A DNA stretch of 64,000 bases from Cytophaga aurantiaca DSM 3654 (GTDB lineage Bacteria > Bacteroidota > Bacteroidia > Cytophagales > Cytophagaceae), in assembly GCF_000379725.1 (NCBI RefSeq), contig NZ_KB903623.1, positions 1-64,000 of the forward strand. Direction: 5' to 3'. Shown piece after piece: positions 1-64,000 of this stretch. The notes beneath the pieces were generated by a model that was not told where the DNA came from, did no database searches, and was given only the letters and a program-made list of their open reading frames with translations. The stretch's first letter is position 1; the number at the start of each line of letters is the position of its first letter. Made by a program: the position numbers and the translations under genes.

Positions 1-58
1 AATTATGAATTATGAATTATGAATTATGAATTATGAATTATGAATTATGAATTATGAA
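1..58. repeat. Octamer tandem repeat (AATTATGA)n
   Basis: Seven perfect copies of the octamer AATTATGA run from the window edge, so the array may continue outside. Related AT-rich words occur at about 96-116, 732-832 and 31717-31752, always between genes. I see no coding potential. Confidence 0.9.
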
Positions 59-99
59 ATTTTATTTAATGGTTCAACTTTTTAATTATAATTTGTAAC

Positions 100-732
100 T
101 CATAATTTATAATTATGAACAAGCTCTTCGATGGAAGTAATCATCATTTGTATGCCAATAGAACCTATTAGTAAGCCCATAATCTTCGTTACAACATTTA
201 ATGCTTCTTTGCCAATGATGCGAACAAGGGTAGTTGAATAGATAAAGACAAAATAAGTCATCGACAATATAATCCCGGAAGATAGTATGATGATAATGCT
301 GTTTTCGATTTTATTACCTACGCCAACAAAACTTACCGCTGTAGAAAGTGTTCCGGGTCCAACTAATATGGGCGTTGCTAGCGGAGAGATAGCAAATCCT
401 GTATCTGTAACTTCGGCATTTTTTGTAACTTCTGCCGAATCTTTGGATTTTGAATTGATCATATCAAAACCAACTTTCAATACCAATAAACCACCTGTAA
501 TACGAAATGCTTGAATGCTAATGCCAAAAATATTGAACAAGGCATAACCGAATACAACAAAAATAGCTAAGATAATAAATCCTACAGTGACTGCTTTTAA
601 TGCAATGGCTCTTTGTTGGGTTTTACTTAAATGATCGGCAAGACTTATAAAGATAGGTGCATTGCCAATCGGATTGATAATGGCAAAAAGACCTGTAAAC
701 ACAATCAACACAAAACTCCAATCGATCAGCAT
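100..732 (-). CDS. MarC family integral membrane protein
   Basis: Predicted inner membrane protein of 210 residues, the usual length of the MarC/YchE (UPF0056) family. The sequence shows about six hydrophobic segments and the paired family motifs: NPIGNAPIF near residues 20-28 and SPLATPILVGPG in the second half, which suggest an internally duplicated fold. The molecular role of the family is unsettled; early links to multiple antibiotic resistance were withdrawn, and some relatives have been proposed to export amino acids. ATG start, with AT-rich repeats on both sides. It stands alone, and its stop lies close to the octamer repeat. Family call is firm; function is unknown. Confidence 0.85.
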   Translation of the reverse strand: MLIDWSFVLIVFTGLFAIINPIGNAPIFISLADHLSKTQQRAIALKAVTVGFIILAIFVVFGYALFNIFGISIQAFRITGGLLVLKVGFDMINSKSKDSAEVTKNAEVTDTGFAISPLATPILVGPGTLSTAVSFVGVGNKIENSIIIILSSGIILSMTYFVFIYSTTLVRIIGKEALNVVTKIMGLLIGSIGIQMMITSIEELVHNYKL

Positions 733-832
733 GATAATTATAAATTATAAGTTATGAATTATGAATTGTAATAACGGATGATTATAAATTATTTCAGAGA
801 ACAAATGCCCATTCATAATTTATAATTCATAA
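732..832. repeat. AT-rich intergenic repeat related to AATTATGA words
   Basis: Between the marC-like gene and gcdH the sequence is built from words such as ATAAATTATAAG, TTATGAATTATGAATTG and CATAATTTATAATTCATAA, related to the octamer array at 1-58. It can fold on itself because the words are near-palindromic. No gene is seen here. Confidence 0.55.
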
Positions 833-2011
833 CTATTTAAACGCATTAATACCTGTAATGTCGTGCCCGGTAATAAGTAAATGGATATCGTGTGTTCCTT
901 CATACGTTACAACAGATTCTAAATTCATCATATGTCGCATAATTGGATATTCACCTGTAATGCCCATTCCTCCTAATATCTGACGTGCCTCTCTAGCCAC
1001 CTTCAAAGCCATGTCCACATTGTTTCGCTTTGCCATAGATACTTGTCCAGTACTTGCTTTGCCTTCGTTCTTTAACATACCCAAACGCCAAACCAGTAAC
1101 TGGGCTTTGGTTATTTCTGTAAGCATTTCTGCTAATTTTTTTTGCGTTAATTGAAAGCTTGCAATGGGTTTGCCAAACTGAATGCGTTCCATGGCATAGT
1201 TCTTTGCAATATCGTAACACTCCATTGCTGCCCCTAATGCACCCCAGGCAATACCATATCGTGCCGAGTCTAAACATTTCAACGGTCCGCTTAATCCATC
1301 AGCCTTTGGCAATACATTTTTCTTCGGAATCTTAACATTATCGAATACCAATTCGCCGGTGATACTTGCACGCAACGACCATTTATTATGTATTTCAGGT
1401 GTGGTAAAACCTTCCATGCCACGCTCTACAATCACACCCTTGATTCGCCCTTCTTCGTCTTTGGCCCATACCACAGCAATGTCTGCTTTAGGTGAATTGG
1501 TGATCCACATTTTAGCGCCATTCAATAGATAATGATCGCCCATGTCTTTTAATGTGGTTGTCATACCTGCAGGGTTCGATCCATGATCAGGCTCTGTTAA
1601 TCCAAAGCATCCCAATAATTCGCCCGAAGCAAGTTTAGGTAAGTAAGCGTTTTTTTGTTCTTCACTTCCATATTTAAAAATTGGAAACATTACCAGTGAA
1701 CCCTGTACTGATGCCATGGAACGCATACCTGAATCTACCCGTTCAACTTCCTGCATCATAATGCCATAGGAGATATAATCCAGTCCGCCGCCGCCATATT
1801 CTACGGGCGTTGTAGGGCCATATATACCTAATGCTCCAAAGGGTTTTACCAAATGTTCAGGGAAGGCGCTTCGTTGCGCATAATCCTCAATAATCGGCTT
1901 AACTTCTTTATTCATAAAGGCCTGTACAGATTGACGGATCAACTTATGCTCTTCGCTTAAAAGGTCATCGATGTTGTAGTAATCCGGTTGGGTATAGGTG
2001 CTTGTTTTCAT
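833..2011 (-). CDS. gcdH: Glutaryl-CoA dehydrogenase (acyl-CoA dehydrogenase family)
   Basis: FAD enzyme that oxidises and decarboxylates glutaryl-CoA to crotonyl-CoA, the convergence point of lysine and tryptophan degradation. At 392 residues it has normal length. It shows the acyl-CoA dehydrogenase signature CFGLTEPDHGSNP near residue 137, the MASVQGSLVM segment typical of GCDH, and the catalytic base in VVTYEGTHDIH (Glu near 371), followed by the GCDH-type ending ITGINAF. It diverges from the tryptophan 2,3-dioxygenase gene across about 190 bp, so both ends of the tryptophan to glutaryl-CoA route share one intergenic region. The choice of GCDH over other acyl-CoA dehydrogenases rests on these motifs. 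Confidence 0.9.
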   Translation of the reverse strand: MKTSTYTQPDYYNIDDLLSEEHKLIRQSVQAFMNKEVKPIIEDYAQRSAFPEHLVKPFGALGIYGPTTPVEYGGGGLDYISYGIMMQEVERVDSGMRSMASVQGSLVMFPIFKYGSEEQKNAYLPKLASGELLGCFGLTEPDHGSNPAGMTTTLKDMGDHYLLNGAKMWITNSPKADIAVVWAKDEEGRIKGVIVERGMEGFTTPEIHNKWSLRASITGELVFDNVKIPKKNVLPKADGLSGPLKCLDSARYGIAWGALGAAMECYDIAKNYAMERIQFGKPIASFQLTQKKLAEMLTEITKAQLLVWRLGMLKNEGKASTGQVSMAKRNNVDMALKVAREARQILGGMGITGEYPIMRHMMNLESVVTYEGTHDIHLLITGHDITGINAFK

Positions 2012-2203
2012 AGCTTTAAACTCTACATGAATATATCAAATTATTACGGTTTTGATGACTTTCTCCATTTGATTTCATCAATTAAATCTTCATATTTACA
2101 ATCTTACATATGAAGTAGCAATGGGTTACTTTTTACGAAGAAATGAAATACATAAGTGCCGGTAAAGGTCTTATGATATACTAACGAAAAATAAACAGAA
2201 ACG

Positions 2204-3196
2204 ATGCACGGGCACGCGACCAATACCGGGAATAATATACATGAATTGATTGAACAGTTAACCGGACATTTTGAAAAAGATGGTCAGGATGTTTCAACAC
2301 ATCTGGAAGGGTTGCTGCATTCAAATTATTTGAAGTATTGGGATTATATCCGTTTGGAAAGTTTGTTGACATTACAAAATCCAAGAACACCATATCCCGA
2401 TGAGATGGTGTTTATTGTATATCACCAAATTACAGAATTGTATTTTAAACTTGTGATGCATGAATTGCATCAGGTTAAAACGGCAGAGAGTATTACTGCT
2501 CCAATATTTTTGAAACGCATTGAACGTTGCAATTGGTACTTTGGTCAATTGATTAATTCATTTGATATTATTTCAGTTGGCTTGGATCAAGATCAATTTT
2601 TAAAGTTCAGAGTGGCATTAACGCCCGCATCGGGCTTTCAATCAGTACAGTACAGAATGGTTGAAGTAGCCTGCACAGATCTGATCAATCTGGTTCATAA
2701 TGATCTGCGCGATAAGTACGATGATTATTCAACAATTGAAGAATTGTTTGAAGGAATGTATTGGAAGAAAGGTGCAACAGATACCAAGACCGGGCAAAAA
2801 ACATTAACCCTTCGTCAGTTTGAAGAAGAATATACATCTAAACTGATTCAATTGGCGTATGAATATAAATCACGCAATGTGTGGTCGGTATTTAAGCGTC
2901 TATCGTTAGAAGATCAAGCCAATGTAACCATTCAGGATGCGTTGAAACAATTGGATCAGCATATCAATATTGATTGGCCGTTAATGCATTATAAGTATGC
3001 TCTGGGACATTTGATCAAAAATAAAAATTTCCTTGAAGCTACCGGCGGTACAAACTGGAAAGAATATTTGCCTCCACGTTTTCAAAAGGTGATCTTTTTT
3101 CCTGCTTTATATTCAAAAGACGAATTGGATAACTGGGGAAAAAATTGGGTTGAAAAAGAAGTTATTTCTAAAATTCAAGCAGCAAAACACGTATAA
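2204..3196 (+). CDS. kynA: Tryptophan 2,3-dioxygenase
   Basis: Haem enzyme that opens the indole ring of L-tryptophan to give N-formylkynurenine, the first step of the kynurenine pathway. The hallmark segment DEMVFIVYHQITELYFKLVMHEL contains His74, equivalent to the distal active-site histidine of characterised bacterial TDOs. A late segment DWPLMHYKYALGHL holds candidate proximal histidines, and ATGGTNW replaces the usual GTGGS/T loop. At 330 residues it is slightly longer than the 280-300 residue bacterial enzymes. ATG start. The next gene begins directly after its stop codon, and the glutaryl-CoA dehydrogenase gene diverges from it. Confidence 0.9.
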   Translation: MHGHATNTGNNIHELIEQLTGHFEKDGQDVSTHLEGLLHSNYLKYWDYIRLESLLTLQNPRTPYPDEMVFIVYHQITELYFKLVMHELHQVKTAESITAPIFLKRIERCNWYFGQLINSFDIISVGLDQDQFLKFRVALTPASGFQSVQYRMVEVACTDLINLVHNDLRDKYDDYSTIEELFEGMYWKKGATDTKTGQKTLTLRQFEEEYTSKLIQLAYEYKSRNVWSVFKRLSLEDQANVTIQDALKQLDQHINIDWPLMHYKYALGHLIKNKNFLEATGGTNWKEYLPPRFQKVIFFPALYSKDELDNWGKNWVEKEVISKIQAAKHV

Positions 3197-5065
3197 GTGA
3201 AAGCTATATTTTTTTCTAAAAGCACATGTAAACGCATCATTTTTATGGTGGTTTGTATGTGCTTTTCTTTTTTATCCTTTGCGCAGCAATACGAAAAGGT
3301 TCAAACGTTTTATGACTCCAACAAAAAGCAGATCAAAGAAGAGTTTTTTGTGTTGAAAAAAAATGGACAGGTTCGTGACAGTTCCTATGTGTCTTATTAC
3401 CAAAACGGACAAAAAAAATCAACAGGGAGTTATAAGAAAAACAAAGCGAACGGCTACTGGCAGTTCTTTTATGAGAATGGAAAAAATAAGATGGAAGGCG
3501 CAATGTTGTTGGGCGAGAAGGAGGGTGTCTGGAAATATTATTATGAAAATGGGAAAATAAGTATGGAAGGTACTTCTTCAGCGGGTAATAAAACAGGCGA
3601 GTGGAAGTATTATTATGAAAATGGAAAAGTACGAAGCGAAGGTTCATTTATTGATGATAAAAGAAATGGCAGCTGGAATTATTACTACGAAGATGGAACA
3701 CTTAAGGCGATGGCTACCTATGAAGCTGATAAAGGAGATTACATGGAGTTGTATCCATCCGGCAAATTAAAAGCCTCAGGAAGAATTGAAGATGGAAAGA
3801 GTGTTGGGATATGGACATATTATCACGAAGACGGTTCTGTTTTAGCTACGGGTGAAGAAGTAGGTGGAGTGAAAGTTGGTAAGTGGACGTATTATTTCCC
3901 GAATGGTCAAATAGCAAGTGAAGGTTTTTATCAGGGTGGAAAAACAGTAGGATTGTGGAAGTATTATCATGATAATGGTGTTGTTAGTGCTGAGGGGAAT
4001 ATGAATGAAGGGAATAAAGATGGTTCCTGGAAAATATATTATAAATCGGGACAGTTTAAAGGCGAAACCAATTATGTAAACGGTGAAGGTATCTACAAAG
4101 AGTATTATGAAGCAGGTGCGTTGCGTACTGAAGGACAAATCATAAATGATAAACACGAAGGGAAGTGGAATTATTATTTGGAAAATGGCGAGCTTGAAGG
4201 TACGTGTGTTTATGTGAGAGGAAAGGGGCTTTATAAAGGATATTATCCGGACGGAAAAATAAAAATGGAAGGTCAGCTTGATAATGGCAATAAAGTAGGC
4301 GTATGGACTTTATATAATGAAGATGGTAGTATTGCAGGATATTATAAAACGTTTTATGAAAATGAAACGCCGGATTTAAGTGTAGACTCTGTTCGTGTAA
4401 AAGGAGGAGTTGATACATTAGCATCTTCAGTAAAACCTAAATATGTTTCTCCCAAAAAGAAATCCAGATATTTTACACCTCGGGTAAATGAGGCGCGCGC
4501 TTTAATTCTTTCTTCTAATCCATTTTACTTATTAGCAGCATCATTTCCAGTAAGTGTTGAATATTATATTCAGGAGCGTATGGGATTTGAGATCGGAGGT
4601 TTGTTGTTTTACAGACCACTGTTTAATAATCATGCGAAGTTGCCTACAAATACAACCTTTTATAAAGGAGCAGAACTTTATATTCGACAAAAATTTTATC
4701 AGAAAGATCAAGAGTACGGAATGCTGTATTTTGCTCACGAACTTCGGTATGGATATTTTGTTTACGAAAATAATTTCATTGATTTCAGTCAGCCAACTCC
4801 GCCACCGGCAAGACATCTGGAGCAGATACAACATCGTATTGAATATTCTTTTTTAGTAGGTGATCGCATTATGCTGGATCAACGCAAGAAAGGTTGGACG
4901 GTTGATATATATGGAGGTATAGGTATTGGTTATCGCGCTGTTTCCGACAATTGGTCGGGTAATGTACCTCAATACAACGAAGCTTTTACAGGAGTTTATA
5001 GTAAGGCTTTGGCCATTCCTTTCCGTTTTGGCTTTACGATAGGTTACAAATTTCCGAAAAAGTAG
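3197..5065 (+). CDS. YwqK/MORN-like repeat protein with C-terminal barrel-like domain
   Basis: Exported protein of up to 622 residues. After a signal peptide ending near SFLSFAQQ there are roughly 15 repeats of about 23 residues with the pattern G-x-W-x-Y-Y-x-x-N-G-x-x-x-x-E-G, the motif of the MORN/YwqK 'toxin-antitoxin antitoxin' repeat family, up to about residue 390. A linker rich in Lys and Pro leads to about 190 residues with alternating hydrophobic strands ending in FGFTIGYKF, which looks like a small outer membrane barrel. The GTG at 3197 follows the kynA stop directly; the ATG at 3245 is an equally good start and keeps the signal peptide. Function unknown; surface location is inferred. 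Confidence 0.75.
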   Translation: MKAIFFSKSTCKRIIFMVVCMCFSFLSFAQQYEKVQTFYDSNKKQIKEEFFVLKKNGQVRDSSYVSYYQNGQKKSTGSYKKNKANGYWQFFYENGKNKMEGAMLLGEKEGVWKYYYENGKISMEGTSSAGNKTGEWKYYYENGKVRSEGSFIDDKRNGSWNYYYEDGTLKAMATYEADKGDYMELYPSGKLKASGRIEDGKSVGIWTYYHEDGSVLATGEEVGGVKVGKWTYYFPNGQIASEGFYQGGKTVGLWKYYHDNGVVSAEGNMNEGNKDGSWKIYYKSGQFKGETNYVNGEGIYKEYYEAGALRTEGQIINDKHEGKWNYYLENGELEGTCVYVRGKGLYKGYYPDGKIKMEGQLDNGNKVGVWTLYNEDGSIAGYYKTFYENETPDLSVDSVRVKGGVDTLASSVKPKYVSPKKKSRYFTPRVNEARALILSSNPFYLLAASFPVSVEYYIQERMGFEIGGLLFYRPLFNNHAKLPTNTTFYKGAELYIRQKFYQKDQEYGMLYFAHELRYGYFVYENNFIDFSQPTPPPARHLEQIQHRIEYSFLVGDRIMLDQRKKGWTVDIYGGIGIGYRAVSDNWSGNVPQYNEAFTGVYSKALAIPFRFGFTIGYKFPKK

Positions 5066-5123
5066 GCTTTAGGCAGAAAGAGAAGTAAATGTTATATTTT
5101 GATACGGTTGTATATATGAGCTT

Positions 5124-5606
5124 ATGAAATTACTCTCATTTACTTTTCTTCTTATTATTCAGATAAACTGTTTTGCCCAGTCTCTAAAAATTAAAAAGCC
5201 AAAAGGGGCTTATTGGGGTAAGCATAAAAAAGAATATGCTCATTTTGAATTAAGAAATGATTCTATGATGTTAAATTATTCATACTGCTGCTCACGATTT
5301 AAAATGAATAAGCGTAATGGATATGAGTATATAAAAGAGTTGAATATTTGTATGTCAATGAATTCAGTTAGAATAAATGTTAGCCACCCAATTCCTGATT
5401 CAACCATTACTATTATTGGTACTTATTATATCTCTGGTAATTGGTATGATGGAAATATTAAGTATGATTCATATGAAGGTCAGTTGACTTTTATTCAAAT
5501 GAAAAAGAAGCGAGTAAAAATGAATATATATCTAACTGGAAATGCTCTAAATTACACAACCATATTGATTGATAACAGGTGTTTATTGTTTCGAAAAGAA
5601 AAATAA
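5124..5606 (+). CDS. Hypothetical exported protein
   Basis: Protein of 160 residues that I do not recognise. A signal peptide (hydrophobic FTFLLIIQINCFAQS, likely cleaved after the Ala-Gln region) is followed by a short basic segment KIKKPKGAYWGKHKKEY and alternating polar and hydrophobic strands, compatible with a small beta-rich periplasmic or surface domain. Cys55-Cys56 lie in a YCCSRF segment. It lies on the same strand 58 bp after the repeat/barrel gene. It could be a small lipocalin-like domain, but nothing in the sequence settles that. Confidence 0.6.
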   Translation: MKLLSFTFLLIIQINCFAQSLKIKKPKGAYWGKHKKEYAHFELRNDSMMLNYSYCCSRFKMNKRNGYEYIKELNICMSMNSVRINVSHPIPDSTITIIGTYYISGNWYDGNIKYDSYEGQLTFIQMKKKRVKMNIYLTGNALNYTTILIDNRCLLFRKEK

Positions 5607-5694
5607 ACACCTAATTATTTATAGAGAATCGCTTAATAAATTCCCGTATATTGCAGCCTGTTAATTAAATGATTTAAGGATAAACACCTTACCC

Positions 5695-7281
5695 ATGAGT
5701 AAACTGGTTGAAATTGCGCTTCGCCCTGAAGACGCTGTTCTGGATGAACAAATAAAACGAGCAATCAAAGCTCAGACTTCCTATCAATCTCTCGATTTTC
5801 AATACCGAATTAAACGACGCTCTATAGATGCACGTGGCCGTCAGGTATTGGTGCGTATAGGCGTAGAAGTTTATGATAAAGGAGAATTGCTTCCGCCGCT
5901 TTTAGCACTACATAAAGAAATATATAAATCTGCAAACGATAGCAAACATCAGGTAGTAATTGTAGGAGCCGGTCCGGCAGGTTTGTTTGCAGCCTTACGT
6001 TTATTGGAATACGGCATTAAACCGATCGTGATTGAACGCGGTAAAGATGTGCGTTCGCGCAGAAGAGATCTGGCAGCCATTAATAAAGATCATGTTGTAA
6101 ATCCGGAATCAAATTACTGTTTTGGTGAAGGCGGGGCAGGCACGTACTCCGATGGTAAATTATATACCCGTTCTAAAAAGCGCGGAGATATCCGTAAAGT
6201 GCTTGAAGTACTCGTGGCACATGGTGCGACAGAAGATATTCTTGTAGATGCGCATCCGCATATTGGTACAAATAAACTTCCTGTTTTGGTTACAGATCTG
6301 CGCGAAACAGTTAAAGCCTACGGGGGAGAAGTATTGTTTGATACCCGCGTTGAAAAGCTGATCATCAAAGATGGTGTGTGTGCAGGAGTCATTACAAACA
6401 ACAATGAAAAAATAGAAGGCATAGCAACCATACTTTGTACGGGACATTCGGCACGTGATATTTTTTATATGCTGCACGAACAAGGAATTCATATTGAAGC
6501 AAAACCGTTTGCCTTAGGCGTGCGGATCGAACATCCGCAGACTATGATCGATTCGGTGCAATACCATTGCTCAGGTGATCGTGGCGACTATCTTCCTGCC
6601 GCAGCTTATTCTTTGGTTACCCAAACACAATATCAAAAAGTAGAACGCGGTGTGTATTCGTTCTGTATGTGTCCGGGCGGCTTTATTGTGCCTGCAGCTA
6701 CAGCGCCGGGTGAACTGGTAGTGAATGGTATGTCGCCAAGCAAACGCGATTCAAAGTTTGCGAATTCAGGCATGGTAGTAGCCGTTGAACTGGATGATAT
6801 CAAAGAGTTCGCTAAGCACGGAGCTTTCGCAGCGCTTGAGTTTCAAAAGAGTGTGGAACAGAATGCATGGGCTGTTGGAGGTAAAACACAAACCGCCCCG
6901 GCACAACGGGTAGCTGATTTTATTCAGAATAAATATTCCTCTTCATTGCCTGATTGTTCGTATCAGCCAGGCTTAAAGAGCGCAAAGATGGATGATGTGT
7001 TGCCTGATATGATCGCACAGCGCTTAAGACAAGGTTTAAAACAATTCGAACATAAAATCAAAGGGTATACAAGTAACGAAGGTTTATTAATCGGTGTAGA
7101 GAGTAGAACATCGTCGCCGGTATTTATTCCGCGTGATAAAGAAACCTTGCAGCACGTTACATTAAAAGGCTTGTATCCTTGCGGCGAAGGTGCAGGTTAC
7201 GCAGGCGGCATTATGTCGGCTGCGATGGACGGTGAGAGCTGTGCCTTACGGATCGCTCAGGGGTTGGGGTTGGCAACGTAG
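5695..7281 (+). CDS. FAD-dependent dehydrogenase (COG2509-like)
   Basis: Cytoplasmic flavoprotein of 528 residues. An N-terminal domain of about 80 residues is followed by a Rossmann dinucleotide-binding motif VVIVGAGPAGLFAALRLLEYG and a family segment NYCFGEGGAGTYSDGKLYTR. The C-terminus has a second FAD-contact motif, YPCGEGAGYAGGIMSAAMDG. This layout matches the uncharacterised 'FAD-dependent dehydrogenase' family related to HI0933/thiamine-type flavoproteins; substrate unknown. ATG start. Its stop codon lies inside the left arm of the inverted repeat at 7278-7352. Confidence 0.85.
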   Translation: MSKLVEIALRPEDAVLDEQIKRAIKAQTSYQSLDFQYRIKRRSIDARGRQVLVRIGVEVYDKGELLPPLLALHKEIYKSANDSKHQVVIVGAGPAGLFAALRLLEYGIKPIVIERGKDVRSRRRDLAAINKDHVVNPESNYCFGEGGAGTYSDGKLYTRSKKRGDIRKVLEVLVAHGATEDILVDAHPHIGTNKLPVLVTDLRETVKAYGGEVLFDTRVEKLIIKDGVCAGVITNNNEKIEGIATILCTGHSARDIFYMLHEQGIHIEAKPFALGVRIEHPQTMIDSVQYHCSGDRGDYLPAAAYSLVTQTQYQKVERGVYSFCMCPGGFIVPAATAPGELVVNGMSPSKRDSKFANSGMVVAVELDDIKEFAKHGAFAALEFQKSVEQNAWAVGGKTQTAPAQRVADFIQNKYSSSLPDCSYQPGLKSAKMDDVLPDMIAQRLRQGLKQFEHKIKGYTSNEGLLIGVESRTSSPVFIPRDKETLQHVTLKGLYPCGEGAGYAGGIMSAAMDGESCALRIAQGLGLAT

Positions 7282-7352
7282 AGACGCAATTTATTGCGTC
7301 TTTTTTACATATGATTCTTTATAATTTAAGACGCAATAAATTGCGTCTCTAC
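7278..7352. repeat. Double-hairpin inverted repeat (REP-like)
   Basis: Two 25-bp arms (7278-7302 and 7328-7352) are exact reverse complements around a 25-bp AT-rich spacer. Each arm is itself a hairpin: GACGCAAT, two bases, ATTGCGTC. The element therefore can fold as two small hairpins or one long one. The left arm holds the stop codon of the upstream flavoprotein. This resembles REP/MITE-type elements mobilised in trans; it may also act as a terminator. Confidence 0.85.
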
Positions 7353-7424
7353 TGATTGAAAATATTTGAATCATATTTTGCATTTTTTTGTTTATCTTAT
7401 AGTATAAACAACAGCTATTTCAAC

Positions 7425-7784
7425 ATGAAAAAAACATTGATCTTAGGAGCAACTCCGGAAAAAAATAGATACGCATACCTTGCTGCAGAGCGCTTACAAA
7501 GCCACGGATATGAATTCATACCTGTGGGACGAAAAAAAGGAGAAGTGCTTGGTAAAGCAATAATTAATGATCGTCCGGTTCTGGAAGATATTGATACAGT
7601 TACATTGTATATCAATCCGCAGAATCAGTTGGATGAGTATAAATACATCCTCTCTTTGCACCCTAAAAGAGTCATTTTTAACCCCGGAACAGAGAATGAA
7701 GAACTGGAAGAAATTCTTGTAAAAAACGGAATTGAACCTGTTATTGGATGCACCCTTGTAATGCTCTCAGTCGGAACATTTTAA
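7425..7784 (+). CDS. CoA-binding (YccU-like) protein
   Basis: Small cytoplasmic protein of 119 residues with the Rossmann-like CoA-binding domain of the YccU family (COG1832). Visible motifs are TLILGATPEKNRYAYLA at the N-terminus and the conserved late segment FNPGTENEELEEILVKNGIEPVIGCTLVML, which includes the family Asn-Pro-Gly and Gly-Cys positions. The ATG at 7425 is chosen because it opens directly on the domain; the in-frame stretch upstream to 7356 shows no conserved sequence and includes the flank of the inverted repeat. The physiological ligand role of this family is not well defined. Confidence 0.85.
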   Translation: MKKTLILGATPEKNRYAYLAAERLQSHGYEFIPVGRKKGEVLGKAIINDRPVLEDIDTVTLYINPQNQLDEYKYILSLHPKRVIFNPGTENEELEEILVKNGIEPVIGCTLVMLSVGTF

Positions 7785-7835
7785 GTTCCATTTTATGTGG
7801 ATAAAAACTAAATTTTCGCTATCAAATGCGGCTAA

Positions 7836-9830
<1,995 letters not shown>

Positions 9831-9856
9831 GAATAAATAATATTATAAAAATAATA

Positions 9857-9886
9857 CGAAAGGGGTTGAATAAACCCCTTTTTTCG
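9857..9886 (+). terminator. Rho-independent terminator of gyrB
   Basis: The stem AAAGGGGTT / AACCCCTTT has a 5-nt loop and is followed by a T-run. It lies 27 bp after the gyrB stop. Confidence 0.85.
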
Positions 9887-9914
9887 TTTTATTTAGCATT
9901 GTAATTCTACATGT

Positions 9915-12053
9915 ATGGTTATCAAAGATTCTATAAATGCCAAAGGGACACAAGTCTCTACTAATTATATAAGTCGCGATTTAAGTTGGATAAAATTTAA
10001 CTACCGGGTTTTAGATCAAAGTAAAAATGCCCGCCGGAATATTTTTGACCGGTTGAAATTTCTTGCTATTACTTCTTCAAACTTAGATGAATTCTTTCAG
10101 ATACGTGTAGGGAGTTTATATAACTATTTAGATTACGATAGAGAGCGCATTGATTATTCAGGCTTACGTGAAGGTCCTTTTAAACGCGTATTGTTTCAGG
10201 ATCTTCAGGATTTCTGTAAAGAACAGGTAACTGTTTTTACGGATGAATTAAAACCTGAATTCGAAAAAAATGATTTTACTATTGTTTCAAAAGAAGACGA
10301 ATTATCATCAGAAGAAAATGAAATAGTAAAAACATATTTCAAGAAGACAATTTTTCCGATGCTTACGCCGATGACGTATGATAACCATCATTCGTTTCCC
10401 ATCATGATGAATAAATTGTTGGTGTTTGGTGTAGTAACAATCAATCGTAATATTATTGGCGAGCAAAGACGATTAACGCTGATTCAGCTACCAACCAATA
10501 TTCCAAGGTTTTTTGAAATTGAACGCGACGATAAAATTCTATTTATTCCTGTTCAGGAAATTGTTCGGTGGAACATCTTTAAATTATTTAGAAACGTAGA
10601 AATTTTATCTGTAAATCTTTTTCGTATTACTAGAAATGGCGACTTCTCAGTAGAAGAAAGCGATGATATAGATGAAGCATTTATTGATGAGATCAAAAAG
10701 AAAATTAAGACACGGAAAACTGCACGTGTTGTTCGTATTGAAATAGAAGAAAATTATTCATCCTGGATGATGAAGGTTTTGCTTGGTCGGTATCACATTG
10801 ATGAAAGCAATATTTTTATTACACCGACCTTGATGGATTTTACTTGCTTGTGGCAAATTGTAAACCATGCAGAGTTTAAAAATTATCAGCATAAGTTATC
10901 TCCGCCTGTGCAACCTCTTGCGCTTGCACTTCCAACAGTCAATGACGAATCAGAATCTCTGAATCTCTTGAAATATCTTCAGAAAAATGATGTCTTGTTG
11001 CATCATCCGTTCAATGATTTTAAATATGTATTAGAGTTGCTTGAGCAGGCTGCAGAAGATGCAGGTGTACTGGCAATCAAAATTACCATCTACCGTTTAG
11101 CTAAAAATTCACGCATTACAAATGCCTTATTGAAAGCAGCAGAAAATGGTAAGCACGTTTCTGTATTGTTTGAAGTAACAGCACGTTTTGATGAAGAAAA
11201 TAACATCAAAGAAGCTCAGCGTTTACAAAAGGCAGGCTGTTTTGTGATCTATGGTTTTAATAAATACAAGACACATACCAAACTGATGCTGATCGTTCGT
11301 AAAAATTCGAACGAGTCTATTACGCGCTATGTACACATGTCGAGCGGTAACTACAACGAAGATACAGCACGTTTATATACCGATATCAGTTTGCTTAGTA
11401 CGAACGAAGTGTATGCGCAGGATATCAGCGAATTTTTCAACGTAATTACCGGACATTCTGAACCTGGTGATTATCAGAATATCATTACAGCGCCAGGTGA
11501 TATGCGTCGTAAGTTGATTGAATTGATCGATAACGAAGCAAACAATGCCCGTGCTGGAAAACCGAGTGGAATAGTAATTAAGATCAATTCGCTGCAGGAT
11601 AAAGATGCAATGGATGCCTTGTATGTAGCTTCACAAGCAGGTGTTCCGATTAAATTAATTGTGCGTGGTATGTGCTGTCTGCGTCCGGGTAAAGTAGGTT
11701 TAAGTGAAAATATTTCTGTGCGTTCCATTGTTGGAGATTTGCTTGAACACAATCGTTTGTATTATTTTCATAATGAAGGAGATCCTAAAGTATATGGCGG
11801 TAGTGCAGATATGATGGTGAGAAGTTTTGACAGGCGTATTGAATCCTTATTCCTTATTGCAGATAAATTGTCTAAGCAAATTGCACTTGAAATATTGCAC
11901 TTGAATTTGTTGGATAATACCAATTCATACACGCTAACGTCTGATGATGTGTATGTAAAAAATATTCCGGTTGAAGGCGAACCAATTGTTGATGTACACA
12001 AAGATTTTTATCATTTGGATAAAAAGAAGGTGCTTAAAGTGAAATTGTTCTAA
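9915..12053 (+). CDS. ppk1: Polyphosphate kinase 1
   Basis: Makes inorganic polyphosphate reversibly from ATP. At 712 residues it has the normal four-domain PPK1 layout: N-terminal helical domain (YISRDLSWIKFNYRVLDQ, LAITSSNLDEFFQIRVG), middle head domain, then two phospholipase-D-like domains. The autophosphorylated histidine is in NKYKTHTKLMLIV, and the second active-site histidine is in GDLLEHNRLYYF. SSGNYNEDTARLYTD is also conserved. Convergent with the P-type ATPase gene, sharing a terminator. A Ppx/GppA-type phosphatase sits 11 kb away in the same window but not in the same operon. Confidence 0.95.
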   Translation: MVIKDSINAKGTQVSTNYISRDLSWIKFNYRVLDQSKNARRNIFDRLKFLAITSSNLDEFFQIRVGSLYNYLDYDRERIDYSGLREGPFKRVLFQDLQDFCKEQVTVFTDELKPEFEKNDFTIVSKEDELSSEENEIVKTYFKKTIFPMLTPMTYDNHHSFPIMMNKLLVFGVVTINRNIIGEQRRLTLIQLPTNIPRFFEIERDDKILFIPVQEIVRWNIFKLFRNVEILSVNLFRITRNGDFSVEESDDIDEAFIDEIKKKIKTRKTARVVRIEIEENYSSWMMKVLLGRYHIDESNIFITPTLMDFTCLWQIVNHAEFKNYQHKLSPPVQPLALALPTVNDESESLNLLKYLQKNDVLLHHPFNDFKYVLELLEQAAEDAGVLAIKITIYRLAKNSRITNALLKAAENGKHVSVLFEVTARFDEENNIKEAQRLQKAGCFVIYGFNKYKTHTKLMLIVRKNSNESITRYVHMSSGNYNEDTARLYTDISLLSTNEVYAQDISEFFNVITGHSEPGDYQNIITAPGDMRRKLIELIDNEANNARAGKPSGIVIKINSLQDKDAMDALYVASQAGVPIKLIVRGMCCLRPGKVGLSENISVRSIVGDLLEHNRLYYFHNEGDPKVYGGSADMMVRSFDRRIESLFLIADKLSKQIALEILHLNLLDNTNSYTLTSDDVYVKNIPVEGEPIVDVHKDFYHLDKKKVLKVKLF

Positions 12054-12071
12054 TTAAATACATAGTCTACG

Positions 12072-12114
12072 AAAAGAGCGCGCTTATCGAATATTTCGGT
12101 AAGCGCGCTCTTTT
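12072..12114. terminator. Bidirectional terminator between ppk1 and the P-type ATPase gene
   Basis: Perfect 15-bp stem (AAAAGAGCGCGCTTA with its reverse complement at 12100-12114) around a 13-nt loop, with A-run on one side and T-run on the other, placed between two convergent genes. Confidence 0.9.
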
Positions 12115-12127
12115 GTTTGATCTTTAA

Positions 12128-14827
12128 TTATTTATTTTTCTTTATCAGCTTGAAGATTACTTTGTATGTCTGAATGACAATAAGCGGAATTAAGCTGCAT
12201 AGGATAGAAGCAATCCACGCTTCTTTAGGCAACGGTTCAAGACCAAGTACAAGCCTTGTGTAAGGTATTTCAAATACTGTAATCATAATAGCTATACAAA
12301 GCAAGGTAGCAAACCATACAAATTTATTTTTTGTAATATCATTCAGAATCAATTTTGAATTCATGGAAGACATGTTAAATACATGAAATAATTGTGCGAA
12401 TGCAAGTGTAAGAAACGCAGCATTGTTAACAATTTTATGATCTGATTCTTTGATGTGATCACAGTAGATTACAGCTATAACAACAGATACAGAAACTAGT
12501 GCGGCGTATAGTGCTATCTTTATCCAATCTTTATTAGTAATGATGCTTTCTTTTGAATCACGAGGCTGTTTCTCCATTACTTTTTCATCGCCTTTACCAA
12601 CGCCTAGTGCAAGGGCTGGGAAGATATCTGTTACCATATTTAGAAATAAAATCTGTAAAGGTAATAATGTAGAAAGTGGTGCAATAAAACCAAGAATAGT
12701 TACAATAAAAATCTCACTTATATTGCATGAGAATAAATAGATGATGAATTTTTTAATGTTGTCAAAAATCTCTCTTCCATGTGCTACCGCTTCTGCAATT
12801 GATGTAAACGAATCGTCTTTTAATACAATGCCAGCCGTTTCTTTTGCAACTTGTGTTCCTCGTAATCCCATTGCAATGCCTATATCAGCCTTCTTTAATG
12901 CAGGGGCATCATTTATGCCATCACCGGTCATAGCTACGATATTTCCTTCTTTTTGGAATGCTTCAACTATTTCTAATTTTTGTTTGGGTGTAGTGCGTGC
13001 AAATACAGATGTTGCAAGAATTTTTTGTCGCCATTCATCTGTTACTTTATCTGCTTCCGGTAGATCCTTACCAATGATTACATTTTGTTCGTTTTCATCT
13101 ACCAGTCCGGTTTTCTTTGCAATATTTAATGCCGTCATTGGATGGTCTCCTGTGATCATTACAATTCGGATACCGGCATTTCTACAACGGAGAATAGCAT
13201 CTTTAATATCTGTACGCGGCGGATCCAGAAAGCCAATCATACCTACATGGATCAGTTCAGATAAATAATTATCTGTATTGATGTCGCCACCTTCTCTATA
13301 TGCAAAAGCAATCACACGAAGCCCTTCAGATGCCATTTTTTCAGATTCATCCAGAATTAATTTTTTCTGTTCTTCATTCAAATCTTTAATCTCTCCGCCG
13401 TATTGAATTTTGTTACAATTATTTAACAGATGTTCTACGGAACCTTTCGCTGCAACAAATTTCCCATTTGAAGAATTATGTAACGTTCCCATTATTTTTA
13501 TGTCTGAATTAAATGGGACTTCACCAATACGTTCAAATTGTGCATGTAGATCCTTTGCAGATGTGCCGGAAACGTTAGCTAATAGAATCAGTGCAATATC
13601 AATCGGATCCCCTGCAGCAGGTTTGGTATCGTCTTTTTGTTCTGAATTTTCGAGTGGCGCATTGTTGCATAAAGCACCTATTAATCGCATTTTTTCAAAA
13701 TTGTCTTTACTCTTTTCAATCTGTTTATCCGGATAGATCAAAGTATTATTCTCAATTTTAATGGGTATTTTTTCTTCAGGAAAAGAAATCGTTTCTACAT
13801 AAATCTTATTTTCGGTTAGTGTGCCTGTCTTATCTGTTAAAATAACATTCGTACCACCTAATGTTTCAACAGCAGAAAGTTTTTTTACAATCGCATTTCG
13901 TTTGGCCATTAAAAGCATACCATGTGAAAGAGCTATGGTTGCAACAATCGGAAGGCCTTCGGGAAAAGCAGCAACGGCAAGTGCTATAGAACTTTCAAAT
14001 ATTAATACCCATTCTTTCCCTTGGACTACACCTGTAACAGCAAAGATGGCGGTCATTGCCAATGTTATCCAGATCAGTTTTTTACTTAGGGAATTTATTT
14101 TTTTATCTAAAGGAGTTTTTTGATCCTCAGATTTTTCTACAAGGGATGTAATGGTACCAAGCTGCGTATGCTCAGCAATACCTGTAATAATTATTTTTCC
14201 GTTTCCATTAACAACAGATGTTCCTTTAAAAACCATGTTGTGCTGATCACCTAAGGACGTTTCAGCCGGAAGTTCTTCTGCTTTTTTTTCAGAAGGCAAT
14301 GATTCACCTGTTAAAGATGATTCATCGCATTTTAACTGATTGGCTTCAATGATGCGGCCATCACCTGGTACAATGTCACCTGCTTCAAGTAATACGATAT
14401 CTCCGGGTGTAATATTTTCAGAAGGGATCTCTTGCTTTTTACCATCACGGATCACATTGGTTTTGATTACATCCATTTCTTTCAATGCATTCATTGAACT
14501 GCGAGCTTGTAGTTCCATGAAAAAACCAATGATGGCATTAATCAGAATTACAACAAGGATTGCAGCAGCTTCAATAATATCTTTAAAATATAAAGAAACG
14601 GCGGCTGCTGCTATCAATAAATATACAATCGGGCTTTTAAATTGAAGCAAAAAAATAAGCCAGATATTTTTTTGCTTCTGCGCCTGATACATATTCTGCC
14701 CCAACTCTTTTGTACGGGTTTCTGCTTCAGCATTTGTTAAACCATTCTCTGTATGTGTTTGTAAATCATTAATAAGTACATCAGGAGAAAGGGTGAAAGC
14801 ATTTTCAATTGGATATTTAATACTCAT
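12128..14827 (-). CDS. Cation-transporting P-type ATPase (P2 family)
   Basis: Membrane pump of 899 residues, the normal length for P2-type calcium/sodium/potassium-like ATPases. In order: N-terminal cation ATPase domain, actuator loop with the TGES motif (DESSLTGESLPSEK), the membrane segment FPEGLP, the phosphorylation site DKTGTLTEN, nucleotide-binding domain, the hinge MTGDGINDAPALKKADIGIAMG, and four C-terminal membrane helices. FPEGLPIV in the fourth membrane helix points to the P2 group; Ca2+ is a reasonable guess but the substrate is not proved. Convergent with ppk1 and divergent from the L,D-transpeptidase gene across a 175-bp AT-rich gap. Confidence 0.88.
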   Translation of the reverse strand: MSIKYPIENAFTLSPDVLINDLQTHTENGLTNAEAETRTKELGQNMYQAQKQKNIWLIFLLQFKSPIVYLLIAAAAVSLYFKDIIEAAAILVVILINAIIGFFMELQARSSMNALKEMDVIKTNVIRDGKKQEIPSENITPGDIVLLEAGDIVPGDGRIIEANQLKCDESSLTGESLPSEKKAEELPAETSLGDQHNMVFKGTSVVNGNGKIIITGIAEHTQLGTITSLVEKSEDQKTPLDKKINSLSKKLIWITLAMTAIFAVTGVVQGKEWVLIFESSIALAVAAFPEGLPIVATIALSHGMLLMAKRNAIVKKLSAVETLGGTNVILTDKTGTLTENKIYVETISFPEEKIPIKIENNTLIYPDKQIEKSKDNFEKMRLIGALCNNAPLENSEQKDDTKPAAGDPIDIALILLANVSGTSAKDLHAQFERIGEVPFNSDIKIMGTLHNSSNGKFVAAKGSVEHLLNNCNKIQYGGEIKDLNEEQKKLILDESEKMASEGLRVIAFAYREGGDINTDNYLSELIHVGMIGFLDPPRTDIKDAILRCRNAGIRIVMITGDHPMTALNIAKKTGLVDENEQNVIIGKDLPEADKVTDEWRQKILATSVFARTTPKQKLEIVEAFQKEGNIVAMTGDGINDAPALKKADIGIAMGLRGTQVAKETAGIVLKDDSFTSIAEAVAHGREIFDNIKKFIIYLFSCNISEIFIVTILGFIAPLSTLLPLQILFLNMVTDIFPALALGVGKGDEKVMEKQPRDSKESIITNKDWIKIALYAALVSVSVVIAVIYCDHIKESDHKIVNNAAFLTLAFAQLFHVFNMSSMNSKLILNDITKNKFVWFATLLCIAIMITVFEIPYTRLVLGLEPLPKEAWIASILCSLIPLIVIQTYKVIFKLIKKNK

Positions 14828-15002
14828 AGCTAAAATTAGATTGCAAAGGTTTATTATAAAGTATATATATAATTAATAGCTGAGATAATCGCTACATAAA
14901 AAATGGATTTATTGCCATATTCTCTATATTTTAATATTTTATTAATTATGGAATTAAAATTGTGCCGATTTTGTTTAATATATAGTTCCAAAACAAGCTA
15001 AA

Positions 15003-15671
15003 ATGGGGGTATTTAAGAAAATATGCGTTGTTGTATGGATGGTGCTTATGCTTCCTTTTGTGAAGTCTGAGGCATCAGATAACGATAAGAAAGATGAAAA
15101 TATTCCTGAGGCAATTATTGCAGCTGGTATTAATCCTTCTGTTTATAACTATGCTATAAAAGGGTTTAATTCTATTCGGGATTCTTTACATCAGAAATTC
15201 AGATATTTAGCAGTTGTGGATTTTTCAAAACCATCTACAGAAAGAAGATTTTATCTGATTGATCTTACAGATACTTCTGTTGTATGTACTGATTATGTGT
15301 GTCATGGAAAATACACAGGTGAAAATTTTGCAACGAGTTTTTCGAATGAAATAGAATCTAATAAATCCAGTCTTGGATTTTTTATCTTATCAGAATCATA
15401 TACTGGTCAGCATGGCTTATCTATCCGAATGGATGGTCTTGATAAAGGTTTTAATGATAATGCCCGTAAGCGTGCTATCGTAATGCATACAGCTGATTAT
15501 GCAGATGAAAAGTTATGTAAAACGCAAGGAAGATTAGGGCGCAGTCTTGGCTGTCCGGCTTTACCGGCATATACTTTTGCCTCGATTGCAGCAGAGATAA
15601 CAAACAATGCATTGATTTTTCATTATTATCCGGATGTTAATTATTTAAACAATTCAGTTTGGTTGCATTGA
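15003..15671 (+). CDS. Murein L,D-transpeptidase catalytic-domain protein (YkuD_2 type)
   Basis: Exported enzyme of 222 residues predicted to act on peptidoglycan stem peptides. Signal peptide VVVWMVLMLPFVKSEAS, then a YkuD_2-type catalytic domain. The active-site region reads HTADYADEKLC...GRLGRSLGCPALP, with the conserved His, Ser and catalytic Cys. This family is distinct from the YcbB-type enzyme encoded next. The two genes are 22 bp apart on the same strand, which suggests an operon for cell wall remodelling. Whether it makes 3-3 cross-links or trims the wall cannot be seen. Confidence 0.85.
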   Translation: MGVFKKICVVVWMVLMLPFVKSEASDNDKKDENIPEAIIAAGINPSVYNYAIKGFNSIRDSLHQKFRYLAVVDFSKPSTERRFYLIDLTDTSVVCTDYVCHGKYTGENFATSFSNEIESNKSSLGFFILSESYTGQHGLSIRMDGLDKGFNDNARKRAIVMHTADYADEKLCKTQGRLGRSLGCPALPAYTFASIAAEITNNALIFHYYPDVNYLNNSVWLH

Positions 15672-15693
15672 TTAAGTTTAGTAACTTAAGTAT

Positions 15694-17376
15694 ATGCTTA
15701 AAAATATATTAGTACTGCTTATTGTTGCAGGTGTATCTGTTGGGTGTTCGAAAAAAGTTGTTCCTGCAAAGACTACAGTTAACGTTCCCGAAATTATAAA
15801 AGATCCTGTTGCTGTTTTTACCAAAGATGGATTTGAAACAAGTAAAGATTTTATTACGAATAAAATACAAACTGCAGATACCAATGCCACCGGTATTGTA
15901 GCAAAGAGTTCGATTTATAATGCTACAAATTCTATTTTTACCTTATATAAGAAAAATGAATACCAACCTTTCTGGGTCAATCAAAAAAGAGTAGAAGAAG
16001 CTATTGCTGTTTTAAAAGATAGCGAATACGATGGCTTGGATCCGGATGAGTATAATTACAAAACGCTTGAATCTATTTATAAAACGTATCAGGAAGATGG
16101 TAAAATAGATGAGACAGAAGCGCTGGATCTGGAGCTCATGCTTACTGCTGCTATATATAAATATACCCATCATTTACATTTCGGAAAAGTTGATCCGGTG
16201 GCAATCTATCCGGAGTGGAATTATCAACGGCCATCAAAAGATCTAATTACAGATTCTCTTCTTGTGATCTATTTTAATAAAAATGTAGATGAGATCCCTG
16301 TTCGTTTCAGACCGCAGATCGCTTTTTATAATTCTCTGAGAAATGCATTGGTCGATGTAGATTCTTTAATTGCAAAAGGGTATGTGGCAGAAGAAATTTC
16401 ATACATAGGAAAGAAGCTGATAAAAGGAGATACGTCGTTTGTTATTCTTGAAGTGAAAAAGAAATTGCATGCTACAACGCAGTATAATTCAGGTGAATTG
16501 AATAATATATTTGATGAACAGTTGTATCAGTCTGTTAAGATCTTTCAGCAACATGTAGGTTTGCATGCAACAGGTATTATAGATAAAGCCACGATCGTTA
16601 AATTGAATTATACACCTGCTGAAATTCGTAATACCATACGTGCCAACATGGAACGTTGTCGCTGGTTCTCTAATGATTTTCCGGATGAGTATATATTAGT
16701 GAATATTCCGGATTACACCCTGTCTCATTTCAAGAATGGGAAATTAGTTTATAATGAAACGGTTATTGTAGGGAAGCAATTGAGCCAGACACCTGTTTTT
16801 CAAGCAACCATTTCAAATGTAGAATTCAATCCATACTGGACTGTACCTAGATCCATTGCTGTAAAAGAGTTGCTGCCTTCATTGAAAAAAGACCCGGGTT
16901 ATTTAGCAAAACACAATATGTTTCTGTATGATGGTGAAAAAGAAATCGCTACACCGGCATCTTTTGCTGGATATTCAGATAGTTATTTTCCATTTACTAT
17001 AAAAGAAAAGCCAGGTCCTCAAAATTCATTAGGGCAGGTGAAGTTTTCATTCCCGAATCCATATTCGATTTACATGCACGATACGCCTGCAAAATATTTG
17101 TTTGATAACGATATCCGTTCATACAGTCATGGCTGTATACGGTTGCATAATCCATTAAAATTTGCAGAACATTTATTGTCGCAGCAAGGTGTTACGCAAA
17201 AACAAATTGATGAAATTGTTTTGTCTGAAAAGAATTATATCATGGCTTTGGAAAATAAAATGCCCATCATGATCAGTTACTTTACCTGCTACACCAAAAG
17301 AGGTGATAACTACCTGTACTTTTTTTATGATGTGTATGGCAGCGATAAAAAAATCATCGAAGGACTGAAAAGATAA
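15694..17376 (+). CDS. L,D-transpeptidase, YcbB/LdtD-like lipoprotein
   Basis: Predicted periplasmic lipoprotein of 560 residues that forms 3-3 cross-links in peptidoglycan. Lipobox AGVSVGC places Cys18 as the lipidated residue. A scaffold domain (about 60-230) is followed by a peptidoglycan-binding domain (YQSVKIFQQHVGLHATGIIDKATI) and the YkuD catalytic domain with HDTPAK and SYSHGCIRLHNP, where the Cys is catalytic. Length and domain order match the YcbB group. It follows the smaller YkuD_2 gene, and its C-terminal 58 residues have a decayed second copy directly downstream. Confidence 0.9.
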   Translation: MLKNILVLLIVAGVSVGCSKKVVPAKTTVNVPEIIKDPVAVFTKDGFETSKDFITNKIQTADTNATGIVAKSSIYNATNSIFTLYKKNEYQPFWVNQKRVEEAIAVLKDSEYDGLDPDEYNYKTLESIYKTYQEDGKIDETEALDLELMLTAAIYKYTHHLHFGKVDPVAIYPEWNYQRPSKDLITDSLLVIYFNKNVDEIPVRFRPQIAFYNSLRNALVDVDSLIAKGYVAEEISYIGKKLIKGDTSFVILEVKKKLHATTQYNSGELNNIFDEQLYQSVKIFQQHVGLHATGIIDKATIVKLNYTPAEIRNTIRANMERCRWFSNDFPDEYILVNIPDYTLSHFKNGKLVYNETVIVGKQLSQTPVFQATISNVEFNPYWTVPRSIAVKELLPSLKKDPGYLAKHNMFLYDGEKEIATPASFAGYSDSYFPFTIKEKPGPQNSLGQVKFSFPNPYSIYMHDTPAKYLFDNDIRSYSHGCIRLHNPLKFAEHLLSQQGVTQKQIDEIVLSEKNYIMALENKMPIMISYFTCYTKRGDNYLYFFYDVYGSDKKIIEGLKR

Positions 17377-17407
17377 TACGCTGAATAATTGCTGGAAAAA
17401 TCTCTTG

Positions 17408-17584
17408 AAAATTATTCGGGATAAGAAAAATTATGTGATTGTTTTGAAAGAAAAAATGCCGGTAATGATTACCTATTTTACGTGTTATTCTAAAAAAAAT
17501 GATTCTCGTTTATACTTCTTTAAAGATATTTATGGAAAGGATAAAAAAATCATGGATACGTTAATTGCAAAGGGCGACTTATAA
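17408..17584 (+). pseudogene. Decayed duplicate of the L,D-transpeptidase C-terminus
   Basis: Read in the frame that ends with the TAA at 17582-17584, this stretch gives KKNYVIVLKEKMPVMITYF, then TCYSKKNDSRLYFFKDIYG and KDKKIM. That matches the C-terminus of the upstream enzyme (EKNYIMALENKMPIMISYF, TCYTKRGDNYLYFFYDVYG, SDKKII) at most positions, yet there is no start codon or catalytic domain in front. It is the remnant of a second YcbB-type gene or a partial tandem duplication. Its last bases overlap the stop of the convergent OmpA-like gene. Confidence 0.8.
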
Positions 17585-18043
17585 GTCAGTAATTATAATC
17601 TCAATGCGTCTGTTTCGTTCATACGCAATCTGCTTTTCTTTATCTGTTTTATAGCTATCAATTATTTTAATATCAACTATGGGCTTGCTTTCGCCATATC
17701 CAATTGTTGTTATTCTATTGTCAGTTATGGTTGAATCAATCAATAGTTCTTTTAAGCGCATTGCATATTTTTCACTTAGTAGTTTATTGTATTCCGAACT
17801 GCCCCGTTGATCGGTGTGGCATGCAATTTGAATTTTAATAGATTTATTTATTCGTAGAAAGTTCTTAATACTATCAATTTGAATTTTATTGAATTTATTA
17901 TTACACCCATTGTAAAAGTCGAGCATGGGACAAGTGTAGATTGCATTTTTTACTACTGTGCTATCTGTAAGTTTGAAAGAATTTGATTGAGCATTCGTAG
18001 TGTATGCAGATAACAGAATAATAAATAATAAAGCTGTTCTCAT
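17579..18043 (-). CDS. OmpA-like peptidoglycan-binding protein
   Basis: Exported protein of 154 residues. Signal peptide ALLFIILLSAYTTNAQS, then an OmpA C-terminal domain: KIQIACHTDQRGSSEYNKLL is the HTDxxGS peptidoglycan-contact motif, and ITTIGYGESKPI is the late conserved element, ending in ERNRRIEIII. It lacks a barrel and is short for the family, so it is probably a periplasmic wall-binding protein. Its start overlaps the stop of the RpoA-CTD-like gene upstream by 4 bp, so translation is probably coupled. Two L,D-transpeptidase genes face it from the other strand. Confidence 0.85.
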   Translation of the reverse strand: MRTALLFIILLSAYTTNAQSNSFKLTDSTVVKNAIYTCPMLDFYNGCNNKFNKIQIDSIKNFLRINKSIKIQIACHTDQRGSSEYNKLLSEKYAMRLKELLIDSTITDNRITTIGYGESKPIVDIKIIDSYKTDKEKQIAYERNRRIEIIITDL

Positions 18044-18330
18044 TCTTTAAAAGTTAATCCTACTTCTTTCAAAGCAGCCGTGAGTTTAGGTAAGGAAGCT
18101 GGCCCCATACCGTGTAAAGATAAAATTTCTTTTTTGCTATACTTAGCTAATTGATGGGTTGTTTTAACTCCGATAGATTCTAATGCGCGTCGGGCAGGTG
18201 CACTTAATGTAGATAGAAATCCTTCTTTTGGTTTTTTCTCAGCTTCACAAATTGGACAAGTAGGGCAATCCGTACTTTTGTAATACGAATGCCCTTGTTT
18301 GCAGGTACGCAATGTATTCTTCTCTTGCAT
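18040..18330 (-). CDS. RNA polymerase alpha C-terminal-domain-like protein
   Basis: Protein of 96 residues. The N-terminal third carries a Cys/His cluster, CKQGHSYYKSTDCPTCPICE, which looks like a small zinc ribbon. The rest resembles the C-terminal domain of RNA polymerase alpha: LSAPARRALESIGVKTTHQL, then LAKYSKKEILSLHGMGPASL, a helix-hairpin-helix DNA-binding unit. It lacks the assembly domains of RpoA and cannot replace it. It could bind DNA or act as a regulator; role unknown. Overlaps the downstream OmpA-like gene by 4 bp. Confidence 0.8.
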   Translation of the reverse strand: MQEKNTLRTCKQGHSYYKSTDCPTCPICEAEKKPKEGFLSTLSAPARRALESIGVKTTHQLAKYSKKEILSLHGMGPASLPKLTAALKEVGLTFKE

Positions 18331-18341
18331 ACATTATAATT

Positions 18342-18752
18342 TTACTTCATTTTACTAAAATCCATGTACAGTGCATTCCAGCGGTGGCCATCTAAGTCCG
18401 AAAAGCCACAGCCATACATCCAGCCTTGTACTTCCGCCGGCTTAGAAAATAATATACCACCGGCTTTTTCTACCTTTTTTGCAAGTTCATCAACTTCTTC
18501 TTTGCTTTCTGCATCAAATGAGAATAATACTTCTGAAGATTTTGATGTGTCTGTAGTATCTCTGCCAACAATCTTTTTGAACATATTTTCTTCAAACAAC
18601 ATGAGAATAATATTTTTACTGCCAATTTTTATTGCTGCAGAATGTTCGCTGTTACCTGGACCTTCATTGGGTTTAAATCCAATAGCAATAAAAAAATCTC
18701 TTGATTTGTTAATGTCTTTTGCTGGTAGATTGATCCAGATGTCTTTTGTCAT
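18342..18752 (-). CDS. VOC family protein (glyoxalase/bleomycin-resistance fold)
   Basis: Protein of 136 residues with the vicinal oxygen chelate fold. It begins KDIWINLPAKDINKSRDFFIAIGFKPNE, the typical first beta-alpha unit, and ends CGFSDLDGHRWNALYM, with the conserved Asp-x-Asp-Gly-His near the end. This is the subgroup often annotated as glyoxalase/extradiol dioxygenase relatives (YaeR/PhnB-like). Metal ligands are only partly evident, and the substrate is unknown. It is 11 bp from the RpoA-CTD-like gene on the same strand. Confidence 0.85.
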   Translation of the reverse strand: MTKDIWINLPAKDINKSRDFFIAIGFKPNEGPGNSEHSAAIKIGSKNIILMLFEENMFKKIVGRDTTDTSKSSEVLFSFDAESKEEVDELAKKVEKAGGILFSKPAEVQGWMYGCGFSDLDGHRWNALYMDFSKMK

Positions 18753-18881
18753 AATTGTAAGTGGTTGGTGAATGAAGATACTGTTTTCTATTCAAAAGTA
18801 GTGTTAGTTGTTCTATTAACTATGAGTAAAAACGACAATGTAAGAGGGTGGATACGACAGGTTGTTGATTCGTTGGTATAT

Positions 18882-19148
18882 TTAACGACTATAGAGATAA
18901 GCCACATAGCATAAAACAACAATAATTAAAACAAGTATCAAAGCTGAACTATAGATGATTCCATATGCTATGGGAGTTATGTTTGAATTGTTTTTATAGC
19001 GGGATATTAAATAATAAGATCCTGTAACTAATAATATAAATATTATGGGCGTTAAGAAAAAAATATCATGATACTTGAACGTATAAAAAGTTAAGAAATT
19101 TATACCAGCGGTTAAAGTAAAGGATGCGATAAAGCGTACTGCTCTCAT
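18882..19148 (-). CDS. Small hypothetical membrane protein
   Basis: Protein of 88 residues with three hydrophobic segments, FIASFTLTAGINFLTFYTF, FFLTPIIFILLVTGSYYLI and a long C-terminal one (SSALILVLIIVVLCYVAYLY), separated by short polar loops. No motif that I recognise. It lies 25 bp upstream of the next lipoprotein gene on the same strand and may be cotranscribed with it. Confidence 0.5.
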   Translation of the reverse strand: MRAVRFIASFTLTAGINFLTFYTFKYHDIFFLTPIIFILLVTGSYYLISRYKNNSNITPIAYGIIYSSALILVLIIVVLCYVAYLYSR

Positions 19149-19173
19149 ATAAAATATAGAGGTTAGATTCTAA

Positions 19174-19881
19174 TTAATGGATCCAGCTATCTACTTTTGT
19201 GGATGTCCATTGATTGTTTTCAAATCTATAAAGTAATACATATCCATCGCCACATAAAAAAGGCTTACATAAGGAGCGTATACATATAAGAGCAGTCTTT
19301 TTATCTTTTGAAAAATAAGGCAAGGAGAAGACGTACCAGTTGTTTGTATTCTCGAGATTAAAACCCAGTCTCTGATTGTCCCATCTGAAGTTTTTGAGTC
19401 TCCTTTTTTCAGCAAGTATGTATTTTATATCACCTTTAGTCAGACATTCACTTTCTATAGGATTTGGAAACACAGTTGATGAAATTGTAAACGGTTCTGT
19501 GGGGATTAATATTTTGATAGAATCGCTTTTTACAACTGTTTGTGTTGAGTCCTGTATTAAAGAAGTATTTTTTGTAGTTTCTGTTTTTATTGGTTGGCTT
19601 GTCCTTTTCAAAAACCTCCATAAATAAGAATCATCTTCTGTAGTTGAAAGATCTTCATTGGGCTTAAGTGTTAAACCGTAACTATAGTCTAGCTTCTGAT
19701 CTTTTTCCACCATCTTTATAAAATCATACAGATATTGATTGGTATCAACAGCAATCGGAGTTGTGTCCGAAGCGATTAAAATACTTGCTGTAACTTTTGG
19801 ATCATTCGAATGTTTTTCTGCACATGCGTAAAAAAATATAACAAGACATAAAATTAAAAAAGTAGAAAATTGACTTTTCAT
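19174..19881 (-). CDS. Hypothetical lipoprotein
   Basis: Protein of 235 residues. N-terminal hydrophobic segment LILCLVIFFYAC ends in a lipobox-like Cys20, so it is probably lipidated and anchored on the periplasmic side. The remainder is polar and Ser/Thr-rich in the middle, with a C-terminal region of alternating strands (NWYVFSLPYFS, YVLLYRFENNQWTSTKVDSW). I do not recognise the family. It starts 6 bp after the stop of the SDR gene, so the two are likely in one transcript. Confidence 0.6.
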   Translation of the reverse strand: MKSQFSTFLILCLVIFFYACAEKHSNDPKVTASILIASDTTPIAVDTNQYLYDFIKMVEKDQKLDYSYGLTLKPNEDLSTTEDDSYLWRFLKRTSQPIKTETTKNTSLIQDSTQTVVKSDSIKILIPTEPFTISSTVFPNPIESECLTKGDIKYILAEKRRLKNFRWDNQRLGFNLENTNNWYVFSLPYFSKDKKTALICIRSLCKPFLCGDGYVLLYRFENNQWTSTKVDSWIH

Positions 19882-19886
19882 ATATT

Positions 19887-20681
19887 TTAGATAATTGATC
19901 TTACTAAACCTCCTTCAACACGAATCGCAGCTCCATTCGTAGCGGAGGCAAGCGGACTAGTGTAATATACAACCGTATCCGCTACTTCTTCTACAGAAGC
20001 AAAGCGTTGTATCAAAGATGTTGGTCGCATGTTTTTGAAGAAGTCTTTTTCAACCTCTTCAATAGAAGTATTGTTCGCTTTAGATAAATCTTCAATAAAT
20101 GTACCTACACCTTTTGATTTTGTTGGGCCGGGTAAAATAGCATTCACTGTAACGTTGGTGCCTTTCGTAAGTTCGGCCAATCCTCTGCTAACAGCAATCT
20201 GTGCAGTCTTTGTCATTCCGTAATGAATCATCTCATCTGGAATAAATACAGCAGATTCACTGGAAATAAAAATAATTCGTCCCCAATTCCTTTCTAACAA
20301 TTTTGGAAAAACATGCCTGGATAGTCGAATGCCACTCATTACGTTTACTTCGAAGAAACGAAACCAATCCTCATCCGGAATATCAACAAAAGCTTTAGGT
20401 TCGAAGATTCCTGCATTATTAATCAATATGTCGATTTCAGGAAGAGCTTGTATAAGTTTGTTCACATCTTCAACCTTTGAAAAATCTGCAGCAATACCGG
20501 ATACTTTTGCTTGTGGAACAGCAGACTTTAATTCCAGAATAGCCTCGTCAATACTCTTAGTTGTTCTGCCATTAATAATGACCTGAGCACCTTCCGTAAG
20601 AAGTCTTTTGGCTATTGCAAAGCCTATGCCTGCTGTAGAGCCGCTTACAAAGGCTATTTTATCTGAGAGTTTTAAATCCAT
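19887..20681 (-). CDS. Short-chain dehydrogenase/reductase
   Basis: NAD(P)-dependent oxidoreductase of 264 residues, classical SDR length. The cofactor motif is FVSGSTAGIGFAIAKRL, the structural motif is ILINNAGIF, the catalytic Ser lies in IFISSESAVF, and the Tyr-x-x-x-Lys is in HYGMTKTAQ. The middle NAG is intact. Substrate cannot be told; the family covers 3-ketoacyl reductases and many others. Same strand as its neighbours on both sides. Confidence 0.9.
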   Translation of the reverse strand: MDLKLSDKIAFVSGSTAGIGFAIAKRLLTEGAQVIINGRTTKSIDEAILELKSAVPQAKVSGIAADFSKVEDVNKLIQALPEIDILINNAGIFEPKAFVDIPDEDWFRFFEVNVMSGIRLSRHVFPKLLERNWGRIIFISSESAVFIPDEMIHYGMTKTAQIAVSRGLAELTKGTNVTVNAILPGPTKSKGVGTFIEDLSKANNTSIEEVEKDFFKNMRPTSLIQRFASVEEVADTVVYYTSPLASATNGAAIRVEGGLVRSII

Positions 20682-20722
20682 ACTGATTGAAATGAAAAGA
20701 TGAAGATGGTGTAATTTGAAAT

Positions 20723-21133
20723 TTATTTTTTGATAACAGCCTTTGCCTTTTTTACAGCAGCTTTCTTTGCAGCTTTAATCTCAGCATTTGCAATATCTTC
20801 TTTCGCTCTGAAGATTGTTATTTCTTTAATAAGTTTTACAGGTAATGGTTTGTCTAATGGAAATTGTACAGCTCCTTTTGAACTTTTATATTCAGTAAAC
20901 TGCTCTTTAAATACTCGGATTCCGGAAGAAGTAGGGTAGAAGCCTATATGATTTTTGTAACCAGCAAAATATACCAATACAGTATGCAGTTTAAATGCCG
21001 GCATACCATAACTGATCACCTCTTGTGCTTTAGGTACTGCCTTACTGATTACAGTTCGCATTTGACTTAAGAGCTTCTGCGTTTCTTCCGGAAAGGAAGC
21101 AATGTATTCGTCAATGTTTTCAGCTTTCTGCAT
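20723..21133 (-). CDS. DUF1801 (YdhG-like) protein
   Basis: Protein of 136 residues of the DUF1801 family. Visible are IDEYIASFPEETQKLLSQMR, the AQEVISYGMPAFKL motif and VLVYFAGYKNHIGFYPTSSG, all diagnostic. The C-terminus is a Lys/Ala-rich tail (AAKKAAVKKAKAVIKK) that may bind nucleic acid or be disordered. The family resembles the frataxin/CyaY fold and its function is unknown. Confidence 0.85.
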   Translation of the reverse strand: MQKAENIDEYIASFPEETQKLLSQMRTVISKAVPKAQEVISYGMPAFKLHTVLVYFAGYKNHIGFYPTSSGIRVFKEQFTEYKSSKGAVQFPLDKPLPVKLIKEITIFRAKEDIANAEIKAAKKAAVKKAKAVIKK

Positions 21134-21163
21134 ATTGGTAAAAAATAATCGTAGACTAAAGTA

Positions 21164-21619
21164 TTATACGCCGAACTGTTTTAAATGATGATCCAGATGT
21201 TTGTAGAACATGTTATTCCATTCATTTTTTGTAAGAATACCAAACGAGTGTGATTCTTTGTTATCAAAATACGATTCTCCTAATTCCTGTGTTTTTCTGA
21301 TGTGATCGCTCAGCCGTATTTTTTCTTTATGAAAGTCTCTTTGGCCTTTGATGATAAAAGTAGGAGAGGTCATTGAGTTTTTTTTGTAAGGCTTTTCATT
21401 TACAACCTGATCTTTTACAAAAGCCTTCAGAAAAAATTTCATGATGGCATTGGGTTTAGGATACTTCTCTTCTTCATAAACCAGTTCGTAGGGTACGTTG
21501 CAATGTGCAAGCATGGTACTCACAGACATTTTTCCCCACAAAGCCTTTGAATCTGTATTTAGATTGTCGATACGATTTAATGTTTCAGTTACTACAGCGT
21601 TATTGAAAATGCTTTTCAT
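21164..21619 (-). CDS. DUF1569 family protein
   Basis: Protein of 151 residues. LWGKMSVSTMLAHCNVPYEL contains the conserved Trp-Gly-x-Met-x-x-x-x-M-x-x-H element of DUF1569/DinB-like four-helix proteins, and the C-terminus has WNNMFYKHLDHHLKQFGV with another histidine pair. The three conserved histidines suggest a metal-binding DinB-like bundle. Often annotated as DUF1569; biological role unknown. It precedes the DUF1801 gene on the same strand by 30 bp. Confidence 0.8.
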   Translation of the reverse strand: MKSIFNNAVVTETLNRIDNLNTDSKALWGKMSVSTMLAHCNVPYELVYEEEKYPKPNAIMKFFLKAFVKDQVVNEKPYKKNSMTSPTFIIKGQRDFHKEKIRLSDHIRKTQELGESYFDNKESHSFGILTKNEWNNMFYKHLDHHLKQFGV

Positions 21620-21705
21620 CAGTGTGTATATTAAGTACGATCTAATAATTTACTGTTATATTAAGTTATGCTTTATAATTCAAATTATTAATAAGCATCT
21701 TAATT

Positions 21706-22620
21706 TTAATTCAATAATTTATAGCTCACAAAGGCAAAGCGTCTGCTGTCGGGCGACCATGACGGAACATTGATTGTGCCTTGTCCGCCAAATAATTTCG
21801 CAATTACTTTGGGTTCTCCGCCATCAATCGGCATCAAACGCAAGGTTACATCTTTGTTTGCCGGGTGACCTTCCACTTCGGGTGCATACGACACAAAAAC
21901 AATATACTTTCCATCTGGCGACGGATGTGCAAACCAATCATTGTATTCATCAAAAGTTACCTGTTCCTGATCCGAACCATCGGGCTTCATTCTCCAGATC
22001 TTCATTTTACCCGAGCGTACGGAGTTGAAATAAATATATTTACCGTCTGCTGTATAATCCGGCCCATCATCTAAACCTTTTGCAATTGTCAATTGAATTT
22101 CTTGTCCACCTTTCGCAGGAATTGTATAGATGTCGTATTCGCCATTGCGCTCTGCACAATAGGCCAGTGTATTTCCATCCGGCGACCAGCCATGCCAGTA
22201 GGATGGAGCATTTGGGGTAATCAGTTTGGGTTCGCCTCCTTCGATCGGAAGTACATAAATCATCGATTTGCCCGATTCTTTTTCATGGTGACTGATAACC
22301 AATTCTGTATTGTCTGGAGAAATACCGTGATCATTGTTGCAACGTGTTGCAAAATCTGTGTTTACTTTAACAGGATTGCCGCCTGCAGGAGAGATTCTGT
22401 AAATTTCTCCTTTCATATTGAACAATAAAAAACTACCATCTCTTGACCAGTTGGGTGCTTCAAAGTTTCCGTCGGCCTGGTAAATTACTTGTCTTGTTCC
22501 TGAATCAAGAGAGAATATTTCTAAGGTACTTTGTACCAACACGACTTCTTCTGTTTTTTCTAATTGGCAACTTAAAAGAAAGCAGGGAATACTAATTAAA
22601 AAAGCTAAGCGTAAAAACAT
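21706..22620 (-). CDS. TolB-like PD40 beta-propeller lipoprotein
   Basis: Exported lipoprotein of 304 residues. Signal [14 protein letters not shown] gives a lipobox Cys. The body is a row of PD40 blades with the recurring pattern W-S-x-D-G/D-P-D-G-K-Y-I-x-F ([75 protein letters not shown]), six blades in all. It resembles the propeller of TolB without the N-terminal domain. It may be a surface-exposed binding protein; ligand unknown. Confidence 0.85.
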
Positions 22621-22683
22621 ATGATATATAGTTTGATTATTGGTTGGTCTATAGCAAATATAAACTATTTCTTAAAATAAAAA

Positions 22684-22709
22684 CGGCTGTCAATTTACAT
22701 CAACAGCCG
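22684..22709 (-). terminator. Terminator for the 22743-24323 genes
   Basis: The 7-bp stem CGGCTGT / ACAGCCG encloses a 12-nt loop and, on the minus strand, is followed by TTTTTATTTT. It lies just past the stop of the DUF4337-like gene. Confidence 0.75.
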
Positions 22710-22742
22710 CTCTCTTAAAACTTATTAAATATTACGTAGAAC

Positions 22743-23378
22743 TTATCCCATTGCTATGGTGTAAGCGTGGATCGTAAAATACGTTCCAACAATGCCCATG
22801 CCGATCATTAAGTAAAAGAATATTTTACGCGTAGATGCTTGCTGTATCACTAAACTGATCGCACCAAATACGATGCAGATCTGAAGGAATAAACTTGATA
22901 GGTCGTACATATCACCAGCGTCGCCTAATTTGTCAGCTTCCTCATCCCATTCTTTAGCGCCAATTGTAGTGCCTTTCTCACCTGTTTTTTCATCTTTTAA
23001 TGCCCACTTCTCTTTGTCAATATTTGCAGAACCGTTTAGTATTTCTTCTTTCTCCAAATCATAACGTTTGATCTGCTTCGCTTTTGCAAGTTTAAAAGAA
23101 TCAACAACATTTTTATGTTCTTCTTTGATCGAGTTTGTTTTCTCTAATGTATTCAACAAGTCCAGCTGATTTTCGGCTAAAGTTCCTTTAATACTTTTAG
23201 CCTGATACCAATTGTACATTTTAGTTTGGTTGTTGTGTGCGATCATTTCATCGTCACCATAACGGCCTGCACCCAGGTCATTGATTGCTAATACGGCTGC
23301 AAAAACTGCGATTACAACACCAATAAATAATTCTAAATTTTTAGCTTCCGGTGCAGTACCCTCCTCATTTGTTTCCAT
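22743..23378 (-). CDS. DUF4337-like membrane protein
   Basis: Protein of 211 residues that resembles the DUF4337 family. A short acidic start is followed by a membrane segment FIGVVIAVFAAVLAINDLG, a long polar helical domain with NNQTKMYNWYQAKSIKGTL, and two C-terminal membrane segments (FLQICIVFGAISLVIQ and IFFYLMIGMGIVGTYFTI). The function of the family is unknown. It follows the Ppx/GppA gene by 6 bp, so they are probably cotranscribed, and a terminator comes after it. Confidence 0.75.
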   Translation of the reverse strand: METNEEGTAPEAKNLELFIGVVIAVFAAVLAINDLGAGRYGDDEMIAHNNQTKMYNWYQAKSIKGTLAENQLDLLNTLEKTNSIKEEHKNVVDSFKLAKAKQIKRYDLEKEEILNGSANIDKEKWALKDEKTGEKGTTIGAKEWDEEADKLGDAGDMYDLSSLFLQICIVFGAISLVIQQASTRKIFFYLMIGMGIVGTYFTIHAYTIAMG

Positions 23379-23384
23379 AAAATA

Positions 23385-24323
23385 TTACTTCTGATATTTG
23401 TTTACGTTTCTGATACTATCCAAATCTGTTATATGTAAATGCTTATTTCGTTCATACAACATCAACATCAAACCATCTTTCAAACCTACTTCGGGAACAA
23501 GCATGTGTTTTGCTTTTGCAAATTCCATTACACTCGTATAAATTTCAGATGCAGGAATGATGACATCGGCACGGTCACTGTTTAACATCAATACATTGAT
23601 ACGGTCTTCGTAGCTGTATTGAGAAACATTATGCTGAACTTCTTCAATCTTTTTAAGCGAAATGATTCGCTTGTCTTTTTTATTTCTTTCTGTGGAACCA
23701 AGTTCAAATATCTTACCGATGTTACCGCCTGTACCAATTGCTGTAACCGGCTTCGGTAGCTTGTCGATGTTATCTTTTACCCATTGTTTCATTTCTGCCC
23801 ACTCTTCAGGAGCATCCAATCCTTGCAATCTTCTTACAGAGCCGATCTTAAAAGAACGTGCTGCAATTTTTTTTCTGTTTACAAATAAATTTAACTCTGT
23901 ACTACCACCACCCACATCAATGTGAATGTAGCTGCTGTCATCAAGTTCGTTATGTAAAACCGTATTGATTAATTCTGCTTCTTTATCACCGTCAATGATG
24001 TCGATGTCAACACCAACAAGACCCTTTACTTTTAATACAATGTCTTTCCCATTCTTCGATTCACGCATAGCAGATGTTGCAGTAATCATGTAATCATCTA
24101 CTTCATACAATTCAAACAAATTCTTGAATGTTTGAATAAGTTTGATAAACTTCATTTCTTTTTCTGCAGAGATCATTCCCAGGCGGAATACATCTTCTCC
24201 TAATCGCAACGGGAAACGCACGTATTCCATTTTCTTAAACATTATCATGCCATTATATTCCAGGATTTTGCTTACCTGGAAACGAATAGCGTTTGATCCA
24301 ATATCAACTGCAGCAAGTTTCAC
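23385..24323 (-). CDS. Ppx/GppA-family phosphatase
   Basis: ASKHA-fold phosphatase of 312 residues. The phosphate-binding motifs AAVDIGSNAIRFQVSK and IHIDVGGGSTELNLF, plus AIGTGGNIGKIFEL, are the expected loops. The length equals the two-domain core; it lacks the C-terminal extension of E. coli Ppx/GppA. The enzyme should hydrolyse polyphosphate or pppGpp; which one cannot be judged here. The polyphosphate kinase gene lies 11 kb away, not in the same transcription unit. Confidence 0.85.
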   Translation of the reverse strand: MKLAAVDIGSNAIRFQVSKILEYNGMIMFKKMEYVRFPLRLGEDVFRLGMISAEKEMKFIKLIQTFKNLFELYEVDDYMITATSAMRESKNGKDIVLKVKGLVGVDIDIIDGDKEAELINTVLHNELDDSSYIHIDVGGGSTELNLFVNRKKIAARSFKIGSVRRLQGLDAPEEWAEMKQWVKDNIDKLPKPVTAIGTGGNIGKIFELGSTERNKKDKRIISLKKIEEVQHNVSQYSYEDRINVLMLNSDRADVIIPASEIYTSVMEFAKAKHMLVPEVGLKDGLMLMLYERNKHLHITDLDSIRNVNKYQK

Positions 24324-24627
24324 GATGTCGTATTTAGTAGTAGACTATATTCTATCAAAAATACATAGATAGTCTTGCTTTTAAAAGCGATTTACAGTCT
24401 TTGTGTTAAAATGAAAATGCTGATAATTAGAGGTTCAACGAATGGTATAGTTTTCCACCACGGCCGAATCAAAATGCTTCTAAAAGATTGAATGTTATGG
24501 ATTTGAAATTAAATTCAACGCAAATGTGTTGTATGATTCATGTAGGAAGTTTCATTTAAATGAGTTGTCTTTCAGGCAACAAGTGTGTAGGTTTGTAATT
24601 CAGGCTTTTATGTAGAAAGGAATAGTT
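24324..24627. other. Divergent intergenic region upstream of methionine synthase genes
   Basis: About 300 bp between the divergent ppx-like gene and metH part 1. I looked for a cobalamin or SAM riboswitch and saw no recognisable conserved core. A short hairpin TTGTCTTTCAGGCAA lies near 24568. Otherwise nothing is seen. Confidence 0.4.
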
Positions 24628-25641
24628 ATGACAAAGGCAGATATTAGAAGTGAATTGTCCAAGCGGATTTTGATTTTGGATGGTGCAATGGGTACCATGA
24701 TCCAACGATATTCATTGGAAGAAGAAGACTTCAGAAACGATAAATTGAAAGATCACGATCATCCGTTAAAAGGAAATAATGATTTGTTGAGTTTTACACG
24801 TCCGGATGTGATCAAAGCAATTCATACCGAATATTTAGCAGCGGGCGCAGACATTATTGAAACAAATACGTTTAGCGGTACAACCATTGCACAGGCAGAT
24901 TACCGCTTAGAACATATGGTGTACGACATCAACTACTATGGTGCAAAAGTTGCGCGAGAAGCAGTAGATGAATTCATGAAAAAGAATCCGGGATCACCGC
25001 AGCGTTATGTTGCGGGCGCGATCGGACCTACGAACCGTACGGCTTCTATTTCTCCGGATGTAAATGATCCGGGCTACAGAGCAGTAACGTTTGATGAATT
25101 GGCAAAAGCATACAAAGATCAGGCGATCGGATTGCTTGAAGGTGGTGCAGATCTGTTATTGGTTGAAACCATTTTTGATACATTGAATTCCAAAGCTGCT
25201 ATTTATGCAATCATGGAATTGTTTGAAGAAACAGGGAAAGAAGTTCCGTTGATGGTTTCAGCTACCATTACAGATGCCAGCGGTAGAACGCTTTCAGGAC
25301 AAACAACCGAAGCGTTTTTAATTTCTGTTTCACACGGACCGCTATTATCTGTTGGTTTGAATTGTGCCTTAGGTGCGAAAGAACTTCGTCCGTATTTACA
25401 AGTATTAGCGAAAGAAGCGCCGTTCTTTGTAAGTGCGTATCCGAATGCCGGCTTGCCAAATGAGTTTGGTCAATACGATGAAACACCTGCGCAGATGGCA
25501 GAGCAGATAAAAGTTTTCCTTGAAGAAGGATTGGTAAATATTTTAGGAGGATGTTGTGGTAGTACGCCAGACCACATCAGAGCAATGGCAGAAGTAGCTG
25601 CAAAATTTGCTCCACGTAAATTAGAAGAAGTAGAAGCGTAG
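24628..25641 (+). CDS. metH: Methionine synthase, homocysteine-binding module (split MetH part 1)
   Basis: Homocysteine S-methyltransferase domain of 337 residues. It opens [21 protein letters not shown] as MetH does. The zinc-binding cysteines are visible in [16 protein letters not shown] and in [17 protein letters not shown]. The protein ends after this domain, where the full-length enzyme would continue. The rest follows as a separate gene 17 bp downstream on the same strand. It should bind and activate homocysteine and work with the partner protein that carries folate and cobalamin. Such a split is known in some Bacteroidota, so it is probably functional rather than a broken gene. Confidence 0.92.
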
Positions 25642-25658
25642 TTGAATAAGTAAGGATA

Positions 25659-28352
25659 ATGAGTTACAAAATTGGTAAATTAAAATTAAGCGGATTAGAA
25701 CCACTTATTGTTGATAGAGATTCAATCTTTGTAAATATTGGTGAACGTACCAATGTTACAGGTTCAGCTAAGTTTTTACGCTTGATCAAAGAAAATAAAT
25801 ACGAAGAAGCAATTGAAGTTGCATTGGATCAGGTGCGCGGCGGCGCGCAGGTGATCGATGTGAACATGGATGAAGGGATGTTGGATAGCGAGGCTGCAAT
25901 GGTTCGCTATTTAAATCTGTTGGCTTCTGAACCTGAAATTTCACGTGTACCTGTGATGGTCGATTCATCCAAATGGCATGTGATCGAAGCTGGTTTGAAA
26001 TGTATTCAGGGAAAAGGTATTGTAAACTCCATCAGTTTAAAAGCTGGTGAAAAAGAATATTTAGAGCAGGCACGTAAAATTAAAAAGTATGGAGCGGCGG
26101 TTGTTGTAATGGCTTTCGACGAAGACGGACAGGCTGATACATACGACAGACGTATTTCTATTTGCGAGCGTTCATACCGTTTGCTTGTCGATAAGCTTGA
26201 CTTCAATCCGAACGATATTATTTTCGATCCGAATATTTTTCCGGTAGCAACAGGGATTGATGAGCATAAGAATTATGCATTGGATTTCTTCAGAGCTACA
26301 CGCTGGATCCGCGAAAATCTTCCAGGTGCACATGTGAGTGGTGGTGTAAGTAACGTGTCGTTTTCTTTCAGAGGAAATAACACCGTACGTGAAGCAATGC
26401 ACTCTGTGTTTTTGTATTATGCCATCAAAGAAGGTATGGATATGGGTATTGTAAACCCCGCCATGCTTGAGGTGTATGAAAACATTCCGAAAGATTTATT
26501 GGAACGCGTTGAAGATGTATTGTTGAATAGAAGAGACGATGCAACCGAACGTTTATTGGAATATGCAGACCGTGTTAAAGGTACAGATAAAGTTCAGGTT
26601 AAAGATCTGGAGTGGAGAAAAGGTACCGTTGAAGAACGTTTAACCTATGCTCTGGTAAAAGGAGAAATTGAATTTATTGATGCGGATACCGAAGAGGCCC
26701 GTCAGAAATATGTGATCCCGCTAAAAGTGATTGAAGGTCCGTTGATGGCCGGTATGAACGTAGTAGGGGATTTGTTTGGAGTAGGGAAAATGTTTTTACC
26801 CCAAGTAGTAAAGAGTGCACGTGTAATGAAAAAATCCGTTGCGTATCTGATGCCATTCCTCGAAGAAGAGAAAGCAAAGAACGGTGATCAGCGCAATGCC
26901 GGTAAAATATTGATGGCAACGGTGAAAGGCGATGTACACGATATCGGTAAAAATATTGTAGGTGTTGTGTTGGCGTGTAATAATTATGATATCGTGGATA
27001 TCGGTGTTATGGTGCCTGCTGCTAAAATATTAGAAACAGCCATTCGTGAAAAAGTTGATATCATCGGACTTTCCGGTTTGATCACTCCGTCTTTAGATGA
27101 GATGGTTACCGTGGCGAAAGAGATGGAGCGCGCAGGTTTCAAAATTCCATTGTTGATTGGTGGAGCAACGACTTCCCGTATACACACTGCTGTTAAGATC
27201 GACCCGAATTACAGCGGTGCTGTTATTCACGTATTGGATGCATCCAAAGGCGTACCTGTTGCGAGTAAGTTGTTGAGTGATGATGCAAGCGAAGGCTTTG
27301 TAAAAGAAATTAAAGCGGAATATACACAGCTTCGTGAAGATTACGCGAACAAGCGTGAAGATAAAAATTATGTAACGTACAAAGAAGCATGTGCGAATAA
27401 ATACGCAGTTGATTGGGATGCGGCTAAAATAGTTACTCCGAAACAATTGGGTACCTATTCCTTAAATGATTTTTCACTAGCTGAGATTCGTGAATACATA
27501 GATTGGACTCCATTCTTCCAGACATGGATGTTAAAAGGCAAGTATCCGAAGATTTTAAAAGATCCTGTGATTGGAGTTGAAGCAACGAAGTTGTATGCAG
27601 ATGCCAATGCATTGCTGGATAAAGTGATTGCAGAGAAATGGCTTACCGCACATGCTGCGTATGGCTTATATCCTGCATCTGTTGTAAACGATGATACGGT
27701 TGAAGTATATACCAACGAATCAAGAACGGAAGTGACGAAGAAGTTTCACTTCTTAAGACAGCAAGGTAAAAAGGGTAAAGACGTTCCGAATATTTCCTTA
27801 GCGGATTTTATTGCTCCGAAAGAATCCGGTAAAAAAGATTACATCGGTATGTTTGCAGTAACAGCTGGTATGGGTATTGAGCCACATCTGGAACGTTTTG
27901 AAAAAGACCACGATGATTATAACAGCATTATGCTGAAAGCCATTGCAGACCGTTTAGCGGAAGCATTTGCAGAATGTCTGCATGCGAAGGTTCGTAGAGA
28001 GTATTGGGGATATGCATCCAATGAAACATTGGACAACGAAGAACTGATTAAAGAATCATACGACGGTATTCGTCCGGCGCCAGGCTATCCTGCTTGTCCG
28101 GATCATACTGAAAAACCGGATCTGTTTAAATTGCTTGATGCAACAAAAACTACGGGTATTATTCTTACTGAAAGTATGGCGATGTATCCGGCTTCTTCTG
28201 TTTCAGGGTTTTATTTTGCCAGTCCGGATGCCAAATATTTTGGCTTGGGTAAGGTTGCTAAAGACCAGGTTGAGGTCTATGCCAACCGAAAAAATATGAA
28301 CCTTTCGACCATGGAAAAGTGGCTGGCTCCGAATTTGACCTACGACGTTTAA
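25659..28352 (+). CDS. metH: Methionine synthase, folate-, cobalamin- and activation modules (split MetH part 2)
   Basis: Protein of 897 residues completing the B12-dependent methionine synthase. In order: pterin-binding domain ([20 protein letters not shown] near 25-44), B12 helical cap, B12-binding domain with the lower-ligand motif [14 protein letters not shown], and the AdoMet activation domain ([15 protein letters not shown] and [15 protein letters not shown]). It transfers methyl from 5-methyltetrahydrofolate through cobalamin to the homocysteine held by part 1. ATG start 17 bp after the part 1 stop. A terminator follows. metF comes next on the same strand but after a 735-bp gap. Confidence 0.95.
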
Positions 28353-28376
28353 TAAATATTCAAACTTTTGAATTTT

Positions 28377-28404
28377 ATCCCTGTTCATCCAAATGGACAG
28401 GGAT
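28377..28404 (+). terminator. Terminator of the metH genes
   Basis: Stem ATCCCTGT / ACAGGGAT with a 12-nt loop, followed by TTCTTTTTTTT. It lies 25 bp after the metH stop. Confidence 0.8.
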
Positions 28405-28780
28405 TTCTTTTTTTTATTAAGAAAATCAATTCATAGAGGGCATTATTCAAAATGGGATATCGGAATAGTACAATTATTTACTTTGGCTGTTGGGATTGGT
28501 AAAATCAATTTTTAAAAATAAAATTATTACGCTATAAGTTCTTGTATTTGAAATTGTTGCTATATGAATGCAATCTTCAATTTGTATTTTTCTAATGAAG
28601 TATTATATAATTTGTATATAGAGTTTCCATTGGAAGAAATAATAATAATCGCATTTTATTGCAATTTGAGGCTTTTTTAGTTAATTTAGTTTTATAATAC
28701 CTCCTAGGATTATCCAATCGCAAATAGTGGTTAATTCATTTTTGTAATTAAATAAACATATTTGCTTGACTAAAGTTAAA

Positions 28781-28808
28781 AATTCTATCGTTGCCCAACG
28801 GTAGAATT
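28781..28808 (+). terminator. Orphan terminator-like hairpin
   Basis: Stem AATTCTATCGTTG / CAACGGTAGAATT (one G-T pair) followed by at least eight T. It is also followed by T on the other strand. It stands about 430 bp after the metH stop, which already has its own terminator. Confidence 0.55.
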
Positions 28809-29056
28809 TTTTTTTATATATCAATTAAAAAATCATCTGAATCAAATTGTAAAATATTTCTGAAGTACAAATTGTTGATAACCTCATCGTGAAAAATATT
28901 TTATAAATCAGTTGAGTGATGTGCATAACTCTGCTACGTGAAGTGAATTGTAAATCATACCACGTACATAGAATAATCTTTTCATGAGTGTTAGTAAAGT
29001 TGATCATTCGTATAGAAGGAATTGAATTACGTGCATAGGATTCGGGATGATTTATG

Positions 29057-29064
29057 TACTTTTG
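29057..29064 (+). promoter_or_regulatory. Candidate -7 element of metF promoter
   Basis: TACTTTTG matches the Bacteroidota -7 consensus TAnnTTTG and lies 23 bp before the metF start. I do not see a clear -33 TTTG at the expected distance. Confidence 0.4.
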
Positions 29065-29087
29065 TAGTATTACTAATGAATGAATAA

Positions 29088-30044
29088 ATGAAGGTTACCG
29101 AACACATTGCTGAAGCAAAAGGCAAAACATTATTTTCAATTGAAATACTACCTCCGCTTAAAGGACAAAATATAAAATCGATTTTTGATGCTATTGATCC
29201 ATTGATGGAATTTAAACCTCCATTTATCGATGTTACCTACCACAGAGAAGATTATCAGATCAAAGAACGTGCAGATGGTACCAAAGAGAAGATCACTGTT
29301 CGTAAGCGTCCTGGGACGGTTGGGATCTGTGCGGCAATTATGAACCGTTTTAAGGTAGATGCCGTTCCACATTTAATTTGCGGTGGATTTAATCAGCAGG
29401 AAACAGAAGATGCATTGATTGATCTTCAATTTTTGGGAATTGATAATGTTTTGGCATTACGTGGTGATCCAATAAAATTTGAAGGAAGTTTTATTCCAAA
29501 ACCGGGTGGCTATAGTTATGCTTCTGAATTGGTTTCACAAATCAAAGATATGAATAATGGAATTTATGTTGAAGAGGATTTATTGAATCCGACTCCTACA
29601 AATTTTTGTGTAGGTGTTGCAGCATATCCGGAAATGCATATGGATGCTCCTTCAATGGAAATTGATATTCAAAACCTAAAACATAAAGTTGCTTGCGGTA
29701 GTGATTATATCGTAACACAAATGTTTTTCGACAATAAAAAGTATTTAGACTTTGTTGCTATGTGCAGAAAAAATGGAATTACGATTCCAATTCTGCCTGG
29801 TATCAAACCTTTAACAACAAAAAAACAATTACAAATACTGCCTAATATTTTCCATTTAGTAATGCCTGAAGCATTGGTTAAGGAAGTGGAAAAATGTAAG
29901 GATGACGAGCAGGTTCGTCAGGTTGGTATTGAATGGGCTGTGCAGCAATCAAAAGAATTGATGCAGGCAGGCGTTCCTGTACTGCATTATTACTCTATGG
30001 GTAAGTCTGATACAGTTAAATCCATCGCTTCACAGGTATTTTAA
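29088..30044 (+). CDS. metF: Methylenetetrahydrofolate reductase
   Basis: Flavoenzyme that reduces 5,10-methylenetetrahydrofolate to the 5-methyl form used by methionine synthase. At 318 residues it has single-domain bacterial length. Visible motifs: FSIEILPPLKG at the N-terminus (the catalytic Glu lies in the FxxEIxPP segment), NVLALRGDP for FAD binding, and VTQMFFDNKKYLDF with LPGIKPLTTKKQL. Its stop overlaps the HMG-CoA lyase start by one base, so translation is coupled even though the pathways differ. Confidence 0.93.
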   Translation: MKVTEHIAEAKGKTLFSIEILPPLKGQNIKSIFDAIDPLMEFKPPFIDVTYHREDYQIKERADGTKEKITVRKRPGTVGICAAIMNRFKVDAVPHLICGGFNQQETEDALIDLQFLGIDNVLALRGDPIKFEGSFIPKPGGYSYASELVSQIKDMNNGIYVEEDLLNPTPTNFCVGVAAYPEMHMDAPSMEIDIQNLKHKVACGSDYIVTQMFFDNKKYLDFVAMCRKNGITIPILPGIKPLTTKKQLQILPNIFHLVMPEALVKEVEKCKDDEQVRQVGIEWAVQQSKELMQAGVPVLHYYSMGKSDTVKSIASQVF

Positions 30045-30913
30045 TGCAGACCATTGCTTCACATATCAAGCTTATTGAATGCCCCAGGGATGCCATGCAG
30101 GGTATTTTACCCTTTATTCCTACGGAAGTAAAGGCGAAATACATCAATACCTTATTGCGTTCCGGCTTTCATACCATTGATTTTGGAAGTTTTGTGTCTC
30201 CCAAAGCCATTCCGCAGATGAAAGATACAGCCGATGTGCTGGATCTGTTAAATCTGGATGGCGATCGCGCAGCATTATTATCCATCATCGCAAATGAAAG
30301 AGGAGCAGAGCAGGCCTTAACCTATCCGGAGATTGATTATTTAGGTTTTCCTTTATCGCTTTCAGAAACGTTCCAGCAAAAAAATACGAATAAGAGCATT
30401 GATGAAGCCATTCGTACTGTAGATGCGATTCAGCATTTATGTATCCGTCATCAGAAAAACTTAGTGGTGTATCTATCCATGGGCTTTGGAAATCCATACG
30501 GTGAAGCATACTCACCTTCAACCGTAATTGATTTTGTAAAACAACTGGATCAATTAGAGATCACAACAATTTCCTTATCAGATACCATTGGAAGTTCAGA
30601 GCCTGAACTGATTAGAAGTTTATTCAGAACGTTATTGGCTTCGTATCCGCATATTGAATTTGGTGCGCACTTTCATTCGCGACCGGAAACTGCTAAGCTG
30701 AAAATACAGGCAGCATTGGATGCCGGCTGCAAACGCATTGATTCAACGATCTTGGGTATTGGCGGTTGTCCGATGGCGAAGGATGAGTTGGTTGGAAATA
30801 TTAATACAGAAGTTTTATTAGACGAACTTGAATCACGATCCATTCCTTCAGGGATAGATCGGAGATACTTCAATGATGCGTTGAAACAGGCATCTGAAAT
30901 ATTTATGAGATAA
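30044..30913 (+). CDS. Hydroxymethylglutaryl-CoA lyase
   Basis: TIM-barrel enzyme of 289 residues that splits HMG-CoA to acetyl-CoA and acetoacetate at the end of leucine degradation. IKLIECPRDAMQGI is an HMGL-like N-terminal strand (family consensus ECPRDG/AxQG), the barrel shows SLSDTIGSSEPELI and HFHSRPETAKLKIQAALDAG, and the catalytic cysteine lies in ILGIGGCPMAKDELVGNINTE. The last is the family signature. It overlaps metF by one base and precedes the Fe-S protein gene by 7 bp. Confidence 0.9.
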   Translation: MQTIASHIKLIECPRDAMQGILPFIPTEVKAKYINTLLRSGFHTIDFGSFVSPKAIPQMKDTADVLDLLNLDGDRAALLSIIANERGAEQALTYPEIDYLGFPLSLSETFQQKNTNKSIDEAIRTVDAIQHLCIRHQKNLVVYLSMGFGNPYGEAYSPSTVIDFVKQLDQLEITTISLSDTIGSSEPELIRSLFRTLLASYPHIEFGAHFHSRPETAKLKIQAALDAGCKRIDSTILGIGGCPMAKDELVGNINTEVLLDELESRSIPSGIDRRYFNDALKQASEIFMR

Positions 30914-30920
30914 CGCGGCA

Positions 30921-31688
30921 ATGGCTGCAAAAATATATACGCACATGAGATCTAAAAAAATTGTCGTTGATATTTTTATTCCCTGTTTTGTTGATCAGGT
31001 ATATCCTGAAACAGGTTTTAATATGGTGAAAATATTAGAACATTTAGGTTGTGAAGTGCATTACAATCCAAAGCAAACATGCTGTGGCCAGCCTGCTTTT
31101 AATGCAGGCTTCTTTGAAGAAGCGAAAGAAGTTGCGGTGAAGTTTCTAAAAGATTTTTCAACTCCTAATAGATATGTTGTTTCTCCGTCTGCATCCTGTG
31201 TAGGTATGGTATGCAACAGTTACAGCCGTTTGTTTGATTCTACATCCTATATATTGGATTACAAACGCGTGAAACAAAATACGTTTGAATTTACCGAGTT
31301 TGTAACAAAGATCCTGGGTGTTACCTCTATACCCGGTGCGGCTTTAGATGCAAAGATTACGTATCACGATTCATGTAGTGCATTGAGAGAATGTAAGATC
31401 AAGGAAGGCCCGCGTACGTTACTTAACAATGTAAAAGGCTTAGAACTTCTTGAATTAAAAGATAATGAAACCTGCTGTGGATTTGGCGGTACGTTTGCCG
31501 TTAAGTTTGAACCTATTTCAGTAGGTATGGCCGAACAGAAAGTGCGTAACGCAATGGATACAGGCGCATCCATTATTGTATCTACAGATGTTTCCTGTCT
31601 AATGCATTTAGATGGTTATATCAAACACAACAAGTTGCCGATTAAAACCATGCATATCTGTGATGTGCTTGCAAGTGGTTTGAAATAA
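30921..31688 (+). CDS. LutA-like (Fe-S)-binding CCG-domain protein
   Basis: Protein of 255 residues with two cysteine-rich CCG domains: NPKQTCCGQPAFNAG and NETCCGFGGTFAVKFEPISV, plus isolated Cys in FIPCFVDQVYPE, SASCVGMVC and DSCSALREC. This is the layout of LutA/LldE (lactate utilisation) and of glycolate oxidase Fe-S subunits. No LutB or LutC gene is in this window, so the electron partner is open. ATG at 30921; the ATG at 30945 is an alternative that starts right at the conserved core. Downstream of metF and HMG-CoA lyase on the same strand. Confidence 0.85.
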   Translation: MAAKIYTHMRSKKIVVDIFIPCFVDQVYPETGFNMVKILEHLGCEVHYNPKQTCCGQPAFNAGFFEEAKEVAVKFLKDFSTPNRYVVSPSASCVGMVCNSYSRLFDSTSYILDYKRVKQNTFEFTEFVTKILGVTSIPGAALDAKITYHDSCSALRECKIKEGPRTLLNNVKGLELLELKDNETCCGFGGTFAVKFEPISVGMAEQKVRNAMDTGASIIVSTDVSCLMHLDGYIKHNKLPIKTMHICDVLASGLK

Positions 31689-31716
31689 AATGAATGCACT
31701 AACAATACCACGTTGT

Positions 31717-31752
31717 TATAATTCATAATCCATAATTTATAATTCAAATTTT
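31717..31752. repeat. AT-rich intergenic repeat (AATTATGA-related)
   Basis: Words such as ATAATTCATAATCCATAAT resemble the octamer array at the start of the window. Lies just before the next gene. Confidence 0.5.
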
Positions 31753-32223
31753 ATGCCTACCTATCGTCTATTAACTTTTGAAGAACTGACGGAACTTGAA
31801 AAAGAATTTGTTGAATACCTTGTATTGAATGGTATTACAGCAGAGGATTGGGTTAAGATGAAAGCGGAAGATAAAGATGGGGCAGAGCAGATCATTGAAT
31901 TGTTCAGTGATGTGGTTTTTGAAGGAATTATGCGAAACGTAATGTATCTGGAATATCGTGCAGAAAATTTTGTACACGCATTTCAATGTTTGACAGATAA
32001 ATTGGTATTGGTTGCAATGGAATCGGAAGACGATTCTGCTGTGAATTTTTTAGATTCAGCATTTATAGAAGCTTCAGCAATTAACCCTCCGGATAAATTA
32101 ATTGTACGCACAACTTCCAAATCATATTCTAAAACAAGAGAACGTGAATTGTTTGATATGATACAGGCGGGCTGTACCATATCGGACGGTGGTTTGTTTA
32201 AGGCGTTGTGTTTGAAGTTGTAA
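31753..32223 (+). CDS. DUF6495 family protein
   Basis: Cytoplasmic protein of 156 residues that fits the DUF6495 family: YRLLTFEELTELEKEFVEYL at the start, then an acidic helical segment around LNGITAEDWVKMK and a C-terminal ISDGGLFKALC ending. No membrane segments, cofactors or motifs. ATG start. The family is largely confined to Bacteroidota; role unknown. Confidence 0.75.
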   Translation: MPTYRLLTFEELTELEKEFVEYLVLNGITAEDWVKMKAEDKDGAEQIIELFSDVVFEGIMRNVMYLEYRAENFVHAFQCLTDKLVLVAMESEDDSAVNFLDSAFIEASAINPPDKLIVRTTSKSYSKTRERELFDMIQAGCTISDGGLFKALCLKL

Positions 32224-32245
32224 ATAGATTCTCTATTGTTTTAAT

Positions 32246-32689
32246 ATGAAAAAACTACCCATATATCTGTTTACAGTTATTACATGTTTTTTATCTGTTT
32301 TTTCTGTACAGGCACAAAAAAAACAATCTGCAGATACAACATTATTCTATCTCGAAGATGTATCATACATTGATACGGTTCATTTGCATGTTTTTTATAA
32401 AATCAAAAAGTATATTAGGGCAACGCATGAGAAAAAAGAATATTTCACTTCTTTTGAAACCCAAGATAATTTGATGTATCAATTATTTTTGGTTTGTCCG
32501 GTTTATGATACGACTAAAGCCTTCGATTACACTCCGGAAGATACGCTTATGATGTTTCAGAATGAAGATTTTAGTTATAGAGAAGATTTTGGCAAACCTG
32601 TTAACAATAAGATATATGCGTATATAGGATATGTTTTTGAGAAAGCAATTGATAACAAACTTACTGTTGCTCAAAAAAAAATCAGCTAA
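32246..32689 (+). CDS. Hypothetical exported protein, interrupted by a frameshift
   Basis: Frame of 147 residues with a signal peptide, FTVITCFLSVFSVQAQKK. It ends soon after a run of nine A at 32673-32681. Reading on with a shift of one base continues into an open frame to 32870 whose composition (acidic, Tyr/Lys-rich) resembles the first part. The two fragments probably form one gene of about 208 residues broken by an A-tract length change; a slippage event at the A-run could also restore it. Family not recognised. Confidence 0.6.
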   Translation: MKKLPIYLFTVITCFLSVFSVQAQKKQSADTTLFYLEDVSYIDTVHLHVFYKIKKYIRATHEKKEYFTSFETQDNLMYQLFLVCPVYDTTKAFDYTPEDTLMMFQNEDFSYREDFGKPVNNKIYAYIGYVFEKAIDNKLTVAQKKIS

Positions 32690-32870
32690 AAACGACTTTG
32701 TAAAAAATGCTACTAATGAATATTATGAAATGTCTTGGAAGAAAAAAATAGAGTACTACGAACATATTGATTCCGGCTATGAATATGAAAGTTATTTAAA
32801 GGCTATAAATTCTAAAGAGAAAAGAAATCCAATCATTCTTCTCCCTAAATACGAACCGTTTAAACAATAA
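32682..32870 (+). pseudogene. Out-of-frame continuation of the hypothetical gene
   Basis: The frame starting right after the A9 run reads SAKNDFVKNATNEYYEMSWK and ends KEKRNPIILLPKYEPFKQ. It is in frame with the upstream gene only if one A is dropped. It is the C-terminal part of that gene in an intact copy, either a true frameshift, a sequence error, or a slippage-dependent product. Confidence 0.6.
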
Positions 32871-32876
32871 AACCTC

Positions 32877-33656
32877 ATGCAATTTTTCATACTTCTGATT
32901 ATTATTTTTTCATTTCGAATATTAAAGTATTGCAAAGAAAATGAATATTATTTGTGGGAATATATAACGTTCCGATATTTTGTTCCATTAAATGAGGAAC
33001 GTAGACGTATTCTTGATTTGCAATTTCCCTATTACATAAAAATGAATGAAAAAGATAAGGAGGAATTTAGAAATCGCGTTCAGCATTTTATTACGAATAA
33101 ACGATTTGAATCTGTTGACAATATTGTGATAACTGAAGAGATGAAGGTCATGATTGCTGCTACTGCTGTTCAGATCCTCTTTAAACGGAAAGCATATTAT
33201 CTTTCAAAATTTGATACGATTTTAATTTCTAAAAACTTTCCGGTACAGCTTGATAAACTTCACACAAACAGATCCATTCAAATATCCTGGGACGAATTTG
33301 AACAAGGATATAAATCCTTAACCGATGGTTTTAATCCTGGAATTAAGACGATGGCAATGGCTCTGGATCTGGAGCATCAATTTGGTGAAAATAAATTGTT
33401 TAGCGAATCGACCTACAAAGAATTTAATCGTTTGTATAAACAGGAAGCTGAAAAATATATTTTAAGCGGCAAGTCTAAATACGATAGTTATAGTAAAGTA
33501 GATCGTAGCGAATATTTTGCGGTAGCTGTAGAATATTTCTTTGAGCGTCCCGAACATTTTCAGGCCAATCTGCCTGCCATGTATTTGGCATTGTCTAAGT
33601 TGCTTCGCCAGGATTCACTTGGGATGTATAAGTACAAAGAGAAGTTTTTTAATTAA
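32877..33656 (+). CDS. MtfA-like (M90) protein lacking the HExxH site, copy 1
   Basis: Protein of 259 residues. An N-terminal membrane segment (FFILLIIIFSFRILKYC) is followed by a domain like MtfA: RNRVQHFITNKRFE near the N-terminus, MKVMIAATAVQILF, ISWDEFEQGY and AVAVEYFFERPEHF. In active MtfA peptidases a HEFAH-type zinc motif stands where this protein reads MALDLEHQF, so the first His and the Glu of HExxH are lost. The later motif E-Y-F-A-V is kept. It has a paralogue directly downstream. A non-catalytic binding role is likely, though not proved. Confidence 0.75.
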   Translation: MQFFILLIIIFSFRILKYCKENEYYLWEYITFRYFVPLNEERRRILDLQFPYYIKMNEKDKEEFRNRVQHFITNKRFESVDNIVITEEMKVMIAATAVQILFKRKAYYLSKFDTILISKNFPVQLDKLHTNRSIQISWDEFEQGYKSLTDGFNPGIKTMAMALDLEHQFGENKLFSESTYKEFNRLYKQEAEKYILSGKSKYDSYSKVDRSEYFAVAVEYFFERPEHFQANLPAMYLALSKLLRQDSLGMYKYKEKFFN

Positions 33657-33674
33657 TTGAATTTATTTTATAGA

Positions 33675-34574
33675 ATGATTATGTTACGTTCTTTTATAAC
33701 ATCAATCTTATTGTTTGTAATTAATTTTAGCGTTTCTGCAAGATATTATGGGTATACTCGCGGAGGACGTGATACAAGACATTATCCTACTTATGTATGG
33801 ATAATTGCTCTTCTTTTACCATTTATATTACTCGCTTCTGTGTCGCTCTATCATTATTGCAAAGCGTATGAATATAAACTATTCAAACTGTTTTTATATT
33901 TTGATCCATTGAGTGAAGGACGTCAACAAATTCTTAAAGAAAAGTTTCCATATTATAAAGTATTGAATCAAAATGCCCGACGTGAATTCAGAAAGCGTGT
34001 AAATCATTTTTTGATTAATAAAAAGTTTGTTTCAACGGATGAAATTGAAATTACAGAAGAAATGAAGGTGATGATTGCAGCAACTTCTATACAAATATTG
34101 TTTGGTAGAGAATCGTATTATTTATCCAGTTTCAATACGATCAATATTACAGCTAAAGACGTTACGAATCTAAATACGTTTAGAGAAACAAAACAAATTG
34201 AAATTTGCTGGGAGACATTCTCAGCCGGGTATTCATCAATAACGGATGGATATAATCCCGGATTGAAAATCATGGCTATGGCCTTGAGTTTAGAGTATCA
34301 GTTTAGCCAGAAAGGTATTTTTAACCGCCACACTTTTAAAACATTTGATAAACTGTATAAGCAACAAGCAGAAAAATATATCCAAAGCGGTAAATCAAAA
34401 TACAACGATTATGATCAGGTTGATCGCGATCTGTATTTTGCAGTAGCGGTAGAGTACTTCTTTGAACGCCCGGAACATTTTCATGCCAATCAGCCTGCTA
34501 TGTATTTAGCCTTATCTAAGCTTTTGCGCCAGGATCCATTGGGGATGTATAAGTATGAAGCGAAGTTTTTTTAG
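33675..34574 (+). CDS. MtfA-like (M90) protein lacking the HExxH site, copy 2
   Basis: Paralogue of the preceding gene: the sequences run in parallel (MKVMIAATSIQILF, ICWETFSAGY, AVAVEYFFERPEHF, PAMYLALSKLLRQDPLGMYKY), and this copy has an N-terminal signal-like segment plus a membrane helix (VWIIALLLPFILLASVSLYHYC). The zinc site is again gone (MALSLEYQF). The start at ATG 33675 is preferred over the TTG that immediately follows the previous stop. The two form a tandem duplicate, and the REP cluster starts 17 bp downstream. Confidence 0.75.
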   Translation: MIMLRSFITSILLFVINFSVSARYYGYTRGGRDTRHYPTYVWIIALLLPFILLASVSLYHYCKAYEYKLFKLFLYFDPLSEGRQQILKEKFPYYKVLNQNARREFRKRVNHFLINKKFVSTDEIEITEEMKVMIAATSIQILFGRESYYLSSFNTINITAKDVTNLNTFRETKQIEICWETFSAGYSSITDGYNPGLKIMAMALSLEYQFSQKGIFNRHTFKTFDKLYKQQAEKYIQSGKSKYNDYDQVDRDLYFAVAVEYFFERPEHFHANQPAMYLALSKLLRQDPLGMYKYEAKFF

Positions 34575-34590
34575 GTCGTAGAGTGTTATT

Positions 34591-34635
34591 CTAGGGGCGA
34601 TGCCCCTAGTTTTGATATGTAAGCCTTTCAGGCTT
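34591..34635. repeat. REP palindrome pair, left of the RAYT gene
   Basis: A 19-bp palindrome CTAGGGGCGATGCCCCTAG at 34591-34609 and a second small hairpin AAGCCTTTCAGGCTT at 34621-34635. The same pair in the same order recurs at 35199-35242. Confidence 0.9.
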
Positions 34636-34646
34636 GGTGGTGATTT

Positions 34647-35096
34647 TTATTCCCAGAAAAATACTGAATCATATTCTGTAAGTTGATGTTTTTTCATAAA
34701 GCTTTCAACTTCATCTTTAAAGGAAATAGTTTTATGATGTTCCTTTTGATTTAAGATATAGTTGGAAACCACTTCAATATTTGAGCTGCTTACAGAGAAG
34801 GCTCCATAACCGATTTGCCAGGTGAAGCCATCAATCCCTTTACTTTTCATCCATTTAGATGAATGTTTCTTGATTTCTTCTACGACCTTTACTAAGGTGT
34901 GATTTTTGGATAAACGGAAAAGTATATGAATGTGATCTGGCATAGAATTGATTTTTAGTGCAGGAGATGCATAACTTTTCAGTATCTCAGCAATATATTG
35001 ATGCAATTCCGCTTCAATTGTTTCGGAAATAAAAGGGTATCTGTTTTTAGTTCCGAAGATCAGATGTATATACATCTGCGATAAAGATTGTCCCAT
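34647..35096 (-). CDS. REP-associated tyrosine transposase (IS200-like, RAYT)
   Basis: Single-domain Y1 transposase of 149 residues. The metal-binding His-x-His is in SMPDHIHILF (His55, His57) and the nucleophilic tyrosine in VVSNYILNQKEHH (near residue 113). Length and motif match IS200/IS605-type TnpA and the RAYT group. It is flanked on both sides by the same small palindromes, the configuration of domesticated RAYTs with their REP substrates rather than of a mobile IS with ends. All catalytic residues are present, so it may still be active on REPs. Confidence 0.9.
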   Translation of the reverse strand: MGQSLSQMYIHLIFGTKNRYPFISETIEAELHQYIAEILKSYASPALKINSMPDHIHILFRLSKNHTLVKVVEEIKKHSSKWMKSKGIDGFTWQIGYGAFSVSSSNIEVVSNYILNQKEHHKTISFKDEVESFMKKHQLTEYDSVFFWE

Positions 35097-35142
35097 TTTA
35101 AAAAGTTAGCTGATGAAAATATATTAAACTATGAAAAAAGAA

Positions 35143-35410
35143 AAGGCTGAAAGCCTTACAAATTATAACTAGGGGCAATGCTCCTCGCTTGTCAGATCCT
35201 AGGGGCGATGCCCCTAGTTATGATATGCAAGCCTTACAGGCTAGGTAGTAAAATTAGTATTAATTATTCTATTGTACTGTTAACTTTTATAATGAAATTT
35301 TGCTATGAAAAGACAATCAGGCTGTAAGCCTGAAATAGCATAGCTAGGGGCATCGCCCCTAGGATCTGATGGGCATCGCCCCTAGAAAAGTATATAGGCA
35401 TCGCCCCAAG
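35143..35410. repeat. REP palindrome cluster right of the RAYT gene
   Basis: Contains, in order: AAGGCTGAAAGCCTT (35143-35157), a decayed CTAGGGGCAATGCTCCT (35169-35185), an intact CTAGGGGC/GCCCCTAG palindrome (35199-35217), AGCCTTACAGGCT (35230-35242), an inverted hairpin TCAGGCT/AGCCTGA (35317-35333), an inverted intact palindrome (35344-35362), and two partial copies up to 35410. Units occur in both orientations, as in BIME-type REP clusters. Confidence 0.9.
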
Positions 35411-35427
35411 ATTAAGTAAGTAGCACC

Positions 35428-38400
35428 CTAAAACGCCCGATTCACGCTCAACACCCATCTAAAATCTCCATAATTTTCTCCGGCAGTTGGAGTGTTGATC
35501 CAGAGAGGGAAGTCTGCACGGATTACAAGAGGAGTGATGTCGTACGGAGTAAATTTGATCGTCATTGCAGTGCCTAAGCCTGCATCCATTCTGAAACTAC
35601 TCCAATAATTCTTCGTAACTACTTTATAATTTAAAATCCCTGCATCAAAGAAGCCATACATATCAAAATGAATGTTTTTTGTAAAACCTTTGGGCTTAAT
35701 TTTTATGTATTTATCGAACTCCAATTCCAGATTTACTGAGCCTCCTGTTTGTCCGTTGTATGCATATACAATACTGTCGCCGTTAGAAGAAGAAACTTTT
35801 TCTGTACATACATTTCCTGCATAACCTCGTAGATTCAATCCGCCTCCGTATTGGAAATGATTGGTTGTGTTTTGATAGTTCAGCCAATCAAATGGAATGA
35901 ACCCGATTGCACGTGTGTATTTGTTGTCGATCAGTTGTTCCTGATTTGCACCGGCTGCATATAAAGAACTTTCAAGCGGTACATCATTTAAGCCAAGCTG
36001 CGCGTACGCTCGTGTTTTTAGATCAAGCTTTTTAGTAAGTGCATAATTGTTTTTTGCTTCACCTGTGATCTGAGAATAGTTGTAATCGCTGGCAATGAAT
36101 GGTGCACGAATAGAGATGTTAATTGTTCCGTTGCCTTTTGTATAAACGTATTTTCGCAGAATAGAAATATTGAACGATGCATTCACCCATTGTGTAGATT
36201 GATTTCGAACACCCCATTCCGTTGGATACAACAGATAGGGCTGATAATTATATTCATTTACCAAATACTTCGCAAATACAGAAACCTTTGTATATCGGGG
36301 ATTAGACTGATCTTGTTTCCGGAATGTTTTTTCCAATCCTACAATACCTTTCCAAATGCCCGCATTGTACGCCAATTGTGTATTCGCATACATTTCTCTG
36401 GATACTTTGCTAAGCTGTCTGTTATAGATAGCATTAAAGGCAATGTATTGTGGATTAAGGTCTGTAGAATTTCTTAAGTTCTGGCCTAAAGTAGTGTTGC
36501 CCCACACACTCACATGGTAATTGTACTTGTTGAAATATTTTCCTTCCGCATGAACACCTACTTGCACACCATCAAACCCATTATACCAGATATCCGGTCG
36601 TATATAGTTACGACGGTACTTCCAGCTTTTTGCCTGAGGTACTCTGTGATCAAATTGCCAGGTACTGTTGGTTTTCTTTCCCCATTGATTGTTCGAATTA
36701 TCAGAATCTGCAAGCAGCATTTCCGGATCAATGATCACAGATTTTATTTTTGAATCTGTTTCGAGTACGGTTGTATAAGTTGGTTGAAGCAGATCCCAGC
36801 CATACCATTTAGTTAATACACTGTCTTTTGTTGGTGGCACAAACCATGTATTGGGAATCAAAAATTTCTTTGTTGTGCCATCTTCAAATGTTACAATATA
36901 TTTTAAGGGCATCTGCATTCTGCCAATGCGTTCAAAGGTAAGTTCGTATTTGAAGTGTTGATTGGTTGAAGAAATTTTCTTGACAGATTTTACTTTGTAG
37001 TCTATATTTTTAGAAGTCTCTAACCATTCATCAAAGAACCAGTTTAAGTCTGTTTTGGTGTATTCAATAATTGCATCTCTGAAATCTTCCGGATAGGGAT
37101 GTGCAAATTTCCATTTTTGAACATAATGTTTCATTGCACCAATAAACAGCGAATCACCCAATACATATTTTAAATTGTATAACATGGTTCCGGCTTTGAA
37201 ATAGACCAATCCATAATTACCGCTGTGACGCACAGCTCCATTGAAGGCGCAGGAGTGTGTGTTTAATGGTTCATCAAAATTTTCGGTTACATGATTTAAG
37301 TAAGGTGCGTATAAGTAATCGTTTCTGTTAATTGCAGAATCAAGATATTTTTCGATGAACTTATTGGTATGGGCACGGGCGCGTTTTGCACCCAAGAGCT
37401 TATCCATAGACCACACCGTTAAGAATTGTGTAAATCCTTCGTCCATAAACGCACGGTAGGTTTCATTCGAACCGACCATTCCGTAAAACCACATATGACC
37501 TACTTCATGCGATAGCAGATACTGATGCTGCGGATAGGTACCATTGTCTAAGGTAAGCATGGAGTATTCCATACCATCCTTTGCATCTGCAATGATGATC
37601 TTTGGCCAGTCGTACATGCCAAAATCGGTAGAGTAGGTTTTGATGATCCGTGCTGTGTATTCTCCGGATTGCTGCCATTTCGAAGCACTCTGTTCCTGAG
37701 CAAGTGTGATCACACGTACACCGTTCCATGACGTTTCACCAATGCGGTATAAGGGGTCAGCAGTGAAGGCAAAATTATGTACGTTGTCTGCATGGAAGAT
37801 CCACGTTTTGGTTTTACCTTTTACTTTTGGAATAATAATAGATGGTTGTTCTCCGAATTTTTTGTTTGCAAAGTTTTTAATGTCAAGCTTCGCACGAAGG
37901 GTATCAGGTAAAACTTCTTTTTCATTCATCATTACACCCGTCGCATCCAATATATATTCCTGAGGAAGCGTCAGAGATACATCAAACGTTCCAAAGTCGT
38001 GATAGAATTCTTTGTCCAGATCCTGATCGGTCGTCCATCCGAATTTTTTGTCGTATACACAAATAGAAGGATACCAGAAAACACCATCAAAATGTTTGGT
38101 ATTAAAGGTTTCATAAAACTTCATTCTCCGGCGCATACTGCCATTGTCATAGTACGTAGTGAATTTCATTGTTACAACCAATGAGTCTCCACTGAGCAAA
38201 GGTTTGTTTAAAAATACCTTTAGTATAGTGTTATCTAATTCGATTTTTACAGGTTGTCCGTTGACCTGTATGTTTTCAGTTATTGTACCTAAACCTTCCT
38301 GCTCATACTTGCCATACTTGATCGGTATTTTATTATTCTGATTTAAATTTTCATAATAAGATCCCGGTTGAGCACTATTTTGAAACAGATGGAAATACAA

Positions 38401-38649
38401 TTCATTCAAATCGTTTGGAGAGTTGTTCCAATAGACAAGTTTAAATGAATTTCCGGTGATCGTATTCAATGAGTCATCAAGTGTCGCATCAATGGTATAA
38501 TGTACATCTTGCTGCCAATAATCTGCTCTTGGGATTTTGTTTTTCCAGTAATGCGGATTTTCTTTCGATCTAAAAGAAGGTGTGATATTGTTCTGTGCAG
38601 TTGTGGTATATGCAAGAATGAATAAGAAACTTATAAATAGGTATTTCAT
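35428..38649 (-). CDS. M1 family metallopeptidase with C-terminal barrel-like domain
   Basis: Exported protein of 1073 residues. Signal peptide FISFLFILAYTTTAQN, then an M1 aminopeptidase domain with the zinc site LLSHEVGHMWFYG and the downstream Glu in MDEGFTQFL. That is a gluzincin HExxH-18-E arrangement. It lacks the GAMEN motif in its usual form; EYSMLTLDNGT occupies that place. About 370 further residues at the C-terminus alternate short hydrophobic strands and end in WVLSVNRAF, with terminal Phe as in outer membrane barrels. A peptidase fused to a barrel-like domain is inferred. Confidence 0.8.
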   Translation of the reverse strand: MKYLFISFLFILAYTTTAQNNITPSFRSKENPHYWKNKIPRADYWQQDVHYTIDATLDDSLNTITGNSFKLVYWNNSPNDLNELYFHLFQNSAQPGSYYENLNQNNKIPIKYGKYEQEGLGTITENIQVNGQPVKIELDNTILKVFLNKPLLSGDSLVVTMKFTTYYDNGSMRRRMKFYETFNTKHFDGVFWYPSICVYDKKFGWTTDQDLDKEFYHDFGTFDVSLTLPQEYILDATGVMMNEKEVLPDTLRAKLDIKNFANKKFGEQPSIIIPKVKGKTKTWIFHADNVHNFAFTADPLYRIGETSWNGVRVITLAQEQSASKWQQSGEYTARIIKTYSTDFGMYDWPKIIIADAKDGMEYSMLTLDNGTYPQHQYLLSHEVGHMWFYGMVGSNETYRAFMDEGFTQFLTVWSMDKLLGAKRARAHTNKFIEKYLDSAINRNDYLYAPYLNHVTENFDEPLNTHSCAFNGAVRHSGNYGLVYFKAGTMLYNLKYVLGDSLFIGAMKHYVQKWKFAHPYPEDFRDAIIEYTKTDLNWFFDEWLETSKNIDYKVKSVKKISSTNQHFKYELTFERIGRMQMPLKYIVTFEDGTTKKFLIPNTWFVPPTKDSVLTKWYGWDLLQPTYTTVLETDSKIKSVIIDPEMLLADSDNSNNQWGKKTNSTWQFDHRVPQAKSWKYRRNYIRPDIWYNGFDGVQVGVHAEGKYFNKYNYHVSVWGNTTLGQNLRNSTDLNPQYIAFNAIYNRQLSKVSREMYANTQLAYNAGIWKGIVGLEKTFRKQDQSNPRYTKVSVFAKYLVNEYNYQPYLLYPTEWGVRNQSTQWVNASFNISILRKYVYTKGNGTINISIRAPFIASDYNYSQITGEAKNNYALTKKLDLKTRAYAQLGLNDVPLESSLYAAGANQEQLIDNKYTRAIGFIPFDWLNYQNTTNHFQYGGGLNLRGYAGNVCTEKVSSSNGDSIVYAYNGQTGGSVNLELEFDKYIKIKPKGFTKNIHFDMYGFFDAGILNYKVVTKNYWSSFRMDAGLGTAMTIKFTPYDITPLVIRADFPLWINTPTAGENYGDFRWVLSVNRAF

Positions 38650-38652
38650 AAA

Positions 38653-39864
38653 TTAGTTTTCACAGTATTTATAAACAGCAGCTTTTGCCGCTAAGACATT
38701 TAAGCTATCTGCTTTGTAGAATAGCGTACAGGATGAAATGGAATCCTGATTACGTCGGGCAATTTCTCCTTTAAAATAATATGCTTCTCCTTTGTCGGGA
38801 AACTGTGCAATGACTTTGTTTAATTGACCGATAGCAAAATCTTCGTTGCTTTCATTGTAATGACACAAAGCTGATCGGATAAGCGCATCAGAAGACTTAT
38901 GATGTAATCCATAGAAGCTCATGTATTGACGACGGGCTTCAGTATAATTCTTCATTTGAAAATTGATCTCAGCCTGATAGTATAATACACTGTCGTCCCG
39001 TTTTGCATCCGGATAGTTATTGATTTGACTGGCTGCAACCATTGCTTCTCTAAAATTTCCGATCTTTATATCAGTCCGGATCCGTTTAAGGCCAACTCTG
39101 CGCTTGTCTTCATCGGATTCGTAATTTTCAAATGCTCTGTTGTAATACATCGCAGCAAGAGAATCTATACTTTTCATTTTTCTGTAAAGATCGGCGCTCT
39201 CTTCATCCAGACTTGCATCTACAGCCTTTTTTTGTAATTCCAGATCGAAATAAAATAATTCAATCGAATTGTTGTGTGCGAGCTTGCTGTATATATCACC
39301 GACTTTTTCATTCACCTTTGGATTTTCTAGATCTTTCTCTAAGGATGAAAAGAAGTAGCCCATTGCCTCTACGTTATTGCCTTTTTGCTCTTCTTTTAAA
39401 CCTTCTGTGTAATACTCGTTCGAAGCATACGCATTCATGAAATTATAAAACCACGCACATCCTATGATGAATACAAAAGCACCAATGCCCATATAAACAT
39501 AATAGTTATTTAGTTTTTTTTGTGATGATGCTGAACGACTTGCTTGTGGTTTTTTATAATTCGTATAGGGGGCTTGTGCCTGCGAAGCTGGACGCTGTTG
39601 ATTTGCAGCTCGTCTATATTGTTGTTGATTAGGCGGAGGTGTGCTTTGTGTATAATTGATGCGAAGATCGTATCGTTGTCTTGCCTGCGGGTTCGACAAG
39701 GTTTGATATGCTTCATTTATTTTTTTGAAATGTTCTTCGTAAAATTTTTCTCCGGGATGTTTATCCGGATGATACTTTTTTGCTAACTCTTTAAACGCTT
39801 TTTTTATATCAGCATCAGATGCAAAACGGGATACTCCTAATACTTCATAAAACGTTGATGCCAT
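38653..39864 (-). CDS. DnaJ-domain protein with membrane helix and TPR-like repeats
   Basis: Protein of 403 residues. Residues 4-65 form a J domain with the HPD triplet at 32-34 ([12 protein letters not shown]), which stimulates DnaK. A Pro/Gln/Ala-rich linker and one membrane helix ([20 protein letters not shown] near 130-150) follow, then helical TPR-like repeats ([53 protein letters not shown]). This is a co-chaperone anchored in the membrane with the J domain on the cytoplasmic side and the repeats probably outside. It lies 3 bp upstream of the M1 peptidase gene on the same strand. Confidence 0.85.
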
Positions 39865-39973
39865 ACGATTCTTTTAAACCTTGTAAAGCATCAAGATATA
39901 AAAAGCAGTTAAGTTCACAAAGTGAAAGAAACTGCTTTTATCAACCAAATGAAAAAAATGTGAGTTTTATTCG

Positions 39974-40041
39974 AAACCTCCAAGGATTATTAGTATGTGT
40001 GAAGGTTTAATTTATATGTAATCATAAATCCTTGGAGGTTT
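39974..40041. repeat. Inverted repeat AAACCTCCAAGGAT
   Basis: A 14-bp arm at 39974-39987 and its exact reverse complement at 40028-40041 enclose a 40-bp spacer. Lies between dprA and the dnaJ-like gene, and looks like a second REP-type family distinct from the 34.6 kb one. Confidence 0.75.
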
Positions 40042-40063
40042 TGTTAAACTTGAAAATAGTCCA

Positions 40064-41158
40064 TTATCGCAGCGTGAATTTTTTACCGGAGAGTGCTTTT
40101 ACAAGGCCTTTAAATTCCATCTGCAACAATACAGAACTGATTCTGTGCATGGGTAATTGTGACTTCCAGCTTAATTCATCAATGTGTATGCCTTCTGTAT
40201 CAACCAATACGGCGTATATCATGAGTTCCTCTTCCTCAAGTTCAGAGAGGATTATGTTTTTACTTGCTTTCTGACTTGGTTCAATATCCCAATTTAATAA
40301 TTCGATCAGGTCTGAAGCGCTTGTTAAGGTGTGCGCTTTGTTTTGCTTAATTAAATTGTTGCAGCCTTCAGAAGTAATATCGTTTATTCGTCCGGGCACG
40401 GCCATTACTTCGCGATCGTAGCTGTTTGCAATATCGGCGGTAATCAATGCGCCGCCGGATTGCGTTGCTTCAACAACAATGGTTACATCTGCCATACCTG
40501 CAATAATTCTGTTTCGTGCCGGAAAGCGCATGGGTTCAGCGATGGAGCCGAAGGTATATTCGCTCATCAATCCGCCTTGCTCGATCATTTTTGCAGCGGT
40601 GTTTTTATGTACAGATGGATAAATAATATCTGTGCCGTTAGCCATTACACCGATGGTTTCCAAACCAAGATCCAGTGCATCTCTGTGGGCCTGTATATCT
40701 ATTCCATATGCCAGTCCGCTTACAACAAGCGGTTTGTATGAAGCCAGTTCTTCCAGTAATTTACGTACTACACTTTTACCATATTCGGTTGCTTTGCGTG
40801 TGCCAACAATTGCAATGGATTTAACAGGATTCACAGCTGCACTTCCTTTGTAGTACAATAAAGTAGGAGCATCCGGAATTTGTTTTAAGCGGTTCGGATA
40901 ATCCGGATCGGTATAAAAAAGAAGTTGTGTGTCGAGTTTTTCTGATCGTTTTACAATTTCTTCTGCATCATGTAAAACAGTAGTATCCTGAATATTCTGA
41001 ATGGTTATATCTCCAATCCCAGGAATATTTTTGAGTTTACCTTTGGGTGTTTTGAAAATCTGTTCGGCACTGCCGCAATAACTGATCAGCGTTTTAGTTG
41101 TAGCTGCACCAACGCCAGGGATAAGGCCCACGGCAACCTGGTAAATTTTTTCCTGCAT
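40064..41158 (-). CDS. dprA: DNA-processing protein DprA
   Basis: Protein of 364 residues that loads RecA on incoming single-stranded DNA during natural transformation. It has an N-terminal helix-hairpin-helix part (LIPGVGAATTKTLISYCG and IPGIGDITIQNI), the DprA Rossmann domain with SIAIVGTRKATEYGKSVVRK, VVSGLAYGIDIQAHRDAL and FPARNRIIAGMADVTIVVEA, and a C-terminal winged-helix-like region. Complete and full length, so a functional uptake/recombination mediator is likely. No other competence genes occur in the window. Confidence 0.93.
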   Translation of the reverse strand: MQEKIYQVAVGLIPGVGAATTKTLISYCGSAEQIFKTPKGKLKNIPGIGDITIQNIQDTTVLHDAEEIVKRSEKLDTQLLFYTDPDYPNRLKQIPDAPTLLYYKGSAAVNPVKSIAIVGTRKATEYGKSVVRKLLEELASYKPLVVSGLAYGIDIQAHRDALDLGLETIGVMANGTDIIYPSVHKNTAAKMIEQGGLMSEYTFGSIAEPMRFPARNRIIAGMADVTIVVEATQSGGALITADIANSYDREVMAVPGRINDITSEGCNNLIKQNKAHTLTSASDLIELLNWDIEPSQKASKNIILSELEEEELMIYAVLVDTEGIHIDELSWKSQLPMHRISSVLLQMEFKGLVKALSGKKFTLR

Positions 41159-41420
41159 AGCGGGTAGGAAAGTTTTATGTTTTAAGTAATAAGTTCTAAG
41201 AAAGTACTAAGTTCTATGTAATAAGTTTTAAGAAAGAGGCACGTTGTATATGAGTATCTTAAAATAGTAAGAGTAAAAATTTTAGTTCTAAATGAAAGAC
41301 AGAAGGGTACTATTTAAACGAATAAAATGTAAAGGCTAAGAATCTTAAAACCTATCAATTAAAACGTAAAGCTTTTTAAAAGTAACGATTCTTAAAACTT
41401 AAAACCTATTACTTAAAACT
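41159..41420. repeat. AT-rich gap of short degenerate direct repeats
   Basis: No gene. Words like TAAGTTCTAAGAAAGTACTA and ACTTAAAACCTATTACTTA recur with small changes, so it looks like a decayed low-complexity repeat that separates dprA from the MerR gene. Confidence 0.5.
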
Positions 41421-41828
41421 TTATTCCATCTGCTTCTTCAAATCAACCAAAAAATCACGGACCTTCTGAAGAGATTCTAACAACTCCAGTTTATCTTTCG
41501 ATTTGTGACGATCTACTTTGAGCATTTCTTTTGCGCCTTGAAGTGTATAGCCTCGCTCTTTTACCAGATTGTAAATGAGTCTGAAATTCTCAATATCTTC
41601 TTTGGTAAACTGACGGTTGCCGCGACGGTTCTTCTGAGGTTTGAATATATCGAACTCTGTTTCCCAAAAACGGATCAGGGAAGGAGCAACTTTAAACATG
41701 GTCGAAACTTCGCCAATGCTAAAATATTTTTTCTCTATATCTTTCTCTTTGTAAGGCAATTTGATAGCTGGGTTTGTATAAATACGTGAACCGATACAGT
41801 TCAAAAATACATATTCCAAACGGTACAT
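41421..41828 (-). CDS. MerR-family transcriptional regulator
   Basis: DNA-binding protein of 135 residues. The winged helix shows YFSIGEVSTMFKVAPSLIRF and WETEFDIFKPQKNRRGNRQF, followed by a helix TKEDIENFRLIYNLVKERG; the last 30 residues are a coiled-coil dimerisation helix. It lacks an effector-binding domain beyond the helix, so it probably responds to no small ligand or uses the coil only. A start further in (near the KKYFSIGE segment, ATG not present) cannot replace the given start. Divergent from alaS. Confidence 0.85.
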   Translation of the reverse strand: MYRLEYVFLNCIGSRIYTNPAIKLPYKEKDIEKKYFSIGEVSTMFKVAPSLIRFWETEFDIFKPQKNRRGNRQFTKEDIENFRLIYNLVKERGYTLQGAKEMLKVDRHKSKDKLELLESLQKVRDFLVDLKKQME

Positions 41829-41980
41829 TTCCAGTGTAAATCCTTTCGCTTTTTATTTCTTTTCCACATTTCAAGAGTCTTTGTGGAAAAGCCTTCATTC
41901 TGAAGTGGTTTCACATTCTTAAAAATCTATGAAATATTAAATCCCTTGCATAAAATCGGGCTTTTGACGTGGTTTTTTCC

Positions 41981-41988
41981 TAAATTTG
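41981..41988 (+). promoter_or_regulatory. Candidate -7 element of the alaS promoter
   Basis: TAAATTTG matches TAnnTTTG and lies 38 bp before the preferred alaS start at 42027. It would fall inside the gene if the longer in-frame start at 41946 were used, so it supports the shorter start. A TTTG at 41963-41966 is somewhat too close for a good -33. Confidence 0.35.
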
Positions 41989-42026
41989 AATCTTATAGTT
42001 TTAATGTTGAAAACCTTAGTTTGAGT

Positions 42027-44672
42027 ATGTCTTCGTTTATGACCTCAGCCGAAATCCGTCAGCAATTTCTGGATTTCTTTGCCTCTAAAGGCCACCAAAT
42101 TGTTCCTTCCGCACCGATCGTAAATAAAAATGATCCGACGTTGATGTTTACCAACGCCGGTATGAATCAATTCAAAGATTATTTCTTAGGAAATGAAACT
42201 CCGAAATACCGTCGTATTGCCGATACACAAAAATGTTTGCGTGTATCCGGTAAGCACAACGATTTGGAAGAAGTGGGTATTGATACCTATCACCATACCA
42301 TGTTTGAAATGCTTGGTAACTGGTCGTTCGGAGATTATTTCAAAGAAGAGGCTATTGCCTGGTCATGGGAATTATTGACTTCGGTTTACAAACTTCCGAA
42401 AGACCGTTTGTATGTAACGATTTTCGAAGGCGACGATAAAGAGAAGCTTGCACGTGATACGGAAGCATATAACTTCTGGAAAAAATGGATCGCAGAAGAC
42501 CGCATTCTGTTAGGAAATAAAAAAGATAACTTCTGGGAAATGGGCGAGCAAGGTCCGTGCGGACCGTGTTCAGAGATTCACGTCGATCTTCGTACAGCCG
42601 AAGAAGTGAAAGCCGTTGATGGTAAAACATTGGTGAACAACGATCACCCGCAGGTTGTAGAGATCTGGAACAACGTATTTATTCAGTTCAATCGTAAAGC
42701 CGATGGTTCTCTTGAAGAACTTCCGGACAAGCACGTTGATACAGGGATGGGTTTCGAGCGTCTGTGTATGGCGATTCAAAAAAAGAAATCAAATTACGAT
42801 ACCGACGTATTCACACCGATGATCGATTTCGTAGCGAAGGCTTCTGGAATCAAATACGGTGCGGATGAAAAGACAGATATTGCCATGCGCGTGATGGCAG
42901 ATCACATCCGTGCCATTTCATTTGTTATTGCAGACGGACAACTTCCGTCGAATAATAAGGCTGGTTATGTGATCCGTCGTATTCTCCGTCGTGCGGTGCG
43001 TTACGCATATACCTTCTTAAATTTAAAAGAACCGTTTCTATATAAATTGGTTGCTGTATTGGCAGACCAATTAGCGCATGTGTTCCCTGAATTAAAATCT
43101 CAACAGGACTTTGTTTCGAAGGTTGTGCAGGAAGAAGAGATCTCTTTCCTACGTACGCTTGATATTGGCTTGAGTAAATTAGAGCAGATCAGAGAAGAAT
43201 TAAAAACGAAGAAAGTTACTGTCATTGATGGTAAAACATCTTTTGAATTGTACGATACATTTGGCTTCCCATTAGACTTGATCCAGTTGATCGCTCGTGA
43301 GAACGGCTTGACAGTGGATGAAGCAGGCTTTGATGTGGAAATGGCTGCGCAGAAACAACGTTCTAAAAAAGCAGCGAGTGTTGAAACAAGCGACTGGACA
43401 ATCGTAACAGAAGATGATGAAGTTGAATTCGTAGGTTACGATCATTTAATTTCTACTTCAAGAATCATTAAATACCGTCAGGTTAAAACAAAAGGCAAAG
43501 ATCAATATCAATTGGTATTGGATACGACGCCTTTCTATGCAGAGAGCGGCGGACAGGCAGGAGATACTGGTACATTGACGCAAGGTGCTCAAAAAATTAA
43601 AGTGCTTGCTACTCAAAAAGAAAATAACCTGATCATTCATATTACTGAACAATTACCGGCAGACTTAAAAGCGTCTGTTGATTGTAAAGTAAATGTTTTG
43701 CAACGTTCACTTACAGAAAACAATCACTCTGCAACGCACTTGTTGCATGCAGCATTGAAACAAGTATTGGGTTCGCATGTGAATCAAAAAGGTTCATTAG
43801 TAAACGAATCGGTATTGCGTTTTGACTTTTCACACTTCTCTAAAGTAACAGAAGAAGAATTGAAGAAAGTAGAATTGATCGTGAATGAAAAAATTCGTGA
43901 GAATATTTCATTGAACGAAAGACGCAATGTACCAATCGAAGAGGCGAAGAAGCTTGGAGCTATGGCATTGTTCGGTGAAAAGTACGGTGAGTATGTTCGT
44001 ATGATCACGTTTGATGATTCCTTCTCTCGTGAATTATGCGGTGGTACGCACGTTGCTTCTACAGGTAAGATCGGTTTCTTCAAGATAACAAGTGAATCAT
44101 CGGTTGCTGCTGGTGTGCGTAGAATTGAAGCATTGACTGCAACTGCTGCGGAAGTATTTGTGGACGAACAGCAAACAACACTTGCTAAGATTACGGAACT
44201 GATGAAGAATCCAAAAGACTTAGTGAAGTCGCTGGAAGATTTATTGGAAGAACGTGTTGTGTTGCAAAAACAATTAGACGAATATCAGGCAGAGAAATCA
44301 AAAGCCATTGCGAAGTCATTAAAAGATACCGTTGAAAAAGTTGGCGATATTAATCTGATTCGTGCGAAGCTTGTATTGCCATCTGTGGATGCCATGCGTC
44401 AGGTGGCATACGATCTGAAACAAACAGTAGATAATTTATTGTTGGTGCTTGCTGTAAATGTAGATGGTAAACCAAACATTGCCGTAATGATCTCGGATAA
44501 TCTTGTTGCAGACAAAGGATTGAATGCATCACAAATGATCCGTGAATTATCGAAAGAAATTCAGGGTGGAGGCGGCGGACAGCCATTCTACGCTACTGCC
44601 GGCGGTAAAGAAATTAATGGTTTGGATAAAGTGATTGCGAAAGCAAAGGATCTTATTCAGGTGAATGCTTAA
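42027..44672 (+). CDS. alaS: Alanyl-tRNA synthetase
   Basis: Charges tRNA-Ala and edits mischarged Ser/Gly. With the start at 42027 it has 881 residues; a further ATG at 42039 would give 877, also normal, and the in-frame ATG at 41946 adds residues with no family match. Class II core: TNAGMNQFKDYFLG, DTYHHTMFEMLGNWSFGDYF, then the editing domain with HSATHLLHAALKQVLG and CGGTHVASTGKIGFF (zinc-binding His and Cys), and the C-terminal DHH-like domain with GGGGGQPFYATAGG. Divergent from the MerR gene, then followed closely by gatB on the same strand. Confidence 0.95.
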   Translation: MSSFMTSAEIRQQFLDFFASKGHQIVPSAPIVNKNDPTLMFTNAGMNQFKDYFLGNETPKYRRIADTQKCLRVSGKHNDLEEVGIDTYHHTMFEMLGNWSFGDYFKEEAIAWSWELLTSVYKLPKDRLYVTIFEGDDKEKLARDTEAYNFWKKWIAEDRILLGNKKDNFWEMGEQGPCGPCSEIHVDLRTAEEVKAVDGKTLVNNDHPQVVEIWNNVFIQFNRKADGSLEELPDKHVDTGMGFERLCMAIQKKKSNYDTDVFTPMIDFVAKASGIKYGADEKTDIAMRVMADHIRAISFVIADGQLPSNNKAGYVIRRILRRAVRYAYTFLNLKEPFLYKLVAVLADQLAHVFPELKSQQDFVSKVVQEEEISFLRTLDIGLSKLEQIREELKTKKVTVIDGKTSFELYDTFGFPLDLIQLIARENGLTVDEAGFDVEMAAQKQRSKKAASVETSDWTIVTEDDEVEFVGYDHLISTSRIIKYRQVKTKGKDQYQLVLDTTPFYAESGGQAGDTGTLTQGAQKIKVLATQKENNLIIHITEQLPADLKASVDCKVNVLQRSLTENNHSATHLLHAALKQVLGSHVNQKGSLVNESVLRFDFSHFSKVTEEELKKVELIVNEKIRENISLNERRNVPIEEAKKLGAMALFGEKYGEYVRMITFDDSFSRELCGGTHVASTGKIGFFKITSESSVAAGVRRIEALTATAAEVFVDEQQTTLAKITELMKNPKDLVKSLEDLLEERVVLQKQLDEYQAEKSKAIAKSLKDTVEKVGDINLIRAKLVLPSVDAMRQVAYDLKQTVDNLLLVLAVNVDGKPNIAVMISDNLVADKGLNASQMIRELSKEIQGGGGGQPFYATAGGKEINGLDKVIAKAKDLIQVNA

Positions 44673-44693
44673 TTGTTTAGATAGAGAAGAATT

Positions 44694-46151
44694 ATGGATC
44701 AGTCAATTATAGATAAATATCAACCGGTTATTGGTTTAGAAGTTCACGCGCAGTTGTCTACGCTGAGTAAAATATTTGCTTCAGATTCTGCAGAGTTTGG
44801 AAGTTTGCCCAATACAAACGTAAGTGTTATTACACTTGGTCACCCGGGTACATTGCCACGTTTGAATAAGAAGGTAGTTGAGTATGCGATCAAAATGGGT
44901 TTGGCATGTGGTTCTGAAATCAATCGCTATACGTCATTCGATCGTAAGAATTATTTCTATCCCGATCTTCCAAAAGGTTTTCAGACAACGCAGGATAGCG
45001 CGCCCATCTGTATTGGGGGAAATATTAAAATAAAATTAAAAAATACCGATCAGCAAACCATTCGTCTGAATCGTATTCACATGGAAGACGATGCTGGTAA
45101 AAACATGCACCTTGCAGGCGAAGTTGACACGCTTGTGGATTACAACCGTGCAGGTACACCATTGATCGAGATTGTTACAGAACCGGATATCCGTACATCG
45201 GAAGAAGCATACGCTGTTATGTCTGAGATTAGAAAACTGGTTCGTTATCTGGAGATCTGCGATGGCAACATGGAAGAAGGTTCTATGCGTTGCGATGCAA
45301 ACGTTTCCGTGATGTTGAAAGGTGCAAAAGAATACGGTAAGAAAGTAGAAGTTAAAAACATGAACTCTGTACGTAACGTGCAGCGTGCAATTGATTTTGA
45401 AATTATACGTCAGATTGGATTGATTGAAAAAGGAGAGGAGATAATCTCTGAATCCCGTCAGTTTGATGCAGAAGACGGCTCTACACATGGTATGCGTACC
45501 AAAGAAGAATTAAACGATTACCGTTATTTCCCTGAGCCGGATTTACAACCTGTGTCAGTAAGTGATGCCTGGTTGGCAGAGATCAAAGCAACCTTGCCTG
45601 CCTTGCCACAGGAATTATATGCAAAGTTTTCAGGTGAATATAAATTATCCGAATACGATGTACAGGTATTAACAGATACCAAAGAGATCGCATTGTATTT
45701 TGATGAAGTGTGTAAACATACAAAGAATTACAAGCTGGCTTCTAACTGGGTTACCGGTGCAGTGAAATCACATTTGAATGAATTGGCTTTACACGTAAAA
45801 GATTTAAAAATTGCTCCGACGCAAATTGCGTTGTTGGTGGATTTGATTGAATCCGGTAAAGTAAATACCACGATTGCCAACCAATCTATTTTCCCTGAGT
45901 TATTAAAAGGAACTTCAAAAACACCGTTACAGATTGCGGAAGAATTGAACCTTGTTCAGCAAAGCAATACAGATGAATTGATTCCATTGATTCAGGAAAT
46001 TATTGCGAAGTATCCGGCTAAAGTAGCAGAATATAAAGGCGGCAAGACAGGTATCCTGTCTATGTTTATGGGAGATCTGATGAAAGCTACCAAAGGTAAA
46101 GCAGATCCTAAAGTTGCTACCGAATTAATTAAACAAGTATTAGAAGCATAA
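44694..46151 (+). CDS. gatB: Aspartyl/glutamyl-tRNA amidotransferase subunit B
   Basis: Kinase-type subunit of GatCAB, which converts Glu-tRNA-Gln (and Asp-tRNA-Asn) to the amide form. At 485 residues it is full length. Visible: PVIGLEVHAQLST, LGHPGTLPRLNKKVVEYA, the catalytic cradle region FDRKNYFYPDLPKGFQTTQD and the C-terminal GatB/YqeY tail (KGGKTGILSMFMGDLMKATKGKADPK). GatA and GatC are not in this window. Follows alaS by 21 bp. Confidence 0.95.
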   Translation: MDQSIIDKYQPVIGLEVHAQLSTLSKIFASDSAEFGSLPNTNVSVITLGHPGTLPRLNKKVVEYAIKMGLACGSEINRYTSFDRKNYFYPDLPKGFQTTQDSAPICIGGNIKIKLKNTDQQTIRLNRIHMEDDAGKNMHLAGEVDTLVDYNRAGTPLIEIVTEPDIRTSEEAYAVMSEIRKLVRYLEICDGNMEEGSMRCDANVSVMLKGAKEYGKKVEVKNMNSVRNVQRAIDFEIIRQIGLIEKGEEIISESRQFDAEDGSTHGMRTKEELNDYRYFPEPDLQPVSVSDAWLAEIKATLPALPQELYAKFSGEYKLSEYDVQVLTDTKEIALYFDEVCKHTKNYKLASNWVTGAVKSHLNELALHVKDLKIAPTQIALLVDLIESGKVNTTIANQSIFPELLKGTSKTPLQIAEELNLVQQSNTDELIPLIQEIIAKYPAKVAEYKGGKTGILSMFMGDLMKATKGKADPKVATELIKQVLEA

Positions 46152-46157
46152 TTCAGT

Positions 46158-47327
46158 ATGAAAAGAATTTCAATCGTTTATCTGTTGCTTGTATTGGTTT
46201 GGACTGTTTCATGTTCAGATAAAAAAGAAAAAGCAACAAAGCCGGGAAGTTTTGAATATTCTATTAAAGGTACCGTAAGCCATAGCAAAGGTGGATATGT
46301 ACATTTAGAAGAAATGCGCGATAAACGCTGGATTTCTATTGATTCTGTTGAATTAAGCAAGGCTGGAGAATTTGAATTTAAAGGTTCAGCGGATGAAGTG
46401 GATATTTACAGACTTCGATTTGCAGATGAGAGCTTTTTGCCATTGATTGTAAATTCAGATCCGCTTGTTTTTACAGCAGATGCAAATGATCTGCTTGAAA
46501 CAGTTGTGTATACAGGAAGTAAAGACAACTCAACCTTTGCTGATTTTAATAAAAAAATGATGGCCTTCACTAAAACACATAGTGAATTGTCTGCTATGTT
46601 GGATTCAATGAAAGAAGTGAATACATCTTCGATCTTTGCAACCAATTGCATGAATCAGATCAAGGCTACGGAAGCAGATATGAAAGTATACATACAGGAG
46701 TCTATCACTGCGAATACAGGTTCTCCCATTGTATTCAGTATGTTGAGTTATGCAGATTGGGAAAATGATTTTCCATTTATTGAAACAGTCACTACGGCTA
46801 TTAAACAAAAGCAACCGACATATAAATATACTGCAAGTCTGGTTACAAATGTAACGCAGTATAAAACCTATCTGGAGCAAAAAGTTGCGAAAGAAAAAGG
46901 TAATCCTGCAGCAATAGGGAAGGAAGCTCCAGAGTTTATTCTTCCGGATACAAAAGGGAAGATGGTAAGTTTATCTTCTTTTAGAGGTAAATATGTATTG
47001 CTTGATTTCTGGGCTTCCTGGTGCGGCCCATGCCGTCAGGAGTCTCCAACGGTTGTGAAGGCATATCAAAAATTTAAAGGAAAGAAATTTGATATCTTAA
47101 GTGTGTCACTGGACGATAACAAAGAGAAGTGGTTCAGTGCAATTGAGAAAGATAAATTAACGTGGACACACGTAAGCGATCTGAAAGCATGGGAATCTTC
47201 TGTGGTACGTTTGTATCAGGTAGAAGGAATTCCGGCAACGTTTTTATTAGATCCCAACGGTGTTGTAGTTGCGAGAGATTTGCGCGGAAGTGCATTGGAA
47301 GAAAAGTTACAGGAGTTATTGAAATAA
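46158..47327 (+). CDS. TlpA-like thioredoxin lipoprotein with DUF4369 domain
   Basis: Predicted periplasmic lipoprotein of 389 residues. Lipobox: VLVWTVSC. The N-terminal half is DUF4369-like (SHSKGGYVHLEEM, VELSKAGEFEFKGSADEVD); a helical linker follows; the C-terminal thioredoxin domain contains FWASWCGPCRQESP with the active-site Cys-Gly-Pro-Cys and the cis-Pro in VEGIPATF. Thiol-disulfide exchange outside the cytoplasm is the expected role. Starts 6 bp after gatB, followed by two membrane proteins. Confidence 0.88.
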   Translation: MKRISIVYLLLVLVWTVSCSDKKEKATKPGSFEYSIKGTVSHSKGGYVHLEEMRDKRWISIDSVELSKAGEFEFKGSADEVDIYRLRFADESFLPLIVNSDPLVFTADANDLLETVVYTGSKDNSTFADFNKKMMAFTKTHSELSAMLDSMKEVNTSSIFATNCMNQIKATEADMKVYIQESITANTGSPIVFSMLSYADWENDFPFIETVTTAIKQKQPTYKYTASLVTNVTQYKTYLEQKVAKEKGNPAAIGKEAPEFILPDTKGKMVSLSSFRGKYVLLDFWASWCGPCRQESPTVVKAYQKFKGKKFDILSVSLDDNKEKWFSAIEKDKLTWTHVSDLKAWESSVVRLYQVEGIPATFLLDPNGVVVARDLRGSALEEKLQELLK

Positions 47328-47331
47328 GGCT

Positions 47332-47916
47332 ATGATGAAAATAAACGAAGAGTTGAAAGATAAGATCTCCTATGGATTAATTATCGCTATTTTGTTGACA
47401 GCAATTGTACCGCTTGTAACAACAGTTGATACGGGATTACTTATTACGTTGCGTGCGCTGTTTGTGGGTTTATTGGCAGGTTTATATTTGGTTACGGCAG
47501 AATCGAAAGATCTTTTCTTTTTAACTTTTGCGTCCTTTATTGCATTATCGGCTGTACAGTTGTTGGCTCCCGGTATAGATGTATCCTATATCAAAGCCTT
47601 GTTTGCATTGCCTTTTTTATTGTCGGCCATTGCTTTTGGTGTGTTGGCGTATAAACACAGCAAAGAATTCAAGACTTTTGAAATGCTGGAATTTTTGCTG
47701 GTGTTGTTTTTATTGATCTCATCAACCCGCTATGCAGTTACTACAGAATACTCTATGTATTACTCGTTTGGTACCTGCTTTCTGATTTCAACATTGATCT
47801 ACAACAACAATCTTTGGATGCGTTACAAAGACTCAGAGAAAGAGCTGTTGATCTTATTGCTGGTTGTATCGTTTGTGGATGTGATCCAGGTGAGCGCGAA
47901 GTTTATTTCGTTTTAA
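47332..47916 (+). CDS. Hypothetical polytopic membrane protein (paralogue 1)
   Basis: Protein of about 194 residues with five or six membrane segments (LIIAILLTAIVPLVTTV, ALFVGLLAGLYLVTAESKDL, LFFLTFASFIALSAVQLL, ALFALPFLLSAIAFGVLAY, LLVLFLLISSTRYAV) and a short cytosolic start. It shares the N-terminal element ELKDKISYG and the KDLFFLTF segment with the protein encoded at 48094-48708. No family known to me. Begins 4 bp after the TlpA-like gene. Confidence 0.65.
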   Translation: MMKINEELKDKISYGLIIAILLTAIVPLVTTVDTGLLITLRALFVGLLAGLYLVTAESKDLFFLTFASFIALSAVQLLAPGIDVSYIKALFALPFLLSAIAFGVLAYKHSKEFKTFEMLEFLLVLFLLISSTRYAVTTEYSMYYSFGTCFLISTLIYNNNLWMRYKDSEKELLILLLVVSFVDVIQVSAKFISF

Positions 47917-48093
47917 AATATTCTTACTGCTGTTATAATTTTCCACTCTTACCACAACTACAAATCTACCCGCTGTTGTGCCAACGGCCGACAGCCAATT
48001 TAAGGGCGCTGGTTTTTGAAAAGGATATGAATTTATTTTATTCATATCAATAGACAGACATGCTGAGTTTCTTCTACCTATAATGAATATTTT

Positions 48094-48708
48094 ATGTTGA
48101 AGTTGAAAAAAGAAATAAAAGACAAAATATCATATGGTATCATTGGCGCAATTATATTTACAGCGCTTTTACCCATTTTAGGGTCACGTGATGGGTTGGT
48201 TATATTTTTTCAACATGGGTTCATATTAAGTTTAGCTGTTTTTTATACAATCATTTCAGAGAAAAAAGATTTGTTTTTTTTAACGTTTATATTGTTTATT
48301 GTTCAAAGATTAACTTTAATTGGCTTTAGTATTAATATTTCGAATGAGGTATTTTATATGTTTATTAAGATTTTTTCTGTAGTAGCAATTTTGTCAAATG
48401 TGTTTCCTGCATTGGCTTTGTGGATAGAGGCAAAGCATAATAAAGAGTCTGGAAATATGGAATTAGCAGAGATTCTTTTAATTGTACTTTTCTTAATTCC
48501 TCTATGCTTAGAAGTACTTTATAGTGTAAATGTAATTATTCCTGATTTTTCTATGGGTTGGTATTTGGCGTTCGGTTTTCTTATTATATTACTTATGAGA
48601 AAAAGGAATTTGTGGTTGCAGTATTCAGAAAATAAAAAAAATATTTTAATGTTTATCTTGGTCGTGTGTTTTGTTGAATTGATTAAGAAATGTTCTATGC
48701 TTATTTAA
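48094..48708 (+). CDS. Hypothetical polytopic membrane protein (paralogue 2)
   Basis: Protein of 204 residues, paralogue of the preceding one: EIKDKISYGIIGAIIFTALLPI then EKKDLFFLTFILFIVQRLTL, with similar membrane topology. The copies differ considerably, so the duplication is old. Separated by about 180 bp in which I see no gene. Function unknown. Confidence 0.6.
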   Translation: MLKLKKEIKDKISYGIIGAIIFTALLPILGSRDGLVIFFQHGFILSLAVFYTIISEKKDLFFLTFILFIVQRLTLIGFSINISNEVFYMFIKIFSVVAILSNVFPALALWIEAKHNKESGNMELAEILLIVLFLIPLCLEVLYSVNVIIPDFSMGWYLAFGFLIILLMRKRNLWLQYSENKKNILMFILVVCFVELIKKCSMLI

Positions 48709-48727
48709 TTTTTTAATAAATAGTTAT

Positions 48728-49165
48728 ATGCTTGTTAATCTATCTTCAATTTTTGCTGTTATTCGAAAAGTATTTTGGATCATATTGTCAGTTATATTTA
48801 TTTTGTTGATTGTGTTGTTTTTCGTAACATCTTTTAATATAGTATTTTTATTTTTCGTCTTTTTTATAGGATTCCCCTTGTTAGTTTTACGGAAATTTTT
48901 TCATATTATGATTTCGTATCCGGCAAAATTTGACGATCAATATTTATATCTCGGTAAGAAAAAAATAAAGCTGCAAGATATAAGAGGAGTGAAGCTCGTA
49001 GCCCGCAATTTATATAGCATCGAAATTGAAGACGATACTAAAAAACAGTATTTTGAAAGTTATAATTGGGGCCTGCATGAATATATTACATATTTCTCGT
49101 ATACCTTCAATGAGAAGACAAAGGAGTTGGTGCGAAGGATTAATGCTGCTAAAGAGGATAATTGA
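48728..49165 (+). CDS. Hypothetical membrane protein
   Basis: Protein of 145 residues. Two long hydrophobic segments at the N-terminus (FWIILSVIFILLIVLFFVTS and a second around FLFFVFFIGFPLLVL) are followed by a soluble domain that resembles PH-like domains of bacterial membrane proteins (KFDDQYLYLGKKKIKLQDI, LYSIEIEDDTKKQYF). This is a guess. Near the previous gene, likely cotranscribed. Confidence 0.55.
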   Translation: MLVNLSSIFAVIRKVFWIILSVIFILLIVLFFVTSFNIVFLFFVFFIGFPLLVLRKFFHIMISYPAKFDDQYLYLGKKKIKLQDIRGVKLVARNLYSIEIEDDTKKQYFESYNWGLHEYITYFSYTFNEKTKELVRRINAAKEDN

Positions 49166-49232
49166 TATTTTTATTTATCAACCTTGGCGGAATAAATGTT
49201 ACTTATTGTTAGTATATTTTAATTTCTGTCTA

Positions 49233-49556
49233 TCACTTTGAACAATTTCTTTTATAATGTCTATCATAAATCATTTTAGAATTTCCACTGAAGCATTTCG
49301 CTTCAGAATATTCCTTACTTTTTTGTATTAAATGATTACATAAATCATATTTGAAAATTATTGTTTGATGACTCCAACTATGTTGATTCCTTAAATATCG
49401 CTGCCGTTTTTTTATTATTTCCATACCATCTTTATAGGAAGCGGTATCAACTGACCAGCTACTCCAATGTTTACTGCTCTTACGACCTTTATTATCCCAA
49501 CCGAAAACGTTCAGTGCAGCACACATTGTCGTAATTAGTAGGATTTGTCGAAGCAT
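49233..49556 (-). CDS. Small hypothetical exported protein
   Basis: Protein of 107 residues with a signal peptide (LLITTMCAALNVFGWD) and a basic, Ser-rich mature part. It lies downstream of a collapsed attC-like site, which would make it a possible seventh cassette, but no site with a matching arm follows it. Family not recognised. Confidence 0.4.
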   Translation of the reverse strand: MLRQILLITTMCAALNVFGWDNKGRKSSKHWSSWSVDTASYKDGMEIIKKRQRYLRNQHSWSHQTIIFKYDLCNHLIQKSKEYSEAKCFSGNSKMIYDRHYKRNCSK

Positions 49557-49584
49557 ATAGGACGAATATGTTTTTTATAAAATT

Positions 49585-49607
49585 GCTACAACCTAGTGTT
49601 ACAGGCA
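49585..49607 (-). other. Collapsed attC-like site
   Basis: Outer arms TGCCTGTAAC and GTTGTAGC (minus strand) are kept but only five bases separate the inner AAC and GTT. The hairpin body has been lost. The outer arm matches exactly the first ten bases of the unit it ends, which marks it as the site of the 49613-50359 unit. Confidence 0.7.
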
Positions 49608-49612
49608 TGTTT

Positions 49613-50359
49613 TTATTTACATTCTAATAACTTTTTATTTAATTCTTCTTCGAATAATTTATAAGTATCATAGGTAGCAGCTTTTTTCCAATCCATGCAA
49701 GCTGATTCTGTTTTCCCTAGTTTATAGTAGCAATCACCTCTCAATATAATATAAATAATATATTCAGGTAATACAGGCATATCATTATTTTTGAGATAAT
49801 CATTTTCAAAGTAATTCAGTGATTTGTCAAGGCATTTTATAGATTTTTCATATTTCATTTTGGAAAAATAAAAATCTGCGAGACTTTCGTTTGCTGAATT
49901 ATAATATTTATTTGCTGAATCAATTGAGATTGGTATTAAATATTTCTCAGCTAATTTACTATCTCCTTTTGCTATATAATAGTTACCATAAGCATATTGA
50001 AGGTATTCTCTGTTTAAATTATATGTTTTTACTATCAACAACGTTTGAAATGATAATTGCAATTTATTTGTTTGATTTAATAAAAAGGACTTTTGAATTA
50101 ATTGTTCCGACATTTTTACGGAATCACAATGATCTAAAGAATTATCATGTGTAAATAGATTAAAAAGTGAATCTATTTTGTTAATTACAACCTCAGGTTT
50201 TAGATAGTAATTTGTATGATAAAAATTTTTATTATACTTAAATGAAGTACAAAATTCATCTGATAAGGGAGGGAGTGGTGAGATTTCTTCAAATAGTTCT
50301 TGTCCATTTGAAATAGTTGGAACAACAATTAAGATAAAAATAAGTATCAGATTGATCAT
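49613..50359 (-). CDS. Cassette gene 6: exported TPR-like protein
   Basis: Protein of 248 residues. Signal peptide LILIFILIVVPTISNGQ; the mature part is helical, with repeats similar to TPR (ESLADFYFSKMKYEKSIKCL, IILRGDCYYKLGKTESACMD). The start ATG at 50359 is chosen because the earlier in-frame start lies inside the preceding palindrome. The leader is only 27 bp from the unit boundary. Function unknown. TPR call is tentative. Confidence 0.6.
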   Translation of the reverse strand: MINLILIFILIVVPTISNGQELFEEISPLPPLSDEFCTSFKYNKNFYHTNYYLKPEVVINKIDSLFNLFTHDNSLDHCDSVKMSEQLIQKSFLLNQTNKLQLSFQTLLIVKTYNLNREYLQYAYGNYYIAKGDSKLAEKYLIPISIDSANKYYNSANESLADFYFSKMKYEKSIKCLDKSLNYFENDYLKNNDMPVLPEYIIYIILRGDCYYKLGKTESACMDWKKAATYDTYKLFEEELNKKLLECK

Positions 50360-50377
50360 TTTGTTTATGACTTTAAT

Positions 50378-50540
50378 TGCCTGTAACGGTTGTGCTTGTA
50401 ATTGGTGCAAATGTTAATCCTTGAATGCTTCCGCACCACTTCTGAAAGCATATTTTGATATACAAATTATTCATGCGGTTTTAACGCACTAAAATTTCCT
50501 TGAAGCCGAACTTGCACTAATTACTAGCTATTGTTGTGTG
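50378..50540 (-). other. attC-like site, family A (copy A1)
   Basis: About 163 bp ending in minus-strand arms. Inner arms ATTGGTGCAAATGTTAA and TTGCACTAATTAC pair, and the same sequence occurs at A2 and A3. The arm next to the 50548 gene reads GTTGTGTG on the plus strand and does not match that gene's own unit start (GTTGGCAG), unlike all other sites. Confidence 0.75.
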
Positions 50541-50547
50541 TATTGCT

Positions 50548-51405
50548 TTATTCGTTTATTATTTCATTCATGTATACCAATAACCAAATCGTTATTCCTG
50601 TTTTAACTTTTAAGCTTCTAACTTGATTTTCTGTAATTCCTACATTTGGTTGGTGAACATTGCACAAAATAGAATAACAATCACAAACATATTTTATTTC
50701 ATTTTTTGTAAAATCATCCAACATTCCAAATTTGATTTGCGATGTAAAAAACTCAATTTTCTGCTCTCTTGTTATTCGTATGTGAATCAGCTTTTGTTTA
50801 CCAATTTTATATTTACGAAATTCTTTCTCAAACATTTCTGCATTTTTCAATTTCTCAACTGGTGCAAGAATGTCGTCAATTAAATGCTCCAAAATTGTAC
50901 GCAAAGAAATTAGGCAATGCCTTAATCGGTCAGGATTTGAATCATTTTCAAGTGCGAAATTTGCACCATACCAAATATTTTCAAGTCCAAGTTCTTTCAA
51001 ATAGGGAACCAGATTCTCACTTAAAATTTCTTCTTTGGCTTTAATATCTTCATCTGTTAAATCAGAAACTAAACTTTCTTTAAATTCCTCAGCAGATTTT
51101 AAATTCAGAATTTCGAGGTCTGTTATAAATCCAAATTGTAATTCTGGATTATTCTTTAACCTTTCGCCAATATTTCCAATTCTCCTTAAATTCTCAAGTA
51201 ACTCGGAATTTAAAAATGGCTTAAACTCTGTGATATCAAACTTAGGGAAATTATAAGTTGGTATATCAATTTTTGGAAGTAGAGCTTTGAATTTGTTTTG
51301 TGTCTCAATAATTTGTCGAACACTTTCAGGTAATGAAAATCTGTCGGCAATTTTAGCCATTTCAATTAGTGTTGAATTCATTCCTGTCAATTTGATTTTA
51401 TCCAA
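50548..51405 (-). CDS. Cassette gene 5: hypothetical protein with HEPN-like motif
   Basis: Protein of 285 residues beginning at a TTG; the first ATG at 51381 would give 277 residues. N-terminal part is helical and Leu/Ile-rich; the middle LRHCLISLRTILEHLID holds an R-x4-H segment of the kind found in HEPN ribonuclease families, which occur in toxin and anti-phage systems. That similarity is weak and based on a short motif. No membrane segment. Sits alone between a family B site and a family A site. Confidence 0.5.
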   Translation of the reverse strand: MDKIKLTGMNSTLIEMAKIADRFSLPESVRQIIETQNKFKALLPKIDIPTYNFPKFDITEFKPFLNSELLENLRRIGNIGERLKNNPELQFGFITDLEILNLKSAEEFKESLVSDLTDEDIKAKEEILSENLVPYLKELGLENIWYGANFALENDSNPDRLRHCLISLRTILEHLIDDILAPVEKLKNAEMFEKEFRKYKIGKQKLIHIRITREQKIEFFTSQIKFGMLDDFTKNEIKYVCDCYSILCNVHQPNVGITENQVRSLKVKTGITIWLLVYMNEIINE

Positions 51406-51423
51406 AGTGTTTTTCTAGCATTA

Positions 51424-51617
51424 CTGCCAACGTTTAACATGCAATTTGTAGCGGTATTTAAAGATAAGAAGTTTAATGGAACAGAGTAGACAAATTGCTG
51501 CGGAAATCCATATTCTATTTTACCATCAGAATTCCGCAGGAATTTGGTGGAGTAGGAAAGAGCTCAACTGTTTCCTGAGAAACGCACCGCTATAAATTGT
51601 ATGTATTGTTGTAGCAC
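51424..51617 (-). other. attC-like site, family B (copy B1)
   Basis: About 194 bp. Long outer arms CGTTTAACATGCAATTTGTA and ATAAATTGTATGT pair imperfectly, with a central hairpin around TCAGAATTCCGCAGGAATTT. The sequence is nearly the same as B2. The arm GTTGTAGCAC equals the first bases of its own unit. Confidence 0.85.
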
Positions 51618-51623
51618 GTTTTT

Positions 51624-52112
51624 TTATTCAATTTTTCTTTCAAGTTGAGCTTTAAACAGTTTACGTAATCTATAACCTAATGCACTGTTGTCCGCATAAG
51701 CCGAAATAGTTGTTCTAAAGTCAATTTCATCTTTAGATTTAGTTTCAGCATCAAATGCTAGAATTAGATTCGCTTCATTAAGTCCTGAAATTGAAATTCT
51801 TAAAAATTTAGATTCAAATTCTTTTACTGTTTTTAAATTACTTGCTTTAAAAGCTGGCCAATCTTTCTTATTTCTACTAGTAAAGTCGGCATTTTTTTGT
51901 TCAAACTTATTTAGGTTTCGCTTGATTGATTCACCAAGAATTTCATCATTGACATCAAATTTCAAGATTTCAATTTCTTCTTGCTCATAATGCACCCATG
52001 ATTCATCAATAAAGAAGGGAGCTATTAGAATCTTGTCATATTCATTGCTTAGGTAAATAGCAATCATATGCGGAAACTGTTTTTTTTCTTTATTTAACTT
52101 GAACCATTTCAT
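51624..52112 (-). CDS. Cassette gene 4: hypothetical protein
   Basis: Protein of 162 residues, rich in Lys, Asn and Asp, with alternating strands (MIAIYLSNEYDKILIAPFFI) and helices. No signal peptide or membrane segment, hence probably cytoplasmic. I know no family. The stop codon is 6 bp from the next palindrome, and the leader is 22 bp. Confidence 0.55.
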   Translation of the reverse strand: MKWFKLNKEKKQFPHMIAIYLSNEYDKILIAPFFIDESWVHYEQEEIEILKFDVNDEILGESIKRNLNKFEQKNADFTSRNKKDWPAFKASNLKTVKEFESKFLRISISGLNEANLILAFDAETKSKDEIDFRTTISAYADNSALGYRLRKLFKAQLERKIE

Positions 52113-52124
52113 ATTTTCTCAAAT

Positions 52125-52323
52125 GTGCTACAACGTTTAACATGCAATTTGTAGCGGTATTTAAAGATAAGAAGTTTAAAGGAACAGAGTAGACAAATAT
52201 TGCTGCGGAAAATTATAATCTATTTTACCATCAGAATTCCGCAGGAATTTGGCGGAGTAGGATAGAGCCTTACTTTTTCCCAACAAACGAACCGCTATAA
52301 ATTGTATGTTAAACGTTGTAGGT
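52125..52323 (-). other. attC-like site, family B (copy B2)
   Basis: About 199 bp, same sequence family as B1. The arms CAACGTTTAACATGCAATTT and AAATTGTATGTTAAACGTTG pair with only wobble-type mismatches. Outer arm GTTGTAGGT equals the start of its unit at 52901-52909 in reverse complement. Confidence 0.85.
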
Positions 52324-52329
52324 TTTTTT

Positions 52330-52872
52330 TTAATATGGGCCAGAAATTATTGCAATTTCAGAGGGATTGTAGATAGTATATATTGATTGTTTTATTCCAA
52401 TAAATTTCATAATTAATTCATGCAGAATTAAATCGTATTCAGATATGTTAGATTTGGTGTGTATATTTAATGAACTCATAACTGCTATTTTATCAAGCGC
52501 TTCACTAAACTCTCTATAAGTAGACCAAGATTCGTACTTAATAAATTTTTCATCATATTCCCAGTCATAATTTAATCCAATAGCATAAAAATTATCTGGC
52601 AAACTTTCGTTTAAAGTATTTGAATTATTTATTTGGTCAACTGCAAAATCAGAAACATAATTAACATTTAAAGCATTGATTTCTTTATCTGAAAATCTTA
52701 ACCAATTTTTTCTGTCTACATTTCCCTCATAATTTGTTTGAAAATATTCCGAATAAGACTTTATATTTTTAAAGTGTTCAGATAGTAATGAATCTGTATC
52801 CGTAATATAAATGCCTTTTAAAAAGCAAATCTTATTGTTATGCTTCGCAATTAGACCAGTAACTGTCCCCAT
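52330..52872 (-). CDS. Cassette gene 3: hypothetical protein
   Basis: Protein of 180 residues. MGTVTGLIAKHNNKICFLKG begins like a small GIY-like or NTN-like fold, but nothing is diagnostic. The middle is acidic and Ser/Asn-rich; the end ISEYDLILHELIMKFIGIKQ is helical. Cytoplasmic. Not recognised. Confidence 0.5.
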   Translation of the reverse strand: MGTVTGLIAKHNNKICFLKGIYITDTDSLLSEHFKNIKSYSEYFQTNYEGNVDRKNWLRFSDKEINALNVNYVSDFAVDQINNSNTLNESLPDNFYAIGLNYDWEYDEKFIKYESWSTYREFSEALDKIAVMSSLNIHTKSNISEYDLILHELIMKFIGIKQSIYTIYNPSEIAIISGPY

Positions 52873-52900
52873 ATTCTTAAATGTAAGAGTTATCTAAAAT

Positions 52901-53064
52901 TACCTACAACGGTGTTGCTGGTAATTGGTGCAAATGTTAATGCTTATAAGTTTCCACACCACTACTGAAAGCATGCATTAATATAAAATTATTTATGCGG
53001 TTGTAAGGCACAGAAGTTTCCTAACAAACGGACTTGCACTAATTACTAGCTATTGTTAGCAACA
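52901..53064 (-). other. attC-like site, family A (copy A2)
   Basis: About 164 bp, nearly the same as A1 and A3. Inner arms GTAATTGGTGCAA and TTGCACTAATTAC pair. Outer arm GTTAGCAACA (53055-53064) is the reverse complement of the first ten bases of its unit at 54005-54014; beyond that three of four further bases also agree. Confidence 0.88.
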
Positions 53065-53070
53065 TTACTT

Positions 53071-53970
53071 CTAGTTGTCTCCAAGGTTTGCAATTCTTTT
53101 GATTTTAGATTCAACACCAATTAGTTTACTTGGGTCTGGAAATAGATTCGATACATTTTCAGGTGCAATAAGTGCTGGATGTATCTCAGCACCTTTACCT
53201 ATTAGTTCTGCAAATGTGGTAATTGAATTCTTGATTCTCTCAATATTTTCTGGTGTATTTTCTCGAAAGTGTTGAGATGATATATGTTCAGCTTCTGCTT
53301 CTATCATTAAATCGGTTTCCGCCTTTTGAGCTTTTAATATATCTTCTAAACTGTCATTTTTAACCTTAAGTCCTCTAATTTGTTGAGCAAGCATTTGCCC
53401 TTCTAAAATTTTCTTATAAATGACAGCTGACGCCCAAACTAGACTTGCTATTACAGTTACAGCAGATGCCCCAACAAAAACATTAAGCCAAATTGAACCG
53501 TTTTCAACACTTACAATTTTAGTTTGTCCATTAATGTCATCATTGAAAATTACCTGTGTTAATGCTAAATGAATCTCTCTTGAAACTTTTGACAATTCGT
53601 CAAAATCGTTAACTGGTGGTAATTTTATATTAATTGAATTAATATCTTCCGCAGGAACAGTTGTCAGTAGCACATTGAAAAAATTTAAGCTAAGGGTCTT
53701 TAATAATGAGAGATTATTAACTATATCACGTCCTTCTTGTATCTGAACAGTCATTTGATCGTTGGCTGTTGTAAAAATAACTGAATTGCTTAGTGACTCA
53801 ACAATTCCGTCAAAAATATTTAGAGTTTTCATATCGTTTACTACAGTTCTAATATTATTCAGTCCAGAAAAGGTCATTGTTTGTCCATTACCTGCGGCTG
53901 TAGAATTCCACACTAGTCGAGTAAGTATATTTTGTAGTTGCTGCTTTATTAATTTTAAAGATGTATCCAT
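53071..53970 (-). CDS. Cassette gene 2: hypothetical membrane-anchored protein
   Basis: Protein of 299 residues. A soluble domain (TFSGLNNIRTVVNDMKTLNI and following) is followed by one membrane helix (FVGASAVTVIASLVWASAVI near residue 175) and a coiled-coil-like charged part ending in ESKIKRIANLGDN. Not recognised. The ATG lies 43 bp into its unit. Confidence 0.55.
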   Translation of the reverse strand: MDTSLKLIKQQLQNILTRLVWNSTAAGNGQTMTFSGLNNIRTVVNDMKTLNIFDGIVESLSNSVIFTTANDQMTVQIQEGRDIVNNLSLLKTLSLNFFNVLLTTVPAEDINSINIKLPPVNDFDELSKVSREIHLALTQVIFNDDINGQTKIVSVENGSIWLNVFVGASAVTVIASLVWASAVIYKKILEGQMLAQQIRGLKVKNDSLEDILKAQKAETDLMIEAEAEHISSQHFRENTPENIERIKNSITTFAELIGKGAEIHPALIAPENVSNLFPDPSKLIGVESKIKRIANLGDN

Positions 53971-54004
53971 GTGTTTTATTTTGGTTTATTTATTGCATTA
54001 GTAT

Positions 54005-54169
54005 TGTTGCTAACGTCTATGCTTATAATTGGTGCAAATGTTAATGCTTTTCAGTTTCCACACCATTACTGAAAGCATGCCTTAATTTACAAATTATTTA
54101 TGCGGTTGTAATGCACTGATGTTTCCTAACAAACGGAATTGCACTAATTACTAGCTGTTGTTAGCACCA
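54005..54169 (-). other. attC-like site, family A (copy A3)
   Basis: About 165 bp, with the same inner arms as A1 and A2. Outer arm GTTAGCACCA (54160-54169) is the reverse complement of the first ten bases of its unit at 54712-54721. A3 and A2 share long blocks such as GCAAATGTTAATGCTT and TTGCACTAATTACTAGCT. Confidence 0.88.
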
Positions 54170-54171
54170 GT

Positions 54172-54699
54172 TTATTCTTTATCAATTAACAGTTTAAATT
54201 CCTTAATATTTTTCAAACTATATTCAGCACGGTTCAATGTAGTCATCCCATTTGGAATCTGGGCATTTACTTTTGGAGCATGAACTAATTTATTGTTAAT
54301 TATCAAGGCAAGTCTTTTATGGATTGCATTTTCTGTAGCAATGGACCAGACATTTGTTCCATATTCATCAAGCATTATTTCAAGACCTACATAATCAGGA
54401 TATAATCCTTTAAAATTAGTTTTAAAAATCTCCACACTATAAAAATTATCCTTAATAACTATTGGCATAGGGACAATATAATATACCTCATCAGATTTGT
54501 CCAATTGTCTTTCATAACCATTTATAGTATCACTAATATAATACCAACCCGTTACAAGAGTTGAGTCTTTAAGTATTTTACTATATACAGAGTCGATTTT
54601 TGTTTTAAAGTCTGATTGTTTATTTAAATTCTGTCCATTACAATTAGTTATACTAAGCAATAAGCATAAGAAATAAATAAATCTAAAATTGTTTTTCAT
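54172..54699 (-). CDS. Cassette gene 1: hypothetical lipoprotein
   Basis: Protein of 175 residues. Signal segment FIYFLCLLLSITNC ends in a lipobox-like Cys20, and the mature part begins NGQNLNKQSD. The rest has strands and a helical end (LNRAEYSLKNIKEFKLLI). Predicted exported lipoprotein of unknown role. The leader is 21 bp from the unit boundary, so the unit is a minimal cassette. Confidence 0.55.
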   Translation of the reverse strand: MKNNFRFIYFLCLLLSITNCNGQNLNKQSDFKTKIDSVYSKILKDSTLVTGWYYISDTINGYERQLDKSDEVYYIVPMPIVIKDNFYSVEIFKTNFKGLYPDYVGLEIMLDEYGTNVWSIATENAIHKRLALIINNKLVHAPKVNAQIPNGMTTLNRAEYSLKNIKEFKLLIDKE

Positions 54700-54721
54700 G
54701 TTTACTTTAATTGGTGCTAAC

Positions 54722-54768
54722 TAGTATATACACGCACCTACTTGCATGTATATTTCATATGTTTCTAG
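54722..54768 (-). other. Short hairpin upstream of the first cassette
   Basis: A hairpin with arms ATATACACGCA / TGCATGTATAT (one mismatch) sits immediately before the first unit boundary. It may be a short attC of a lost cassette or part of an attI-like site. I cannot decide from sequence alone. Confidence 0.4.
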
Positions 54769-54771
54769 CCG

Positions 54772-54815
54772 AACCGTTTACTATCCGTTTAATAAACGTT
54801 TATAAAACGGTTACC
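54772..54815. repeat. 11-bp periodic array, first block
   Basis: Four consecutive 11-mers: AACCGTTTACT, ATCCGTTTAAT, AAACGTTTATA, AAACGGTTACC. The block is also weakly palindromic. Confidence 0.65.
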
Positions 54816-54970
54816 AAATTTTGAATTTTTAAAAACAAAAAAACATTTATTCTTTCAAAAATCAGCTAGCGTCTAAATATCCATTCTTTTTAGAATAAAT
54901 CAAAATAGTCTGGATGAATCACTCAGGTTTAGGAAGGTAACACACAGCTCATAGTAGCATTTAAAGTATG

Positions 54971-55069
54971 GTTACCCCATGGTTATCCCACCCTTAGCCC
55001 ACCTATGTCCCACCTTTATCCCATAGATGTTCCGGGTATGATCCGCCTACAATCCGCCTATAATCCATG
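54971..55069. repeat. 11-bp periodic array, second block
   Basis: Nine consecutive degenerate 11-mers, for example GTTATCCCACC, CTTAGCCCACC, TATGTCCCACC, TTTATCCCATA, TATGATCCGCC, TACAATCCGCC. The gap between the cassettes and the PD40/OmpA gene holds nothing else besides this and the block at 54772. Confidence 0.75.
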
Positions 55070-55140
55070 TCAATATAATTGGTTCATACCTTGAAATAGT
55101 TTTATTCAGGCCAAAAAACTTCCTCATTACAAAATAAAAA

Positions 55141-55177
55141 AATAAGGTTGCAACACAAGCAGCGCTGCAACCTTATT
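55141..55177 (-). terminator. Terminator of the PD40/OmpA gene
   Basis: Stem AATAAGGTTGCA / TGCAACCTTATT with a 13-nt loop, followed on the minus strand by TTTTTTTATT. Confidence 0.85.
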
Positions 55178-55197
55178 CAATCTGGTTTTTTAATCTC

Positions 55198-56715
55198 TTA
55201 CTGTACCGTCAATACATATTTCTTTTTTCGTTCTTCTCCATTCAATCCCATTCCTTTGAAAGTAATTCTGCTTGCAGGAATTCCGGCTTTTACCAGGTAA
55301 TTATAAATCACTCCGGCTTCTTCCTCAGTGTAATCGTTGCTATAAGAAACAGTTGAGTCGCTTGTGTTGATTATTTCTTTATCGAAGTTTGAATGTTGTA
55401 CACTATCCATCAGGATAGCATCGGTGTAGGCTCTGATGTGAATGTTAAGTGTCGGGTTCATTTTTAAGAATAACTTTACCCGGTTCAACTCAAGTTCAGA
55501 CTTCGTATCCAATTCAAAATCATCATTTATTGAAATAGGAGTGAGCACGATCTCACTGCCTTTTACTGCAGGTTTCAATTCATACGAAACATTTTTCTCT
55601 TCGTATTTGTATACAGGAGATTTGGGATCATAAAACGAAATGTATTCATAACCCGGCAAAGCAGGGAATACTCCAACATCATAATCATCGGAAGCGGGGA
55701 CAGGTACAGAGAAGCTTCCATCTGCAGCTGTTCTGTATGTCATTGTATATCCAGTTTTAATATGCGTTACCGTAATCTGAGCTGCTAATGGTTTCTTCGT
55801 ATTGATGTCCGTTACTTTTCCCTGATATAATTTTACCATACCGGGCTGCATGTCTTCAGGTACTTTAGAGATGATAATGTCACGTTCATTTTTTCCTTTT
55901 CCAGGTGCATCCGAATACAACATAGATCCTCCGGCTGCAATGGAAATGTACTTGTCATCATTCGCTGTATTGATGAATGCATAATTAATGGGTGTGCTGA
56001 AGGTTCCGTTTTCTTCACGGGTGCTTTTGTAGAAATCGTATCCGCCTTTTCCACCTGCACGTGCCGAGGAAAATAAGAATGTTTTATTATCTGAAAGTAA
56101 TTTTCCTCCGCATTCACAATCGCCATTGATTGGGGCCGGCAATGCTACAGGCTCTTTCCATGACGTAGAGCTGATGCGTTCAACCATCATGATTTTTCCG
56201 CAAGGTAATCCACCTGCTGTTTTCTTGTCGCTCAATACAGTATAATACATAAATTTACCATCCGGAGAAATAGATGGGTCAAGCTCGTTACCCGTTGTAT
56301 TGATAGGCTTTCCAAAATTCATTGGTGCAGACCAGCCTCCGGTTGCATTCTTTTCAACATACCAGATATCAGTACCTCCAATGCCTTTGTATCTGTTTGA
56401 ATGAAATAAGATCATTGTGCCGGCATGATTGATAAAGTAACCGCCATTCGTTAATTTTTCACTTGCTGTATTTACACCAGGTACTACAACAGGTACAGAC
56501 CAAACGCCATTGGTTTGGTACGAGATCATTACATCTGCTTTGTTTGTGTTATAGTAAACCATTTCATAGATCAATGTTTTTCCATTCCCGCTTACAGTTG
56601 GATTAAAATCATCTGACATAGAGGTGTTGATCGGATTCTTTAATACAACAACCTGTGCGGATAGTGCTTGTGAAAAAAATGAAAAAGCAATAAGTAATAC
56701 ATGTGAAAATTTCAT
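55198..56715 (-). CDS. PD40-propeller and OmpA-domain exported protein
   Basis: Protein of 505 residues. Signal peptide LLIAFSFFSQALSAQVV. Residues about 30-290 hold PD40 blades (DDFNPTVSGNGKTLIYEM, DPSISPDGKFMYYTVL, GKLLSDNKTFLFSSARAGG), then a carboxypeptidase-regulatory-like domain (QITVTHIKTGYTMTYRTAADG), then an OmpA-type C-terminal domain (LNIHIRAYTDAILMDSVQHS ... ASRITFKGMGLNGE). The OmpA part lacks the usual GxTDxxG wording, so peptidoglycan binding is uncertain. Own terminator downstream. Confidence 0.85.
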   Translation of the reverse strand: MKFSHVLLIAFSFFSQALSAQVVVLKNPINTSMSDDFNPTVSGNGKTLIYEMVYYNTNKADVMISYQTNGVWSVPVVVPGVNTASEKLTNGGYFINHAGTMILFHSNRYKGIGGTDIWYVEKNATGGWSAPMNFGKPINTTGNELDPSISPDGKFMYYTVLSDKKTAGGLPCGKIMMVERISSTSWKEPVALPAPINGDCECGGKLLSDNKTFLFSSARAGGKGGYDFYKSTREENGTFSTPINYAFINTANDDKYISIAAGGSMLYSDAPGKGKNERDIIISKVPEDMQPGMVKLYQGKVTDINTKKPLAAQITVTHIKTGYTMTYRTAADGSFSVPVPASDDYDVGVFPALPGYEYISFYDPKSPVYKYEEKNVSYELKPAVKGSEIVLTPISINDDFELDTKSELELNRVKLFLKMNPTLNIHIRAYTDAILMDSVQHSNFDKEIINTSDSTVSYSNDYTEEEAGVIYNYLVKAGIPASRITFKGMGLNGEERKKKYVLTVQ

Positions 56716-56927
56716 ACGGTAGTGTTTTTTGAACTAAAATGAACGTATTATACTGAATTAAGATACATAAAATGTATGAAAAGTAGTGCTGTTTTTAGAT
56801 TCGTTATCACAACTTAATATGGGCCGTGTTTAATTATATATCACTTAATTCGTCGGTGAATGTAATAAAAAGGCTTAAGCTGTAGCAATGAAGCGAATGC
56901 ACAGCGTTTATTCCGCTAAATATTTCG

Positions 56928-56935
56928 TATTTTTG
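56928..56935 (+). promoter_or_regulatory. Candidate -7 element of the helicase-like gene
   Basis: TATTTTTG matches TAnnTTTG, 75 bp before the GTG start. A TTTA at 56907-56910 lies at a plausible -33 distance. Confidence 0.4.
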
Positions 56936-57010
56936 TAAAATCATCATTTTAAATAAGATATTCAGAATGATGTGTATCGGAGAAATTATTCGCATTAAAC
57001 ATATAATACC

Positions 57011-58336
57011 GTGTCTTTAGAAGGTTTAAAATTAAATAAGCAATTAAATACAGCAATGGCTGATCTTGGATTTACAAGTCCAAGAGAAGTTCAGGAAAAA
57101 ACGTTGTCTCGCATTATTGGCGGACAGGATCTGGTAATTATAGGTCCGGAAGGTTGTGGTAAAACAACAGCGCTTGTTTTAGGTGTATTGGCGAAATTAA
57201 AATTTGCTTTCGAAATAGCTCCGCGTGTATTGATCATGGTTCCAAACAGAACCAATGGGGAAGCATTAGAGGAACAATTCAGATTGTTGGGAAGAAATCT
57301 TGATATACGTGTTTTAGGTGTATATCCGGGTATGGGTATGGAAGGACAACGTGAACTCCTTGAAGAGGGGATTGATGTAGTTATTGGTACGCCGGATCGG
57401 GTAGAGGGTATGTATATTAAGTCTGCAATTAATTTATCCCAGATCAAATCATTCATTTTGGATGATGCTGATCTGATCGTGAAACAAGGCTTGCAAACAG
57501 TTGTTAAAAATATCGCTGAAAGTTTACCGAAGTGTCAGCATATTGTCTTTACTGAGATCATACATGAAAGACTACAAAAACTGGTAGATTTCTTTTTGCT
57601 GTATCCAACAACAATTGAAGTAGATTTGGATTCGTTGGCAGTGGTAGATACGGTTCCATTGCAGTTGTACAAAGTGCCGAATTATAAAACGAAATTGAAT
57701 TTATTAAACCTGATGATGCGTGATTACGATACCTATAAAAAGGTTGTTGTATTTACGAACACAAAGAGCACAGCGGATAAATTATTGAGAAGTTTAGAGA
57801 AAAGGATTGAATCTGCTGTTGCTATATTGAATCCATCATTCGGACAAAAAGGCGTAACATCATTCGAGCAATTTAAACAGGATGAAGAGTTGCGTGTTTT
57901 GTTAATCTCTAATGAAGAAGAAGCGTTGGTTAACTTCGATGACATACAATTTATTCTTCATTTTGATCTGCCTTTAGAACGCAATGTGATGATTAACCGT
58001 GTAGAGCGCAAGCAGGTTGATGAATTGCCAAATACCATAGCTATTACGTATTCAACCGATATTGAATTGAATATGGTTCGTAAAGTTGAATTGGGTGTTG
58101 GACATAGTATGCAAATTATGGATTTGCCGGAGGATTTGATTATCGAAGGAAATCGTGCAGGTAAAGAAGAAGATGGTGTAGAGATCAAAAGAAAAAAAAC
58201 TACAACTTCAGCGGAAGAATATATTCCGGGAGCAGCTTTTCATGCCAAGAAAGAAAGTAATTTAAAAGATTATAATTACAATTATAAAGACAAGCGCAAG
58301 ATGGCGGGGAAGAAGAGTAAACGCCGTAACGACTAA
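57011..58336 (+). CDS. DEAD-box-like RNA helicase with degenerate motifs
   Basis: Protein of 441 residues; GTG start. The RecA-like N-terminal domain has IIGPEGCGKTTAL (P-loop, Lys51), the GG/TPDR region GTPDRVEGM, and a Walker B written DDAD (residues 151-154) instead of DEAD. The usual motif III SAT is replaced by FTE near 180, and motif VI HRxGRxxR is replaced by NRVERKQ. The second domain has VVVFTNTKSTADKLLR. The C-terminus is basic (KMAGKKSKRRND). The protein may bind RNA and ATP but have weak helicase activity. Confidence 0.8.
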   Translation: MSLEGLKLNKQLNTAMADLGFTSPREVQEKTLSRIIGGQDLVIIGPEGCGKTTALVLGVLAKLKFAFEIAPRVLIMVPNRTNGEALEEQFRLLGRNLDIRVLGVYPGMGMEGQRELLEEGIDVVIGTPDRVEGMYIKSAINLSQIKSFILDDADLIVKQGLQTVVKNIAESLPKCQHIVFTEIIHERLQKLVDFFLLYPTTIEVDLDSLAVVDTVPLQLYKVPNYKTKLNLLNLMMRDYDTYKKVVVFTNTKSTADKLLRSLEKRIESAVAILNPSFGQKGVTSFEQFKQDEELRVLLISNEEEALVNFDDIQFILHFDLPLERNVMINRVERKQVDELPNTIAITYSTDIELNMVRKVELGVGHSMQIMDLPEDLIIEGNRAGKEEDGVEIKRKKTTTSAEEYIPGAAFHAKKESNLKDYNYNYKDKRKMAGKKSKRRND

Positions 58337-58361
58337 CTGAAAATGCTAAATTGAAGAATAT

Positions 58362-58398
58362 AAAAAAGGGTTACTGATATTTTCAGTAACCCTTTTTT
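58362..58398 (+). terminator. Terminator of the helicase-like gene
   Basis: Perfect 16-bp stem AAAAAAGGGTTACTGA with its reverse complement, 5-nt loop. Confidence 0.85.
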
Positions 58399-58452
58399 AA
58401 TGGCTGTTTGCTGCACACAAAATGATGCGCTCATGAACCCCTATAAAACAAA

Positions 58453-58478
58453 AAAGCCTTAGATTTCTCTAAGGCTTT
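58453..58478 (-). terminator. Terminator of the tRNA-Asp transcript
   Basis: Stem AAAGCCTTAGA / TCTAAGGCTTT with a 4-nt loop, followed by T on the minus strand, 3 bp after the tRNA 3' end. Confidence 0.85.
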
Positions 58479-58481
58479 AAG

Positions 58482-58555
58482 CGGAATTGACGGGACTCGA
58501 ACCCGCGACCTCCTGCGTGACAGGCAGGCGTTCTAACCAACTGAACTACAACTCC
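58482..58555 (-). tRNA. tRNA-Asp (anticodon GTC)
   Basis: 74 nt on the minus strand. Acceptor stem GGAGTTG/CAATTCC with G as discriminator; anticodon stem CCTGC/GCAGG around CTGTCAC; T-arm GCGGGTTCGAGTCCCGT. The 3' CCA is not encoded. The cloverleaf is intact. Confidence 0.97.
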
Positions 58556-58763
58556 AAAGGTTAATATATTTATTCTGATTATTTCAATTTTTGAGCATTT
58601 CTAAGGAGCATTTCCCCTTATTGCGATGCAAAGGTAGCATTTTATATGATATACTCCAAACCTATTTTTGAATTTTATTAACATTTTAATTCTTTCCTAC
58701 CTGCTAGCAACAAAAACCGTTTGTTTTAGTATTTTTACAGTCTAAACTATTATATGTAAAAAC

Positions 58764-59717
58764 ATGTATTTGGATTTTGAAAAACCAATTGCCGATTTAG
58801 AAACAAATCTGGCTGAAATGAAACAAGTAGCATCTGAAAGTGAAGTTGATGTGAGTTCAGCTGTGAAAGAATTGGAAGCAAAAATAAAAGCTCTGAAAAA
58901 AGATATTTACGGAAATTTAACAAGATGGCAACGTGTACAATTGTCACGCCATCCGGAAAGACCGTATACGCTTGATTATATTGCGGGTATCACAGACTCA
59001 TTTGTGGAATTGCATGGCGACCGCAGTGTGAAAGATGATTTGGCAATGGTAGGTGGTTTCGGTGAGATCAACGGCGAATCATTCATGATCATTGGTCAGC
59101 AGAAAGGTCGTAAAACCAAAGAGCGTCAGGTGCGTAACTTCGGTATGGCCAATCCGGACGGCTATCGTAAGGCATTACGCTTAATGAAGTTGGCTGAAAA
59201 ATTCAATCGTCCGATCTTAACATTGATCGATACACCAGGTGCATACCCGGGATTGGAAGCTGAAGAACGTGGACAAGGTGAAGCAATTGCGCGTAACCTG
59301 AAAGAAATGTTCATGCTTAAAGTTCCTGTAATCTGTATCATCATTGGTGAAGGTGCTTCTGGCGGGGCTTTAGGTATTGCGATCGGCGATAAAGTAATGA
59401 TGCTTGAAAATACTTGGTATTCAGTTATTTCTCCAGAGTCATGTTCGTCTATTTTATTCAGAAGCTGGGATTACAAAGAGCAGGCTGCAGAAGCGTTACG
59501 ATTAACAGCTGATGATATGCTTAAGAACAAGTTGATTGATGATATCATTAAAGAACCACTTGGCGGTGCGCATCAGGATACGGAGTGGATGTATACAAAA
59601 ATGAAAAAGGTTATTTCTGAAACCTTAGCAAAATTAAACAAGCAGTCTCCTGCAGAAAGAATTTCTGAACGTATTGAGAAATTCTCTTCTATGGGAGTAG
59701 TCGTAGATAATGCATGA
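58764..59717 (+). CDS. accA: Acetyl-CoA carboxylase carboxyltransferase, alpha subunit
   Basis: Alpha half of the transferase that forms malonyl-CoA for fatty acid synthesis. 317 residues, normal length. A coiled N-terminus ([20 protein letters not shown]) leads to the crotonase-fold domain with [26 protein letters not shown] and [21 protein letters not shown]. AccD is not in the window. Its stop overlaps the MBL-hydrolase start by 4 bp (ATGA), so the two are translationally coupled. Confidence 0.95.
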
Positions 59718-60553
59718 GACTTTTTGCGATCAACGCAGGAAATTTCAAACTAGACGGGGGAGCCATGTTTGGCGTGGTTCCCAAGTCTATATGGCATAAG
59801 TTAAACCCCGCAGATTCCAATAATCTGTGCACCTGGGCCACTCGTTGTTTGTTAATCGAACATGAGAAACATCTGGTATTGATTGATACTGGCTTAGGTG
59901 ATAAACAGGACGAATCATTTTTTAAGCACTATTACAGAGACGCTCCTCAAACCTGGGATACATTATTAAAACCTTTCGGTTTTCATTCGTCGGATATTAC
60001 CGATGTTGTTTTAACACACTTACATTTTGATCACGTTGGTGCTGCATTAAAGAAAGAAGGAGATTCAATTCTTCCTACTTTTAAGAATGCACGATACTGG
60101 AGCAATAGCCGTCATTGGGATTGGGCTGTAACCCCGAATCCACGTGAGAAGGCAAGCTTTCTAAAAGAAAACTTATTGCCTCTGCAATTATCCGGACAGC
60201 TTTCATTTATTGAGAATAATACTTCGCCTTTCAGTTGGATGGATTTTGTATTTGTAGATGGACATACCGAACAGCAGATGCTGCCATTGATATCTACAGC
60301 TAATGGTAAGCTCTTATACGCAGCAGATCTGTTGCCTTCTGCAGGCCATATTCCTATGCCGTATATTATGAGTTACGATATTCGTCCGTTATTGTCTATG
60401 CAGGAAAAAGAAAGTATCTTTAATAGAGCATTAGCAGAAAACTGGACGGTGTTTTTAGAACATGATGTATACAATGAATGTGTGAATCTAAAAATGACAG
60501 AAAAAGGAGTACGTTTGAATGAAGCTTTTTTGCTAAAAGATTTGATTGGATGA
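59714..60553 (+). CDS. Metallo-beta-lactamase-fold hydrolase
   Basis: Protein of 279 residues with the metal-site motif [11 protein letters not shown] (HxHxDH) and further conserved His in VDGHTEQQM and LEHDVY. N-terminal ALF strand: [19 protein letters not shown]. This subgroup resembles AHL-lactonase-like or glyoxalase-II-like hydrolases; substrate unknown. Coupled to accA through the ATGA overlap, which may indicate a housekeeping role rather than resistance. Confidence 0.85.
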
Positions 60554-60608
60554 CCCTACGCTTTCTTAATTGTTTTAATAGTTGATAAGAATATAAATGT
60601 TGACTGGT

Positions 60609-61247
60609 ATGAAAAAGAATCTACTTGTATTGATTGTTATTGCTTTGTTGGCACATACAGCAATGGCACAAAAAGCATATTTCGGATTTAGAGCTGGTGC
60701 CGCTAATCCTAATTATTACGGCAGCGATTTTAAGGATGTTAAAGACAGTATGTCTATCAAGAATATATGGACTCCCACTGTTGGTTTTTATGTAAACTCT
60801 GTAGTAAATGATTACTTCTGGATCAAAACAGAATTTAACTATGTGAATAGAGGATATACACATAAGGAATCTGGACAGACGTTGCGTACAAATTATTATT
60901 GTATTGATGTATATCCGGTTACTCCAACGTTTCACTATAAAGGCGCTCAGCTTTTTGCAGGGCCGAGTGTGTCATTGATTGTTGCATCTCAAAGAGACTC
61001 GCTTATTGCAGGACAAGTAAAGAAGATAAGCGATAATAAAATGGATGGCCTTAATCGTTATGATTTAGGTATTATGGCAGGCTTTGAATACGAGTTTAAT
61101 TTTGGATTGAACTTAGGTGTTCGGATGACGCATGGTTTTACATCTGTGTATGAAAAGAATTCAACTACAAATGTGCAGACGCAATGGTTTAATCAAACCT
61201 ATTTATTTACGGTTGGTTACAGTATTGGAAGAAAGAAAGAACTGTAA
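60609..61247 (+). CDS. Outer membrane beta-barrel protein
   Basis: Exported protein of 212 residues. Signal KKNLLVLIVIALLAHTAMAQ; then strands with alternating residues (YFWIKTEFNYVNRGY, YKGAQLFAGPSVSLIV, FNFGLNLGVRMTHGF, FTVGYSIGRKKEL), typical of OmpW/PorT-like small barrels of Bacteroidota. The ATG at 60609 is preferred over the one at 60597, because it leads straight into the signal peptide. Confidence 0.75.
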   Translation: MKKNLLVLIVIALLAHTAMAQKAYFGFRAGAANPNYYGSDFKDVKDSMSIKNIWTPTVGFYVNSVVNDYFWIKTEFNYVNRGYTHKESGQTLRTNYYCIDVYPVTPTFHYKGAQLFAGPSVSLIVASQRDSLIAGQVKKISDNKMDGLNRYDLGIMAGFEYEFNFGLNLGVRMTHGFTSVYEKNSTTNVQTQWFNQTYLFTVGYSIGRKKEL

Positions 61248-61257
61248 AATTATTCGT

Positions 61258-61306
61258 CCTCATAAAATAAAAAACCTTCTTATTGAAGGTTTTTTATTTT
61301 ATGAGG
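61258..61306. terminator. Perfect 22-bp hairpin terminator after the barrel gene
   Basis: Arms of 22 bp at 61258-61279 and 61285-61306 with a 5-nt loop. The first 21 bases of the right arm are repeated exactly at 62022-62042. Confidence 0.85.
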
Positions 61307-61371
61307 AAATTAGTTTAATGAAAATATAAGTACATTATTTTGTAGAAGGTAAAAAACAGAAACTCTGACTA

Positions 61372-61980
61372 ATGAAGCTAGACGAAATAATATTAAAATT
61401 TGAAAATCGTAGCTATGATGTAAGAATGGATTTTATTGAAGAGTATGATTTTAAGGATAATTATCGTGATTATTATCACAATTTTATTTTGCAAGCCTTA
61501 AACATTAAAAATCATTTATACTTATCTGATCTAATAGATTTAGCGGCATGGTTAAAGTTTTACGATAAAAAACTATATGATAGATATTTTTCTTATTTAT
61601 TTGAATCTCGTCATTATGTAGTAAAGCTGGCTGCTTTAGATTATTTGTTAGATTCCTCACTTGAGCGTAAAGGTAATCAAGTGGTTTATGAAAAGATGAT
61701 GCTAAAACTTATTTCAACGAATAATTATAAAGTTATTTACAACCAAGTATTGATGAATTTGATAGCACTTCATAATAAAAATGAGGGCAAATATATAGAA
61801 ATGTTGCTTGTGTCAATTGAAAAAACTAATGATTGGAGAAGCATATATAGGATTATAAATATTGTTCATACAATGAAAACGTTTTCGAAAAATAAGAAAA
61901 AAGTGATCGGTTTTATTAAAGGTTTGGCTGAAAAGAATGAATATCCTGAGGGAGTAATCAAGCTTTTAGAGAAATCTTAA
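61372..61980 (+). CDS. Hypothetical HEAT/ARM-like helical protein
   Basis: Protein of 202 residues, almost entirely helical, with a recurrence resembling HEAT repeats (YVVKLAALDYLLD, YKVIYNQVLMNLIALHNKNE, WRSIYRIINIVHTMKTFS). Rich in Lys, Tyr, Asn. No catalytic motif. The gene is bracketed by a 21-bp direct repeat (61285-61305 and 62022-62042), which hints at insertion or a duplication. Family not known to me. Confidence 0.55.
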   Translation: MKLDEIILKFENRSYDVRMDFIEEYDFKDNYRDYYHNFILQALNIKNHLYLSDLIDLAAWLKFYDKKLYDRYFSYLFESRHYVVKLAALDYLLDSSLERKGNQVVYEKMMLKLISTNNYKVIYNQVLMNLIALHNKNEGKYIEMLLVSIEKTNDWRSIYRIINIVHTMKTFSKNKKKVIGFIKGLAEKNEYPEGVIKLLEKS

Positions 61981-61986
61981 TGGAAG

Positions 61987-62042
61987 TTCACCATGGTCTG
62001 TGTACCATAGATCATGGTGAAGAAGGTTTTTTATTTTATGAG
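61987..62042. terminator. Terminator with a duplicated tail
   Basis: Stem TTCACCATG / CATGGTGAA followed by a T-rich tail whose 21 bases equal the right arm of the hairpin at 61285-61305. Confidence 0.6.
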
Positions 62043-62314
62043 AAATGACTGATATTGTTCTCCTGTATCCGAAATGCCTCAATAATCAATCCCGGAATAT
62101 ATTCGTAACCCGCATTGCTGATATCCAGGTCAATGCCCGAATCCAGAAAGTAGTGCAGGTACACGCCAAGCTGCCAGTCAAACGGGAGGGAGTCAAAGTG
62201 AAGGTGTGTCAGATCCTTTATTTCACTGATCTCCAGCTGAAATTCATTAAAATCTTTCCATGTTTTTGGAAATTCTTTTTGTAACAGTTCAATATTTAGC
62301 GTAACATTGCTCAT
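62036..62314 (-). CDS. Hypothetical protein
   Basis: Protein of 92 residues, acidic, helical at the start (LNIELLQKEFPKTWKDFNEF) with a following segment of alternating strands (FDWQLGVYLHYFLDSGIDL). No signal peptide. Its start codon directly abuts that of the small plus-strand frame at 62315. Conserved family not recognised. Confidence 0.5.
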   Translation of the reverse strand: MSNVTLNIELLQKEFPKTWKDFNEFQLEISEIKDLTHLHFDSLPFDWQLGVYLHYFLDSGIDLDISNAGYEYIPGLIIEAFRIQENNISHFS

Positions 62315-62452
62315 ATGATACAGTGGTTAAAATCCGTTCGCGATTTCTATAGAAAGTATGAAGAATACATGAAGACAGATCTCATAATGTATGGGACGTT
62401 TATTCTCGCATTTATTATTTTCTTGATTTGTATTACAGTATTCGATCTATAA
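62315..62452 (+). CDS. Small single-helix membrane protein candidate (45 residues)
   Basis: Begins MIQWLKSVRDFYRKYEEYMK, then one hydrophobic helix (MYGTFILAFIIFLICITVF), and ends DL. A short amphipathic start plus one membrane helix is typical for small regulatory membrane proteins. It is below most length cut-offs and abuts the divergent gene's start, so the leader overlaps coding sequence of the neighbour. Confidence 0.4.
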   Translation: MIQWLKSVRDFYRKYEEYMKTDLIMYGTFILAFIIFLICITVFDL

Positions 62453-62542
62453 TACAAAGGTATTATAATTGTTTCAGATAAATGACAGAGGTTAGTCTAA
62501 AGTAACAGAAAATAGTTAATTGTATATTGGATAGTTGTAATA

Positions 62543-63088
62543 ATGAAAGCATCTTGTATTTCATTTCTTTTAATGTTCTTGTTATTTTCGTGTGTGAGCG
62601 GTTATGATTATTACAGGTTTTCAGATGAAAAGAGGATGCTTTTGAATGATTCTTCTAAGATGAAATTTGCTCGTCAAAATATTTTATTTTCAAATAAGGA
62701 TATTCAATTGATAGCGAAATTAGAAGAAACAAGATTTACACTTTTTAGTATTGCCACTAATGTTGAAATGTTTTCGGATTCTGTAGTAATAAATAATTTA
62801 GATATTTCTATCGTAGAAGATACAATTATTGGTTGTACTGGATTACTTTTAAATGATTGTAATGGACAAACGATTCATGTTAGGGATTTTAAGAAAATTC
62901 CTAGTGAATGCCAATCTAATCCGTATAAAACCATTTTTTTTGAATATCCAAGAAGTCCAACTAGCGACAAGATTGAATTGTATATTTATTTGGATTATTC
63001 GGTTGGTAATAGCGTGTTTGCTGATACAATTAAGGTTGAAGGTTTAACAAGGATCAGATCTAAAAAGCAACTTATTCCATTGCATTAA
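62543..63088 (+). CDS. Hypothetical lipoprotein
   Basis: Protein of 181 residues. Signal FLLMFLLFSC places the lipid Cys at 17. The mature part has strands with Asn/Asp loops and no known motif (FSIATNVEMFSDSVVINNLD, IVEDTIIGCTGLLLNDCNGQ). Two extra Cys pairs may form a disulfide. Unknown function. Confidence 0.55.
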   Translation: MKASCISFLLMFLLFSCVSGYDYYRFSDEKRMLLNDSSKMKFARQNILFSNKDIQLIAKLEETRFTLFSIATNVEMFSDSVVINNLDISIVEDTIIGCTGLLLNDCNGQTIHVRDFKKIPSECQSNPYKTIFFEYPRSPTSDKIELYIYLDYSVGNSVFADTIKVEGLTRIRSKKQLIPLH

Positions 63089-63210
63089 TGTTTAGTTGAA
63101 ATTCGATGAAGATCCAAATCTCACAAAGATTACTTAAATTGTGGTGTTGTCAAAGATGATTCAACTCACTATTCATAAAATTCATATTTTCTTAACAAAT
63201 TAAATTCATC

Positions 63211-63549
63211 ATGAAAAAAATACTACTAATTGTTTTTATAGCCTCTATGATAATGGCGTGTACAAGCAAACCCAACGCTGAAGCTGAATTTTATGTTCGC
63301 GGTAATTGCGACATGTGCAAAGAACGTATTGATAAAACGGCCCTTGTTGTAAAAGGTGTAAGTAGTGCGGATTGGAACGAAGAGACCAGTGTCTTAAAAG
63401 TTGCGTATGATTCCACTCAGACTTCCAGTATAGCTATTGAAAAAGCGATTGCTGCTACTGGTCATGCTACCAAAGGCGTAGCAATGGATTCGATTGCACA
63501 TAAGGCATTGCCTGAATGTTGTCAGGAACATGCAAAAGAAATGCATTGA
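63211..63549 (+). CDS. HMA-domain lipoprotein (heavy-metal-associated)
   Basis: Exported protein of 112 residues. Lipobox at IASMIMAC, then an HMA domain (AEFYVRGNCDMCKERIDKT) with the Cys-x-x-Cys metal site and later strand VLKVAYDSTQ. It also has CCQEHAKEMH at the end, which could bind copper or zinc. It is likely a periplasmic metal-handling or sensing protein; no transporter gene sits beside it. Confidence 0.8.
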   Translation: MKKILLIVFIASMIMACTSKPNAEAEFYVRGNCDMCKERIDKTALVVKGVSSADWNEETSVLKVAYDSTQTSSIAIEKAIAATGHATKGVAMDSIAHKALPECCQEHAKEMH

Positions 63550-63581
63550 TCTTTTCTTATTTTATCCGTAACATAAATGTG

Positions 63582-63639
63582 ACGGCAATGAAAGCCGAGC
63601 AGAACATTTAATAAAGTTCTGCTCGGCTTTCATTGCCGT
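63582..63639. repeat. 24-bp perfect inverted repeat
   Basis: Arms 63582-63605 and 63616-63639 are exact reverse complements with a 10-nt loop. No T-run follows the plus strand directly, though it may still end the transcript of the HMA gene. A further small hairpin (TTGGC-TTTA-GCCAA) follows it. Confidence 0.8.
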
Positions 63640-63695
63640 TTGGCTTTAGCCAACGGTTTGGATTGCGAAGAGGTTTTAGAATTAAAATTGTGTGT

Positions 63696-63747
63696 AAAGC
63701 ATAAAAAAAGTCTCCCGTTAATTAACGGGAGACTTTTTTTATGCTTT
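63696..63747. terminator. 26-bp perfect palindrome, bidirectional terminator
   Basis: Arms 63696-63721 and 63722-63747 are perfect reverse complements with no loop; A7 and T7 tracts flank the GC core GTCTCCCGTT. It overlaps the last codons of the SET-domain gene. Confidence 0.85.
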
Positions 63748-64000
63748 ATCTTTCTTCTTTTTATCCTTATCCTTATCTTTTTTCTTCTTCTTTTTGTCTT
63801 TCTTCGGTTTCTCAGGTTGAAAGCCCATTGCAGCGCGCATTTCATCTCCATAATCAACCAATAATTCTTCACCTGCTTTGATCTTCTTTTTTGCAGTGAT
63901 TTCTATTACACCTTCATTGTCAAGGTATTCAACATTTGCCTTTTTACCAGAGCCGGTATAATCACAAACAAATCTACCCAATCCAGAAGACGTCTCACGA
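63739..64000 (-). CDS. SET-domain protein, C-terminal part (partial)
   Basis: The frame enters the window at its right edge and runs to a stop at 63739-63741, so only about 86 residues are visible. SGLGRFVCDYTGSGKKANVE, then EITAKKKIKAGEELLVDYGD is the end of a SET methyltransferase domain (family wording I-K-A-G-E-E-L-x-x-D-Y). A Lys-rich tail (KKDKKKKKKDKDKDKKKKDK) closes the protein. The tail may be a target of its own modification or a nucleic acid contact. The upstream part is outside the window; the first residue here is not the start. Confidence 0.75.
   Translation of the reverse strand, partial: RETSSGLGRFVCDYTGSGKKANVEYLDNEGVIEITAKKKIKAGEELLVDYGDEMRAAMGFQPEKPKKDKKKKKKDKDKDKKKKDKA

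Follow-up and report, generated by a model that had tools for sequence, protein, structure and literature searches.

TnpA, a single-copy IS200-type transposase of Cytophaga aurantiaca DSM 3654, probably forms with the repeats around it a REPtron-like system, in which bipartite hairpin units are dispersed and the vertically inherited gene itself stays put. It is very probably tnpA that spreads the two-hairpin repeat family surrounding it. REPtrons, which associate a RAYT (TnpA-REP) with REPs and REPINs, are known from E. coli, Pseudomonas and Stenotrophomonas. REP systems are regarded as having arisen from IS200/IS605 transposons by domestication. In the following, the window is the whole 64,000-nucleotide stretch analysed, on contig C4 of a 4.42 Mb genome. 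G000 designates this genome, G001 and G002 the same-genus genomes, C a contig and L a locus.

The tnpA locus and its enzyme

The frame of the Y1 transposase is unbroken, as a previous sequence-only reading had stated, and matches Y1_Tnp (PF01797) over residues 5-117 (E=3.5e-27). It is surrounded by half-units composed of a first palindrome P1, a spacer and a second palindrome P2 (Table 1). Half-units 1 and 2 bracket the gene in the order P1-P2-tnpA-P2'-P1', and half-units 3 (left) and 4 (right) constitute an inverted pair spanning 164 nt (35199-35362). Half-unit 1 is predicted to fold into two hairpins with a z of -5.8, the value for half-unit 4 being -4.9. The three intact CTAGGGGCGATGCCCCTAG palindromes pointed out in the earlier reading are the P1 of half-units 1, 3 and 4. 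The direct-repeat blocks that it proposed were recovered as a pair of 54 nt with 89% identity (34588-34641 and 35196-35249), and the inverted block as a pair with 86% complementarity (35192-35242 and 35319-35369). The degenerate inverted half-unit 2 and the two partial P1 copies had gone unmentioned. Half-unit 2 is matched by the cross-phylum model R2 presented below (35142-35187, 40.4 bits) and by the repeat model R1 (45.5 bits, in an alignment at 35142-35217 that extends into the next P1), and it also appears as two inverted repeats in a repeat search of the window. With at most two mismatches, the core GGGGCGATGCCCC occurs six times in the window for 0.15 expected, a number reached by none of 100 shuffles. 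Just before the repeat locus, at 32877-34574, lie two adjacent ORFs (259 and 305 aa) whose C-terminal halves look alike by eye and which apparently arose by tandem gene duplication.

Table 1. Features of the tnpA locus, in window positions
Feature	Position	Strand	Description
tnpA	34647..35096	-	Y1 HuH transposase, IS200 type, subclass 1.2 signature, 149 aa
Half-unit 1	34591..34636	+	P1 34591-34609, spacer 34610-34620, P2 34621-34635; R1 69.4 bits
Half-unit 2, degenerate, inverted	35142..35190	-	P2 35143-35157, P1 remnant about 35169-35187
Half-unit 3	35199..35244	+	P1 35199-35217, P2 35229-35243; R1 67.1 bits
Half-unit 4	35317..35362	-	P2 35317-35333, P1 35344-35362; R1 69.1 bits
Partial P1 copy	35369..35387	.	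direct and inverted repeat match; 1 mismatch to core
Partial P1 copy	35394..35412	.	direct and inverted repeat match; 2 mismatches to core

TnpA passes the NCBI IS200 model (65.5 bits, cut-off 55) and fails the NCBIfam RAYT model REP_Tyr_transpos (28.7 bits, cut-off 80). Its HuH and tyrosine catalytic residues are intact within the motifs D54-H55-I56-H57, W93-Q94 and Y113---Q117--H120H121. Across an alignment of 37 sequences D54, H55, H57, W93, Q94, Y113, Q117, H120 and H121 are invariant, and Y---Q--HH is present in 76 of 80 relatives. According to the accessible part of PMC6006769, subclass 1.2 is recognized by DH[IV]H, W-Q and Y---Q--HH, the class 2 RAYTs by Y---NP. Assigned by these signature motifs and by profile scores, TnpA is an IS200-type enzyme of subclass 1.2 and not a RAYT. 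The low intragenomic copy number of the subclass is also found here, where tnpA is accompanied by three divergent genes. The AlphaFold model of TnpA (mean pLDDT 91.8) retrieves ISDra2 as first and IS608 TnpA as second match in the PDB, the REP transposase 4er8 being the last of 30 matches at E<=0.001.

For subclass 1.2, the accessible part of PMC6006769 gives a table entry of 'no' for REP and a median length of 148, and describes members as generally devoid of IS200 terminal structures. The 'no REP' description, which is not a defining trait, does not hold here. In a search of open papers, exclusive of supplements, we did not find REPs described with subclass 1.2. A REP-tool table in PMC12306157 includes Flavobacterium and other Bacteroidota genomes, and the accessible part of this source contains neither 'RAYT' nor 'transposase'; hairpin repeats of Bacteroidota have so been counted before, with no enzyme assigned in that part.

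The two-hairpin unit and its dispersal in the genus

In the half-unit, P1 measures 19 nt (8-bp stem, 3-nt loop) and is followed, after a spacer of 11 nt, by P2 of 15 nt (6-bp stem, loop mainly T[TA]C). Across 24 copies from this genome, pairing holds in 97.5% of cells and both sides have changed in 31 cells, values which both lie beyond all 500 shuffles. These copies were selected by the exact P1 core, so that pairing of P1 is partly built in and P2 offers the freer test: there 94.6% is paired and three of seven pairs display both-sided change. The covariation score of the own-genome family is 0.232 against 0.055 when shuffled, and none of 500 shuffles reaches it. Spacer and foot were counted in the 63 best-scoring half-units of 103 matches from the three genus genomes. 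The spacer consensus is approximately YTNTGATATGT, with T at position 2 in all 63, T at position 9 in 62 and A at position 8 in 58, and the GT[AG]G expected at the hairpin foot of a classical REP is present in a single one of these 63. No conserved sequence was found outside P1 in own-genome copies. A three-hairpin unit P3-P1-P2 was considered for this genome and rejected, nothing being conserved beyond P1.

The 13-mer core occurs at 27 exact places in the genome and at none in the read-backwards control. R1 yields 44 matches at E<=1, of which 34, on 12 contigs, have at least 35 bits; four of the latter lie in the window and 30 outside, in 21 groups. The 21 dispersed groups are all located outside called ORFs, compared with about 9% of random 60-mers of the window (binomial p 1e-22, the baseline being simple ORF calls in the window, with the convergent share of only 659 bp left aside). 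Six dispersed inverted pairs of 106-111 nt (e.g. C35:132365-132474 and C44:112576-112685) resemble REPINs. The family thus combines what generally defines REPs and REPINs: a short palindrome, many copies, intergenic location and inverted pairs. Its copy number is low in comparison with the REPs of E. coli K12, roughly six hundred according to the accessible part of PMC8266576. The sequence-only reading depended on the presence of the palindrome elsewhere in the genome, which is clear for the 13-mer core and narrow for the exact CTAGGGGCGATGCCCCTAG 19-mer, with three of its four genomic copies in the window and one on C44 (core at 112579). That reading had also raised the position of the copies at gene ends. 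Their intergenic location is general, and 19 of the 21 groups are downstream of at least one gene, a proportion close to that of random intergenic placements in the window (1395/1801, 77%).

This downstream position would also suit immobile elements that are retained as transcription terminators or for mRNA stability and among which tnpA landed, and four terminator-like sites were indeed counted in 34400-35500 (shuffle mean 0.8), three of them being P1 or P2. We nevertheless judge this explanation very improbable: random placements are downstream of genes nearly as often, termination would not require a 46-nt unit in which two hairpins stand at a constant distance and the spacer is conserved, and both the clustering of the units around tnpA and their cross-phylum co-occurrence with it (see below) would be left unexplained. 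A secondary role of the hairpins in expression is possible.

The outer stem of P1 distinguishes two main subtypes. Their count draws on 73 of the 103 matches and sets aside copies whose core is changed. Here, all three gene-adjoining copies whose P1 core is intact are CTA/TAG, whereas most dispersed copies carry the compensated CTT/AAG (21 CTT/AAG against one CTA/TAG among intact-core copies of the two types; Fisher p=0.0017); the set-aside changed-core copy L023:1373 is CTA/TAG too. With intact cores, the P1 adjoining the gene is likewise CTA/TAG in 5/5 in G001 and 2/3 in G002. Dispersed CTT/AAG and CTA/TAG copies number 7 and 0 in G002, 2 and 13 in G001, where five of the 13 belong to one tandem array. 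The dispersed set so differs from the gene-adjoining copies in G000 and G002, not in G001. Given this mismatch, the copies next to tnpA do not suggest themselves as templates for the units now dispersed, even if one enzyme serves both. The idea of a self-contained source of a REP family is weakened to that extent: the REP-like family is dispersed in the genome, but the gene-adjoining copies are no evident origin for it. In G001, repeat copies of locus L205 (C57:114322-118010) are spaced by 913, 910, 910 and 910 bp; this is a tandem segmental array with one half-unit per period.

Another Y1 gene serving the CTT/AAG copies was a candidate that we rejected. The genome contains four class-2-type matches (Y---NP), at C24:134011, C44:128302, C2:107873 and, broken, C3:65394, and no P1-like core lies within about 1.5 kb of them. 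The same result counts against a classical class 2 RAYT with GTAG-footed REPs. The REPtron-like layout, the intergenic repeats and the inverted pairs would fit such a system, but the failed RAYT model, the motif Y---Q--HH in place of Y---NP (signatures as in the accessible part of PMC6006769) and the near absence of the GT[AG]G foot contradict it, and we find it hardly credible. What stands of the initial proposal of a RAYT with its REPs is a Y1 transposase within a dispersed, intergenic REP-like family; membership of the RAYT family does not.

By TnpA, the nearest named relative is an uncultured Cytophaga (L032, 70% identity). Of the genomes of 59 relatives searched with R1, none but the three genus genomes has the repeat in multiple copies (38, 31 and 19 matches at E<=0.01); two others have 2 and 1 weak matches. 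Only the same three encode a TnpA of at least 70% identity. In all three, tnpA is bracketed by a gene of 156 aa and a large gene, which we take from its motif to be peptidase-like; in the window, as many as four additional ORFs lie in the interval. As in REPtrons, the Y1 gene is flanked by copies of the repeat family at the three loci. Each genome has one full tnpA copy, and no near-identical second one was found. In G002 (L192, C1:1667178-1668035), a second, C-terminal-only copy of tnpA (residues 81-148) abuts the P1 of the next unit; it is a local duplication at the repeat locus. G001 carries a shorter extra C-terminal fragment whose junction falls inside the P1-P2 spacer. Both fragments hint at local rearrangement at the repeats.

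These observations bear on the alternative of an ordinary IS200-type insertion sequence, in which the hairpins would be the ends and the dispersed copies MITE-like internal deletion derivatives of a transposed whole element. The IS200 profile score and a fold closest to the ISDra2 and IS608 transposases speak in its favour, as do the inverted pair that encloses the gene here and in G002 and the additional fragment adjoining the gene in G002. However, a single full copy per genus genome, between the same two neighbours in three species, is not the behavior of a multi-copy IS, and in 12 of 14 loci the gene lies outside the paired unit (see below). We therefore consider this alternative unlikely, and favour a stationary gene that would disperse the units.

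The repeats occupy the same intergenic interval in two to three species in several cases (e.g. L023/L193/L207, L006/L194, L001/L209 and L027/L213), so that much of their spread is old. The L016 REPIN follows a gene end here; G001 and G002 lack it at the corresponding gene end, where the DNA has diverged and junctions are inexact. The matching stretches L267-L270 of these genomes contain no P1-like core. Neither movement nor a precise empty site was observed; the intergenic DNA of the congeners is too diverged for alignment of junctions.

Related enzymes in this genome and in other phyla

Three further subclass 1.2 genes of this genome, L029 (C12), L030 (C9) and L031 (C44), are 38-42% identical to tnpA, and each is flanked by hairpin pairs, read by eye. 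Every one of the four genes of subclass 1.2 found here is therefore flanked by hairpin repeats, and such repeats are also dispersed. A degenerate pattern drawn from the spacer motif common to the three loci has 71 sites and none in the control; the C9 type accounts for 37 of them, the C12 and C44 types, not separated, for 33, and one is of another type. As the pattern derives from the flanks of these genes and ten sites lie within 500 bp of them, the remaining 61 represent the actual test. The C44-type palindrome occurs at 13 places (control 0).

Hairpins common to both flanks of the gene were sought in 77 usable relatives, three of 80 having been dropped for short frames. A common stem of at least 6 bp was found in 26 of 77 loci, compared with 3.6% of mismatched flank pairs, and a common 8-bp stem in nine, compared with 0.2%; in the other 51 loci this two-sided test failed. 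Among 58 loci with long flanks, which are not phylogenetically independent, a common stem is present beside the gene in 17 and at 1.6-2.1 kb in none, these far flanks being probably mostly coding and poorer in hairpins (0.9 per locus against 4.2 near the gene). Units of eight lineages keep the organization P1-spacer-P2, with nine of 14 pairs changed on both sides, which none of 500 shuffles reaches; as the units were chosen by a hairpin scan, pairing itself is partly built in. At L033, L036, L037 and L043 a third hairpin P3 is seen by eye about 20 nt outside P1, so that the flanks of tnpA read P3-P1-P2 in several phyla.

The cross-phylum model R2 was built from the units of the eight lineages. 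L043, whose shorter spacer misaligned, was left out and L046 was retained with its P1 off by one column. For 32 of the 80 named loci the genome was searched; of these tnpA-bearing genomes, 22 have R2 matches and ten have none. Bacteroides sp. 519 has 33 matches and Rhodohalobacter 36, 32 of the 34 listed being on contigs other than that of the L039 gene. In G059 and G060 all matches listed (4 of 5 and 5 of 6) are on the tnpA contig. In Rhodohalobacter G065, a 75-nt unit at about 1500-1575 of L247 reads P1-spacer-P2-spacer'-P1', two P1 sharing one P2; further hairpins flank it outside, and the genome has several overlapping plus/minus pairs of R2 matches at the same offset.

Among the 59 relatives' genomes, eight have R2 matches. 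Counts of five or more are limited to the genus genomes and G033, which was outside model training and has 21 copies with a TnpA of 45% identity. At a TnpA threshold of 125 bits, chosen after the table was seen, matches occur in 5/7 genomes above against 3/52 others (Fisher 2e-4) and at least five copies in 4/7 against 0/52 (Fisher 8e-5). Without the genus the co-occurrence is weak (2/4 against 3/52, p=0.036). The genome search returned no R2 match for G018 and G051 despite their good TnpA match, and a local search at the G051 locus gave two weak matches of 17 and 21 bits.

The local search covered 100 of 109 tnpA-bearing loci (L183-L191 left out) and gave 104 matches. Where the locus belongs neither to the genus nor to the training set (18 loci), 32 of 39 matches lie within 300 bp of tnpA, for 22% expected. 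The nearest match on the low side of the gene is on the minus strand in 19 loci and on the plus strand in three; on the high side it is plus in 16 and minus in five. Restricted to matches of 40 nt or more, these ratios become 16:3 and 15:2. Thus P1 mostly adjoins the gene, the opposite order, P2 adjoining, being that of G002 and, by coordinates, of the window. P1 adjoins the gene on both sides in 12 of the 14 loci with two-sided matches of at least 40 nt, so the gene there is outside the paired unit, not inside.

It is somewhat more plausible than its converse that all of subclass 1.2 represents a separate REP-dispersing lineage, apart from the class 2 RAYTs, with fixed low-copy IS200-type genes, bipartite GTAG-less double-hairpin repeats and co-evolution of each gene with its own repeat. 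On this reading the lineage would extend over Bacteroidota, Balneolota, Kapaibacteria, Poribacteria and others.

Comparison with known systems and proposed mechanism

With REPtrons, the system shares a single-copy Y1 gene ringed by hairpin repeats which are dispersed between genes, partly as inverted pairs. Unlike theirs, which is of class 2 (Y---NP), its enzyme belongs to class 1.2 (Y---Q--HH), and its repeats lack the GT[AG]G foot and consist each of two hairpins with a conserved 11-nt spacer. With IS200/IS605 members such as IS608 and ISDra2 it has in common the predicted fold, the catalytic residues and a hairpin-flanked gene; in contrast to them, no multi-copy transposon was found, the gene is syntenic in three species and the dispersed repeats are gene-less. 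TnpA corresponds to subclass 1.2 as described in the accessible part of PMC6006769 by its 149 aa (median 148), DHIH, WQ, Y---Q--HH and low copy number, but departs from that description in the hairpin repeats that flank the gene and are dispersed. TIRtrons (TIRYT) also comprise Y1 genes between inverted repeats, some double-palindromic and some dispersed as dimers, according to the accessible part of PMC3733652; their enzymes are presented there as RAYT-like, in other signature groups, the comparison being one of descriptions only.

From these features we infer binding by TnpA, a cleavage site, and mobilisation with its direction. The P1-spacer-P2 unit, made single-stranded on the lagging strand for instance, would fold into two hairpins to which TnpA would bind. 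Tyr113, with His55 and His57, may then cleave near the outer foot of P1 or inside the conserved spacer; TnpA-REP enzymes cleave at CT or CA dinucleotides near their repeats, as stated in the accessible part of PMC8266576. Strand transfer would occasionally reinsert the element, and over time units would have been dispersed to intergenic sites, also as inverted, REPIN-like pairs of about 110 nt.

Accompanied by dispersed repeats that resemble REPs, this class-1 (IS200-type) enzyme would constitute a second and differently organised case for comparison with the class 2 RAYTs. How such enzymes choose their cleavage sites can be tested directly on its two-hairpin unit, which lacks the GTAG foot. 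The published 'no REP' entry for subclass 1.2 is corrected, and a usable model becomes available for annotating such repeats.
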